This document shows, piece after piece, positions 1 to 41,211 of a stretch of DNA of 41,211 nucleotides. The DNA is taken from contig JAHEIN010000009.1 in the NCBI GenBank assembly GCA_024639335.1, positions 1 to 41,211 on the forward strand, written 5' to 3'. Positions within the stretch are counted from its first letter, which is position 1. Each line of letters opens with the position of its first letter. Source of the DNA: a bacterium. GTDB lineage: Bacteria; Actinomycetota; Acidimicrobiia; Spongiisociales; ZC4RG35. The translations under genes were made by a program, and so were the position numbers. A model generated the notes under the pieces. It had not been told where the DNA came from. It ran no database searches and saw nothing but the letters and a program-made list of their open reading frames with translations.

Positions 1-2
1 AG

Positions 3-50
3 TTCGACACCTTCGTCGAGAAAGCAGCCAAAGAACCCACCCAAGTCTGA
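3..50 (+). CDS. C-terminal end of an unidentified protein (partial)
   Basis: The window opens inside a plus-strand frame whose last 15 codons read FDTFVEKAAKEPTQV before TGA at 48-50. A strong hairpin terminator starts 24 bases later, which supports a real gene end here. The fragment is too short to name a family. Confidence 0.5.
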   Translation, partial: FDTFVEKAAKEPTQV

Positions 51-73
51 ACACCCAGACAACCACACGACCA

Positions 74-104
74 GAAGGCCCCCGGCACACCGCCGGGGGC
101 CTTC
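74..104. terminator. Strong bidirectional hairpin terminator
   Basis: A perfect 13-bp stem (GAAGGCCCCCGGC paired with its complement at 92-104) encloses a 5-base loop, ACACC. It lies between the end of the upstream plus-strand gene (stop at 48-50) and the end of the minus-strand SpoIID gene (stop at 166-168), so it can end transcription from both sides. No long T tract follows, which is common in high-GC actinobacteria. Confidence 0.85.
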
Positions 105-146
105 TCACGCCTCACGCCTCACGCCTGAAGTCTCGAGTCTCAAGTG
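105..146. repeat. Heptamer tandem repeat, two blocks of three units
   Basis: Six consecutive 7-base units are visible: TCACGCC three times (105-125), then TGAAGTC, TCGAGTC and TCAAGTG (126-146). The units start mostly with TC or TG and keep strict 7-base phase. The array is intergenic. Similar degenerate heptamers occur at 2971-3036 and 8421-8455. Confidence 0.7.
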
Positions 147-165
147 GAACCGTGCTTGCTGCCTG

Positions 166-1794
166 TCAATCGGCCTGAGGAATCACCGTTCGGGTGACCT
201 CGGCGGTGCCGGTGGAGCTGCGGCTCTCGATCGTGACGCGGATGGGTCGATCGATTCCATCGAGGCCAGAGAGGGGGAAGGCCAAGCTCCCTGCCTCGCG
301 CACATGCCAATCCTGGACGAGACGTTCGGTGTCCAGAACCGAAACGGTCACCCTCACTTCGGCAGCGGAGCGGAGCCGCCCCGAGATCAACTCTGGCCGT
401 TCTGACGCATCGACGTGGACGCGGACCCCACCGATGTCGGGCGGCAGTCCCAAGCCCACGGGCGGCGTGATCACCACTCCGCCTGAGTCGGGAGTGAAGG
501 CCCATGACCCCAGAATGCTCTCACCGATGACCTCGCCATCGATTTCAACCCTGAGGGCGCCGTTGGGTGCCACGTCCACTCTCTCTGCCGATGTCGTCAG
601 ACCCACCCTCACACTGGCCGGCAGCACGTCGGACGAGCTCACCGGACGCAGCCCGCCGTAGTAATGGGCGACGATCGACTCGGCGGTCTCCCCAGCCGCC
701 GCCATCGCCTCCGCTCCGTACTGGCTCATCCCCACCAGGTGCCCCCAGCCGTTGCCTCTCACCTCGAAGTAGCGCGCGAACCAGGGCGCTCCCGTGCCGT
801 CGTACTGGTAGCGAAACGCCGAGAAGATGGTGAACGACGGCGACATGATCGTCTGCGGGTAACGGCGGTCCGGACGATCGGGTCGACGCACCGGAAACAC
901 GTCGGGCAGGACATCTCTGGCAGCTCGGTTGAGAGCGCTCCGCAGCTCCCAGCTCGGGACCGATACGGTGCCCTCGGTACCAACGAAGTCGACGACCCAC
1001 GGGCCGGCCCCGTCGGAACGAGTCTCAGTTCTGACGTCCAGCAGTTCACCACGAACCAGACCTGCAGCAGCGGCCAGGGCGACCATCTCCTCGAGCTCGA
1101 TCGTGAACCTCCACTCTGCGAAGGGCGAGTTCTCGTTCGGCGAAGCTACGGCGGTCAGATGGGGGTTCGGCAACCCACCGAACACGTCTTCGACCGAGCG
1201 CGTCCTTCCGCCTGACGTCGAGCTGTAGAGCGCCTGGAGCGGGCGGTCCCCATCCAGCAGGATCAGAGCCCCGGTCGAGTCGACGGCCTCGCGCCACCGC
1301 GCCCCATCGACGCCAGAAACCCCGTCGAGCCCCCGATAGACCTGACACTGGTCCGTTGCGCAGATGTCGTAACCGAATCGGCGGCCGTTCGACGACCTCC
1401 CTCGCTCGAGGGTCCATGCGAGATACGTCCTTGCGGCGATCGCCTGAGCTCGCAGCGACTCGGTGGGCCAACTGAAGGGGACCTCGGCGATCCCGTACAG
1501 GTATCGGTCGAGAGTCGTCTCTTCGACGACCACGAGACCCGACTCTGCTGCCGAGGCCGTGATCTGACCTGCGTAGGTGCGTCCATCGACCTCGACCGTG
1601 CGTCCATCGATCGGTGTGAGCACGACGCGATCGCCCGAAACCGCCGTCGCTCCATCCACCTGGGCGATCGCCGGGAGCGGCAGGAAGCTAGCTGCCGCTA
1701 CGGCCGATGACAGCGCCCAATGACGCCAGCTTCGGAACGAAATCTTCGTACCCCCTGTCGATGTGGTGCGGATCCCCCACGATGGTCTGACCAT
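166..1794 (-). CDS. Exported SpoIID/LytB-domain protein (putative peptidoglycan lytic enzyme)
   Basis: This is a SpoIID-like protein. In sporulating bacteria SpoIID is a lytic transglycosylase that cuts denuded glycan strands; here a cell-wall role is inferred. A hydrophobic export segment ends near LPLPAIAQ. The SpoIID core follows, with YLYGIAEVPFSWPTESLRAQ and AIAARTYLAW, including the Glu that corresponds to the catalytic Glu of the family. The second hallmark, GWGHLVGMSQYGAEAM, lies in the C-terminal half. It sits directly behind murA on the same strand and its 5' end overlaps the murA 3' end by about 55-107 bases. The start is uncertain: ATG at 1794 gives 542 aa; an in-frame ATT at 1743 has AGGGGG seven bases upstream and would place the signal peptide right at the N-terminus. 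Confidence 0.88.
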   Translation of the reverse strand: MVRPSWGIRTTSTGGTKISFRSWRHWALSSAVAAASFLPLPAIAQVDGATAVSGDRVVLTPIDGRTVEVDGRTYAGQITASAAESGLVVVEETTLDRYLYGIAEVPFSWPTESLRAQAIAARTYLAWTLERGRSSNGRRFGYDICATDQCQVYRGLDGVSGVDGARWREAVDSTGALILLDGDRPLQALYSSTSGGRTRSVEDVFGGLPNPHLTAVASPNENSPFAEWRFTIELEEMVALAAAAGLVRGELLDVRTETRSDGAGPWVVDFVGTEGTVSVPSWELRSALNRAARDVLPDVFPVRRPDRPDRRYPQTIMSPSFTIFSAFRYQYDGTGAPWFARYFEVRGNGWGHLVGMSQYGAEAMAAAGETAESIVAHYYGGLRPVSSSDVLPASVRVGLTTSAERVDVAPNGALRVEIDGEVIGESILGSWAFTPDSGGVVITPPVGLGLPPDIGGVRVHVDASERPELISGRLRSAAEVRVTVSVLDTERLVQDWHVREAGSLAFPLSGLDGIDRPIRVTIESRSSTGTAEVTRTVIPQAD

Positions 1795-2944
1795 CGGCAC
1801 GGAGACCGGCGAGCACCAGGGCTGCGCCTGCCCGAATGTCGTGTGCGAGGACCGGTGCGCCACTCAGCCGTTCGACGCCCCGGATGATGGCGTGCTGCCA
1901 CTCGATGCCGATGTCCGCCCCCATCCGCGAGAGCTCACCGATGTAGCGGAATCTCGCGTCATAGAGATTCTCGGTGATCACCGATGTCCCTTCCGCAGTT
2001 GCGAGGTAGGCGACCATCTGCGGCTGCATGTCGGTGTGAAATCCCGGGAACGGGAGTGTCGAGAAATCGGTGGCGACCGGCCGATCGGTCCCCACCACGC
2101 GGAGCCAATCCTCCCCCCGTTCCACTTCACAGCCGGAATCTTCGAGCTTGCGTAGTTCCATGCGCAGATCCTCGGGATTGCACCCGGTGACGGTCACGTC
2201 TCCACCCGAGATGGCCCCCGCCATTGCGTAGGTGCCGGCCTCGAGGCGATCCGAGACCACTCGATGCTCCACAGGATGCAGTTCCTCGACTCCACGGACT
2301 CGGATGATCGCCGAACCCGATCCCGATATCCGGGCTCCCATTCCGTTCAGCATGGCAGCGATGTCGACGATCTCCGGCTCTCGCGCTGCGTTCACGATCG
2401 TGGTCTCGCCTTCAGCCAGGCTGGCGGCGAGGAGCACATTCTCGGTGGCACCCACACTCGGGAAGGGAAGCTCGATCTCGGTCCCGGTCATGCGACCGTC
2501 CACGGTGCCGACCAGGACCCCGTGCTCGAGCGAGAAGGTGGCGCCCATCTTCTCGAAAGCGTCGAGGTGATAGTCGATCGGGCGTGCCCCGAGGTCATCG
2601 CCCCCCGGGAGGGCGACGCGGGCTTCTCCGCAGCGGGCGAGCAACGGTCCCAGGATCACGATCGAGGCTCGCATCTGGCGGACCAGATCGATCGGAGCCT
2701 CGGGAAGAAGACGCTTGGGCACGGACACACTGAGCTCGTGCCCGGAGAGGTCGCAATACGCCCCCGTGTGCCGAAGGACATCGGCCATCAGCTCTACGTC
2801 GAAGATGCCAGGAACGTTGGAGAGAACATACCGCCCCGGCGCAAGGAGGGTTGCAGCCATCTCTTTGAGGACGGCGTTCTTCGCCCCCAAGACACCAACC
2901 GTGCCACGCAGTGGCGGTCCCCCCTCGACCTGGATCTCATCCAT
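1688..2944 (-). CDS. murA: UDP-N-acetylglucosamine 1-carboxyvinyltransferase MurA, fosfomycin-insensitive Asp type
   Basis: MurA transfers enolpyruvate from PEP to UDP-GlcNAc, the first committed step of peptidoglycan synthesis, in the cytoplasm. The 418-aa length is normal for the family. The N-terminus keeps the LGAKNAVLKEMAAT stretch with the conserved Lys-Asn, and the active-site loop reads PGGDDLGARPIDYHL. The position that is Cys115 in E. coli is Asp116 here. The same change is known from Mycobacterium and Chlamydia and makes the enzyme insensitive to fosfomycin. ATG at 2944 is preferred over an in-frame extension to 2998 because MDEIQVEGG matches the usual N-terminus. A TACCGT box lies 8 bases upstream, so a leaderless transcript is possible. 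It is followed by the SpoIID gene. Confidence 0.95.
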   Translation of the reverse strand: MDEIQVEGGPPLRGTVGVLGAKNAVLKEMAATLLAPGRYVLSNVPGIFDVELMADVLRHTGAYCDLSGHELSVSVPKRLLPEAPIDLVRQMRASIVILGPLLARCGEARVALPGGDDLGARPIDYHLDAFEKMGATFSLEHGVLVGTVDGRMTGTEIELPFPSVGATENVLLAASLAEGETTIVNAAREPEIVDIAAMLNGMGARISGSGSAIIRVRGVEELHPVEHRVVSDRLEAGTYAMAGAISGGDVTVTGCNPEDLRMELRKLEDSGCEVERGEDWLRVVGTDRPVATDFSTLPFPGFHTDMQPQMVAYLATAEGTSVITENLYDARFRYIGELSRMGADIGIEWQHAIIRGVERLSGAPVLAHDIRAGAALVLAGLRADGQTIVGDPHHIDRGYEDFVPKLASLGAVIGRSGS

Positions 2945-2970
2945 GTGCCGAAACGGTACTCGGTACGCAG

Positions 2971-3036
2971 TTGTGGGTTGTGGGTTGTCGGTTCTCACGC
3001 CGAGATCGTCGGGAATCAGGGCTCAGAGCTCAGGCG
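2971..3036. repeat. Degenerate heptamer repeats upstream of murA
   Basis: Units in strict 7-base phase are TTGTGGG (2971-2977), TTGTGGG (2978-2984) and TTGTCGG (2985-2991), followed by the more diverged TTCTCAC (2992-2998). A second set, TCAGGGC, TCAGAGC and TCAGGCG, lies at 3016-3036. The stretch lies in the divergent intergenic region between murA and the sulfur operon and contains no convincing gene. Confidence 0.5.
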
Positions 3037-3100
3037 GCGCTCGCAGCCAAGACCCGCGAGTACACACCTAAGACCCTTGCGGGTGGGACTTGGGCCTCTT

Positions 3101-3149
3101 CCTGCACATGCAGGAGAGGATTTAACGTGCATGTGATGCAGAAACTGCA
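3101..3149. promoter_or_regulatory. Paired inverted repeats, candidate operator of the sulfur operon
   Basis: Two short inverted repeats flank the leader ORF: CCTGCA-CA-TGCAGG (3101-3114) and TGCAG-AAA-CTGCA (3137-3149). Both contain the core CTGCA/TGCAG, and GTGCATG lies between them. They lie immediately before the HTH-PocR regulator gene, so autoregulation is a reasonable inference. The first repeat overlaps the ribosome binding site AGGAGAGG (3112-3119), and the second overlaps the end of the leader ORF. Confidence 0.4.
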
Positions 3150-3156
3150 GACATGA
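3127..3156 (+). CDS. Possible 9-residue leader peptide (VHVMQKLQT)
   Basis: GTG at 3127 follows AGGAGAGGA with a good spacing of 6 bases and opens a 9-codon frame. The frame ends in TGA at 3154-3156, which overlaps the ATG of the regulator at 3153 as ATGA. The regulator has no ribosome binding site of its own and no other in-frame start back to a TAA at 3123. The strong site therefore serves the mini-ORF, and the regulator is probably read by translational coupling. No conservation could be checked. Confidence 0.4.
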   Translation: MHVMQKLQT

Positions 3157-3803
3157 CTCAGAAGTTGCTCACTGCCCGTCAGGTCAAGGACATACTCGAA
3201 ATCGATACGTCGACCATCTATCGCATGGCCGGAGACGGCCGGCTGCCGGCGGTCAAGGTGGGACGGCAATGGCGATTCCCCGCCGACCAGATCGAAGGCC
3301 TCGTGAACGGGGCCGGCGACCGAGCCGACAAACCGGTCCCGCCACCGCCCCTCGGCGTGGAACGCGAACTCGAGGAAGCGGTCATCACGATGGCCGCCAA
3401 GGCTCTCGGCGTCATGATGGTGTACACCGACATGAACGGCGAGCCACTCACACTGGTCGCCAATCCGTGCCGTCGATTCGAGTCCCGGGCAGGCGATCCG
3501 ACATTCGTTTCCGAATGCGCCTCCGAGTGGCGCCAGTTCGCCAACGACCCGGACTTCCGCCCCCAGTTCCGAGTCGGTATGCACGGCTTCGAGTGCGCCC
3601 GGACGTTCGTCCGATCCGGCACGCAGCTCACCGGCATGGTGCTCGTCGGTGGGATCGCCCCCGAAGGCCAGACCGACTCCGACCTCTTCGTTCTCACAGA
3701 ATCCGAGCGGGGACACGTCCTTGCCGCGCTGCCCGACACCGCAGCGCTGCTATCCCGTATCTCGAGAGCATTCGAAACCAACGACAAAGCAAGGAGCACA
3801 TGA
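3153..3803 (+). CDS. HTH (excisionase/MerR-like) plus PocR sensory domain transcriptional regulator
   Basis: Residues about 6-52 form a helix-turn-helix of the excisionase/HTH_17 type (LTARQVKDILEIDTSTIYRM, then VGRQWRFPADQI). From about residue 70 to 190 the protein resembles PocR ligand-binding domains: LGVMMVYTDMNGEPLTL, cysteines at NPCRRF, SECASEW and FECARTF, then LVGGI. PocR domains are small-molecule sensors first known from propanediol regulation; the three cysteines suggest a metal or thiol/sulfur ligand, which is inference. It is the first full gene of the sulfur operon and overlaps the next gene by ATGA, so it probably controls that operon. 216 aa. Confidence 0.82.
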   Translation: MTQKLLTARQVKDILEIDTSTIYRMAGDGRLPAVKVGRQWRFPADQIEGLVNGAGDRADKPVPPPPLGVERELEEAVITMAAKALGVMMVYTDMNGEPLTLVANPCRRFESRAGDPTFVSECASEWRQFANDPDFRPQFRVGMHGFECARTFVRSGTQLTGMVLVGGIAPEGQTDSDLFVLTESERGHVLAALPDTAALLSRISRAFETNDKARST

Positions 3804-5047
3804 TGAAACGACTGCTCGTTCTCGGCGCTGGAACGGCCGGGACCATGGTGGTCAACAAACTCCGTCCCCGCCTCGATGACGCCGAGTGGAAGATCACGAT
3901 CGTCGATCAAGAACCGACCCACCACTACCAGCCCGGCTACCTGTTCCTGCCGTTCGGCGACTATCGGCCCGAAGAAGTCGTCAAGCCGAAGAAGAAGTTC
4001 ATCCCCGATGGCGTGGAACTCGTCATGGCAGAGATCGATCGCGTCGACCCCGCCGAGAATCGGGTGTTCCTCGCAGACGGCACCGAACTCGAATTCGACC
4101 AACTGGTGATCGCCACCGGGACGACTCCTCGCCCGGATGAGACGCCTGGGATGGCGGAAGACGAGTGGAGGAAGAGCGTCCACGAGTTCTACACCTTCGA
4201 GGGTGCAACCGCACTGGGAGAGAAGCTCGCCGCCTGGGAGGGGGGCCGGCTCGTGGTGCACATCACCGAGATGCCGATCAAGTGCCCGGTGGCTCCGCTC
4301 GAGTTCACGTTCCTCGCCGACGACTTCTTCAAGAAGAAGGGCATGCGCGATCAGGTTGAGATCACGTACGTGACGCCGCTGGACGGCGCGTTCACGAAGC
4401 CGGTCGCCTCGAAGCATCTCGGCGACATGCTCAGTGAACGCAAGGTCGTGGTCGAACCGGACTTCATGATCGAGCGGGTGGACAACGAGTCGAAGACCAT
4501 CGTGTCCTTCGACGAGCGTGAGGTGCCTTTCGATCTCCTCGTGACCGTTCCGCTCAATATGGGTGCGGACTTCGTGGCTCGAAGCGGTCTCGGCGACGAG
4601 CTCAACTTCGTGCCCGTCGACCAGGGAACGTTGCTGTCCACCGCCCACGACAACATCTTCGCCGTTGGCGATGCGTCGAACATCCCCGCTTCGAAGGCCG
4701 GGTCGGTGGCGCACTTCGCCGTGGAGATCTTCACAGACAACTTCCTCGAACACATCGCCGGTCGACCCATGACCGGAGCTTTCGACGGGCATGCGAACTG
4801 CTTTGTCGAATCAGGTGACGGCAAGGGAATGTTGATCGACTTCAACTACACGACTGAGCCGCTGCCGGGCAAGTACCCACTCCCCGGCGTTGGGCCCTTC
4901 AGCCTTCTGAAGGAAACAGAGATGAACCACTACGGCAAGCTGGCCTTCCGGTGGATGTACTGGAACCTGCTGCTGCCCGGCAAGGAGCTTCCGCTCCCGG
5001 CGCTGATGAGCATGGTCGGCAAGGAGCAGGAGGAGGTCGCACAGTGA
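3803..5047 (+). CDS. FAD-dependent oxidoreductase of the sulfide:quinone oxidoreductase family
   Basis: This 414-aa flavoprotein has an N-terminal dinucleotide fold (VLGAGTAGTMVVNKL), the SQR-like segment HHYQPGYLFLPFG, the second nucleotide-binding motif (QLVIATGTTPRP) and the FAD-binding NIFAVGDASNIPASKAGSVA. Two cysteines, Cys161 (PIKCPVAP) and Cys333 (HANCFVE), match the redox pair that carries sulfur in SQRs; a third Cys seen in some SQRs is absent. The C-terminal amphipathic tail (FRWMYWNLLLPG) suggests membrane association for quinone reduction. ATG at 3803 is chosen over the adjacent ATG at 3800 because AGGAG (3792-3796) is better spaced. The following DUF1641, TusE and DsrE genes support oxidation of sulfide or a related sulfane. 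The exact substrate is not proven. Confidence 0.85.
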   Translation: MKRLLVLGAGTAGTMVVNKLRPRLDDAEWKITIVDQEPTHHYQPGYLFLPFGDYRPEEVVKPKKKFIPDGVELVMAEIDRVDPAENRVFLADGTELEFDQLVIATGTTPRPDETPGMAEDEWRKSVHEFYTFEGATALGEKLAAWEGGRLVVHITEMPIKCPVAPLEFTFLADDFFKKKGMRDQVEITYVTPLDGAFTKPVASKHLGDMLSERKVVVEPDFMIERVDNESKTIVSFDEREVPFDLLVTVPLNMGADFVARSGLGDELNFVPVDQGTLLSTAHDNIFAVGDASNIPASKAGSVAHFAVEIFTDNFLEHIAGRPMTGAFDGHANCFVESGDGKGMLIDFNYTTEPLPGKYPLPGVGPFSLLKETEMNHYGKLAFRWMYWNLLLPGKELPLPALMSMVGKEQEEVAQ

Positions 5048-5763
5048 CGACTCCCACCCTGACGCCGGCCATCGAGGACCGCCTCGACCAGATGGCGCTC
5101 CAACTGGAGGTGCTCACGCACGAGGCGATGCGCCAGCAGGCGGCTCGAGAACGATGGTCGGAGCTGACCGAGGTCATGACCCCGATCGCCTCCCAGGCGA
5201 TGAACACCCTCTCGGGCGAGCTTGACGATCTCGACTTGAGCATGGACGACGTCGCCCGGTTCGCCAGGACGATGGCCACCAGCCTGCCGGTGCTCGAACG
5301 GCTGGTGAGCCAACTGGCCACGATCGCCGAGTTGGTCGAAGTGGTCGCACCGATGGCCGAACCCGTGATGGCAACCGCCACCGACCGGCTCGCGACCCTC
5401 GATGAGCGTGGATACTTCGACATCGGGCGCAGCGGCCTCGGAGTGGTCGACCGGGTGGTCACCTCGTTCACCGAAGAAGACGTCGAAGCGCTCGGCGACA
5501 ACATCGTGCTCATCCTCCAGACCGTGCGCGAGATGACCCAGCCGGAGGTCATGCAGATGCTCCAGCGCACATTCACCACCGTCCAGGATGGCGAACACGT
5601 CGAGCCGTCCGAACCACCTGGAGCCTTTGCATTGCTGAAGGAGATGCGCCAGCCGGAGGTCCGCAGAGGCCTCAGCAAGGCGCTGAACATGCTTCGCTCG
5701 CTCGGCGAGGAATCACCGACCGCCGCAGCACCGAATCCCGAACCAAAGAGAACAAACAGATAG
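5044..5763 (+). CDS. DUF1641 protein, partner of the SQR-like flavoprotein
   Basis: This 239-aa, mostly helical protein starts at GTG 5044, overlapping the upstream stop as GTGA, with an AGGAGGAGG ribosome binding site just before it. The second half carries the DUF1641 pattern: a GYFDIGRSGLGVVDRVV stretch, LQTVREMTQPEVMQML and EMRQPEVRRGLSKALNMLRS, repeated units with P-E-V-x-x-x-L. DUF1641 genes commonly neighbour SQR-type flavoproteins and formate dehydrogenases; their biochemical role is unknown. Its place between the flavoprotein and the sulfur carriers suggests a scaffold or assembly role, which is inference. Confidence 0.85.
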   Translation: MTTPTLTPAIEDRLDQMALQLEVLTHEAMRQQAARERWSELTEVMTPIASQAMNTLSGELDDLDLSMDDVARFARTMATSLPVLERLVSQLATIAELVEVVAPMAEPVMATATDRLATLDERGYFDIGRSGLGVVDRVVTSFTEEDVEALGDNIVLILQTVREMTQPEVMQMLQRTFTTVQDGEHVEPSEPPGAFALLKEMRQPEVRRGLSKALNMLRSLGEESPTAAAPNPEPKRTNR

Positions 5764-5775
5764 GAGGTAGTGCTG

Positions 5776-6090
5776 ATGGCACTCGCAACACTGGCCAACC
5801 GAGAAGTCCACGTGGACGAGGAAGGCTTCATGACCGAATACGACGAGTGGGACGAGGAGATGGCAGCGGCTTTGGCCGCCAATATCGGCATCGAACTCAC
5901 CGACGCTCACTGGAAGGCGATCAACTTCCTGCGTGAGGACTACAAGGAGAACGATGTGACCCCGACGCTTCGTCGAGTCACCAACACCGGCGGCATCCCC
6001 ACCAAGGAGTTGTTCGCCCTGTTCCCCAAGAAGCCTGCCAAGAAGATGGCCTACATCGCGGGTGTGCCGAAGCCGGCCGGCTGCGTCTAG
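5776..6090 (+). CDS. TusE/DsrC-like sulfur carrier protein
   Basis: The 104-aa protein belongs to the TusE/DsrC/DsvC family. It has the VDEEGFMTEYDEWDEEMA start, WKAINFLREDY, TPTLRRVTNTGGI and the conserved C-terminal arm ending GVPKPAGCV. The penultimate Cys103 is the family's persulfide-carrying Cys (CysA). The second Cys of dissimilatory DsrC, eleven residues earlier, is Ala here, so this resembles TusE or single-Cys carriers rather than the DsrAB substrate. ATG at 5776 has AGGAGG (5762-5767) at 8 bases; the in-frame GTG at 5770 is too close to it. It likely accepts sulfur from the adjacent DsrE-like protein. Confidence 0.92.
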   Translation: MALATLANREVHVDEEGFMTEYDEWDEEMAAALAANIGIELTDAHWKAINFLREDYKENDVTPTLRRVTNTGGIPTKELFALFPKKPAKKMAYIAGVPKPAGCV

Positions 6091-6102
6091 AAAGGACCTC
6101 AT

Positions 6103-6621
6103 ATGACTGCTGTCACCGACGCACAAACTGCCCCCATCCCCTCGTTCGGAGACGAGGATGAGACCGATCGCAAGCTGGTGCTGATCTGCTCGAAGGGCTC
6201 ACTCGACATGGCCTACCCAGGGCTCGTGCTCGCCAACGCCGCTCTCGGGGAAGGTGTGGAAACCCATCTGTTCTTCACCTTCTGGGGATTCGACATGATC
6301 ACCAAGAAGACGATGGGTCATCTGAAGTTCAGCCCGATCGGAAACCCGGCTACCCACATGCCCAACCTGGTCATGGGTCTGCCGGGCATGACGAGCTTCG
6401 CCACCTTCATGATGAAGAAGCAGATCGAAGGCCTCGAGATTCCGGAGGTCCCCGAGTTCCTCGAGTTGATCAGCGACGCCGGCGGGCACCTCTGGGCTTG
6501 TCGCATGTCAGCGGACATGATGCATGTCAGTGAAGAAGACCTCTACGAGCGCGTCGAGGGCATCATCAACGCCAGTGACTTCATCGAGATCGCTGAGGGC
6601 GCCCAGACCATCTTCATCTAG
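6103..6621 (+). CDS. DsrE/DsrF/DrsH-like sulfurtransferase family protein
   Basis: The 172-aa protein matches the larger DsrE-like group: [20 protein letters not shown], then [15 protein letters not shown], a Met-rich middle segment, and [12 protein letters not shown]. Cys133 in the ACRMSADMM motif is the likely sulfur-binding residue; Cys29 is a second candidate. The ribosome binding site AAAGGA lies ahead of ATG at 6103, 12 bases after the TusE stop. Members act as cytoplasmic sulfur-trafficking proteins next to TusA/TusE/DsrC. It is the last gene of the operon and is followed by a strong hairpin. Confidence 0.88.
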
Positions 6622-6639
6622 ACCGTTCCATCAACGACC

Positions 6640-6677
6640 GAAGCGACGACTGCGTTGGACTGCGCAGTCGTCGCTTC
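6640..6677 (+). terminator. Hairpin terminator of the sulfur operon
   Basis: A perfect 15-bp inverted repeat (GAAGCGACGACTGCG at 6640-6654 and its complement at 6663-6677) surrounds an 8-base loop, 18 bases after the DsrE-like stop codon. No T run follows; the stem strength alone suggests a terminator. Confidence 0.8.
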
Positions 6678-6770
6678 ATCGCGTGCCGAGACGATGGTGA
6701 GCGAGGTTCTTCGGTAGCACTCGGTCCGCACCCCGAAGCGGTAGAGGTTCCGGGCACGAGCAGCTTCCAC

Positions 6771-6776
6771 TACCTT
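6771..6776 (+). promoter_or_regulatory. Candidate -10 box of leaderless rpiB
   Basis: TACCTT ends 6 bases before the ATG at 6783, and no ribosome binding site is present. This matches the spacing expected when transcription begins at the start codon. Confidence 0.45.
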
Positions 6777-6782
6777 CTCACC

Positions 6783-7229
6783 ATGCGCGTCGCCCTCGGA
6801 TCGGACCATGCAGGGTTCGAACTCAAAAACCACATGGCGTCGACCCTGTCCGATGCGGGCTACACGGTGTTCGACCTCGGGACCCACACCACCGATCCGG
6901 TGGACTACCCCGACTTCGCAGCTGCCGTGGGGAAGGCCGTTGTCGACGGCCGCGCCGACCGCGGGATCGTCGTCTGCGGTTCCGGTGCCGGGGCATCGGT
7001 AGCTGCCAACAAGATCAAAGGCATTCGGGCGGTCGTGGCGCACGACACGTACACGGCACACCAGGCAGTGGAGCATGATGATGTGAATGTTCTGTGCCTC
7101 GGCAGTCGGGTCATCGGCTCGGCGGTCGCCGATGAGCTGGCGGTAGCGTTTCTGACCGCATCGTTCTCCAACGAAGAACGGCACCTGCGCCGCCTCAACA
7201 AGGTCAAGGCACTCGAAGCAGGTTCCTGA
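6783..7229 (+). CDS. rpiB: Ribose-5-phosphate isomerase B
   Basis: RpiB interconverts ribose 5-phosphate and ribulose 5-phosphate in the pentose phosphate pathway. The 148-aa protein has [15 protein letters not shown] at the N-terminus, the active-site Cys in [17 protein letters not shown] with [10 protein letters not shown] after it, and [15 protein letters not shown]. These are RpiB/LacAB family signatures; with no tagatose or galactose genes nearby RpiB is preferred. It stands alone on the plus strand, and its stop directly abuts the stop of the minus-strand TlpA-like gene. Confidence 0.95.
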
Positions 7230-7829
7230 TCAGCTCCCGAGTGAAGCTGTGGTCTCAACTACGGCGACCAGCTGTTCCTCGGTCAGCTCACCGCTGAAGC
7301 GGGCCTGGACGACTCCATCGCCGTCGAGCACCACCCAGAAAGGAAAACCGGAGAGGCCGTAGGCGTTTGCTGCAGTGGTGGCCTGATCGTCGTACATCGT
7401 CTCCACCGGCCAGCCCGCCAGATCGAGCCAAACAGACGGTGGATAGTTGACAGCGACCGGATCCGAGCCCGTCGCGATGGACTGGAACTGCACGCTCACC
7501 TCATTGTTGTTGAGGTAGTCGGCGACTCTCGGGACCTCACGCTGGCAATGTGAGCACCAGTGGGCGAGGAACATGACGATTCGCGCCTCCCCGGGACCAC
7601 CGATCGTGACCGAGTTGCCGGACTCGTCTTCGCCAGAGATCACAGGTGCCTGCATTCCCCGGGCGGGGTCACCCCCTCCTCCGGACTCGAGAGTCGGGAG
7701 GACCTGACCGTCCACCGTCACCTCTCCGAACGCGACGCCCTCTGCGGTCTCCGCACCCGAGAACGCAAAGACGACAGCGAGAACGAGAACGGCAGCGATT
7801 CCGCCGCCGATCAAGAGACCCTTGCTCAT
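7230..7829 (-). CDS. Membrane-anchored TlpA/thioredoxin-like protein
   Basis: The 199-aa protein starts at ATG 7829 with a strong GGAGGAAA site. One N-terminal membrane segment (GLLIGGGIAAVLVLAVVFAF) is followed by a Gly-rich linker and a thioredoxin fold outside the membrane. The redox motif WCSHC (Cys92/Cys95) follows VMFLAH, and the cis-Pro loop is GLSGFPFWVVLD. The start overlaps the DsbB-like stop as ATGA, so the two form an operon. The pair suggests oxidation of exported thiols: the DsbB-like protein recycles this or another DsbA-like partner. A reductive role as in cytochrome maturation cannot be excluded. Confidence 0.88.
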   Translation of the reverse strand: MSKGLLIGGGIAAVLVLAVVFAFSGAETAEGVAFGEVTVDGQVLPTLESGGGGDPARGMQAPVISGEDESGNSVTIGGPGEARIVMFLAHWCSHCQREVPRVADYLNNNEVSVQFQSIATGSDPVAVNYPPSVWLDLAGWPVETMYDDQATTAANAYGLSGFPFWVVLDGDGVVQARFSGELTEEQLVAVVETTASLGS

Positions 7830-8317
7830 GGTTTCCTCCAGAGTTGAACTGATATTGCCGTGGCGATGAATGCCGTCAGCGCCATGGCAGGCGTCGACAC
7901 AAAACCGAGAAAGTCGAGGATACGAGAGGCGCAGGGGTTGTCGAGATCGCAACTGCCGGTGCCGGGCACCCACTGGACGATCAGGTGGTAGACGGCGACC
8001 ATCGAACCCAGAGCTGCCAGACTGACCACTCCGAATCTGATGTCCCGGGCATTCCTCATCATCGCGACAGCGATGAGAATCGGGAGCGGATACATGAAGA
8101 TGCGCTGATACCAGCACAGCTCGCACGGTGCTTGTTCGAACACCTCGGAGAGGGCGAGACTTCCCAACGTCGCTCCGGCCGAGATCACAAGCCCGAAGAC
8201 TGCGGCATGGTCCTTCACGAACGACCGCACGCGCGCAGACGCCACCACACCGATGACGTAGACCACCGTGGCGATCGTCAAGAATCCGACGAGTCGCTCG
8301 AAATCGAACAGTGTCAT
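7826..8317 (-). CDS. DsbB-family disulfide oxidoreductase
   Basis: This 163-aa protein has four predicted membrane helices. The first Cys pair is in APCELCWYQR (Cys65/Cys68), the classic DsbB motif, and the second pair lies in the next external loop, GSCDLDNPCASR (Cys123/Cys129). DsbB proteins pass electrons from a DsbA-like partner to quinone. The downstream gene encodes a WCxxC membrane-anchored thioredoxin-like protein, the probable partner. No strong ribosome binding site is seen before ATG 8317. Confidence 0.9.
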   Translation of the reverse strand: MTLFDFERLVGFLTIATVVYVIGVVASARVRSFVKDHAAVFGLVISAGATLGSLALSEVFEQAPCELCWYQRIFMYPLPILIAVAMMRNARDIRFGVVSLAALGSMVAVYHLIVQWVPGTGSCDLDNPCASRILDFLGFVSTPAMALTAFIATAISVQLWRKP

Positions 8318-8420
8318 GTGCGGGAAAGGCCTTTCTGACAGGGGGGTGCTCGAGATGTCGACGGGCTCAGAACGCCGACGACGAGTCGGCCTGATCCCCC
8401 CAGGCCGATCGAGGCCCGGT

Positions 8421-8455
8421 GGCCGGCAGCTGAGCGCCGATAGCCGACAGCTGGG
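8421..8455. repeat. Degenerate heptamer repeat next to tRNA-Glu
   Basis: Five units in 7-base phase are visible: GGCCGGC, AGCTGAG, CGCCGAT, AGCCGAC, AGCTGGG. They fill the space between the tRNA 3' end and the DsbB-like gene. The similarity among units is modest. Confidence 0.35.
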
Positions 8456-8459
8456 TTCG

Positions 8460-8532
8460 CAGCCCCGACCAGGTTCGAACTGGCGTTTCCGGCTTGAAAG
8501 GCCGGCGTCCTAGACCACTGGACGACGGGGCC
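8460..8532 (-). tRNA. tRNA-Glu (anticodon TTC)
   Basis: Read on the minus strand, the 73 bases fold as a cloverleaf: acceptor GGCCCCG with CGGGGCT (first pair G-U), D arm GTCC/GGAC, anticodon stem CCGGC/GCCGG with loop CTTTCAA, and T arm with loop TTCGAAC. The anticodon TTC is at 8496-8498. No CCA is encoded. It lies 60 bases after gltX on the same strand, so synthetase and substrate tRNA genes are neighbours and may be cotranscribed. Confidence 0.95.
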
Positions 8533-8592
8533 AGGGTGAATTCGGCGTCAGAGTAGCCGCCCTCCCCGAGTTGTCAGATCTGCTGGCCGCGG

Positions 8593-10014
8593 TCAGCCGA
8601 TCCGCTCCACACAATACGCCAGCCGGTTCAGCGTGCGGTCCTTGCCCAAGACCGAGATCGACTCGAACAGCGGAGGGCTCACCTGTGATCCGGTTACGGC
8701 CACCCTGAGCGGCTGGAGGCCCTTCCGCGCCCCGATCTCGAGTTCCTCCAGCATCGAACGCAGCGCCGCCTCCACGGAATCGTGATCGAAGCGGTCGAGC
8801 ACTGCCAGCTTCTCTGAACTGACACGGAGCACGTCGGAAACGCCTTCCTTCTCCATCACCTTTGCCCAGGAGGGCTCGTCGTAGATCACCTCGTCGGTGA
8901 AGAGGAACCCGACCTGTTGACCAGCATCGGAGAAGAACTTCGTCCGTTCCTGGACCACCGGCGCCATTTCGGAGAACTGTGCCCACTCATCGCTGTCCAA
9001 CTCCCGACCCAGACCGGAGACCACATGCGGTCGGACCCGCTCGATGAACTCGCTCTCCGGAAGAGCCCTGATGTACTCGCCGTTCATCCACTCCAGCTTC
9101 GCGGTGTCGAAGACTGCAGGGTTCTTCGACACGTCGGAAAGATCGAAGGCGGCAACCGCCTCTTCCGTGGTGAACACCGTCCGATCACCGTCGATCGACC
9201 AGCCGAGCAGAGAGAGGTAGTTTCGGAAGGCTTCGGGCAGGAATCCCCGATCTCGGAACTCCTTCAAGGATGTCGGGCCGTGGCGTTTCGACAACGGCTT
9301 GCCGTCTGGCCCCATGATCAGAGGAAGGTGGGCGTAGCGAGGTTCGGCGCCGCCGATCGCTCTGGACAGCAGGATGTGCTTGGGGGTCGACGACAGCAGG
9401 TCCTCTCCCCGGATGACGTGGGTTATGGCATGGTCGAGGTCGTCGGTCGTCGAGGCCAGGTGGTAGGTCGGCGTCCCGTTCGATCGGTAGATGACGAAGT
9501 CGTCGATCACTTCCGAGCCGAAGCGCACCTCCCCACGGATGGCATCTTCGAACTCGACAGAAGCATCCTGGGGTACTGAGAAACGAACCACTCCAGCGGT
9601 GGCAGCTCGCGCGGGCCGGCGAATGAAGAAGTTGGGATGCAGTTTTTCCTTCTGCGCTTTCTGGCGAAGGGACTCCAACTCTTCGGTCGAGCGGTCGTCG
9701 TAGTAGGCGTGCCCAGACTCGACCAGCTGCTCGACGACCTCTCGATACCGATCCATGCGGTCAGACTGGCGATATGGCCCGTACTCGCCACCGACGTCGA
9801 CACCTTCGTCCCAGTCGAGACCGAGCCATCGGAAGCCTTCCTTGATCTCGTCTTCGTACTGCTGTTCCGAGCGCTCCCGATCGGTGTCGTCGATCCTGAG
9901 GATGAACACACCGTCGTGGTGGCGAGCGAACATCCAGTTGAAGAGGGCCGCTCTGACATTGCCGACATGGACGAGCCCGGTTGGAGAGGGGGCGATGCGA
10001 ACTCGGACGTTCAC
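8593..10014 (-). CDS. gltX: Glutamyl-tRNA synthetase
   Basis: GltX charges tRNA-Glu with glutamate. The 473-aa protein has the class I signature [19 protein letters not shown] (HIGH equivalent HVGN) near the N-terminus, [31 protein letters not shown] and the KMSKS equivalent PLSKRHG. Length and domain order are normal for a discriminating GluRS. It starts at GTG 10014, overlapping the stop of the FAH-family gene as GTGA. Its cognate tRNA-Glu gene follows directly downstream. Confidence 0.96.
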
Positions 10015-10769
10015 TTCTTCACCACCCGGTTCAGGAGCGTACCGATCCCATCGATCTCCACTTCCATGGTGTCGCCCGGTTCGACCGGACCGGCTCCGGA
10101 CGGAGTCCCCGTGAAGATCACGTCACCGGGCAACAAGGTCATCACCCCGGTGATGTGCTCGATCAACTCGGCGACGCCGAACACCATGTCGGATGTGAAC
10201 CCACCCTGCCTCACCTCGCCGTTGACGCGGCAGACCACGGAAAGCTTCTCGAGCGGATCCAGCTCGGTCTCGATACCTGGTCCCAGGGGGCAGAAGGTGT
10301 CGAAGCCCTTCGACCTGGTCCACTGCCCGTCTTTTCTCTGCAGGTCGCGAGCTGTCACGTCGTTGCCTGCGGTGTAGCCGAAGATGTACTGCCCGGCGTC
10401 CTCGGCCTTCACGTGTCGAGCGAGCCTCCCGATCACCACCGCAAGCACGGCTTCGTGATGAACCTCTTCGGAGATATCGGGGTACACCACCCTCGACTCG
10501 GGTCCGACGACCGACGTGGCAGGCTTGAGGGAGAAGACCGGCTCCTCGGAGCTGCCACCGATCTCGTCGGCGGGTTCTGCGTAGTTCTTCGCAACGCACA
10601 CCACTTTCGACGGCAGCACCGGAGCAAGCAACTGGACTGCGTCCCACGGCACCAGCGTCTCTGTCGCTTCCCACGCCACGAATGGCGAGCCGTTGTAGAG
10701 CGTGACCCCTGCCGCCTCGGCGAGGCCGTAGGCGATGTCGTCTCCGGATCTGAATCGAACGATCTTCAT
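10011..10769 (-). CDS. Fumarylacetoacetate hydrolase (FAH) family protein
   Basis: The 252-aa protein matches the short FAHD-type enzymes that act on 2-keto acids or oxaloacetate-like compounds. It shows [59 protein letters not shown] and [19 protein letters not shown]. The metal site usually has E-x-E in a sequence like H-x-E-G-E-L-A; here it reads HHEAVLA, so the second Glu is Val108 while Glu106 and Asp137 remain. Activity or metal binding may differ. In actinobacteria such a gene is often found next to gltX, as here. A TAGCGT box lies 9 bases before ATG 10769. Confidence 0.9.
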
Positions 10770-10821
10770 CGGCCGAGAACGCTAGTGGCTCGGGGAGGAC
10801 AGCCCTCAGCGGCGAGAACCG

Positions 10822-11358
10822 TCACGGGTAGTACTCGTCTGATTCGAACATCGAGTCCGGGTACGGCGAAACTACACCCTCCACCGCTTTGGTGAAGTGC
10901 TCGACCCCGACGGCGATGAAGAGCCCTGCCACCTCGACCAACACCGTCCCGTCGGGTGCGAAACCGGCGCCCTCGACCGACAGCTTCCGGCCTTCGACGG
11001 CGGTCAGCCAGGCCTCGGACCTGATCGTCACGCCGAGCGGGATCGGATGGCGATAGTTGACCTCGAGCTTTGCCGTCACGGCCGGCCGTTGGTGCATCAT
11101 CGACACGAAGCCGAGCAGATCGTCGAAGAGTGCCGCCACCGCCCCGCCATGGGCGAGGCCGGGACCTCCCTCGAACCTGGGGTGAAACGCCATCTCGGCG
11201 GTGACCCGGTCGCGGGTGTAGATCGGCTCGATCCCGAGCTTGTGTGGATTCTCCGGACCGCACCCGAAGCAGGTAGCGAGGTGGTGGGATGGAATCGAGG
11301 CGAGATCGGCGGTCTCGGTGACCGGCATCGCCGCACCAGTGATGAAGCGGAAGCTCAC
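10822..11358 (-). CDS. PaaI/YbgC-type hotdog-fold thioesterase
   Basis: The 178-aa protein contains CFGCGPENPHKLGIE, then GGPGLAHGGAVAALFDDLLG, a hotdog thioesterase signature with the central helix, and VNYRHPIPLG. Members hydrolyse acyl-CoA thioesters; the substrate is unknown. GTG at 11358 is chosen because it overlaps the upstream stop as GTGA; an in-frame ATG at 11328 would remove ten residues. It lies 52 bases upstream of the FAH-family gene on the same strand. Confidence 0.85.
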   Translation of the reverse strand: MSFRFITGAAMPVTETADLASIPSHHLATCFGCGPENPHKLGIEPIYTRDRVTAEMAFHPRFEGGPGLAHGGAVAALFDDLLGFVSMMHQRPAVTAKLEVNYRHPIPLGVTIRSEAWLTAVEGRKLSVEGAGFAPDGTVLVEVAGLFIAVGVEHFTKAVEGVVSPYPDSMFESDEYYP

Positions 11359-11837
11359 GCCCGCAGTTTGAGAATCGAGCGAGCCCTGTCGGGCCCCTCT
11401 TTGAGCAGCTCCCGGTCGACCTCGGAAACGGCTGTCCTGCCCTTGGGCTTGTCATGGGCGATGGCATGCACCCAGTGCTCTCGCCGCTCATGCACCCAGT
11501 CGGGCACGTCGACCCCGACCCCGCACAACACCTTGGCCACCTCGAGATCTTCTCGAGTCGGAGCGCGGCCGAACGCCGATGCCCGGACGATCATGAGAGC
11601 GGACAGGACGGCCTCGAGCTCCGGCGTGCTGTCGGCGATGCCCGCTCGTCCGATCAACGTCTTCGCGAACCCCGCATCGGGCCCCGGTGTGCCGAACCCT
11701 TCGCCTGACGGCATGTCTGTCGGCGTCGTGATCACGCCGGGACGGCTACTCGGAGACCATCGTCGAGCGGTGCCGGGAGACGGCACCGAACGCGGGCGGT
11801 CGGAGAGGTCGTGTTCGATGTTCGGCTGTTGCGCCAT
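11355..11837 (-). CDS. Conserved-looking hypothetical protein
   Basis: I do not recognise a named domain. With ATG 11837 the protein has 160 aa; in-frame ATGs at 11846 and 11855 are alternatives. The N-terminal third is Pro/Ser/Thr-rich, followed by GEGFGTPGPDAGFAKTL and a helical part rich in Arg and Glu (LEAVLSALMIVRASAFGR). It heads the minus-strand run with the thioesterase, FAH-family protein and gltX, overlapping the thioesterase start as GTGA. Coding is supported by the overlap and high third-position GC. Confidence 0.7.
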   Translation of the reverse strand: MAQQPNIEHDLSDRPRSVPSPGTARRWSPSSRPGVITTPTDMPSGEGFGTPGPDAGFAKTLIGRAGIADSTPELEAVLSALMIVRASAFGRAPTREDLEVAKVLCGVGVDVPDWVHERREHWVHAIAHDKPKGRTAVSEVDRELLKEGPDRARSILKLRA

Positions 11838-11876
11838 GGGCGGCATTCTATGCACACGATCACGAGGCTCCGATCG

Positions 11877-12347
11877 TCAGCCGATCGAAGCTTGCACGGC
11901 CCAGCCTGCGGCCAAGCCGTAGAGACCGGCCACGAGATCGTCTGCAGTGATCCCGACTCCCCCGCCGAACGCTTCGGCCTGCGCCACACCGGGGAACCAC
12001 CGCTTGAAGATGTCGGCAAGACGGAACACGACCCACGCGACTGCGGCGGCAGGCAGGCCGAGACCGATCGTTGCCAGGAGAACGCCTGCGGCCTCGTCGA
12101 CGACCACCCAACCCGGATCGCCAGGCTTGGTGCCGTCTTTCTCATCGACGAAACCGGCGCTGGACACCACCGACGCTGTCGCAACGATCACGACACCCAG
12201 AATCTGCGCCCAGACTCCGATCGAGGCAAGGGCCCAGACGAACGGGAGCGTGAACAGTGCGCCGACGGTCCCGGACCCTGCGTCGGACCCTCGAAGCCTC
12301 CGGAGGATGAGACCGGTTCCGAACCACGAAGCGACGAAGCGATGCAC
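11877..12347 (-). CDS. pgpA: Phosphatidylglycerophosphatase A
   Basis: PgpA dephosphorylates phosphatidylglycerol phosphate to phosphatidylglycerol in the membrane. The 156-aa protein has a short N-terminal tail, FGTGLI, membrane helices, the motif GDPGWVVVDEAAGVLLA, FRLADIFKRWFPG and the C-terminal AFGGGVGITADDLVAGLYG, all typical of the family. The start is GTG 12347; an in-phase TAGCTT box lies 6 bases upstream, suggesting a leaderless transcript. It is transcribed divergently from the S9 peptidase gene. Confidence 0.92.
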   Translation of the reverse strand: MHRFVASWFGTGLILRRLRGSDAGSGTVGALFTLPFVWALASIGVWAQILGVVIVATASVVSSAGFVDEKDGTKPGDPGWVVVDEAAGVLLATIGLGLPAAAVAWVVFRLADIFKRWFPGVAQAEAFGGGVGITADDLVAGLYGLAAGWAVQASIG

Positions 12348-12353
12348 AACGGC

Positions 12354-12359
12354 AAGCTA
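12354..12359 (-). promoter_or_regulatory. Candidate -10 box of leaderless pgpA
   Basis: TAGCTT on the minus strand ends 6 bases before the GTG start at 12347. No ribosome binding site lies between. Confidence 0.4.
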
Positions 12360-12387
12360 CCTGATCGCCAGTCGTCGCTGCGACCCC

Positions 12388-12393
12388 TAACGT
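12388..12393 (+). promoter_or_regulatory. Candidate -10 box of the leaderless S9 peptidase gene
   Basis: TAACGT ends 7 bases before ATG 12401, with no Shine-Dalgarno sequence between. Confidence 0.4.
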
Positions 12394-12400
12394 CTGGCCG

Positions 12401-14284
12401 ATGAATCCAGAAGACCTGAACGGCCTGACCACCCCGCTGACACCTGCTGTGCACCCGAGCGGCGACCGGGTGGCCTACGTGCAGTCGATCATCGAGACAG
12501 GCGAGGACCGTTATCACCGCACCATCTGGGTCGGTGATGCAGATGAATCGGTCCAGTTCACCGCGGGGCCTGGCGACACTTCGCCCAAGTGGTCGCCGGA
12601 CGGAGCCCATCTGGCCTTTCTTCGAGCGGTCGACGACATCCCACAACTGGCGGTGATCCCGGCCGATGGCGGAGAAGCCGAGGTGATCACCGAATTCGAT
12701 CTCGGGGTCGAATCGTTCGAATGGTCACCCGATGGCTCGACGCTGGCAGCGTCGGCAACCATCTATGTCGAGGAATGGTCGGAGGTCAGCGATGACGAGC
12801 GAGCGAGAAAGCCGAGACGCCTCACGGAGGTCCCGTACAGGTTCGATGACACCGGCTGGCTCCATGACCGCAAGTCCCATATCTGGCTCGTTGATCCATT
12901 CGGTTCAGACGAGCCGAGCTGCCTCACGCCCGGTGACCGAGACGAGACACTCCCCGTCTGGCATCCCGATGGCGCAAGTGTTGCCTATCTCACGAACCTC
13001 CGCGAAGACCGGAGTCTGGATTTCGGGGCTTCGGTCATGTCGGTCGACATCGAGTCTGGGACGAGCACCGAGCTGGTGCCGCACGGCGAGTGGGTGCTCG
13101 CTCGCTTCTCCCCCGATGGGAAGTTGCACCTCGTCGGCGACCCCGAGACCGAATGGCCGGCGCTGGCCACACTCTGGCGGCTGGACGACGGTCGGCTCAC
13201 GCCCCTGACATCGCATCTCGATCGCTCCTCGGCGTCTCTTGCGATCGGCAGCCCATACATCGAGTTCGACGGTGGCCTGGCGTACGTGATGCACGAGGAC
13301 GCCGGCACCGGCGGCGTCGTGGCAGTCCATGCCGATGGAACGGTGGACCATGTGATCTCGGGACCTGAGGTCGTCTCGGACTTCTCGATCGCCAGAGGCG
13401 TGATGGCATACGTCTCGAAGACGACCACCGATCCCGGCACGCTCTTCTTCGTAGCCGGAGACGGCGACGGGGAGGCGGTGGCGCACTCGAGCGAGCTCGA
13501 CGTCATCGAGCCTCACCACTTCACGACGATCTCGGAAGGGTTCGAGGTCGATGTCTGGGTCTACCTTCCACCGGGGGAAGGGCAGGTACCTGTGCTGCTG
13601 AACATCCACGGCGGGCCGGCCAGCCAGTACGGATTCGGTTTCCTCGACGAGTTCCAGGTCTACGCTGCGGCGGGATATGGCGTTGTCGCCTGCAATCCGC
13701 GAGGCTCTTCTGGTCGTGGAGACACGTTCCTGAAAGCGGTCGTGCGCGACGGCTGGGGGGTCGTCGATGTCGCAGACGTGAACGCCGCCCTCGGCGCCGC
13801 CCTCGAGCGCAACCCGCGGCTCGATCCCGAACGAATGGGCATCATGGGCGGCTCGTACGGCGGCTTCCTGACCTCGTGGATCATCGGAACAGACCATCGC
13901 TGGAGGAGTGCCATCGTCGAACGCGGGCTCCTCTCGTTCAACAGTTTCGCCGGCACATCGGATATCGGCGGGAGCTTCCCTCGCTACTACTCGGGGGCGG
14001 ACCACGGTGACCCCGAGGCAGAGCGGATCTGGTCTGAGAAGAGCCCGCTGACTCGGGCTGGGGACACGACGACTCCAACGCTGGTGCTGCATGCCGAGAA
14101 CGACTTCCGCTGCCCCATCGAACAGGCCGAGCGCTACTTCATGGCGCTGCTCAAGGCCGGAGTCGAGACGGAGTTCGTGCGCTTCCCGGGCGAGGGTCAC
14201 GAGATGAGCCGCAGCGGCAAGCCGAGCCACCGGGTCGAACGCTTCCACGCCATCCTCGACTGGCATGAACGCCACCTGGTGTGA
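12401..14284 (+). CDS. S9 family prolyl oligopeptidase / acylaminoacyl-peptidase-like serine peptidase
   Basis: The 627-aa protein has an N-terminal beta-propeller with TolB-like repeats (HPSGDRVAYV, KWSPDGAHLAF, EWSPDGSTLAA, PVWHPDGASVAYL) and a C-terminal alpha/beta-hydrolase from about residue 380. The oxyanion segment is LLNIHGGPASQYG. The triad is Ser485 in MGGSYGGF, Asp568 in HAENDFRCP and His600 in GEGHEMSR. There is no signal peptide, so it is cytoplasmic and probably degrades short or N-acylated peptides. It stands as a single gene, convergent with the methyltransferase. Confidence 0.92.
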   Translation: MNPEDLNGLTTPLTPAVHPSGDRVAYVQSIIETGEDRYHRTIWVGDADESVQFTAGPGDTSPKWSPDGAHLAFLRAVDDIPQLAVIPADGGEAEVITEFDLGVESFEWSPDGSTLAASATIYVEEWSEVSDDERARKPRRLTEVPYRFDDTGWLHDRKSHIWLVDPFGSDEPSCLTPGDRDETLPVWHPDGASVAYLTNLREDRSLDFGASVMSVDIESGTSTELVPHGEWVLARFSPDGKLHLVGDPETEWPALATLWRLDDGRLTPLTSHLDRSSASLAIGSPYIEFDGGLAYVMHEDAGTGGVVAVHADGTVDHVISGPEVVSDFSIARGVMAYVSKTTTDPGTLFFVAGDGDGEAVAHSSELDVIEPHHFTTISEGFEVDVWVYLPPGEGQVPVLLNIHGGPASQYGFGFLDEFQVYAAAGYGVVACNPRGSSGRGDTFLKAVVRDGWGVVDVADVNAALGAALERNPRLDPERMGIMGGSYGGFLTSWIIGTDHRWRSAIVERGLLSFNSFAGTSDIGGSFPRYYSGADHGDPEAERIWSEKSPLTRAGDTTTPTLVLHAENDFRCPIEQAERYFMALLKAGVETEFVRFPGEGHEMSRSGKPSHRVERFHAILDWHERHLV

Positions 14285-14287
14285 CCT

Positions 14288-14390
14288 CTCAACCCAGGGT
14301 TCACGCGCGCCATAGTGGCGCGCTCCAGGTCACGGTGAATGAAGCGTGACTCCGAACGCGCCATATTCGCACTCCTCAACCCTGGGTTCA
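14288..14390. repeat. Nested palindromic (REP-like) element between convergent genes
   Basis: CTCAACCC-A-GGGTTCA (14288-14303) and CTCAACCC-T-GGGTTCA (14375-14390) bound the element; each contains the 5-bp inverted repeat AACCC/GGGTT, and the two copies are reverse complements at the central base. Inside, GCGCGCC-ATAGT-GGCGCGC forms a hairpin, and GGCGCG with GGTCACG can pair with CGTGAC and CGCGCC further right. The element fills the gap between the S9 peptidase and methyltransferase stops, so it may act as a two-way terminator. Confidence 0.65.
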
Positions 14391-14396
14391 GTGAGT

Positions 14397-15176
14397 TCAG
14401 CGGCGCTTGCGGAGCTTCCAGATGTGCTCGCTCGGCCACTGCTTGGCCCATTCGGCGGGCACTCCGGCCCGATCGCGCTCCACATCCTCTGGCGCCTGGA
14501 CTTCGATCAGATCCACGATCTCCAAACCTGTGTCGTTGAACAAACGAATCCAGCCCGAGAACGTCAAGTTGAACTCGATGCCGCCGGGGTCGTCGACCGC
14601 GTCACGCCAGTCCTGGCGATAGATGTCGAAGTACGAAATCTCGAGCGTCCGGCTCACGGGGAATGAGCCGTCTGGCGGCCAGCACATCGCAAGGACGATG
14701 TGGTTGCCCAGGAAGTGCAGCGCTGCCCCCGGTTTGAGCAGCCGGTGGGCCTCCGGGATCCACTTGTAGGGATCTGCCCAGATGGAGGCGCCGTATTCGC
14801 TGACGGCGAAGTCGTAGGAGCCATCCGGCTTGGGGACGGTCTCGGCATTTCCGTGGATCAACTCGAGCTCGATGCCGTGCTCGTCGGCGAGGCGTCTTGC
14901 AGTGGCAAGTTGCTTGGCGGAGTTGTCGATCGCAGTCACCGTCGCTCCGCGCCGTGCCATCCACGCAGACACGTAGCCAGTTCCGCACCCCAGCTCGATT
15001 GCCTGCATCCCCGACATGTCCTCGGGAAGCATGCCGATCTCGGCTTCGGGAATGCCCCACTCTCCCCATGTCGGGGCGTCGCGGGCCCACGCCCGCTCCC
15101 CCATCTCGACCCACTGGTCGGCCATGTCGTCCCAGTACTCCCGATTGGCCGCAACGTGTTCAGGTAGTTCGCTCAT
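14397..15176 (-). CDS. SAM-dependent class I methyltransferase
   Basis: The 259-aa protein has motif I IELGCGTGYVSAWMARRGA, an acidic residue after beta-2 (VTAIDNSAKQL), and YDFAVSEYGASIWADP with HRLLKPGAALHFLG. These are Rossmann-type methyltransferase features. The C-terminal part (YFDIYRQDWRD, FSGWIRLFNDTGLEIVDLIE) resembles small-molecule or ubiquinone-type methyltransferases; no substrate can be named. A TACCGT box 6 bases before ATG 15176 suggests its own leaderless promoter. Confidence 0.88.
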   Translation of the reverse strand: MSELPEHVAANREYWDDMADQWVEMGERAWARDAPTWGEWGIPEAEIGMLPEDMSGMQAIELGCGTGYVSAWMARRGATVTAIDNSAKQLATARRLADEHGIELELIHGNAETVPKPDGSYDFAVSEYGASIWADPYKWIPEAHRLLKPGAALHFLGNHIVLAMCWPPDGSFPVSRTLEISYFDIYRQDWRDAVDDPGGIEFNLTFSGWIRLFNDTGLEIVDLIEVQAPEDVERDRAGVPAEWAKQWPSEHIWKLRKRR

Positions 15177-15182
15177 GGCCGG

Positions 15183-15188
15183 ACGGTA
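15183..15188 (-). promoter_or_regulatory. Candidate -10 box of the leaderless methyltransferase gene
   Basis: TACCGT on the minus strand ends 6 bases before ATG 15176. Confidence 0.4.
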
Positions 15189-15193
15189 CCCCC

Positions 15194-15242
15194 GTTCTTG
15201 TGACGTTTACACGCCTATTTCGTGGGTTTGCGTCACAAGAAC
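15194..15242 (-). terminator. 12-bp inverted repeat at the serA 3' end
   Basis: GTTCTTGTGACG (15194-15205) and its exact complement (15231-15242) are separated by 25 bases. The right arm includes the last two sense codons and the TGA of serA. The repeat can serve as serA terminator, or as a binding site just upstream of the methyltransferase promoter. The long loop makes the terminator role less certain. Confidence 0.5.
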
Positions 15243-16813
15243 GTGAGGTAGGTGGCTTCTTCGATGCCTTCGAGGTTGCGGATGGCATCAAGCTCGGCTT
15301 CGGTGAGTGCCCGATCGACGTTGACGCCCATCATGGCGGCCATCCCCGTCGCCCTGGACTGGCCAACCACCATGTTGTCGATGTTGATGCCCTGGTTTCC
15401 GAGATACGTGCCCACACGGCCGATGACGCCGGGCGTGTCGGAATTTCGAACCACCAGCACATGGTCGGAAAAGAGCAGCTCAACGTCGTGATCCGCGACC
15501 TCGACCATCACGGGCCCCCTTTTCGACAGCGTGCCGGCGATGGCGATCGGTCCGGAGCCGCCGCTCCCGGCCACCCGGACACTCGATACGTAGTCCTGAG
15601 CCTTTTCGGTCGCCTCGAGGTCGACGCTGATGCCGTGCGCCTCCGCCATTGACGGGGCGTTCACATACGACACGGGCTCATCGGTAACCGCCTCGAGAAG
15701 TCCCTTCAGAACTGCGAGCTTGAGGGGACGGATCGGCTGTCCGGCGATCCGTCCCTCAGCCTTGACAGTGAGAGAGCCGGTGATGCCCCGTGCGAGCCCG
15801 ACGAAGGCCCGTCCGAGGTTCTCGGCGACCGGGAGGAACGCTCTGACCTCTTCGGTGACTTCGGGACCGAGATCCACGTTCACGGCGCTCAGAACCAGGT
15901 CACCGGCGAGTGCCGCACCGACGGCCTCGGCCACGTCGATTCCGGCCTTGTCCTGCGCCTCGGCCGTCGACGCACCGAGATGCGGTGTAACAACCACCTG
16001 AGGCAGCGAGAAGAGCGGACTGTCGGTTGTGGGCTCGGACGCGAACACATCCAATCCTGCACCTGCGACGACGCCCTCCTCGATGGCCTTGGCGAGCTCC
16101 GCCTCGTTGACGATCCCGCCGCGCGAAGTGTTGACGATCCGCACGCCCCGCTTCAGTTTCGCGATGTTCTCCCCACCGATCAGGTTTTCTGTCTCCGGGG
16201 TCTTGGGCAGGTGAATGGAGATGAAGTCTGACGACCCGAGCAGCGTGTCGAGATCGACGAGTTCCACCCCGAGCCGCCGGGCCCGGTCCTCGGTCACGAA
16301 CGGGTCGTAGGCGCACACTTTCATCCCGAAAGCGGCACATCGTTGGGCGACCAGAGTCCCGATCTTGCCGAGCCCAATGATGCCCACGGTCTTGCCGTGC
16401 AATTCCACGCCCTGGAAGCTCTTGCGATCCCACACTCCGGACACGAGTTTGGCGTGGGCCTGAGGTGTGCGGCGGGCCTGGCTGAGCATGAGCGCCATCG
16501 CCTGCTCTGCTGCCGAAATGGTGTTGGCGTTCGGCGCATTCACCACCAGTACGCCCCGCTCGGTCGCAGCGGTCAGATCGATGTTGTCGACGCCGATTCC
16601 GGCTCGGCCGATGACCTCCAGCTTCGGGGCGGCAGCGATCATCTCGACATCGACGTTCGTCGCCGACCGCACGATCAGGCCGGATGCGTCGGCCAGTCGC
16701 TCGATCAGCTCTTCGCGCCCGATGCCGACCGCGACGTCTACCTCGAAGTGTTCGGCGAGGAGGTCGACGCCCGCGTTGGCGATGGTTTCAGCGATCACGA
16801 TCTTCGGTTTCAT
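15233..16813 (-). CDS. serA: D-3-phosphoglycerate dehydrogenase (long form with ACT domain)
   Basis: SerA oxidises 3-phosphoglycerate to phosphohydroxypyruvate, the first step of serine synthesis. The 526-aa protein has the NAD-binding motif GIIGLGKIGTLVAQR, catalytic Arg in NTSRGGIV, Glu in DVFASEPT and His in VVVTPHLGAST. It continues into the intervening (ASB) domain of type 1 enzymes and ends with an ACT domain (VLVVRNSDTPGVIGRVGTYL, then INIDNMVVGQ), the usual site of serine feedback. The ribosome binding site GGAGAA precedes ATG 16813. Confidence 0.96.
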   Translation of the reverse strand: MKPKIVIAETIANAGVDLLAEHFEVDVAVGIGREELIERLADASGLIVRSATNVDVEMIAAAPKLEVIGRAGIGVDNIDLTAATERGVLVVNAPNANTISAAEQAMALMLSQARRTPQAHAKLVSGVWDRKSFQGVELHGKTVGIIGLGKIGTLVAQRCAAFGMKVCAYDPFVTEDRARRLGVELVDLDTLLGSSDFISIHLPKTPETENLIGGENIAKLKRGVRIVNTSRGGIVNEAELAKAIEEGVVAGAGLDVFASEPTTDSPLFSLPQVVVTPHLGASTAEAQDKAGIDVAEAVGAALAGDLVLSAVNVDLGPEVTEEVRAFLPVAENLGRAFVGLARGITGSLTVKAEGRIAGQPIRPLKLAVLKGLLEAVTDEPVSYVNAPSMAEAHGISVDLEATEKAQDYVSSVRVAGSGGSGPIAIAGTLSKRGPVMVEVADHDVELLFSDHVLVVRNSDTPGVIGRVGTYLGNQGINIDNMVVGQSRATGMAAMMGVNVDRALTEAELDAIRNLEGIEEATYLTFL

Positions 16814-16961
16814 GGTTCTCCAGATGAGTCACCGCCCATTCTTGCCAGCCGCAGATCGCGCACCAAGATGAGACTCCTCCCGGACCGCGGAAGTGGCCGA
16901 ACGTCCCTCCTCACCCTGACACCGACGTCCTATGGTGGACCTCACAAGAAAGGACTCATCG

Positions 16962-17387
16962 ATGCAACTGAGCAAGTTCGCAGTGGCAGTTGACGGCAGC
17001 CCGGAATCGAAGCGGGCCGTTGCCGCAGCCGCCAAGTTCTCCGAAATCACCGGTGCCGAGCTACAACTCATCACTGTCGTGCGCCCACCCGAGGGCTGGT
17101 GGGGCATCGAGGGGTCTCCTCCCACGCCCGAAGCCATGTCATCGGCGATCGCATCTGCCCGCAACGAACTCCTGGCCCCGATCCAGAAGTCGCTGGAGAT
17201 CGAGACCGAGGCCGTGCTCGAGGTCGGTGAGCCCGGCGGGGCGATCATCAACTTCTGCTCGGAGAACGACATCGACATGCTCTTCGTTGGCCGAAGGGGC
17301 GCCGGCGTCGTGGAACGGGTGATGATGGGTTCCGTCGCAGACCGACTGGCTCACAACGCCCCGTGCCCCGTCGTCATCGTCCCATGA
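16962..17387 (+). CDS. Universal stress protein (UspA family), ATP-binding type
   Basis: The 141-aa single-domain protein has FAVAVDGSPESKRAVAAA at the N-terminus, Asp-based VVRPP after beta-2, and the nucleotide motif G-x2-G-x9-G-S in GRRGAGVVERVMMGSVADRL, followed by APCPVVIVP. This is the ATP-binding subgroup. ATG 16962 follows AAAGGA with good spacing; an in-frame ATG at 16932 lacks a ribosome binding site and would add ten atypical residues. It stands alone; the role is general stress response, otherwise unknown. Confidence 0.93.
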   Translation: MQLSKFAVAVDGSPESKRAVAAAAKFSEITGAELQLITVVRPPEGWWGIEGSPPTPEAMSSAIASARNELLAPIQKSLEIETEAVLEVGEPGGAIINFCSENDIDMLFVGRRGAGVVERVMMGSVADRLAHNAPCPVVIVP

Positions 17388-17393
17388 TTCAGT

Positions 17394-17675
17394 TCAGACG
17401 CGTGGCTGGTGCATCTCGATGATTGCGTCGAAGAGGCGGTCCCGGCGCTCCAGATCTGGCCGCTGAAGCCCATTGATCACCAGCCTGAGAGCCGAGACCG
17501 GCTGCCCAAAGCATCTCGGCGATCTCCCGTGGTGACTCCGTCTCGATGAGACCGGGTCGCGACGTTGGGGTAGGCCGAGCGAGCGATCCTGGAGTTCACG
17601 CTGCATGATCGCGACCGCTAGATGTTCCACTCGCATCAGCACCGGATTGCCAAGCGCCCGGCGATGGGCTGGTTC
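17394..17675 (-). pseudogene. Remnant of a TetR-family regulator (C-terminal part, frameshifted)
   Basis: The minus strand reads GNPVLMRVEHLAVAIMQREL, then in another frame LIETESPREIAEMLWAAG, and back in the first frame VSALRLVINGLQRPDLERRD followed by RLFDAIIEMHQP before the stop. Joined, this looks like the ligand-binding C-terminal half of a TetR regulator with two compensating frameshifts around 17495-17595. The DNA-binding N-terminus is missing; the GNAT stop codon abuts the remnant. The 82-codon frame left open is probably not functional. TetR assignment rests on pattern only. Confidence 0.5.
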
Positions 17676-18182
17676 TCAGCGATCTGAGCCGACCGGTCGC
17701 TCCATCAGCGATACGAAGGCCCCATAGGGCGTTTGCTGCTGCCCCACCTCGGTGAAGCCCAGGCGGCGGTGGAACGCCATCGACGCCGGATTGGGGGGTT
17801 CGACGTTGACCTCGAGGCCGAGCCTGGTCGTGTCTGGATGATCAGTCTCGATCCGATCGAACACGGACGCGTACAGCGCCCGTCCGAGGCCGAGGCCTCG
17901 ATGGCCGGCATCGATCGCCACCCTGTCGAGGTACATGACGTCGTCGCCTCGGTCGGCAAACCATCGATAGTTCACCGAGTCGTACGTCGAGCCCGGTGGG
18001 AGCACCAACACGAAACCGAGAACCGCTGGACCAGCTGTCGCCACCAATGCGATCGCAGACTCATCGACGAGGAACTCCAGGCGATCGGCATCGATCGACC
18101 CGACCTCTGGCGTGTTCGCCTGGTTGAGCTCGAGCACCGGACTGAGATCGGTGGAATGGATCGGACGGATCGAAAGCGTCAT
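17676..18182 (-). CDS. GNAT family N-acetyltransferase
   Basis: The 168-aa protein shows the acetyl-CoA motif YLDRVAIDAGHRGLGLGRAL (the G-L-G-x-G/A type loop) followed by the typical C-terminal NPASMAFHRRLGFTEVG. The N-terminal IRPIHSTDLSPVLELNQ fits the family. ATG 18182 overlaps the stop of the selenoprotein candidate as ATGA, so the two genes are translationally linked. The substrate is unknown. Confidence 0.9.
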   Translation of the reverse strand: MTLSIRPIHSTDLSPVLELNQANTPEVGSIDADRLEFLVDESAIALVATAGPAVLGFVLVLPPGSTYDSVNYRWFADRGDDVMYLDRVAIDAGHRGLGLGRALYASVFDRIETDHPDTTRLGLEVNVEPPNPASMAFHRRLGFTEVGQQQTPYGAFVSLMERPVGSDR

Positions 18183-18712
18183 CCTCGAAGAACGGCGACG
18201 AGCTCGTCGAGATCGGCGTGATCGCCGGCGTACTCCTCGAACTCGACATACAGCAACTGGTCTCCCGGGGCGATCACGAGTGTCGCCCCGAGCTGCATGG
18301 GACGGCGGCCGGTCTTCCCCTGTGGCCCGGCGGCCTTGACAGCTCGGGCACCGGCAATCCACGCCCGAGGGTTGACCGCCATGCCGATCCCGACAGTGTT
18401 CGTGCCCACGATCTCGGCAGCGCTGCCGTCTTCGTCGAGGAGCACCTCGAACGGAACCTGCAAGTCCTCGATGAATGCCTTGGCGTACCGCTTCCCACCT
18501 GTGCCGATTGCAACGACACCTGCTCCGGTCGACAGGATCTCTTCGTACCGCTCACGGACCTGACCGGCCCGCTCCCGACAAGTCACTCAACCGAAGTGAC
18601 GGAGGAAGAGAACCAGGGCACGCTGTTCGGACCATCGGTCCCCGAAGCGGTGCTCGTTCCCGTCGGGATCGATGAGCACATGATCGGCCAGCCGTGAGAC
18701 GTCGATACTCAT
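18179..18712 (-). CDS. Selenocysteine-containing peroxiredoxin-like (AhpC-TSA_2 type) thioredoxin-fold protein
   Basis: Reading from ATG 18712 gives 177 residues with one in-frame TGA at 18587-18589 (codon 42). Both sides fit one protein: ALVLFLRHFG, then TGA, then VTCRERAGQVRERYEE. The related family has RHFG-C-x-x-C-R-E here, so TGA replaces the first Cys of a C-x-x-C motif, giving U-x-x-C. The rest (VVAIGTGGKRYAKAF, VPFEVLLDEDG, QLGATLVI) is the thioredoxin fold of AhpC/TSA family 2. A SECIS-like hairpin follows the TGA. The start overlaps the upstream 53-aa ORF as TGATG, and the end overlaps the GNAT gene as ATGA. A conventional caller would report only 135 aa from the GTG after the TGA, losing the active site. 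Redox function is inferred from the fold. Confidence 0.85.
18555..18571 (-). promoter_or_regulatory. Bacterial SECIS-like hairpin
   Basis: On the minus strand CGGGCC (18571-18566) pairs with GGTCCG (18560-18555), 6 bp with one G-U, around the loop GGTCA. The loop begins 22 bases after the in-frame TGA. Bacterial SECIS elements lie immediately after UGA inside the coding region, and the E. coli fdhF loop is GGUCU, which is very close to this one. SelB recognises this loop to insert selenocysteine. Confidence 0.7.
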
Positions 18713-18873
18713 CAGAGGCCCGGGATCACTTCTCGAGCGAGGAACTCGCATCCGGTGGTGTCGCAGACCTCGATGGGCCCGGACACCGGCGTCATCGTGT
18801 TCCGATGCTCCGGCCGTTCGATTCCGACCAGGTCGAGGCGCCGACCCTGTGGTACGTGTGCTCCAGACCTCAT
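18712..18873 (-). CDS. Small 53-aa ORF upstream of the selenoprotein
   Basis: ATG 18873 opens 53 codons ending in TGA that overlaps the selenoprotein ATG as TGATG. A TAGCGT box (18886-18881) ends 7 bases before the ATG, the spacing seen at other leaderless genes here, and third positions are GC-rich in this frame. The protein (start MRSGAHVPQGRRLDLVG, later VCDTTGCEFLAREVIPGL) has a C-x4-C motif and no domain I recognise. It is probably the first gene of the operon with the selenoprotein and the GNAT. Confidence 0.45.
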   Translation of the reverse strand: MRSGAHVPQGRRLDLVGIERPEHRNTMTPVSGPIEVCDTTGCEFLAREVIPGL

Positions 18874-18880
18874 TGATTGA

Positions 18881-18886
18881 ACGCTA
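18881..18886 (-). promoter_or_regulatory. Candidate -10 box of the selenoprotein operon
   Basis: TAGCGT on the minus strand ends 7 bases before ATG 18873, consistent with a leaderless transcript for the 53-aa ORF and the genes behind it. Confidence 0.35.
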
Positions 18887-19028
18887 GCCCGGCGTGGGAG
18901 CTGTTCGGAAACCACCCATGAGGCCGCGGCTCTCGTGTCCGGATGGGCAGTCCAGATCGATCGTTCGGATGCTGAAGGCTCCCTGATCGACGGCCGAGTA
19001 GTGGGCCAACGGGGGTGTCGATGGTCGG

Positions 19029-19034
19029 TAGGGT
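19029..19034 (+). promoter_or_regulatory. Candidate -10 box of the leaderless nitroreductase gene
   Basis: TAGGGT ends 6 bases before ATG 19041, with no Shine-Dalgarno sequence between. Confidence 0.45.
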
Positions 19035-19040
19035 ATTCAC

Positions 19041-19556
19041 ATGGATACATGGGACGCGATCACCTCTCGGCGTCAGGTCCGTAGCTTCACCGATCAGCCG
19101 ATCCCCGAGGGAGTCCTGGGACGCATTCTCGATGGCGCCCGTCTTTCTCCGTCAGGGAGCAACCGCCAGCCATGGGACTTCGTCGTTGTCAGAGACCCGG
19201 AGCAGAAGGAGCGTTTGTCGGCGGTCTGGAGGGGCGCCGCATTCACAGCGGACGCTGCTTGTGTGGTTGCGATGGTCCAGCCGATCGTCGATGACGAGGC
19301 CCGAGAACTCATGAACCGATTCGACGTCGGCCAAGCCGCACTCCAACTCGCCGTCGTTGCCGCTGATGAGAGAGTTGGAAGCGGCCTGGCGGCATGTCGG
19401 GACCAGGATCTTGCTCGCGAAGTCCTTGGGCTACCCGAGGATCGTTTCGTTGCCATTCTGGTGGCGCTCGGGTACCCCGCAGATCGCCCGATGGAACCCA
19501 TCAAGAGCCTCGATCGGCGCCCACTCGACGAGGTCGTCCGCTTCGACCGCTGGTGA
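19041..19556 (+). CDS. Nitroreductase family protein
   Basis: The 171-aa protein has the FMN-binding nitroreductase start (ITSRRQVRSFTDQPIPEGVL), ILDGARLSPSGSNRQPWDFV with the S/N-x-Q-P-W motif, then FDVGQAALQLAVVAADERVG and FVAILVALGYPAD. Members are FMN enzymes reducing nitro groups, quinones or flavins with NAD(P)H. It is divergent from the selenoprotein operon and convergent with the carboxylesterase. The 140-base gap after it holds the palindrome CGAAGGCCTTCG (19575-19586) and no gene I can support. Confidence 0.9.
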   Translation: MDTWDAITSRRQVRSFTDQPIPEGVLGRILDGARLSPSGSNRQPWDFVVVRDPEQKERLSAVWRGAAFTADAACVVAMVQPIVDDEARELMNRFDVGQAALQLAVVAADERVGSGLAACRDQDLAREVLGLPEDRFVAILVALGYPADRPMEPIKSLDRRPLDEVVRFDRW

Positions 19557-19696
19557 GAGCTGATCTGGGCGCGCCGAAGGCCTTCGATGCGGCTGATCGG
19601 CGGTCGCCCGAGGCAAGCGCAGCCGGGAGTTCCAGATATCGCCCACCTGAGCGGGCGTGAGTTCGATTACGTGCTCGGTGGACAGAAGGGAAGGCG

Positions 19697-21370
19697 TCAG
19701 CGCCCGGCTGGAACTGCTGCTTCGAGATCGGCGAGGATCGGCGTAGTGAACATCCATCCTCGCATCTCGTTGATGATGAACCGGCGTTGGGTATCGTCGA
19801 GGTCGGGGTCGCTGTTCAGGTCAGCCACCAATACGTCGAGACTGTCGGCATGCTGGATGATCCGCACGCCCGAGTCGCTCTCGCTGTCCAGCTGCATGTA
19901 GGAGCCGCCGTGCTCGGCGTACACAGGCCATGCCGGACCGCCGACGCGATACGGTTTGCCGTCACGGGCGAACGCAGCCCAATACTCACCGATCACCCGG
20001 CTCAGCCGCTCCCGGCTCTCCTTCGTGTGCTTCTGGAACAGGATTCGATCCGCATCGCCGAGATGCGTGAACCGGTTGAAGACGAACGGGACCTCGAACC
20101 CATGGGCTGCCCCCAGCGCTGTCTTGAAGTCCATGGAGAGGAAGCGACCGCCGTCGTCCCAGTCGAACCGATAGCTGTACACGTCACGATGGCCCGCCTC
20201 GTTCATGATCGTGGCCGGCTCGTCGACGGCTCGGATCCGCCAAACCCGGCTCAGGTAGCCGGTCACGGCGTCGTAGAGCTTCTGGTCTCGCGGGCCGACG
20301 AGAACTCCGAGCTTCTTCTCCGTCAACTCGGGATTCGTGAAGTAGAAGAGTTTCATCTCGTCACGGTTCGTGCCGAGGAGGATGGGGACGACGTTGAAAG
20401 TGTGGGTCGACCCGAAGGCTCGACGCAGCGGGTATTCGGGCAGAACGACACCATCCTGGATGACACGCGGCACATCGAGGAACCCGCTCACTCCCATCGT
20501 GTAGGCCTCGATGAGAGCCCGAGGCGTCACGTCTCTGAGCTGGTCTGCTGAGCTGACGCCGAGCCTCGCTGAGATGATCCGAGACGAGTTGGCCAGGTCT
20601 CCTTCCCCACCTTCTGCTTCTGCCAGGGTCACGCTGTCGAACGCGCCAGATTGAACGATCGCCCTGTGGAACAAGCCCTTGGCAAGAGGAGAAGCGAGCA
20701 ACGTGACAACGTTGTGACCGCCTGAGCTCACGCCGAAGATGGTGACGTTGTCAGGGTTCCCGCCGAATTCGGCGATGTTGACCTGAACCCATCGCAATGC
20801 TGCGATCAGATCGAGCGTCGCGAAGCAAGCCGCCGTGTCTTCGACCTCGGTGGCCGTCGACCGTAATGCGGCGTGAGAGAACCAACCCAACGGTCCGAGT
20901 CGATGATGGACTGCAACAACGACCACATCCTGGTTCCGTGCGAGTCGAGATCCGTCATATGTGCTCGATCGTCCCCAGACATTGCCGCCACCGTGAATCC
21001 AGACCATGACCGGTAGCGCTCTGTCGCGAGCGTCGTCCGGGGCGTAGATGTCCAGCGCAAGGCAGTCTTCGGAGCCAACGACGATGCCCGGCTTCAACCC
21101 GAAGCGCTCATCACTCCTCGTCGTGAGCTGCGCACAGCGGTCTGAGAACTCCACCGCTTGGCGTTGACCGGCCCAGCTCGCCGGTGGCTGAGGAGCGCGC
21201 CAGCGGTTGGCACCGGCTGTCGAAGCTGCGAACGGCAACCCACGCCAGACATGCGCACCATTTTCTGCGATCAGACCGACAACCCCGCCTTGCGCGGTCG
21301 TCCTGGCGGTGGTTGCTGCCGGAGTCTGGGTGTTGACTCTTCGACCAGCGAAGAAGCCCGAAAGTCCCAT
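19697..21370 (-). CDS. Type B carboxylesterase family protein
   Basis: The 557-aa protein is an alpha/beta-hydrolase of the carboxylesterase/para-nitrobenzyl esterase group. It has WRGLPFAAS, SEDCLALDIYAP, the oxyanion hole VMVWIHGGGNVWG, nucleophile Ser215 in FGVSSGGHNV (the more common form is G-E-S-A-G), acid Glu in GTNRDEMKLF and His in GAAHGFEVPFVF. No clear cleaved signal peptide is seen; the first 30 residues are Ala/Thr-rich. The ribosome binding site GAGGGG precedes ATG 21370. The substrate is unknown. The 252 bases upstream (21371-21622) hold no convincing gene. Confidence 0.93.
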   Translation of the reverse strand: MGLSGFFAGRRVNTQTPAATTARTTAQGGVVGLIAENGAHVWRGLPFAASTAGANRWRAPQPPASWAGQRQAVEFSDRCAQLTTRSDERFGLKPGIVVGSEDCLALDIYAPDDARDRALPVMVWIHGGGNVWGRSSTYDGSRLARNQDVVVVAVHHRLGPLGWFSHAALRSTATEVEDTAACFATLDLIAALRWVQVNIAEFGGNPDNVTIFGVSSGGHNVVTLLASPLAKGLFHRAIVQSGAFDSVTLAEAEGGEGDLANSSRIISARLGVSSADQLRDVTPRALIEAYTMGVSGFLDVPRVIQDGVVLPEYPLRRAFGSTHTFNVVPILLGTNRDEMKLFYFTNPELTEKKLGVLVGPRDQKLYDAVTGYLSRVWRIRAVDEPATIMNEAGHRDVYSYRFDWDDGGRFLSMDFKTALGAAHGFEVPFVFNRFTHLGDADRILFQKHTKESRERLSRVIGEYWAAFARDGKPYRVGGPAWPVYAEHGGSYMQLDSESDSGVRIIQHADSLDVLVADLNSDPDLDDTQRRFIINEMRGWMFTTPILADLEAAVPAGR

Positions 21371-21622
21371 TGTTCCCCTCGTTCCGGTCGATCAGACGCG
21401 GGTCCTGCCCCACTCCAGCAGAGAATCTCTCCGACACCCAGAGCCATAGGTCACGGCCGGACCCTGACCCCAGGACGACCGCCCAGAGAGTCCCTCGCCG
21501 AGGTCATGTCGACACAAGCCCCGAAGCGTTCAGCCGAACGCCTTCGCCCGGGCGATAGCGAAGGTCACAGCCACCACCGGAGCAATGGTCTTGTGACGGT
21601 CCAGGGTCGTCACCGGTTTGTC

Positions 21623-22210
21623 TCAGACGCCGCCTGCGATCACGACCAGGCCGACGAGTACGAGCGCGGCGCCTCCGATGCGGGCCGTGAGGATGCGCCC
21701 CCGATCTGTCAGCCTCCGCCCGGCGCGAGCGACCACGACAGCGATTGCGACTTTGACGCCCACCAGCAGGCCGAAGAAGGCGACGAGGAATCCGACTGCG
21801 GCGGGAGGGGATCGATCCCATGCCGTGACGGTGATGGGGCCGCCTACGGTGAGCCAGAACAGCCAAGGATGGGGTGACAGCAGGTTTGCCACCACTCCAC
21901 GGCGGAGGTGCGAGCCTGCGGCTGGGTCGGATTGCGACCGAACAACGGAGCGCCATTCGGAGATCCCGAGCCAAACGAGATAGAGCCCACCGCCGACCGA
22001 CAGTGCCGTGAGCGCTGCGGCCGGCACATTCGAGGCGACGAAAACCGCCAGGGCGACGATCGGCGCATCGGTGACCAGCGGCGAGATGGCCACCAGTATC
22101 CCGGCGACCGCGCCCGACCTGAGCGCAGACTGAACGATGAGCAGGTTGAGCGGCCCCGGCGAGACTCCTGCGGCCCAGCCGATGGTGACGCCGAGCAGAA
22201 TCTCAGCCAC
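21623..22210 (-). CDS. LysE/RhtB-family transporter
   Basis: The 195-aa membrane protein has the family start GWAAGVSPGPLNLLIVQSAL with S-P-G-P, and about six hydrophobic helices. Short loops carry WLGISEWRSVV and LLSPHPWLFWL. LysE-type proteins export amino acids or similar small molecules; the substrate is not predictable. The start is GTG 22210, with no strong ribosome binding site. Confidence 0.85.
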   Translation of the reverse strand: MAEILLGVTIGWAAGVSPGPLNLLIVQSALRSGAVAGILVAISPLVTDAPIVALAVFVASNVPAAALTALSVGGGLYLVWLGISEWRSVVRSQSDPAAGSHLRRGVVANLLSPHPWLFWLTVGGPITVTAWDRSPPAAVGFLVAFFGLLVGVKVAIAVVVARAGRRLTDRGRILTARIGGAALVLVGLVVIAGGV

Positions 22211-22262
22211 GGCGGTCGGGTTCCCAGGTCCTCATCGATGGCACGATAGAGACACAGCCGAC

Positions 22263-22282
22263 AGCCCGACCGAAGTCGGGCT
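22263..22282 (-). terminator. UUCG-loop hairpin terminator of the DUF427 gene
   Basis: On the minus strand AGCCCGAC-TTCG-GTCGGGCT forms a perfect 8-bp stem capped by the very stable C(UUCG)G tetraloop. It lies 28 bases after the DUF427 stop codon. Confidence 0.8.
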
Positions 22283-22310
22283 CTCGGGCCGAGAGGAGGA
22301 GGGATTCCTC

Positions 22311-22595
22311 TCAGGACTCGACTGTGACCACCGGGTAGAAGGCGATGTGGTCTTTGATCTGCTCAGCCTTCTCCTTGGGTTGGGGGTAGTACCAGGCGGC
22401 GGCCGGGAGAACTCTGCCGTCGACCTGGATGTCGTAGTACGACGCTACGCCCTTCCACGGGCAGGCGGTCTGTCGAGAGTTCTCGGTGAAGACTTCGAGC
22501 TTCACACTCTCGGGCGGAAAGTAGTGATTGCCTTCTACGATCACGGTTTGATCGCTCTCGGCGATCAACACGTCGCCGATGTATGCCTTTGCCAT
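22311..22595 (-). CDS. DUF427 protein
   Basis: The 94-aa protein matches DUF427: AESDQTVIVEGNHYFPPESV, then CPWKGVASYYDIQVDG and AAWYYPQPKEKAEQI with HIAFYP. The function of this small beta-rich family is unknown. AAGGA lies 5 bases before ATG 22595. It is a single-gene unit ending at the UUCG hairpin. Confidence 0.93.
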   Translation of the reverse strand: MAKAYIGDVLIAESDQTVIVEGNHYFPPESVKLEVFTENSRQTACPWKGVASYYDIQVDGRVLPAAAWYYPQPKEKAEQIKDHIAFYPVVTVES

Positions 22596-22694
22596 GAGAA
22601 TCCTTCGAGTCGGTCATCGTCTACAACACCCCGCGGACTTCGCTATTCCTCCGGACCGAGGGAGACCGTCGGTTTCCCGACTGGAGGCGGCAGG

Positions 22695-22700
22695 TAGGGT
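22695..22700 (+). promoter_or_regulatory. Candidate -10 box of the DUF1801-fbiD operon
   Basis: TAGGGT lies 20 bases before ATG 22721 and upstream of a GAGGAGGT ribosome binding site, so this transcript would have a short leader. Confidence 0.35.
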
Positions 22701-22720
22701 CACGCTCGAGGAGGTACAGC

Positions 22721-23131
22721 ATGGCTGACAACAAGACAGCACCCACCGACATCGATCCGCGAGACTTCATTGCCGGGCTCGACGATGAACGGCGCGAGGC
22801 CGAAGCGCTGGAACTACTCGATCTGTTCGAGGAGCGCACAGGGGAACAACCGGTGATGTGGGGCGACAGCATCATCGGATTCGGGAGCTACGACTTCGAA
22901 TACTCCTCGGGGCGATCCGGGTGTTGGATGCGCGTGGGCTTCTCACCACGCAAGCAGCAGATGACCGTCTACGTCATGCCCGGCTTCGACCGCTACGACG
23001 GACTCCTGGCCAAGCTCGGCCCTCACACCACCGGGAAGTCCTGTCTCTATGTCAAGCGACTCGAAGCCGTCGACAAGGACGTCCTCGGAGAACTCGTCGC
23101 GGAGGCATATGAGGCCATGGGCGATGCGTGA
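22721..23131 (+). CDS. DUF1801 protein
   Basis: The 136-aa protein fits DUF1801 (YdhG-like fold): a helical start, EERTGEQPVMWGDSIIGFG, YDFEYSSGRSGCWMRVGFSP and KSCLYVKRLEAVDKDVLGEL. The family is uncharacterised. GAGGAGGT precedes ATG 22721. It is the first gene of a plus-strand run leading into the F420-type guanylyltransferase. Confidence 0.9.
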   Translation: MADNKTAPTDIDPRDFIAGLDDERREAEALELLDLFEERTGEQPVMWGDSIIGFGSYDFEYSSGRSGCWMRVGFSPRKQQMTVYVMPGFDRYDGLLAKLGPHTTGKSCLYVKRLEAVDKDVLGELVAEAYEAMGDA

Positions 23132-23140
23132 ACCAACGCG

Positions 23141-23746
23141 GTGACCAGAATCGTCGCAATCCCCGTCAAGCCATTCGACGTCGCCAAGCAACGGTTGAGC
23201 TCGTTCCTCGCCGCTGGCCAGCGTCAGGCGTTGAGCGTCGAACTGGCCAGACGAACAGCGAGCGCAGCGATCGAAGCGGGAGCACTGCCGCTGATCCTCT
23301 CTGCCGACGATGCCGTCTCGGAGTGGGCCGCCACCCAAAGGTACGAGGTCCTGTTCGACGAGGGTTCGAGCCTGAATGAGGCAGCCCACGCCGCAACGCT
23401 GTTCGCCCGGAACGACCCCTGGCTGTTCTGCCACGCCGACCTGCCGCTGCTTCGCAGCTACGACGTCGCACACGCCCTCGACGTGATGGTCGGCGGCTCA
23501 TGGGTGCTCGCCCCATCGAGCGACGGCGGGACATCCCTGATCGGCGGCGTCGGGCAGTTCGATTTCGCTTTCGGCCCGGGCAGCTTCCATCGCCACCTTG
23601 CTCGGCTGACGGAGCGAAGGGTGAGTGTGGTCGCCAGTGTCGGGACACTGCTCGATCTCGATGTGCCTGCCGATTTCAGGGCCGCAGCCGATCACCCCCG
23701 GGGAGCGTGGCTCAACTCCGTGGCGCCGATACGCTCGGATCCATGA
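23141..23746 (+). CDS. fbiD: FbiD/CofC-type phosphoenolpyruvate or 2-phospholactate guanylyltransferase
   Basis: FbiD/CofC activates PEP (actinobacteria) or 2-phospholactate (archaea) with GTP during coenzyme F420 synthesis. The 201-aa protein starts IVAIPVKPFDVAKQRLSSFL with the P-V-K-x-x-x-x-A-K-x-R-L-S signature, has FDEGSSLNEAAHAA, WLFCHADLPLL and APSSDGGTSLIGG. GTG 23141 lies nine bases after the DUF1801 stop. It overlaps the PIG-L gene by ATGA. It is the only F420 gene in the window. Confidence 0.9.
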   Translation: MTRIVAIPVKPFDVAKQRLSSFLAAGQRQALSVELARRTASAAIEAGALPLILSADDAVSEWAATQRYEVLFDEGSSLNEAAHAATLFARNDPWLFCHADLPLLRSYDVAHALDVMVGGSWVLAPSSDGGTSLIGGVGQFDFAFGPGSFHRHLARLTERRVSVVASVGTLLDLDVPADFRAAADHPRGAWLNSVAPIRSDP

Positions 23747-24516
23747 CGACGAAGCCAAGCACGAACCTGTTCTCCGAAGCTCGACGGGACCCGATCGACC
23801 TTCCCATCCCCGAACGCGTGCTCACCATCGGGGCACATCCGGACGACGCCGAGTTCGGCGCAGGGGGCACCCTGGCGAAGTGGGCGGAGGCCGGGTGCGA
23901 GATCTCGATGCTGATCGTCACCGACGGTTCCAAGGGGACTTGGGACGAAGACCAGGATCCCGGTGAGCTCATCGCTGCGCGGCGCGCAGAACAGCGCAAT
24001 GCCGCCGAAGCGCTCGGCGCAACAGGAGAGCTCGTGTTCGGCGACTTCGTCGACGGAGAGCTGGAGAACAGTCAGGAGTTGCAGCGGATGATCTCGGAGT
24101 GGGTTCGCCGACTGAAGCCGGACGTGGTCTTGACGTTCGACCCATGGAAGAAGTACATGATGCACCCCGATCATCGGGCGATCGGCTGGGGCGTGATCGA
24201 CGGTGTCGTTGCAGCCCGCGACCATCTGTTCTTTCCCGATCAGTTGACCGACGGTCTGACCAAACACCGCCCCCAAGCGATTCTGCTGTTCGCTCCGGAG
24301 GAGGCCGATCATCACGAGGACATCAGCTCCAGCTTCGAGACGAAGATCGATGCGCTGATGTGTCACTCCAGCCAGGGCAAGACGACGATGGGCGACGCCC
24401 ACGACTCCGGAGAAGCCCGTGAGCTGTTCGCCGCACGGATCCGAGAGTGGTCCGAACGGATGGGCGAGTTGGCCGGGTTGGAGCTGGCCGAATCGTTCAA
24501 ACTCCTGCGCCCGTGA
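23743..24516 (+). CDS. PIG-L/LmbE-family zinc deacetylase
   Basis: The 257-aa protein has the zinc motif RVLTIGAHPDDAEFGAGGTL (H-P-D-D), LIVTDGSKGTW, ARRAEQRNAAEALGA and the second zinc His in MMHPDHRAIGW. The family includes mycothiol enzymes MshB and Mca and various N-acetyl sugar deacetylases; the exact substrate is unclear. ATG 23743 overlaps the fbiD stop. It continues into glycerate kinase by a GTGA overlap, so the three genes are one operon. Confidence 0.9.
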   Translation: MTTKPSTNLFSEARRDPIDLPIPERVLTIGAHPDDAEFGAGGTLAKWAEAGCEISMLIVTDGSKGTWDEDQDPGELIAARRAEQRNAAEALGATGELVFGDFVDGELENSQELQRMISEWVRRLKPDVVLTFDPWKKYMMHPDHRAIGWGVIDGVVAARDHLFFPDQLTDGLTKHRPQAILLFAPEEADHHEDISSSFETKIDALMCHSSQGKTTMGDAHDSGEARELFAARIREWSERMGELAGLELAESFKLLRP

Positions 24517-25727
24517 CGCCTGCGGCCGCCCGGCAGGCCATCCGCCAGGCCTTCGACGCGGCGCTCACCGCAATCGAACCTCGGGCGGCGATCGCTCGAT
24601 CGGTCGCCGAACACGCCTCCAGCATCGGTGACCGACCCGTGGGCGTGGTGGCGATCGGCAAGGCGGCTGCACCGATGGCATGGGGGGCGTACGACGCCCT
24701 GGGTGAGCGGATGATTTCCGGAGTTGCCGTCGGCCCTGGGGACGCAGCAACGCCCGAGCAGATGACCTGGCACAGCGGCAGCCACCCCATCCCTGACGCC
24801 AGCTCGGAGGAAGCCGGGCGGGCAGTCGTCGACTATCTCGAGACCACCGACGCCGGCTTCATCCTCTTTCTCATCTCCGGTGGCGGCTCTGCAATCGTCG
24901 AGATCCCGCCCGAGGGTCTCGACATCGGCGACCTGGCGTCGATCCAGCAGACCCTGCTTCATTCGGGAACTCCCATTGAAGCTCTGAATCTGGTTCGCAG
25001 GTCGCTGTCCCTGTTGAAGAACGGACGCCTGCTGGATCATGTCGGTGTGCCGCATCACACGATGCTCGTCTCCGACGTCGGCGACGCAGGGCCCGAGGTG
25101 ATCGCCTCAGGCCCGACCCTGGGAGTGTCCACATCCGCCGATGCGGTGCGCGCCATCCTCACACGGGCGGGCGTCGATGTCGGCGAGGCAATCGAAGCCC
25201 ATCTCGCCGCGGATTGGCCGGCAAGGCAGAACGATGCTCATGCTGTCGTCGCTGACGGCTGGTCGGCGGCGCAGGCAGCTGCAGATGTCTTGCGCGAGAC
25301 CGGCGAGGAGGTGTCGATCACCAAACGGCACTTCGCCGGGGAAGCCCGCAGGGTTGGGGGAACGCTGGTTCGCAACGCCACCCGGGGCTTCACCGTCGCT
25401 CCGGGCGAGGCGACCGTGACCGTGACGGGAAGCGGCCGGGGTGGACGGAACACCGAGGCGGCGCTCGCCGTGGCGATCGGGATCGACGGTTCCGAGGATG
25501 TGGTGTTCGCCGCGCTCTCGACGGATGGAGTCGACGGCTCCTCGGACGCGGCCGGGGCGATGGTGGATGGCGACTCGGCTCACCGGATGCGTGCCGCGGG
25601 CATCTCCCCTGAGGCGGCACTGATGAACAACAACAGCCACCCGGCGTTACGTGCATCCAACGATCTGGTCCACACCGGACCGACCGGCACGAATGTGGCC
25701 GATCTGTGGATGGTCTGGCGCCGCTAG
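24513..25727 (+). CDS. Glycerate 2-kinase (MOFRL/GckA type)
   Basis: The 404-aa protein is of the DUF4147-MOFRL type, which phosphorylates glycerate to 2-phosphoglycerate. It has VGVVAIGKAAAPMAWGAYDA, HSGSHPIPDASSEEAGR, LFLISGGGSAIVEIPPEGL, LSLLKNGRL, VSDVGDAGPEVIASGPT and the MOFRL part VTVTGSGRGGRNTEAALAVA, FAALSTDGVDGSSDAAGAM. GTG 24513 overlaps the upstream stop as GTGA. 2-Phosphoglycerate leads to PEP, the substrate of actinobacterial FbiD two genes upstream, a possible but unproven link. Its TAG stop shares CTAG with the opposing Sua5-type gene. Confidence 0.92.
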   Translation: MTPAAARQAIRQAFDAALTAIEPRAAIARSVAEHASSIGDRPVGVVAIGKAAAPMAWGAYDALGERMISGVAVGPGDAATPEQMTWHSGSHPIPDASSEEAGRAVVDYLETTDAGFILFLISGGGSAIVEIPPEGLDIGDLASIQQTLLHSGTPIEALNLVRRSLSLLKNGRLLDHVGVPHHTMLVSDVGDAGPEVIASGPTLGVSTSADAVRAILTRAGVDVGEAIEAHLAADWPARQNDAHAVVADGWSAAQAAADVLRETGEEVSITKRHFAGEARRVGGTLVRNATRGFTVAPGEATVTVTGSGRGGRNTEAALAVAIGIDGSEDVVFAALSTDGVDGSSDAAGAMVDGDSAHRMRAAGISPEAALMNNNSHPALRASNDLVHTGPTGTNVADLWMVWRR

Positions 25728-26281
25728 CTCAGCGGGTCGATCGGCCCCGGTCGTAGGACCTCCGGCGGTTCGGTGGTGCAATCGATCACGGTCGAAGCCG
25801 ACCCTCCGGGGCACCGCCCTGCCAGATACAGGTCGACTTCGGCCCCGAACACCGCCTCGGCACCTTGCTGGTCGAGAGCGGCCTCGCTTCCGCTGCGGTT
25901 GGCCGAGGTCACAGCCAGCGGACCGGTCTCGGCGAGCAGTTGGCGCAGTTCGGCGTGATCGGGAACCCTGACCCCCACCGACCGGGTGACCGGATGACCC
26001 ACCCAAGCGGGGAGCGCTTCGACCGGCTCGAGGACCATCGTGAGCGCGCCAGGCCACCATCGGCCCGCCAAGCGCCTGGCCTCAGGCGTCATGTCCACGA
26101 TCGTGGCAGCCGTCTCGATGTCGGCGGCGAGAAGAGCGATCGGTCGATCGACAGGTCGGCCCTTGAGCTCGAACAGCCGACCGACGGCGGCCTCGTTGCG
26201 GGGGTCGACGGCGAGGCCATAGACGGTGTCAGTCGGCACTCCGACCACCCCGCCCGACCGGATCACCTGGACCGCACTCAC
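25724..26281 (-). CDS. L-threonylcarbamoyladenylate synthase (TsaC/Sua5/YrdC family)
   Basis: This enzyme makes threonylcarbamoyl-AMP from Thr, bicarbonate and ATP for the t6A37 tRNA modification. The 185-aa protein has GGVVGVPTDTVYGLAVDPRN, FELKGRPVDRPIALL (K-x-R-x-x-x-x-P), WPGALTMVLEP, VGVRVPDH and LAVTSANRSGSEA. Its length corresponds to the YrdC domain without the Sua5 extension. GTG 26281 overlaps the prmC stop as GTGA, and the prmC-sua5 order is a common one. Confidence 0.93.
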   Translation of the reverse strand: MSAVQVIRSGGVVGVPTDTVYGLAVDPRNEAAVGRLFELKGRPVDRPIALLAADIETAATIVDMTPEARRLAGRWWPGALTMVLEPVEALPAWVGHPVTRSVGVRVPDHAELRQLLAETGPLAVTSANRSGSEAALDQQGAEAVFGAEVDLYLAGRCPGGSASTVIDCTTEPPEVLRPGPIDPLS

Positions 26282-27000
26282 GACTTCGCCCCGATCACGA
26301 ACCGGTCCCTGCCGGCGTGATCCTGACGCACCTTTGGGGAGAACTCCTCGAACAAGTGCATCACTGCGTTGGCCTGCGTCTCGCCGATCTCGAGCGCGAA
26401 CCTGCCTGCGGCGGCGAGCCAGCGCTCGAGTTCGGCTGCGATCCGCTCGTAGACCTCGAGACCGGTCGGCCCAGAGACCAGCGCGAGCTTCGGTTCTCTC
26501 CGGACATCCTCGGGCAGGGCGCCGTATTCGTGTTCAGCCACGTACGGCGGGTTCGACACCAACAGGTCGACCGAACCGACGAGACGACCGGGTAACGCGG
26601 CGAACAGGTCACCGGAACGCCACTCGATCTTCGGCGCCAGCAGGGCGCCGTTTCTCCTGGCCACCTCGAGCGCGTCTCCCGATAGATCCGTTCCGAACAC
26701 TTGCGCCTGGGGAAAAGTCTTCGCAAGTGCGATGGCGAGCGCGCCCGAGCCTGTGCAGAGGTCCACGATCGCTTTCGGGGACTCCACCAAGGCGGATGCG
26801 ACCTCCCAGAGCAGCTCGGTCTCAGGTCGAGGAATGAGCACGCGACGGTCGACGTGAAGGTCCCATGGACCGAAGGCCGCTGTGCCCTCGAGATACTGCA
26901 GCGGCTCTCCCGATAGACGGCTGGCGACCATGCGGTCCAACTCATCGTCGGTCTCGCAGATTGCGCGGAGGCGTCTCAGTTCGTGTGCAGGAAGACTCAT
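26278..27000 (-). CDS. prmC: Release factor glutamine methyltransferase PrmC
   Basis: PrmC methylates the Gln of the GGQ motif of RF1/RF2. The 240-aa protein has a short helical N-terminal domain (LSGEPLQYLEGTAAFG, VLIPRPETELLWE), the SAM motif IVDLCTGSGALAIALAK and the catalytic LLVSNPPYVAEHEYG. It is about 40 residues shorter than E. coli PrmC, mainly at the N-terminus, but retains I-P-R-P-E-T-E and N-P-P-Y. It is divergent from the receiver-domain gene. Confidence 0.94.
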   Translation of the reverse strand: MSLPAHELRRLRAICETDDELDRMVASRLSGEPLQYLEGTAAFGPWDLHVDRRVLIPRPETELLWEVASALVESPKAIVDLCTGSGALAIALAKTFPQAQVFGTDLSGDALEVARRNGALLAPKIEWRSGDLFAALPGRLVGSVDLLVSNPPYVAEHEYGALPEDVRREPKLALVSGPTGLEVYERIAAELERWLAAAGRFALEIGETQANAVMHLFEEFSPKVRQDHAGRDRFVIGAKS

Positions 27001-27061
27001 CGGCTCTCAGTGTCGCAGGCGTCTCGCGCAACTTGGCGCTCGAATTGCCGACATCGAGGGT

Positions 27062-27460
27062 ATGGAAGCCAGGCTTCTGATCGCCGACCAGAATCCGGCC
27101 GTGACGTTGGTCATGCGCCGGCACTTCGAGGCGGCCGGTCACGAGGTCGACGTCGCGCACGACGGTCTCGACGCCCTCGAGATGGGCTCGACCGGTATCT
27201 ATGACCTGGCGCTCATCGACCACTTCCTGCCGACCGTGCTCGGCGCCGAGGTGATCCAGACGTGGACGGAGAACGGCATCGACCTCCCCACGATCGTCGT
27301 TTCGACGCTCAGTGACGAGTCGATGATCGTCAGATGCCTGGAGCTGGGAGCCGCAGATTTCATCCGCAAACCGTTCAACACCGCCGAGCTCGACGTCCGA
27401 TGCCACATTCACTTGATGCGAGCCTCAGCTCGAGCTGGAAGAAAGTTCAGCCCTGACTGA
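27062..27460 (+). CDS. Stand-alone response regulator receiver domain protein
   Basis: The 132-aa protein is a single REC domain: LLIADQNPAVTLVMRRHF, phosphoacceptor Asp53 in LALIDHFLPTVLGAEV, Ser/Thr in IVVSTLSDE and Lys103 in DFIRKPFNTAEL. There is no output domain and no histidine kinase in the window. Its 3' end overlaps the last gene of the Tad operon by 14 bases in convergent orientation. It may act on pilus assembly or on a kinase elsewhere; this is inference from position only. Confidence 0.88.
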   Translation: MEARLLIADQNPAVTLVMRRHFEAAGHEVDVAHDGLDALEMGSTGIYDLALIDHFLPTVLGAEVIQTWTENGIDLPTIVVSTLSDESMIVRCLELGAADFIRKPFNTAELDVRCHIHLMRASARAGRKFSPD

Positions 27461-27875
27461 TGCTGGCGCACCCGGTTGCCGACATCATGATGTTCGCGGT
27501 GCGACCGAAGTCGAGCAGCGCGAAGTCGAACTCACGCTGGAACCCGACCGTCACGTCACAGCCAGCCCGGCTCAGGTTCACCTGCGGAGCGCTCAATCCC
27601 TCCATGACGGAAGCGGGCTGTTGATCGAGGACGGCCTCGATCTGCTCCCGAACGAGCACTGGATCGAGCCGACCGATGCCCTGGTCCCGAAAGAAGTCTG
27701 CGTCGACTCCGGACGTTGCTGCGATAGCGGCCGAGTCGGCGAGGGCGGCCAATTCCCGACGCTCTCCGATCAGCCGCCACAGATCGAAGGAGATCCCACC
27801 GAGCAGCAAGATCGCCACCCCCAGACCGAGCAGAAACAGCTGGACGCTCCCGCGTTCGCTGCCGCAATCGGTCAT
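27447..27875 (-). CDS. TadE/TadG-like pilus assembly protein
   Basis: The 142-aa protein has a short cytoplasmic N-terminus, then ERGSVQLFLLGLGVAILLLG, the single N-terminal helix of the Flp pilus-assembly TadE/G-like family, followed by FDLWRLIGERRELAALADSA and AIAATSGVDADFF, typical of Tad-type proteins (A-D-S/A-A-A-x-A-G/A). Two Cys remain in the exported part. ATG 27875 overlaps the upstream TadE stop as ATGA. It is the last gene of the Tad operon. Confidence 0.85.
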   Translation of the reverse strand: MTDCGSERGSVQLFLLGLGVAILLLGGISFDLWRLIGERRELAALADSAAIAATSGVDADFFRDQGIGRLDPVLVREQIEAVLDQQPASVMEGLSAPQVNLSRAGCDVTVGFQREFDFALLDFGRTANIMMSATGCASISQG

Positions 27876-28342
27876 GGCTGCGCAATGCTCCGGTACTGGT
27901 CGACCAATTCGGCGTGTTCGTAGCCGGTCGAGATGGTGAAGCGGTCTGTATAGAGCGGTACGACCTTCACCGTGATCCGCATGAACACCGAGACGTACGT
28001 GCCCCGAGCCAGAAGCCCGTCGGAGTCGGCGCAGCTCGACCGTGGAACTCCGGCGAGCGCCCCCTCCGAGCCGCCGCAAAGGGCGACTTCGACCATCGAC
28101 GGATCGATGTTGTTGTTGACGGCCATGTCCCGAACTGTTTGATACGCCAACAATTCGTCGCCATCGGTGATGGCAATCGTCCTCGCCATTTCGGCCGATG
28201 CGAGCCGAACAAAGGTCCTCGCTTCCAGCAGCGGGGCGAACGAGAGCACGATCATCGCCATCGGCACCATGATCAACGCCACGCCTACGACGAGTTCGAT
28301 GGCAGCCGTCCCTGACTGTCGGGCTCGGTCAGACGCTCTCAC
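27872..28342 (-). CDS. TadE-like minor pilin
   Basis: The 156-aa protein begins with GTAAIELVVGVALIMVPMA, the TadE signature with Glu near the start of the helix, and has an exported domain with CGGSEGALAGVPRSSC, a likely disulfide loop. It starts at GTG 28342 overlapping the upstream stop as GTGA. TadE proteins act as pseudopilins in Flp pilus biogenesis. Confidence 0.85.
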   Translation of the reverse strand: MRASDRARQSGTAAIELVVGVALIMVPMAMIVLSFAPLLEARTFVRLASAEMARTIAITDGDELLAYQTVRDMAVNNNIDPSMVEVALCGGSEGALAGVPRSSCADSDGLLARGTYVSVFMRITVKVVPLYTDRFTISTGYEHAELVDQYRSIAQP

Positions 28343-28737
28343 GGCGCGACCGGTTGCACGAACTGTTCTCGCGCTGCCACCGCCTCGAAGTCGATGGTGA
28401 GGTCGGGGACAAGCGGTGCGAAACCGCGGAAATTCGCCTGGGCCGACGCCACCATGACGTCTCCGTTGTCCTGACAGGTCGCAGAGACCTCGTCTCCATA
28501 GGGACCACCCAGGATTCCCGTCAGGATGTCATCGATGGTGGCCTGACACACCGGCACCCCCGAGTCGGCACGAGCACCATTGCGCGCACCCTCGTCGAGC
28601 GCGGCACGAACGGCGCCGGAGGCGTACTGAATGACCACGAAGTTCGCCAAGATGGCGAAGAAGATCATGGCGAAGCTCGCGGCAAGGACGTACGAGATGG
28701 AGACCATCCCGTGTTCTGCGCGACCGGTCTCAGCCAC
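28339..28737 (-). CDS. TadE-like minor pilin
   Basis: The protein has one N-terminal membrane helix (MVSISYVLAASFAMIFFAIL) and an exported part with Cys in VPVCQATIDD and SATCQDNGD. GTG 28737 (132 aa) overlaps the flp stop by 8 bases and is preferred; an in-frame GTG at 28770 would overlap flp by 41 bases. It sits between flp and another TadE gene, which supports the role. The classical Glu in the helix is not obvious. Confidence 0.75.
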   Translation of the reverse strand: MAETGRAEHGMVSISYVLAASFAMIFFAILANFVVIQYASGAVRAALDEGARNGARADSGVPVCQATIDDILTGILGGPYGDEVSATCQDNGDVMVASAQANFRGFAPLVPDLTIDFEAVAAREQFVQPVAP

Positions 28738-28939
28738 CCGCGCCTTCGACCTCGCCGGTGAGAAGATCACCGATGGCTTCGATCAGATCGATGCCGAGCG
28801 CCTGGAGCCCAGCCCAGATGGCGACGAGCGCAACAATCGCCAGGGCAGCGTTGCCGAGCAGTTCGGCAGTGTTCAGACCGCGCTCGTCGTCGTTCAACTC
28901 CTCGATGAACTCCAGCGCCCGATGGATGTGGGTCTTCAT
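28730..28939 (-). CDS. flp: Flp-type major pilin
   Basis: The 69-aa protein has the short Flp architecture: a charged N-terminus, a cleavage site in DERG-LNTAELLG with Gly at -1 and Glu at +5, and a single hydrophobic helix (AALAIVALVAIWAGLQALGI). The following helix ends in an acidic and Gly-rich tail. AAAGGA precedes ATG 28939. It is the likely structural subunit of the pilus. The prepilin peptidase is not in the window. Confidence 0.85.
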   Translation of the reverse strand: MKTHIHRALEFIEELNDDERGLNTAELLGNAALAIVALVAIWAGLQALGIDLIEAIGDLLTGEVEGAGG

Positions 28940-28967
28940 GTGGTTTCCTTTCTCTCTCCAGAGTGCC

Positions 28968-29918
28968 TCATGTTCCGAGCAGCAGTCGTGGCAGCGGCGC
29001 TCCCACGAAGAGGAGCATCACCGGCGCCAGGATCGCAATCGTAGGAATCAACATTGCGGCCCTTCGCTTCGTGGCTGTTCGCTTGATCGCCTCGCGCCGC
29101 GCTTCTCGCACGTCTTCGGACAGTGACAGCAAGCTGTCGGCGAGATCGACTCCGCGTTCCTCGGCGACAGCCAGCAGAGAATAGGTACGGGCGCAATAGG
29201 GCTCAGGCGTGGTGCGGGCAATCCGATCGAACGCCTCGGTGACCCTCGCTCCGGCACGGTGGAGGCGAAGAGCCTCCCGGAGTTCGGAGACCACGTCGCC
29301 CCGTCCTCGTTCGCAAATCGCGGACACGGCGGAGACCACCCCGCCTCCTGCCCGCACCCGCATCGCGAGAAGCTGGTTCACCGTGTAGATCTCGATGGTC
29401 ATCCGGTGCCGTCGGCCCTCGATCGCCCGTTCCAGGCGTCCGCGTTGTCGGGTGGCTCCCACGATGAGCAAGAGGAATTCCACACCCATGAATTGCGCCA
29501 CTGACAGCCCCAGCAGAGGGGCCGCGAGAAAGGCAATACCTCCCCAGGCAGCCACGTTTCCCAGCTGGCGGATCCGGTAGGCGCCGAGCCGCTCGGTCTC
29601 GGGCAGATCGGGAAACAGGCCTGCCTGCCTGATCATCGCTGCGAGGCGAAGGTCACCCTGCCGGTCGATCAAGCGATCCAGACGCCTCGCGGCTGCGTCG
29701 AGCATTGGCCTGAAGATGCCGACGAACGCGGAACCTGTCGAATAGCCGCCGCTGCTGACCGCTCGGACGTCGGCACTTCCACCTAGCGACGTCCGATACC
29801 CGATTGAATAGGGACGGACACGAGTGGAGAGCTTCCTCGGTGAGGGAAACACGAGACGGACGAGAAGCATCACGAAGACGGCCGAGAGAAGCGCAGCGAG
29901 TGTGACCGTTGGTTCCAT
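28968..29918 (-). CDS. tadC: TadC-like inner membrane platform protein (T2SSF)
   Basis: The 316-aa protein has an N-terminal membrane helix, a central T2SSF domain (ETERLGAYRIRQLGNVAAWG, LRLHRAGARVTEAFDRIA, LLAVAEERGVDLADSLLSLS, REAIKRTATKRRAAM) and C-terminal helices. With TadB it forms the membrane platform of the Flp secretion machine. The start overlaps the tadB stop as TGATG. Confidence 0.88.
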   Translation of the reverse strand: MEPTVTLAALLSAVFVMLLVRLVFPSPRKLSTRVRPYSIGYRTSLGGSADVRAVSSGGYSTGSAFVGIFRPMLDAAARRLDRLIDRQGDLRLAAMIRQAGLFPDLPETERLGAYRIRQLGNVAAWGGIAFLAAPLLGLSVAQFMGVEFLLLIVGATRQRGRLERAIEGRRHRMTIEIYTVNQLLAMRVRAGGGVVSAVSAICERGRGDVVSELREALRLHRAGARVTEAFDRIARTTPEPYCARTYSLLAVAEERGVDLADSLLSLSEDVREARREAIKRTATKRRAAMLIPTIAILAPVMLLFVGAPLPRLLLGT

Positions 29919-30805
29919 CAGGGCACGTCCTCACTGGCGGCGCCACCGAAGACCCGGGTCTCGGGGACATCCTCACTGAGCCTGGTCACGAGCCACATCC
30001 CGAACCCACTGAGCAGTGCACCGACCAGAACGACGAATACCCCCGCTCCCGAGCGGTAGAACTCCCTGAATGGCCCCTCTTGGAGTGTGATCGCAATGAG
30101 GACCATCCACGGAAGAACGAACACAGCGCGCGAATTGATCTTCTGCTCGAGCTGTTGAGTTTGGATCTCCTCGGTGGTCCATTGATCCCGTGTGGTGGCA
30201 GCGGCGAGATCGCGGAGAATCTCCGGCACGATCGATCCACCACGCTCGTGAGCCAGGATCAGCACTTCGATGACCCGATCACTGGTCGGGTCGGCCAGTT
30301 CTTCCTTGATGATCTCCAGCGCCGGCACCATGCTCACGGTTCGTGCCAGAAACGAGAACCTCGAGAAGGCAGCACGCAGCGGCGCCGGTCCACTGACTGC
30401 AAGCTGCTCGATCGCACGTTGAAGCGACATCCCGGACGAGATCGACGCAACGAGGTCTCTCAAACCGTCGGGCCACGCTCTCTGGACCTCTGTCATCCTC
30501 CTCTCCCGCACCCGTCCGAAGTAGATGCGCGGAACGAACGCCAGGAGCACCGCAGGAGCCAGGGCGACTGTCACCACCCCAGTGATGAGAAGGAGCAGGA
30601 AGAACGCCAGCATTCCTGCACCGAGGGAAGCCAGCGTGAACTGCTGAGGTGTGAGGTCGAGTCCGGCCTGAATCAACCACTGTTGACGTTGTGACACCTG
30701 TGGCGCCGATGATCTCCGGGTTCGATGTCGCGGGATGACGTTCGTGAAGAGGCCGATGGCCAACACCACGAAAGTGGCGGTGGAGATCGCAGCAACGAGA
30801 CGCAT
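29918..30805 (-). CDS. tadB: TadB-like inner membrane platform protein (T2SSF)
   Basis: The 295-aa protein has N-terminal membrane helices, a T2SSF domain (WPDGLRDLVASISSGMSLQR, AIEQLAVSGPAPLR, LAHERGGSIVPEILRDLAAA) and two C-terminal membrane helices (FVLPWMVLIAI and VFVVLVGALLSGFGMWL). It lies directly behind cpaF with a TGATG overlap, the usual order. Confidence 0.9.
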   Translation of the reverse strand: MRLVAAISTATFVVLAIGLFTNVIPRHRTRRSSAPQVSQRQQWLIQAGLDLTPQQFTLASLGAGMLAFFLLLLITGVVTVALAPAVLLAFVPRIYFGRVRERRMTEVQRAWPDGLRDLVASISSGMSLQRAIEQLAVSGPAPLRAAFSRFSFLARTVSMVPALEIIKEELADPTSDRVIEVLILAHERGGSIVPEILRDLAAATTRDQWTTEEIQTQQLEQKINSRAVFVLPWMVLIAITLQEGPFREFYRSGAGVFVVLVGALLSGFGMWLVTRLSEDVPETRVFGGAASEDVP

Positions 30806-32085
30806 CAGATGCTCACCTGCCCATTCATGACATCGGCCAGTGACACGTTCTGCGGAAGCATCCGCTGCAAATGATCGGTCAGCTGATCGGGCGGAAGTGC
30901 CCCGGTCCAGTACATCCCGGACCCGACGTGATCTCGTAGGAACAGTGGCTGAACCGAGAAGTCATCGTGAAGCGAGGGCACGACTGCGAGGATCTCCATT
31001 ACTTGCCGCTTGATCGGGCCGTCGGACTCGCCCTGCATCTCACGGTCGAGATGGACCACGAGATCGATCGAGCTGCTGAAGATCTTGCGCACGACGGACT
31101 CCGGTACGTTCTCCCCGGCCATCAGTGCTGCGTTGACCAGCGCGGCGAGCGCATCTGTCGCCGAGTTCGCATGCACCGTGCAGGCGAATCCCGTTCCGGC
31201 ATTCACGGCCCGGGTGAGTTCGAAGCTCTCCGCTCCTCTGACCTCACCGACGACGATGCGGTCGGGCCGCATCGCCAGCACGACCTTGACGAGATCCCGC
31301 AGTGTGATCGCCCCTGAGCCGTCGAGACCCGGAGGCCGAGACTCGTAGTACGAGCCGTGCACCAGTGGCACGTGAAGCTCCCGAACCTCCTCACAACACC
31401 GAATGCAGTGTGAGGTGGGGGCGGCATTCATGAGGGCGGCGAGCAGCGAAGTCTTGCCCGCACCCGGCTGGCCGGAGATGACGATGCTCGACATGGTCTG
31501 CATGACGTGGTTCAGGAACGAGGATGCGGCCGGCGACATCGAGTCGAGTTCGACGAGCGAGCCGAGGGTCTCTTTTCGGAGGGCGTACCGGCGGACCGTC
31601 ACCGACGTCTGATCGGCGATCGGGGGGATCACCGCAGTCATCCGCGCCGAGTTGTCGAGCACCCGGGCCTGCACGATCGGATTGGCGGCGTCGAGTCGCC
31701 GGTCGGACCGTGCCAGGAGGCGATCGATGACGTGTTTGTTCTCTTCCGCCGTGGTCGGCTCGTCGAGACTTCGGAGCCGGCCGGTGCCGTCGATATAGGT
31801 GACACGGGCCCCTTCGATGAAGATCTCCTCGATGTCGGGCCGTCGCAGCAGGTCGGTCAACGGCCCGAACTCCGCCAGCGATCTGGTGACCCGATCGACC
31901 ATCTCGCCGGGATTGCCGAGCGTGCGCTCGTCACCGATGTGTGCCCGGCGCTGGTACTCATCGACGGATACGGCGACCACGCGCCGGATCGACTCGACGT
32001 CGGCGTCGGCGTCGAGCCGCTCCTCATCGACGAGCTGAAGCGCCCTTCTGCGGATGTCGAGATAGGCGTTGCTCCGGTCACTCAC
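30805..32085 (-). CDS. cpaF: CpaF/TadA-type secretion ATPase
   Basis: The 426-aa ATPase powers Flp pilus assembly. It has the N-terminal region with LRRPDIEEIFIEGARVTYID, Walker A Lys211 in ISGQPGAGKTSLLAAL, the Asp box around CEEVRELHVP, Walker B RPDRIVVGEVRGAESFEL and the His box NAGTGFACTVHANSATDAL. GTG 32085 overlaps the cpaE stop as GTGA; an upstream extension to 32169 is a shadow of cpaE. Confidence 0.95.
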   Translation of the reverse strand: MSDRSNAYLDIRRRALQLVDEERLDADADVESIRRVVAVSVDEYQRRAHIGDERTLGNPGEMVDRVTRSLAEFGPLTDLLRRPDIEEIFIEGARVTYIDGTGRLRSLDEPTTAEENKHVIDRLLARSDRRLDAANPIVQARVLDNSARMTAVIPPIADQTSVTVRRYALRKETLGSLVELDSMSPAASSFLNHVMQTMSSIVISGQPGAGKTSLLAALMNAAPTSHCIRCCEEVRELHVPLVHGSYYESRPPGLDGSGAITLRDLVKVVLAMRPDRIVVGEVRGAESFELTRAVNAGTGFACTVHANSATDALAALVNAALMAGENVPESVVRKIFSSSIDLVVHLDREMQGESDGPIKRQVMEILAVVPSLHDDFSVQPLFLRDHVGSGMYWTGALPPDQLTDHLQRMLPQNVSLADVMNGQVSI

Positions 32086-33245
32086 GAGATCATCTCCGGC
32101 ACGAATCGGTCGATCCAACGGTCGAGTGCCTTCTTGAACCGCCCCCCGGCCACGACGGTCCCGTCCCACGCCGCCCGCTCGACAGCCTGGTCGGAGGGGA
32201 TGAAGCCGAACGAAGCCGGCTGATAGGTACGGGCGATCTCTTCGACAACTTCATTGCGACGGAACTGGTCACGCGGGGCACGATTGATCAGTAGATCGAC
32301 CGGTGCTCCACTGGTCAGACGATCCGTATCCGCCAGCCATCCCAGGGTTCGTGCGACCCCGACGGGCGATGGAAGTCCAACGACGACGACCCGATCTGCG
32401 AGCTCGATCAGACAACGAGAGATCCCAAAGCGCTCATTGTGGCTCCCAAGTGTCTCGAGGTGACTTCCCAGGTTGACCACGACCTGATCGAACAGGCCGC
32501 TGAGCTCGGTGATCAGGTCGGCAACCTGGCTTGGCCGCACCTCGGACCAATCGCTCACATTTGGTAGACCCGGGATGACTCCGAACCTCTTCACGACATG
32601 GATCACTCCAGTGACCGGACCAGTTCGGTGCTCGAAGACGTCGATCGCCGTCCTGAGGTTCGGGTGAATCGGCAGCCCCAGGCGCTGCGCCACGCTCGGG
32701 TTCGTCTCATCGGCGTCGACGAGAACCACGCGCCGTCCAGCATCTGCCAGCCGGGCCGCGATACCGATCGCCACTTCGGTCGTGCCGGTTCCTCCGGCGG
32801 GCCCTCCAATGGCGAGAATCGATTGGCGGTGATGCTCGGAACCCTCTCGGATCGGAATCTCGGGAGTCGAATCGGTCAACGCCGTGGTCGCCACGGGTTT
32901 GGCGACACGCCCTATCACCCGGAGGAACTCGTCGGGGTGCGCGCCCGCTTCCACCACGTCGGCGACACCACATTCGAGGAGCCGGTCTTTGCCATCGGCG
33001 AACTCCGCCGGTTCGTAGACGCCAATGACCTCTCGACCGCTCGCCGTGATCAACTCGACGAGCCGCGGTGTGAGAAACGAACAGATGTCGTCGATGAGAA
33101 GCACGTCGAAGGACTCACCGAAGAGATCCTCGGGTCCCATGGCGGTCACCCGGACCCTGGCTCCGCCGTGGTCGGCCAAGAACCTATGCAGATCATCCGA
33201 CCAGTTCCTGGCGGAGAGCGCCAGCGCCAATTCGATCTCGATCAT
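32082..33245 (-). CDS. cpaE: CpaE/TadZ-like localisation protein with degenerate P-loop
   Basis: The 387-aa protein has an N-terminal receiver-like domain (residues 1-110, FDVLLIDDICSFLTP) and a C-terminal MinD/ParA-like domain. The P-loop region reads IGGPAGGTGTTEVAIGIA: both Lys of the deviant Walker A (K-G-G-x-G-K-T) are replaced (Ala150, Thr155). VVLVDADETNPSVAQRLG and VVVGLPSPVGVARTLGWL fit the family. CpaE/TadZ places the Tad machine at its site in the cell. The change suggests weak or no ATP hydrolysis. ATG 33245 overlaps the cpaB stop as ATGA. Confidence 0.88.
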   Translation of the reverse strand: MIEIELALALSARNWSDDLHRFLADHGGARVRVTAMGPEDLFGESFDVLLIDDICSFLTPRLVELITASGREVIGVYEPAEFADGKDRLLECGVADVVEAGAHPDEFLRVIGRVAKPVATTALTDSTPEIPIREGSEHHRQSILAIGGPAGGTGTTEVAIGIAARLADAGRRVVLVDADETNPSVAQRLGLPIHPNLRTAIDVFEHRTGPVTGVIHVVKRFGVIPGLPNVSDWSEVRPSQVADLITELSGLFDQVVVNLGSHLETLGSHNERFGISRCLIELADRVVVVGLPSPVGVARTLGWLADTDRLTSGAPVDLLINRAPRDQFRRNEVVEEIARTYQPASFGFIPSDQAVERAAWDGTVVAGGRFKKALDRWIDRFVPEMIS

Positions 33246-33967
33246 GGCGATGATGCTGCGGCGTCGCCATCAACGTCGCTGACGGGCAGCCGGTCTGAGA
33301 CTGGGGTATCTGCCCCCGTCGATCTGACGACCTCGATTTGACCCGAGTTGAGCGCTTCGGCCAGCTGGAGCGCTTGCACATCGTCGACTGCGACGGTGAT
33401 CGAGAATGCCTGCGAAGAGGAGAAGGCACCACCGGTCCGCTCATTGCTCGTCGTGTCGATGACCTCGATACCGGTGACGACGTACCGGGCCACATCGTCG
33501 CTCACCCAGATCACGTCGACCCGATCACCCACGCTGATGTCTCCCCCGACCGCATGATCCCGGCCAACAGCGAGAGCAATCGCCCGTTGGTCGATCGGAT
33601 TGACGGACTCGACCAGCTCGCTCGCAACGAACATCTCACCAGCCCGCATCGGAGAGGAGAGGATGAAGCCAGTGATCCCGGGCACTTCATCTGCGGTGAC
33701 CAGCGGCGCCAGGACATCGTCGGCGCCATTGAGCTGGGCGTACTCGACATGAGCCGACTCCTCGATCGCTACACCGGCATTGATGTCCGTCGCCGCAACG
33801 GCGACGAGTACCACATCCTCCCTCGACCTGAGAATGGCGAGGTTGGCGATGAAAGCCAGGATGCCGGCCACGATCATGAAGATCTGCGCTGCGGAAGCTC
33901 GCGACCACCACGGCCGCTTTCCCATGGGGAGTGTCTCGACGACTCCCTCGGTGTCTTGTGCGACCAT
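33242..33967 (-). CDS. cpaB: CpaB/RcpC-like SAF-domain pilus assembly protein
   Basis: The 241-aa protein has one N-terminal membrane helix (AAQIFMIVAGILAFIANLAI), a SAF domain (VLVAVAATDINAGVAIEESA, ILSSPMRAGEMFVASEL) and an RcpC domain (ALAVGRDHAVGGDISVGDRV, VDVIWVSD, FSITVAVDDVQALQLAEALN). It heads the operon with GGGGAG before ATG 33967. The promoter must lie in 33968-34096, shared with the divergent gene. Confidence 0.9.
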   Translation of the reverse strand: MVAQDTEGVVETLPMGKRPWWSRASAAQIFMIVAGILAFIANLAILRSREDVVLVAVAATDINAGVAIEESAHVEYAQLNGADDVLAPLVTADEVPGITGFILSSPMRAGEMFVASELVESVNPIDQRAIALAVGRDHAVGGDISVGDRVDVIWVSDDVARYVVTGIEVIDTTSNERTGGAFSSSQAFSITVAVDDVQALQLAEALNSGQIEVVRSTGADTPVSDRLPVSDVDGDAAASSP

Positions 33968-34096
33968 GCTCGCTCCCCAGCCTCAAGAAGTCGGGGCAGA
34001 AGTCGACGCTTCTCCCGATCCCGAGCCACTCCCGTCGCCGGTCAGCGTATCCGTAGAGTTGGTGCCTGTGAACCCCCATTGTGTGAACGGCTGAGG

Positions 34097-34642
34097 ATGG
34101 CGGACTGGCCGAACGACCCGCTCGAGGAACTCGCAAGAGAACTGCGCCAGACAGTTGGCGCCGAGCTTCGCGCAGAAGCTGAGATCACCGAGCAGGAAAC
34201 CCACATCGGTCGGCTCCGTCGACTCGACATGGCGGATGTCGCCAAAGCCGCGATGCATCGCGGTGACCTCGTCTCGCTCATCACGGCCACACACACCGTC
34301 ACCGGAACTCCGGTGTACGTCGGGAAGGACTATCTGGTGTGCCAGACACCGACCGAGATCGTGGACGCCGCATTCGAGCGGATCTTGATCCGGGTGGAGC
34401 GGCGACCACAAGGAGGCCACACGGCCCATGGTGGTTCGATCACTTTCAAGGCCAGGCTGTCGGAACTGGAGCACTCCAGAGAGCTGGTGAAGTTCACGAC
34501 CGCCGACGCCGCTCTCGAAGTCCAAGGGCGGGTTGCAGTCGTAGCCGCCGATCACTGCATCATCGAGAACCCCGATGGCTCCAGGCTGCACATCCCGATC
34601 AGCCAGATCGCTCTGGTGATCCGACCTCGGCCCGACCTCTGA
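34097..34642 (+). CDS. Uncharacterised actinobacterial-type protein
   Basis: The 181-aa protein has a helical, acidic N-terminal part (ELARELRQTVGAELRAEAEI) and a beta-rich C-terminal half with short repeats such as GDLVSLITATHTVTGTPVYV and HCIIENPDGSRLHIPISQIA. I recognise no named domain; the beta-rich part resembles small Sm/SH3-like barrels. ATG 34097 is preceded by GAGG. A tiny frame, GTG 34068 to TGA 34094 (VNPHCVNG), ends two bases before this ATG and may be a leader. It is divergent from the Tad operon. Confidence 0.75.
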   Translation: MADWPNDPLEELARELRQTVGAELRAEAEITEQETHIGRLRRLDMADVAKAAMHRGDLVSLITATHTVTGTPVYVGKDYLVCQTPTEIVDAAFERILIRVERRPQGGHTAHGGSITFKARLSELEHSRELVKFTTADAALEVQGRVAVVAADHCIIENPDGSRLHIPISQIALVIRPRPDL

Positions 34643-34661
34643 ACCGGAGTGCCGACGGCTG

Positions 34662-34892
34662 TCAGTTCTGATCGACCTCGACGTCCTCTTCGGCGTCAGC
34701 CGTCACCGGATGCGCCTTGAGGAAGTCGTAGATCTCGTCCCGAAAGAACTTGAAGGTCCTGCCGCCGGGGAGCTTGTACGCGGGCAGCCGTTGCTCACGG
34801 GCGTAGCGGCGCACCATCTGGACGTTCATCCCCAGCAGCTCGGCCACCTGGGCGGCGTCGAGGATGGGGGGATAGTCATCGGTAGCGGCCAT
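34662..34892 (-). CDS. Excisionase-family helix-turn-helix protein
   Basis: The 76-aa protein is essentially one HTH_17/MerR-like domain: PPILDAAQVAELLGMNVQMV, RRYAREQRLPAYKLPGGRTF, KFFRDEIYDFLKAH, with an acidic tail. GAGGTGATC precedes ATG 34892. Small proteins of this type act as DNA-binding regulators; no phage genes are nearby, so excision is unlikely. It is divergent from the proteasome activator. Confidence 0.9.
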   Translation of the reverse strand: MAATDDYPPILDAAQVAELLGMNVQMVRRYAREQRLPAYKLPGGRTFKFFRDEIYDFLKAHPVTADAEEDVEVDQN

Positions 34893-35034
34893 CGGAGATC
34901 ACCTCTCGAGTCTTGATCGCCCCTTGCGTTTCACAACGTTACCTTACGATATCGAGGGTACGACGAGAAGAACCTCGGGCTGCGATGGCTCGACTGCGCC
35001 CTGTCACCATCTGGTGGGAGAACGCCACAGGTTC

Positions 35035-35040
35035 TAGGCT
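35035..35040 (+). promoter_or_regulatory. Candidate -10 box of the leaderless proteasome-activator gene
   Basis: TAGGCT ends 7 bases before ATG 35048, with no Shine-Dalgarno sequence between. Confidence 0.4.
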
Positions 35041-35047
35041 CGGCCAC

Positions 35048-35539
35048 ATGGAAGAAGACACCGGTACGGAGGACGCCGCCGAGCAAGCTGCGATGACACC
35101 CGAGGTCGTCGTCGAAGAGCCGGATTCCGCCGAGCAGCCGATCACGGAGCCGACCAAGCTCATCCGGATCGCCTCGATGACCCGGGCGATGCTCGAGGAA
35201 GTACGCCAGGCTCCCCTCGACGAGGACGGCCGCAGGCGGCTCAGCGAGATCCATCAGCAGTCGCTCGTCGAGCTCAGGGAGGTCCTATCGCCCGAGCTCG
35301 CACAAGAGTTCGACGAGGTCTTTCTTCCCTTCGACGAGGAGTCCACGCCTTCGGAGTCCGTCATCCGCGTTGCCCAAGCCCAGTTGATCGGCTGGCTGGA
35401 GGGACTCTTCCACGGGATCCAGGCAACTCTGTTCAGCCAGCAGATGGCAGCCCGGGCGCAGCTCGAAGAGATGCAACAGCAACAGCCGAAGATCGCCCCC
35501 GGCCGCGAACCCGACCCCGCGACCGGCCTCTATCTCTGA
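35048..35539 (+). CDS. bpa: Bacterial proteasome activator Bpa/PafE
   Basis: Bpa forms an ATP-independent ring that opens the 20S proteasome. The 163-aa protein has a variable acidic N-terminus, then the conserved helices KLIRIASMTRAMLEEVRQAP, LSEIHQQSLVELREVLSPEL, VIRVAQAQLIGWLEGLFHGI and FSQQMAARAQLEEM. It ends GLYL, matching the hydrophobic-Tyr-X motif that docks into the proteasome (GQYL in Mycobacterium). Presence implies a proteasome in this organism; core subunit genes are not in the window. Confidence 0.95.
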   Translation: MEEDTGTEDAAEQAAMTPEVVVEEPDSAEQPITEPTKLIRIASMTRAMLEEVRQAPLDEDGRRRLSEIHQQSLVELREVLSPELAQEFDEVFLPFDEESTPSESVIRVAQAQLIGWLEGLFHGIQATLFSQQMAARAQLEEMQQQQPKIAPGREPDPATGLYL

Positions 35540-35543
35540 GCGG

Positions 35544-35768
35544 TCACCGCTCGGCCCAGGGGCAGTGCCGGCATTTGGTGTCGCAACACGACCCCCGCTC
35601 CCAGAGCCCCTCCGCCGTCATCACCCAAAGCCCGGTCACCGGATCGGGATACAGAGGCTCGCCGGCTGCCAGGGCTCGCCGGTGATGCAGCAGGATCAGC
35701 TCGTACTGTGGATGGTCGGGGTCGAGCCGGCTCGGCGCCGGGGTGACCAGCGAGTCGGGAAGTCGCAC
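35544..35768 (-). CDS. DUF5522-like Cys-rich small protein
   Basis: The 74-aa protein has HPQYELILLHHRRALAAGEP, YPDPVTGLWVMTAEGLWERG and ends with the cluster CCDTKCRHCPW, four Cys and one His near the C-terminus, likely a metal site. This matches DUF5522. The start is GTG 35768. Its stop lies 4 bases from the bpa stop (convergent). Confidence 0.85.
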   Translation of the reverse strand: MRLPDSLVTPAPSRLDPDHPQYELILLHHRRALAAGEPLYPDPVTGLWVMTAEGLWERGSCCDTKCRHCPWAER

Positions 35769-35808
35769 GGCGTGATTCTCGCAGTTCTCGATTGCAACTC
35801 CGAGTACA

Positions 35809-35814
35809 TACGCT
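35809..35814 (+). promoter_or_regulatory. Candidate -10 box of the leaderless membrane-protein gene
   Basis: TACGCT ends 7 bases before ATG 35822. Confidence 0.35.
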
Positions 35815-35821
35815 GCAGGCC

Positions 35822-36622
35822 ATGAACCGCCTCACCGGCCTCCAGCGCGTCTTCGATCCACGCATCCTCACCCACCGGACGATCGCCATCATCGGCGTCG
35901 CCTCGGGAGCGCTGTCGCTCGCTTTGGGCGGCGAGCTGATCGACGCCTTCTGGTCGGGTATCGCCGCGGGGCTGGCCTGGGCTCTCGCCCGAGAGCTCCA
36001 CCCGGACAACAACCTCGCGGCACTCGCCGCCGGCGTCATCGCAGGGGTCTTCCAGGCGTTGGTGGGCGGGGTCGGCCTCGGGGTCTGCTACCTGCTGATC
36101 GTCTACCTCCGGATCATCGTCAGAACCACCGGCAAGACTCCTACGACCTTCGATCTCATGCTCAACCTGGTAGTGGTGCTGTTCGTGTCCAACACCCTTC
36201 CCGGGTTTCTCGCAAGCCTCGGCGTCGCACTGGCACTGTTCCTGTCACCGATCCTTCCGAGTCCGTCACCCAAATCGCACCGCATGTGGGCCGCGGCGTA
36301 CGCGGCCCTCGCCCTCACGAGCCTGGCGTTCAGCTCATCGCCCGAGGCACCAGATCCGTCTGGAGCGACCTGGCTGCTCTTCTCGATCTCGATGCTCTTG
36401 TCGATCGGCCTGTTCCCCGCCACACGACCGACGTCGGTGGGCGACATGGACGGCGAGCCGCTCGACGGCGGCAGGCTCCGCCTGGGCCGGATCGAGCTGA
36501 TCGCATTGCTGGCGGTAGTGACCATTTCGACGCTGGGTGCCGGCGTCGTCCCGGCGGCGCCGGCATTCGCCGCTGTTGTCGCCACCGGGGCGTTCGGGAT
36601 CAGAGAGTTCGTCTCATCCTGA
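35822..36622 (+). CDS. Uncharacterised multi-pass membrane protein
   Basis: The 266-aa protein has six to eight predicted membrane helices, for example AIIGVASGALSLALGGELID, ALAAGVIAGVFQALVGGVGL and IELIALLAVVTISTLGAGVV. It shows no family I recognise. ATG 35822 is chosen because a leaderless -10 box fits and upstream sequence is non-hydrophobic. Its 3' end overlaps the OsmC-GNAT gene by 23 bases in convergent orientation. Confidence 0.8.
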   Translation: MNRLTGLQRVFDPRILTHRTIAIIGVASGALSLALGGELIDAFWSGIAAGLAWALARELHPDNNLAALAAGVIAGVFQALVGGVGLGVCYLLIVYLRIIVRTTGKTPTTFDLMLNLVVVLFVSNTLPGFLASLGVALALFLSPILPSPSPKSHRMWAAAYAALALTSLAFSSSPEAPDPSGATWLLFSISMLLSIGLFPATRPTSVGDMDGEPLDGGRLRLGRIELIALLAVVTISTLGAGVVPAAPAFAAVVATGAFGIREFVSS

Positions 36623-37418
36623 CGTGGGGGCCGATGCTCTCGACGACGTATTCGTCCGAGACGATCTCAAAGCCGACCTTGGCGTAGAAGCCGGCGGCCG
36701 GCGTGCGAGCCGACGCCCAGACCGACGAGCCCCCAACCAGGCGGACGCGATCGCACACTGCATCGATCAACATGCGCCCGAGGCCGCTCCCTCGGATCGA
36801 CTCGGCCGTGGCCATCGCCCGGATCCGATGCCGACTGTCGCCGTCAGGCGAATCCTCCAAGAAGAGCCCGGCGGTTCCTTTCACGGTTCCATCGTGAATC
36901 ACTCCGAACCAGGTGGCCTCGTCGGCGCCGCTCATGACGACACTCGATCGGGGCATGCCTGCCCGGAGGAGCCGATGCCGGAGATCGACCGTGGATGCCT
37001 CGTCGACCTCGGCAACCACATAGAGCTCCTCTGTGAGAGAACTGGCGGTTGAAAGCATGACCGACACCGAACACGTTCGCTCGGTCAGCGCAATGGCACG
37101 CTCCAGCCGGTCGATCGGCGCTTCCGACCGCATGTGATAGCGAAGGACGATCTCGGTCCACACGCGGGGTGTCGTGTTGGCTCGCACCGCATCGACCGCA
37201 ACTGCCATGTCGCTCACGTCCAATCGCATCTTGGCGAGGATCGACTCGATGGTCGCCGCGGCACAGGTGGCCAGCGACGTGAGCAAGAGCTCCATTGGTG
37301 CGGGACCGGGATCCTCGGCCGACTGGGCGCCGGCAGTGACCACCACCGTGTGGCCGGAGCGCGTCACGACCTGGAAGGTCGCGGCTCCGATAGGCCTGGA
37401 AGTGACTATCCGGTCCAT
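36600..37418 (-). CDS. OsmC-like domain fused to a GNAT acetyltransferase domain
   Basis: One uninterrupted 272-aa frame joins two domains. Residues about 1-130 are OsmC/Ohr-like: GPAPMELLLTSLATCAAATI with Cys52 and LTERTCSVSVML with Cys116, the pair that reduces organic peroxides in the family. Residues about 140-272 are GNAT: ATWFGVIHDGTVKGTAGLFL, MATAESIRGSGLGRMLIDAV and TPAAGFYAKVGFEIV. ATG 37418 has no strong ribosome binding site. The fusion may couple peroxide or thiol chemistry with acetylation; the function is unknown. Confidence 0.85.
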   Translation of the reverse strand: MDRIVTSRPIGAATFQVVTRSGHTVVVTAGAQSAEDPGPAPMELLLTSLATCAAATIESILAKMRLDVSDMAVAVDAVRANTTPRVWTEIVLRYHMRSEAPIDRLERAIALTERTCSVSVMLSTASSLTEELYVVAEVDEASTVDLRHRLLRAGMPRSSVVMSGADEATWFGVIHDGTVKGTAGLFLEDSPDGDSRHRIRAMATAESIRGSGLGRMLIDAVCDRVRLVGGSSVWASARTPAAGFYAKVGFEIVSDEYVVESIGPHVRMRRTL

Positions 37419-37583
37419 GGCGAGGACGGTAGAGGGCAGCGACGATCTGGCGCGCGCTCATCTCCCGGACAGGATTTTCGCGATTTCCCAAAACCAGACC
37501 CCTAGGAGGTACCTTGTTTGTGAGGAGCAGGCCGACCATCAACTCCGACAAGCGCAGGGGCTGCCTCCTCGAAAGGGGAATCG

Positions 37584-37886
37584 ATGACCATCAATGAAGC
37601 AGACAGGCATCATGTCGTGGGACCTGTCCACGTGCTCACGCTCGGACACGACGACGCCAACGACATCGCCACGGCGCTCGAGCAGGAGCGAGACGACTGC
37701 CACGCCGCCAGGGTGATCATCGACATCACCGGATTCGACGGCTCCATGAGCATCATCCTCGAAGGCGCAGAGAAGACCGGTTGGGGTCGAGATCACTGGG
37801 ATCAAGACATCATGGTGCGTACCGCCGACCAGAGGCACCTGACGCTCGACGAACTCGAGAACGAGGCCAATCAGATCGCGACATGA
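37584..37886 (+). CDS. Hypothetical protein, 100 aa
   Basis: GAAAGGGG lies 5 bases before ATG 37584. The acidic protein (VGPVHVLTLGHDDANDIATA, RVIIDITGFDGSMSIILEGA) shows alternating beta and alpha segments but no recognised family. Upstream, AGGAGG (37504-37509) fits a 25-codon frame from GTG 37520 that overlaps this start. Confidence 0.7.
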   Translation: MTINEADRHHVVGPVHVLTLGHDDANDIATALEQERDDCHAARVIIDITGFDGSMSIILEGAEKTGWGRDHWDQDIMVRTADQRHLTLDELENEANQIAT

Positions 37887-37893
37887 GCGACGC

Positions 37894-37910
37894 CTCAGCC
37901 CACAGCTGAG
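37894..37910. terminator. Weak hairpin between convergent genes
   Basis: CTCAGC-CCACA-GCTGAG forms a 6-bp stem just after the stop of the 100-aa gene and 13 bases before the stop of the opposing acidic-protein gene. Confidence 0.35.
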
Positions 37911-37922
37911 CCGTTCTCGAGT

Positions 37923-38270
37923 TCAGTCTTCTTCGTCCCGACCCTCGTCGGGGCTCATCTGTGGCACGTGCGGAGCGACGTCGGGCTCGGAAGCCGTCGA
38001 CTGCTCCGGGCTGGCCGGCGGAGCATCCTCACCCTGGGACTCCCACTTCTCACGAGCAGCGGCAACACCCTCGTCGATGGCCTCGCCCAACGCCTGGGCG
38101 GCCTTCTTGGCCGACTCGAGGGCGTTCAGCCGGGCGTCCCGGCTGGCCTCCCAAGCCTCGCGCAGGGCCACACCGACACCTTCTAGGGCGGCTTCGGCCT
38201 CATTCGCCCAATCGCTGCGCCGTTGGGTGGACTCATCTTCCGGCTCAATCGCCTTCGCCTCGTCGGCCAT
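37923..38270 (-). CDS. Acidic helical hypothetical protein
   Basis: The 115-aa protein is helical in the middle (WANEAEAALEGVGVALREAW, LESAKKAAQALGEAIDEGV) and has a disordered Pro/Ser/Glu-rich acidic tail. No domain is recognised; the Ala/Lys/Glu pattern is like apolipoprotein- or plastid-type helical repeats. A strong AGGAGGTCGAG precedes ATG 38270. Confidence 0.75.
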   Translation of the reverse strand: MADEAKAIEPEDESTQRRSDWANEAEAALEGVGVALREAWEASRDARLNALESAKKAAQALGEAIDEGVAAAREKWESQGEDAPPASPEQSTASEPDVAPHVPQMSPDEGRDEED

Positions 38271-38339
38271 CTCGACCTCCTCTCGTCGAACTCAGGCCTC
38301 ATTGTGAACGAGATGCCCCGATCCCCCAAGGGGCCAAGG

Positions 38340-38549
38340 TCATCCTGTCCGATCCGAATCCTCGTCGTTTCCCACCACCGAGTCGTCTTGGCGCCGCTTG
38401 GGCGGCCGGCCGGCCCTTCGAGCGGCCTCTACGAGCACGGCCTCCATCTGGGCGTTGACCGAGCGGAACTCGTCGGCCGCCCACTTCTCGTAGACGACGA
38501 AGAGCTCGGGCGGGATCCTCAACAAGAACTGTTTGCGATCGCGCGCCAC
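38340..38549 (-). CDS. Arc/ribbon-helix-helix-type small protein
   Basis: The 69-aa protein reads KQFLLRIPPELFVVYEKWAA, DEFRSVNAQMEAVLVEAARR and a basic then acidic tail. This fits the ribbon-helix-helix fold: beta strand K-Q-F-L-L-R, helix, S-V-N-A-Q turn, helix. The start lies 8 bases after the SPFH gene. It may bind the TGATATCA boxes upstream of the operon. Confidence 0.85.
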   Translation of the reverse strand: MARDRKQFLLRIPPELFVVYEKWAADEFRSVNAQMEAVLVEAARRAGRPPKRRQDDSVVGNDEDSDRTG

Positions 38550-38557
38550 GGGGCCGT

Positions 38558-39448
38558 TCAGCGGTTCAACGTGCCGACGTTTACCACGGGGGCCGTCGGA
38601 TTGTCGCTGGCGATCACCGTCATGAGATTCGACGCAAACGTGGCCTTCCGATCATTGTCGAGCGGGATCGAGTCGTGTCCGTCGGTTCCTCGCTCCAACG
38701 CTTCGATCGCTTCCTGGACCATGAGCACCGCCCCTTCGACGATCTTCATCCGGGCAGCGACGATTGCCGACGCCTGTTGGCGCCTCAGCATGGCTTCGGC
38801 GATCTCGGGCGCGTAGGCGAGATCCGTGATCCTGGATTCGATGATCTCGACGCCGGCTTCGATTGCACGCTCCTGAAGCTCTATCAGCAGGTCTTCGTTC
38901 ACCTCGCTGGTATCACCGATGAGAGTGGTCACGGCGTCGTCTTCGAAGTTGTCGTAGGGATACGACCGGGCGAGCTGCCGCACAGCGGACTCCGATTGGG
39001 TCTCGACGTAGCTCGTGAAGTCATCGACGCCGAAGACAGCGCGCGCCGTGTCGGTGACCCGCCACACCACGACGGCGGCGATCTCGATCGGGTTTCCGTT
39101 GGCATCGTTCACTTTCGAGGTCTCGGTGGTGAAGTTGCGAACCCGCTCGGAGATCTTGCGCTTGCGGTAGAGCGGGTTTGCGATTCGCAAGCCCGGAGTG
39201 CGATCCGTACCGCGGTAGTCACCAAAGAGGGTGACGACTGCCGCCTGGTTCGGCTGGATCATGTAGAAGCCAATGCCGATCACGGTCGCGATCAGCCAGA
39301 TGACGATCGCAAGGATGACCTGCCAGACGTTCTCGTTGGTGATCCCCAAGACGAACAGTGCGATCGAGACCAAAGCAAGAACGACGTTCCCGATCAGCCA
39401 CGGCACCCCGGCCCTGGTGCGTGCCTGTGATTCTGACAACACATTCAT
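38558..39448 (-). CDS. SPFH/band 7 domain membrane protein
   Basis: The 296-aa protein has two N-terminal membrane helices (GNVVLALVSIALFVLGITNE, VILAIVIWLIATVIGIGFYM), then an SPFH domain (QPNQAAVVTLFGDYRGT, GLRIANPLYRKRKIS, VVVWRVTDTARAVFGVDDF, SAVRQLARSYPYDNFE) and a helical coiled part (EIAEAMLRRQQASAIVAARM). Such flotillin-like proteins organise membranes. AAAGG precedes ATG 39448. It is followed by the ribbon-helix-helix gene. Confidence 0.93.
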   Translation of the reverse strand: MNVLSESQARTRAGVPWLIGNVVLALVSIALFVLGITNENVWQVILAIVIWLIATVIGIGFYMIQPNQAAVVTLFGDYRGTDRTPGLRIANPLYRKRKISERVRNFTTETSKVNDANGNPIEIAAVVVWRVTDTARAVFGVDDFTSYVETQSESAVRQLARSYPYDNFEDDAVTTLIGDTSEVNEDLLIELQERAIEAGVEIIESRITDLAYAPEIAEAMLRRQQASAIVAARMKIVEGAVLMVQEAIEALERGTDGHDSIPLDNDRKATFASNLMTVIASDNPTAPVVNVGTLNR

Positions 39449-39472
39449 TGGCAGCCTTTCTGAAGCGATCTG

Positions 39473-39507
39473 TGATATGATATCATACTGATATCATCTT
39501 GATATGG
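39473..39507. promoter_or_regulatory. AT-rich TGATATCA box array, candidate operator
   Basis: The palindrome TGATATCA occurs at 39478-39485 and 39489-39496, and TGATATGG follows at 39500-39507: three boxes exactly 11 bp apart. A further half-site TGATATGA starts at 39473. This AT-rich island is unlike the GC-rich surroundings. It lies in the divergent region between the SPFH-RHH operon and the SRPBCC genes, so one array could control both. Confidence 0.7.
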
Positions 39508-39595
39508 TGGAGATCCTGCACGAGCGATGACGTGACCAGTGGCACTTGCGGCTCCTCCGCACCCACGCGAATCATCGAGGTGGAAAGGAGAAAGT

Positions 39596-40237
39596 GTGAC
39601 CACCGCCCTGGAACGCAACACATTGCTGATCGACCGGTACCTGCCTGATTTCGATGAGACCAGGATCGAACATCTCGTGATCGATGGTTCGCCCGAGGCG
39701 GTCTACGAGACCATGCGCGATGTCGACTTCTTGATGGTCCATTCGCCCATAACCGACCTCGCGCTCTTCGTACGATCGCTCCCCGACAAGGTCGGAAGAC
39801 TGCGCAACAGGAACGAACCGCCTGCCCCGCCGTTGCCGTCACTGAAACTGTCTGCGATGTTCGATCGGGAAGGCTTCGAACGCCAGGACGTCATGGAAGG
39901 CTGGGTCGGACTCGCCGAGGAACGCGCCCGAGAGATCGTCTTCGGTGCGGTTGGGAAGCCGTGGATGGCAGACATCGAGTGGAAGACCGTTCCTCCAGAT
40001 GAGTTCGCCGGATTCGACGAGCCGGGCTGGGCGAAGATCGTGGCTTCCCTCTCGGTGCGCGAGTACGGGTCGGAGCGATCGATCCTCACCTACGAAGCGA
40101 GGACGGCAATGACAGACGACGACAGCCGCCAGCGCTTCTCCCGGTACTGGACCGTGGTATCGCCATTCGTCGGGACGATCATGCGGGCGCTGCTGCGAAC
40201 CGTTGCAGTGAGCGTTCCGGACGACGCCACTAGTTGA
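39596..40237 (+). CDS. SRPBCC-like (START/lipid-transport fold) protein, copy 1
   Basis: The 213-aa protein has EHLVIDGSPEAVYETMRDVD at the N-terminus, DLALFVRSLPDKVGRL, GWVGLAEERAREIVFGAVGK, FDEPGWAKIVASLSVREYGS and LTYEARTAMTDDDSRQRFSR followed by YWTVVSPFVGTIMR. The pattern fits SRPBCC/polyketide-cyclase-like ligand-binding proteins. GTG 39596 has AGGAG at 5 bases; the upstream ORF extension lacks this. It is about half identical to the next gene. Confidence 0.75.
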   Translation: MTTALERNTLLIDRYLPDFDETRIEHLVIDGSPEAVYETMRDVDFLMVHSPITDLALFVRSLPDKVGRLRNRNEPPAPPLPSLKLSAMFDREGFERQDVMEGWVGLAEERAREIVFGAVGKPWMADIEWKTVPPDEFAGFDEPGWAKIVASLSVREYGSERSILTYEARTAMTDDDSRQRFSRYWTVVSPFVGTIMRALLRTVAVSVPDDATS

Positions 40238-40480
40238 CGATCACCACCATTCGGATTGCGGCCCTCCGGCGGGAACGGATGGACCGTCGGCTCGAGGTGA
40301 TCGACACGTGGGTCCCACCTCGACCCCGACGCAGGGCCTGACCCACTCGCTCTCGAGACGGCTTCGATGGGCACGAGGCGCAACGTGACGAAGCCGCTCG
40401 ACCCCTGACCCGGCCAAACGCGCCGCACACAACCGGTTCGGATCGCCGTCCAGCAGGAATGTGACAAGTGGAGGGCCGGT

Positions 40481-40496
40481 AGGGCCGTACGGCCCT
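40481..40496. promoter_or_regulatory. 16-bp perfect palindrome upstream of copy 2
   Basis: AGGGCCGTACGGCCCT is a perfect palindrome 47 bases before the second SRPBCC-like gene. It fits the loose pattern GGGnCnnnnGnCCC seen in DosR/DevR-type sites; it could also be a small hairpin. The rest of the gap 40238-40480 holds no gene I can support. Confidence 0.4.
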
Positions 40497-40543
40497 TTCG
40501 ACAAGGGCACCTGCCGTGCACGTTGAGGAGCGAAGGAGATCAG

Positions 40544-41179
40544 CTGACCACTTCTATCGAGCAGCCCACAAGTTTCATCGACGAATACATGCCCGCCTAC
40601 GACTTCGTCAGAGTCGAGCAGCGAGTCATCGAGGCTCCCGCTCACGACGTGTACAAGGTGATGCGCGACCTCGACTGCCTCATGATCCACTCGCCGGTCA
40701 CGGACTTGGCCGTGTTCGTCCGGCATCTACCCAACCGGCTGGGACGGTCGGACGCAGAAACGATCTCCAGAACGCCACCGATGCCGCGATTCAGACTGTC
40801 CGCACTCTTCGACGAGCGGAGCCCCGAGGTGGAACGCGCGATCGGCGCATGGGTCGGTATCGCCGATCATCCCGAGCGTGCGCTGGTGTTCGGCGCCGTC
40901 GGCACACCATGGCGGGCTCGAGTCGACTGGAAGTCGGTTCAGCCAAACGAGGTGGCGACATTCGACGAACCAGGCTGGGCAAAGATAATCGCATCGCTCT
41001 CCGTCCAGGAACTCGGCGCTCATCACTGCCTCCTCACCTACGAAACGAGAAGTGCAGCGACCGATGCCGACAGCCGGGAACGCTTCCGCCGGTATTGGGC
41101 GGCGATCTCACCGTTCGTCGCCGCCATCATGCGCTCGATGCTGCGAACTGTCGAGGAACAGATGGACGAGACTGGCTGA
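40544..41179 (+). CDS. SRPBCC-like (START/lipid-transport fold) protein, copy 2, possible CTG start
   Basis: The 211-aa protein parallels copy 1: DEYMPAYDFVRVEQRVIEAP, VMRDLDCLMIHSPVTDLAVF, GAVGTPWRARVDWKSVQPNE, FDEPGWAKIIASLSVQELG and RERFRRYWAAISPFVAAIM. AAGGAG (40533-40538) lies exactly 5 bases before CTG 40544, and copy 1 has the same spacing before GTG. The first codons correspond (V-T-T-A and L-T-T-S). A TTG at 40523 in frame lacks a ribosome binding site. So CTG is the likely start. A tandem duplication is evident. Confidence 0.75.
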   Translation: MTTSIEQPTSFIDEYMPAYDFVRVEQRVIEAPAHDVYKVMRDLDCLMIHSPVTDLAVFVRHLPNRLGRSDAETISRTPPMPRFRLSALFDERSPEVERAIGAWVGIADHPERALVFGAVGTPWRARVDWKSVQPNEVATFDEPGWAKIIASLSVQELGAHHCLLTYETRSAATDADSRERFRRYWAAISPFVAAIMRSMLRTVEEQMDETG

Positions 41180-41211
41180 CCCGACTCGGGACCGTGACTG
41201 CCGGTACGGCA

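Follow-up and report, generated by a model that had tools for sequence, protein, structure and literature searches.

A predicted UxxC selenoprotein of the PRXL2/AhpC-TSA_2 type in an acidimicrobial genome and its mostly selenocysteine-containing relatives in Actinomycetota

Introduction

Could the TGA that interrupts a reading frame of an acidimicrobial contig be decoded as selenocysteine (Sec)? The question is raised by a stretch of 41,211 nucleotides (contig JAHEIN010000009.1 of assembly GCA_024639335.1), the whole of which is called the window hereafter. The original prediction held that the TGA specifies Sec in an AhpC-TSA_2-like protein of thioredoxin fold, and pointed to four kinds of evidence that bear on this reading, that is, the alignment with cysteine (Cys) homologues, a SECIS hairpin, the genes selA, selB, selC and selD in the same genome, and possible decay around the TGA in relatives. 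Here, we report a computational analysis of the locus. The source assembly has a size of 3.2 Mb in 296 contigs and is 91.6% complete, and the profile searches that enlarged the set of homologues covered the class with 345 genomes and the phylum with 397. The features at the locus are as follows.

17676-18182, minus strand: GNAT-family acetyltransferase gene (Pfam Acetyltransf_1, 4.9e-11), with an ATGA overlap with the end of the selenoprotein gene
18179-18712, minus strand: predicted selenoprotein coding sequence, 177 aa, Sec as residue 42, UxxC motif RHFG-U-V-T-C
18554-18572, minus strand: predicted SECIS hairpin 5'-GCGGGCC-GGUCA-GGUCCGU-3', apical loop at 18561-18565, 21 nt after the UGA
18578-18580, minus strand: TGT codon of Cys45, second residue of UxxC and predicted resolving Cys
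18584-18586, minus strand: GTG directly 3' of the TGA, false start of a 135-aa open reading frame (18179-18586)
18587-18589, minus strand: in-frame TGA, predicted Sec codon (codon 42)
18712-19050, minus strand: upstream open reading frame of 112 aa without a recognised domain, with a TGATG overlap with the selenoprotein gene

The reading frame and its neighbours

Translation of 18712-18179 on the minus strand gives MSIDVSRLADHVLIDPDGNEHRFGDRWSEQRALVLFLRHFG*VTCRERAGQ...VLRG*, that is, 177 codons and a stop with one internal TGA, which stands in the motif LFLRHFG-U-VTCRERAGQ. The sequence and the coordinates are as originally predicted, where the strand had not been named. The start Met is aligned in most homologues of clade A, the group of 27 genes discussed below. 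The GC contents at codon positions 1/2/3 are 0.73/0.37/0.73 on the 5' side of the TGA and 0.74/0.47/0.76 on its 3' side. A single coding pattern therefore runs through the TGA codon, in agreement with the coding signal claimed for both sides. Because a GTG directly follows the TGA, ordinary rules for open reading frames yield the 135-aa product without the first redox residue, and a standard gene caller is misled here just as had been anticipated. Judged by GC3, a TGA is flanked on either side by open frame at four more places of the window, 6320 (minus), 21625 (minus), 23129 (plus) and 37884 (plus), the latter two being probably adjacent genes in one frame.

Clean overlaps with both neighbours had been claimed as well, and this holds for the downstream side, where the four-base overlap with the GNAT gene is also found in L009, a relative of the same genus (72% identity). 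The GNAT gene was not found adjoining the Sec gene in relatives other than L009. On the upstream side, the 112-aa frame, without a match in Pfam or NCBIfam, is doubtful as a gene. The only stretch of L009 that resembles it (48 residues, 54%) is separated from the Sec gene start by about 880 bases on the upstream side, which makes the TGATG junction weak evidence. Since the GNAT neighbour is kept in the same genus only and the upstream frame is doubtful, no function was read from the gene context, and no conservation of the gene neighbours was found beyond the genus.

Conservation of the TGA codon

A search of GTDB contigs retrieved 11 loci with 54-73% identity, all of which have TGA at the same codon and come from actinobacterial MAGs wherever the taxon is stated. 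The family set comprises 93 distinct Actinomycetota genes, including that of the window. The equivalent of codon 42 is TGA in 84 genes and Cys (TGC or TGT) in nine, a set drawn with a Sec-rich query in which distant Cys forms may be under-sampled. In the alignment, Cys thus stands at the TGA codon, and the second Cys of the UxxC or CxxC motif is invariant (93/93). Decay near the TGA was not seen in the 84 TGA genes, and none of the 93 genes contains an in-frame stop elsewhere, whether TAA, TAG or a second TGA. When the window gene is compared codon by codon with its relatives, the differences cluster at third positions, both 5' of the TGA and within the 60 codons that follow it. As judged from these comparisons, the window gene is a member of a large, mostly Sec-containing subfamily of the PRXL2/AhpC-TSA_2 type, and no isolated case.

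Several putative Sec paralogue groups of the same fold also occur in various Acidimicrobiia (L080-L093), with the motifs RYYGUIPC, RYFGUAPC, RGFAUPFC and RHLAULPC, all of the UxxC form. In addition, one relative in the phylum has tandem Sec-form copies (L106/L098, G368:C130:56122-57215) separated by 56 bases.

The real product could instead be the 135-aa protein initiated at GTG18586, or two separate peptides, with the 41 upstream codons excluded, as standard rules yield this protein and GTG is a legal start codon. However, the upstream part is conserved as protein, with LFLRHFG invariant in clade A, and the GTG is not kept in relatives, where the codon after the TGA varies (GTG, CTG, CTT, ATG, ATC, ACG, GCG and others). 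In the Cys homologues, the frame runs across the TGA-equivalent codon over the full length, and according to the structural model the shorter product would lose the first central strand of the fold and the first redox residue. Consequently, we regard this alternative as very improbable.

Selenocysteine machinery and the exchange of Sec for Cys

If the TGA is read as Sec, can the host genome supply it? A tRNA-Sec gene scores 69.7 bits in the source genome and is confirmed by ARAGORN with the anticodon TCA; the background of this model can be gauged from a tRNA-Ser gene of the same genome, which reaches 49.7 bits. The selA (434.9 bits) and selB genes (321.9 bits, or 347.8 with a second piece) are adjacent on contig C7, and selD (393.2 bits) is on contig C223, so that all four sel genes are present in the same genome. 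The selD gene (G000:C223:26252-27178, locus L020) carries its own TGA, in the context SHGAG-TGA-ACKLG, and SelD is by its sequence a predicted selenoprotein itself. The gene of the formate dehydrogenase alpha subunit, fdhA (G000:C36:23144-25015, L121; 673 bits), has a TGA at the U-H-x-P site. Therefore, at least three genes of the source genome, selD, fdhA and the window gene, have a TGA at a Sec site.

Among the genomes of the class, selA was found in 43 of the 47 with the Sec form (clades A-C) versus 186 of the 298 others (Fisher 4e-5). Two Sec-form genomes without selA (G234 and G188) still have a tRNA-Sec at 68 bits, and no clear Sec machinery was found in two more, G331 and G343, which are 72% and 68% complete, respectively. 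The Cys-form genomes of the class that belong to the same clades (G194, G203 and G111) have no selA and no tRNA-Sec above 47 bits, and the tRNA-Sec search reaches at most 47.9 bits in the three genomes with the Cys form from other parts of the phylum. Three Cys genes of a distant paralogue group (L094-L096), whose genomes have selA, were left out of this comparison. Two selA matches each, versus one in other genomes, were obtained in G084 and G170, which may represent duplicate or split genes.

A tree of 80 genes requires four changes between Sec and Cys, and Sec forms occur on either side of its midpoint root. Four independent replacements of Sec by Cys would be the simplest reading, which is not proved because the midpoint root serves for drawing only.

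The putative SECIS hairpin

According to the rules for bacterial SECIS elements, the loop has 3-9 nt with a G in its first two positions and lies 16-37 nt after the UGA, and the stem has at least 4 bp with a minimum free energy (MFE) of -7.5 or lower (PMC13188914). The hairpin of the window agrees with this published model, with the loop GGUCA at 21 nt, G at the first loop position, a 7-bp stem and an MFE of -12.1 kcal/mol for a 29-nt stretch (-13.8 in the scan). It is also conserved. The 27 genes of clade A share the consensus GCGRGCC-GGUCA-GGUYCGC with the loop at +21 from the UGA, and in a rule scan of this clade L017 was the sole gene without a fitting hairpin, while the outermost pair is lost in L009 and others.

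The codons that form the hairpin are unusually constant. Codons +7 to +9 are GCC GGT CAG in 27/27 genes of clade A, whereas GGT makes up 19% of the Gly codons elsewhere in these genes, and over codons +4 to +11 the synonymous entropy amounts to 0.30 of the expected value versus 0.88 elsewhere, the frozen synonymous sites being those of codons +5 to +10. Stem pair 4 changes from G-C to A-U in two genes and most other pairs are invariant, so that covariation adds little. In the sister clades, a second hairpin is found, CGCGC-AGUU-GCGCG with the loop at +25. The Leu codon of this hairpin, at +10 after the TGA, is TTG in 45/48 Sec genes and in 0/8 Cys genes, versus 8.3% elsewhere, a contrast for which the Fisher p value of 1.2e-7 is nominal since related sequences are counted. 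No other single observation speaks as strongly for the putative selection on the RNA as this difference between the two forms of the gene.

Folded alone, the window sequence is unremarkable, with z-scores of -1.88 (29 nt) and -0.04 (57 nt). Single-sequence folding, which is not significant by itself, was therefore rejected as proof of a SECIS element, and the case for this candidate is comparative. A scan with the known SECIS families of Rfam gave no matches, and the second SECIS type (TGA-N21-GCGCAGTTGCG), sought in the source genome, had no match there. Following its TGA, fdhA of the same genome has the hairpin CGGUCGCC-GGUCU-GGCGGCUG, with the loop 18 nt after the UGA. Its loop and that of the window hairpin begin with the same GGUC, which would be expected if one SelB reads both.

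An open frame alone does not tell which residue is inserted, and the TGA could in principle be read as another amino acid, such as Trp or Cys. We give this reading very little credence, however. All the non-TGA homologues have Cys at this position, a canonical tRNA-Sec with the anticodon TCA is present together with SelA, SelB and SelD, the SECIS-like hairpin after the TGA is conserved, and neither selA nor a clear tRNA-Sec was found in the three genomes of the class with the Cys form. The least probable reading, a dying gene with a nonsense mutation or a sequencing error, for which one base change from TGC or TGT to TGA suffices in a sequence whose assembly is fragmented into 296 contigs, was rejected because the TGA is common to 84 distinct genes across the phylum without any other stop, and it is also opposed by the bias of changes towards third positions before and after the TGA, the full Sec machinery and the frozen hairpin codons.

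Fold, family and nearest known systems

Compared with Pfam, the read-through protein scores 41.9 bits for AhpC-TSA_2 (PF13911, cut-off 27), 37.6 for AhpC-TSA (PF00578, cut-off 26) and 35.6 for Redoxin (cut-off 26.6). The AhpC-TSA_2-like identity given in the original prediction is thus supported at the gathering score of PF13911. In the AlphaFold2 model (mean pLDDT 83, pTM 0.78), a strand (32-39) is followed by a loop with U42 and a helix (43-54), an arrangement in which UxxC opens the first active-site helix of the thioredoxin fold. A PHROGs search gave no match, and no NCBIfam model passed at its cut-off. The best NCBIfam match is NF040769, SelL-related redox protein, which aligns over the full length (E 2.2e-24) and has the same RHxxC/UxxC region, but the window protein reaches 86 bits, below the curated cut-off of 120. 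Among the paralogue groups tested against this model, only the distant Sec paralogue L088 (RHLAULPC) passes, at 144 bits. SelL carries a UxxU diselenide motif, which is absent here: 84/84 Sec genes have UxxC, with one TGA each.

The best solved relative by sequence profile is human prostamide/PGF synthase (9us9, E 7e-7, residues 4-173), in which FGCVVCR aligns with FGUVTCR and Cys47 of the CxxC motif stands opposite Cys45. The structures 9us9 and 9usa are also among the best fold matches (for chain A of 9us9, an rmsd of 1.8 and a TM of 0.88 by target length). However, the identity to the human enzyme is about 20-24%, and the window protein is bacterial, with the putative SECIS inside the coding sequence. 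The human enzyme converts prostaglandin H2 or prostamide H2 by reduction to the F form, whereas, to our knowledge, prostaglandins are not expected in the source organism, and the window protein is not known to act on a prostaglandin endoperoxide. Animal Selenoprotein U, in which SelU3 is the prostamide/PGF synthase, is of one superfamily with the window protein. Both Sec and Cys forms occur among SelU genes (PMC3473315). The top fold match is mycobacterial BcpB (5epf, E 2.6e-9, TM 0.71/0.81, 22% identity). However, the window protein has a UxxC pair and lacks the peroxidatic motif PxxxTxxC of true peroxiredoxins, which is PxxxTxxU in Sec forms (PMC13188914), LRHFGUVTC having no Pro or Thr in register.

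Has this family been catalogued before? A review of 2026 lists 119 prokaryotic selenoprotein families, including UxxS for cd02970 and a broad PF00578 group of peroxiredoxin-like proteins with UxxC/UxxU (PMC13188914). This inventory has no UxxC entry for the cd02970/AhpC-TSA_2 domain, does not name the window clade and does not mention Acidimicrobiia. The peroxiredoxin-like cd02970/AhpC-TSA_2 proteins (PMC13188914; PMC9312934) share the domain family and have Sec as the first redox residue, but with UxxS where the window protein has UxxC. The peroxiredoxin-like thiol:disulfide oxidoreductases (PF00578, UxxC/UxxU; PMC13188914) and the Prx-like 1-3 proteins of the GOS survey (PMC2398784) likewise have Sec in UxxC on a peroxiredoxin-like fold, the PF00578 group being a broad catch-all that was compared with the window clade by its description only. 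The window family is a putative new subfamily of the PRXL2/AhpC-TSA_2-type proteins, set apart from the broad PF00578 UxxC group by that description only.

Proposed reading and mechanism

With high confidence, we consider the gene at 18712-18179 (minus) to encode a full-length predicted selenoprotein, in which UGA would be decoded as Sec at residue 42 by means of SelB and the hairpin, giving a PRXL2/AhpC-TSA_2-type oxidoreductase with U42-x-x-C45. The frame, the Sec/Cys exchange, the hairpin, the Sec machinery and the fold, on which this reading is based, were all obtained by computation. The original claim that the TGA is read as Sec is thereby supported by the Cys alignment, the SECIS-like hairpin, the sel genes and the lack of decay in relatives.

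For SelB binding, Sec insertion and the catalytic cycle, we infer the following course. SelB and Sec-tRNA-Sec would bind the hairpin with the loop GGUCA just after the UGA, and the ribosome would insert Sec at residue 42. The U42 selenolate would then most likely attack a peroxide, endoperoxide or disulfide. C45 would resolve the resulting intermediate by forming a selenenylsulfide, from which a reductant of the thioredoxin type would restore the U42/C45 pair, the substrate and the reductant being proposed as classes only.

Implications

Beyond this locus, we lean slightly towards a wider reading. There may be an uncatalogued, mostly Sec-containing PRXL2/SelU-like family in Actinomycetota, whose SECIS elements would be of several types that differ between lineages (GGUCA at +21 and AGUU at +25). 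Sec would be its ancestral residue, and four or more replacements by Cys would have taken place, always in genomes that show no clear tRNA-Sec. Such a family would be the bacterial counterpart of animal Selenoprotein U.

Gene callers that take TGA as a stop would truncate such a protein, and half of the active site would be lost, as is the case for the window frame. The rare Leu codon TTG may serve as an easy marker of actinobacterial selenoproteins that lack annotation. The two hairpin types in close relatives, one of which shares the start of its loop, GGUC, with fdhA of its own genome, may provide a test set for the recognition by actinobacterial SelB. The family also offers many natural Sec/Cys pairs, in which the loss of the Sec machinery, the loss of the hairpin codons and the exchange for Cys appear to go together. 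Therefore, the benefit of Sec to the enzyme would be directly testable.

Follow-up and report, generated by a model that had tools for sequence, protein, structure and literature searches.

The Arc repressor of phage P22, a ribbon-helix-helix (RHH) protein of the MetJ/Arc superfamily, recognises a 21-bp operator as two dimers whose centres are about 11 bp apart. In the case of MetJ, the RHH dimers sit on 8-bp repeats, the AGACGTCT boxes found before methionine genes. The CIRCE boxes of HrcA and the NrdR boxes precede the same genes in different phyla, with a conserved operator sequence. Antitoxin operators are described in passages of two reports, namely, relO, where sites for the autorepressor RelB are placed about one turn apart over the -10 element with a spacing that is essential (PMC2812701), and the yefM-yoeB operator, with a 12-bp centre spacing, YefM itself not being an RHH protein (PMC4803016). 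These passages also present steric repression by an operator lying over the promoter (PMC4803016; relBE, PMC2812701), and the omega repressor as RHH dimers lined up on heptads, forming 7-bp repeats (PMC4803016). Autorepression by RHH proteins is already known as a kind of control, and the operon and operator presented below are most likely a new member of it.

The window, that is, the whole stretch of 41,211 nucleotides that was analysed, carries a two-gene operon coding for an SPFH/Band-7 protein and an Arc-like RHH protein, and an array of palindromic boxes at its head. On the basis of sequence comparisons, we propose with a probability of about 0.87 that the SPFH-RHH operon is autoregulated and has its operator in these boxes, RHH dimers repressing its own promoter. 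Arc is the nearest described protein by sequence profile, and a spacing of about 11 bp is found in both systems. Unlike Arc, however, the protein has a chromosomal SPFH partner and perfect palindromic boxes, in arrays of 2 to 4, and the strand Asn of Arc is a Leu here. With RelB/relO and YefM, the locus shares a (proposed) autorepressor in a two-gene operon and adjacent sites about one turn apart over the -10 element, but the partner is a membrane SPFH protein and not a toxin, the register is 11 bp, and the box is another one. Repeated short boxes for RHH dimers, proposed in the present case, are likewise shared with omega and MetJ, whereas the repeat is 11 bp instead of 7 bp (omega) or 8 bp (MetJ), and nearly a single site contrasts with their multi-gene regulons. 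As for CIRCE/HrcA and NrdR, the box is kept across phyla, but the protein folds and the genes differ.

Two assignments to known groups were rejected. A MetJ-like regulon does not fit, since both the box (TGATATCA) and the genes (SPFH-RHH) are wrong for it, nor does a type II toxin–antitoxin module, because the partner of the RHH protein is SPFH/Band-7 (79/80 named loci). No description of an SPFH-RHH operon with its operator was found in the open-licence literature, and almost nothing linking SPFH, stomatin or Band 7 with RHH, the Arc family, HicB or gene neighbourhood. For TGATATCA, the titles of the listed matches were unrelated to the SPFH-RHH operon; excerpts of these sources show the string in primers (PMC4628125) and in a promoter table of the B. 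subtilis SigB regulon (PMC7824861), and the sole RHH mention in the excerpts of PMC8656257 is a VirC2 reference.

Operon, promoter and box array

The array lies on the + strand at 39473-39507 (TGATATGATATCATACTGATATCATCTTGATATGG), and its components are listed in Table 1. It is a real feature: the original prediction had placed it correctly, and its tandem of two boxes matches 16/16 specified positions, against a maximum of 13 in 3000 dinucleotide shuffles of the intergenic region (148 bp, 39449-39596). Two perfect boxes and an imperfect one are in register, and the partial copy at 39473 overlaps box 1 off the register. The G+C content falls from 0.64 for the window as a whole and 0.51 for the intergenic region to 0.29 for the array. 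The window has 7 single boxes with at most one mismatch, no more than chance would give (7.1 expected). Exact TGATATCA is present at five places in the window's own 3.2-Mb genome, two of which are in the array, and no second tandem with up to two mismatches was found anywhere in this genome.

Table 1. Features of the SPFH-RHH locus in the window
Feature	Position	Strand	Remark	Evidence
Partial box TGATATGA (7/8)	39473..39480		overlaps box 1, 5 bp off the 11-bp register	sequence
Predicted operator box 1, perfect palindrome TGATATCA (8/8)	39478..39485			sequence; exact box before SPFH in 97/112 loci
Predicted operator box 2, perfect palindrome TGATATCA (8/8)	39489..39496		11 bp from box 1	sequence; spacing conserved
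Predicted operator box 3, TGATATGG (6/8)	39500..39507		11 bp from box 2	sequence; +22 boxes in 21/97 loci
SPFH/Band-7 membrane-scaffold protein, 296 aa	38558..39448	-	first operon gene	Pfam PF01145, E 1.1e-24
69-aa Arc-like RHH protein	38340..38549	-	second gene, proposed autorepressor	Pfam Arc, PDB profile, SPFH neighbour
Probable extended -10 element TGATATCAT of the SPFH-RHH promoter	39477..39485	-	overlaps box 1	sequence

On the minus strand, the SPFH gene starts 24 nt past the array and is followed after 8 nt by the RHH gene. The 69-aa product scores 17.1 bits with Pfam Arc, just under the cut-off of 20.4, but a profile built from 21 relatives retrieves Arc structures from the PDB (1u9p, E 1.4e-5), and the protein conforms to the strand-helix-helix profile of the MetJ/Arc superfamily, about 45 residues long. 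Its strand QFLLR aligns over QFNLR of Arc. In AmrZ, another RHH protein, DNA is read by the strand residues Lys-Val-Arg, as stated in a passage of PMC3325190; the matching residues would be position 7 (Gln, Ser, Lys or Arg), a hydrophobic residue (mostly Leu) and an invariant Arg. The AlphaFold monomer obtained from the RHH alignment was poor (mean pLDDT 70) and no strand was predicted.

With regard to the promoter, a -10-like TATCAT is found on the minus strand (39482-39477) inside box 1 and, together with the TG of the box, makes up an extended -10; in the window it goes with a weak -35 (ATATCA, 3/6). Among the 97 upstream regions with an exact box, 22 have TTGACA (at least 5/6) exactly 20 bp before it, other offsets (8 to 41) giving 8 at most. 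The TATCAT of the box is thus 17 bp after the -35, so the operator would cover the -10 element and the spacer, an arrangement shared with the antitoxin operators that act by steric repression. The array therefore probably covers the promoter of the two-gene operon and, as in autoregulated RHH operons, repeated sites spaced by one turn lie over the operon's own promoter. The proposed mechanism is as follows: the 69-aa protein would form RHH dimers that bind the boxes cooperatively and, since these cover the -10 and the spacer, the bound dimers would exclude RNA polymerase, a repression expected to hold the SPFH scaffold and the repressor itself at a set level.

Conservation of the boxes across phyla

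The survey of 59 other genomes among the window's relatives revealed the RHH gene in eight, and the boxes in seven of these RHH loci (L005-L011). In the eighth (L004, from G001, of the window's genus, about 1086-1490), the front part of the SPFH gene and the promoter are missing beside an SRPBCC-like gene, and the RHH gene is kept with no array. In the wider sample, 84,980 species genomes were scanned, and the best 80 of at least 581 confirmed relatives were kept; the SPFH gene is upstream of the RHH gene in 79 of these 80 named loci, the exception (L017) beginning at the RHH gene. From 118 loci, 112 upstream regions were obtained, leaving out L009, L017, L124, L127 and L128 (no SPFH match) and L069 (short). 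Exact TGATATCA occurs upstream of SPFH in 97 of the 112, and no other palindromic 8-mer in more than 9 of the 78 named upstream regions. By lineage, taken in part from the presumed genus, the exact box is found in Actinomycetota (8/8), Bacillota (25/25), Bacteroidota (18/25), Cyanobacteria (10/10), Acidobacteria (2/2), Aminicenantes (1/1), and Ignavibacteria and BMS3Abin03 (4/4), as against Deinococcus-Thermus (0/2) and Hydrogenedentota (0/1). Two of these last three loci, L020 (14/16) and L088 (15/16), have an additional gene at the start of the operon and the tandem upstream of it. The third, Thermus L032, is a true exception: SPFH and RHH genes are present, yet no array was found in the locus, nor in the genome with up to two mismatches.

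The spacing is retained as well. Around the first exact box, further boxes with at most two mismatches are present at -11 in 53/97, at +11 in 68/97 and at +22 in 21/97 regions, compared with a mean of 0.45 of the 97 regions at other offsets. The predicted operator of the SPFH-RHH operon is thus widely conserved, in several phyla.

Variant arrangements were also noticed. In family f31 (L135, L139 and L140), a central TGATATCA has a mirror-like variant box at 11 bp to either side, e.g., TGAGACCA and TGGTCTCA in L135. In L127 (G440, about 1456-1998), one short frame codes for no more of SPFH than the membrane N-terminus and the last residues, owing either to a real deletion or to an assembly error, and RHH gene and array are kept.

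Array, RHH gene and number of sites

Loci were scored with a fixed 16-position pattern taken from the window, using a threshold of at least 13/16. This score is reached by 111 of 126 analysable RHH loci, a set without L017, L124, L127 and L128 (no SPFH match), L044 and L069 (short) and duplicate upstream regions; in 116 of the 126, at most one of 200 shuffles attains the score of the locus. By comparison, 14 SPFH loci without RHH score 6 to 9, the same as shuffles; three of them are from one genus, two are QmcA/NfeD-like, and nine are paralogues of one large-genome genus, which we take to be Streptomyces. Streptomyces-like loci carry weaker arrays (11-12/16).

To avoid selection by RHH, loci were also picked by SPFH alone in 161 Bacilli genomes and in 395 genomes of the window's class. 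Examination covered 46 of the 48 SPFH places in Bacilli, the remaining two being L027's own and a fragment. Forty of the 42 RHH loci score at least 13/16; among the four in which no RHH gene was found, L238, L255 and L259 are below 13, and L263 reaches it, the contig stopping short of the RHH place. The window's class has 37 SPFH places, re-tested without the window itself and the truncated copy in G001; the threshold is reached in 19/22 RHH loci versus 0/12 RHH-less loci. When the assessable SPFH-picked loci are pooled, the array is present in 59/62 with RHH and in 0/15 without, figures that omit, after inspection, L256 (upstream masked), L298 (gene fragment, 9/16) and L263, and become 59/64 versus 1/16 with these three put back; L297 was dropped from the table, its region being short. 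Fisher's test for 59/62 versus 0/15 gives 2e-13 with loci taken as independent, kinship inflating the counts, and 8e-7 when the RHH-less loci are counted as six lineages. The RHH loci below the threshold in this table are L244 (12), L286 (11) and L292 (12). One genus displays both states, L287 and L291 having RHH and array, and L290 having neither. Hence, as in an autoregulated RHH operon, the site is present with the RHH gene and absent without it, Thermus L032 being the exception.

Tandems elsewhere in the genomes are few. Among the matches listed, 23 of 26 tandems with up to two mismatches, in the 15 genomes of the phylum for which both a tandem and an RHH gene appear, lie within 1.3 kb upstream of RHH; this count draws on 28 of 51 RHH entries and 75 listed places, the genomes of the other entries having no pattern place among the matches listed. 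In the 38 named RHH genomes, again counted from 75 listed places, the RHH locus contains all 19 tandems with no more than one mismatch, and those with two mismatches are distributed as 18 inside and 38 outside, among the matches listed. The regulator thus looks close to single-site, with weaker sites possible, and would have no other targets in vivo. Since the window's genome lacks another tandem with up to two mismatches, a wide regulon was rejected there; on the matches listed, it is unlikely in the 38 named genomes.

Four tandems of the phylum scan are away from SPFH and directly upstream of other RHH genes. As read from translations, L092 carries a VapB-like gene with a PIN-like gene; L115 has a CopG-type RHH gene with PIN, and L095 and L096 have HicB-type RHH genes, adjoined by DUF4097 in L095. 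In L119, the array is downstream of a VapB-PIN-like pair, and no RHH gene was seen on reading the loci of the L112 and L114 tandems. It is as if several RHH families shared the TGATATCA operator grammar. In family f20 (G138, G104, G076 and G256), a recurrent tandem TGATATCAAAACGATATCA, or near variants of it, was observed with no Arc-like RHH match.

Divergent gene, binding protein and SPFH tail

The original prediction extended the control to both directions, namely, to the divergent SRPBCC gene as well. The SPFH and SRPBCC genes do share the 148-bp intergenic region that contains the array, which is some 90 bp upstream of the likely start of SRPBCC. However, across phyla the array stays with the SPFH promoter, whereas the gene on its other side varies (from translations, thiolase-like in L006, cysteine-synthase-like in L008 and Clp-like in L010), and the upstream region of the second SRPBCC copy has no site (best 7/16). 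Control of the divergent gene is therefore unsupported, and we consider it unlikely that RHH bound at the array acts on both sides. Of the adjacent + strand genes at 39539-40237 and 40523-41179, called SRPBCC in the original prediction, it can be said that their products are paralogues (52% identity over 209 residues) with no match in Pfam or NCBIfam.

Could another DNA-binding protein occupy the boxes, its targets simply happening to be SPFH-RHH operons? Several families use palindromic tandem sites, and binding by the RHH protein is a prediction here. On the other hand, the RHH gene always accompanies the box, which is gone where RHH is lost; close tandems, among the matches listed for the 38 named genomes, are at the SPFH-RHH operon only; and a regulator encoded elsewhere usually marks its own gene too. 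Such a protein is very unlikely. The adjacent RHH protein, designated as a natural candidate by the original prediction, is the likely binder on comparative grounds: the array tracks its gene (59/62 versus 0/15), heads the operon even when an extra gene comes first (L020, L088), and is close to a single-site element in RHH genomes. The prediction had also made its fate depend on the conservation of the boxes in relatives, and they are kept in 7 related loci and in 97/112 of the wider set.

Slightly less probable still is that the boxes are mainly a conserved strong promoter, with an extended -10 (TGnTATnAT) and incidental palindromes. The TATCAT in the box at the right distance from a TTGACA-like -35 (22/97 loci) and the T directly after 61 of the 105 exact boxes would agree with it, but a promoter has no need of palindromes repeated at -11, +11 and +22, and SPFH genes without RHH also need promoters, among which the array is found in 0/15. 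A plain promoter as the sole cause was rejected on these offsets and RHH-less loci. Finally, a chance arrangement in an AT-rich patch, with which the chance level of single boxes in the window would be compatible, is refuted by the shuffles (0/3000 reaching the score), the upstream-region counts, the scores of RHH loci, the SPFH-picked loci and the conservation across several phyla.

Returning to the autoregulated SPFH-RHH operon, the SPFH protein may itself take part in the control. A C-terminal tail N-x-G-[T/S]-[L/I/V] followed by at least one residue is present in 165 of 176 RHH-linked SPFH proteins, and in 4 of 14 without RHH. Where the start of the RHH gene is over 100 nt distant, 17/17 RHH-linked proteins have it, which speaks against a constraint from the ribosome site alone. 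Of the six RHH-less lineages, three have lost the strict motif, so the link between tail and RHH is only suggestive. In the RHH-less family f6 (L154-L156, L266-L268, L270-L274 and L276), all SPFH tails read N/S-T-D-[T/A]-L, with Asp replacing Gly. The SPFH tail may touch the repressor; that SPFH is a sensor, whose tail (N-x-G-[T/S]-L-Y type) would dock on the RHH dimer so that the state of the scaffold sets its own synthesis, is a rather doubtful extension. In this case, the tail would either draw the repressor to the membrane or hold it on DNA. If the tail link is true, a membrane scaffold would signal its condition to the repressor of its own operon.

Few bacterial operators keep an exact sequence across phyla, and that of the SPFH-RHH operon does so before one gene pair. 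It offers an entry to the control of SPFH proteins, for which a proposed regulator, a site and a predicted sign can now be named.
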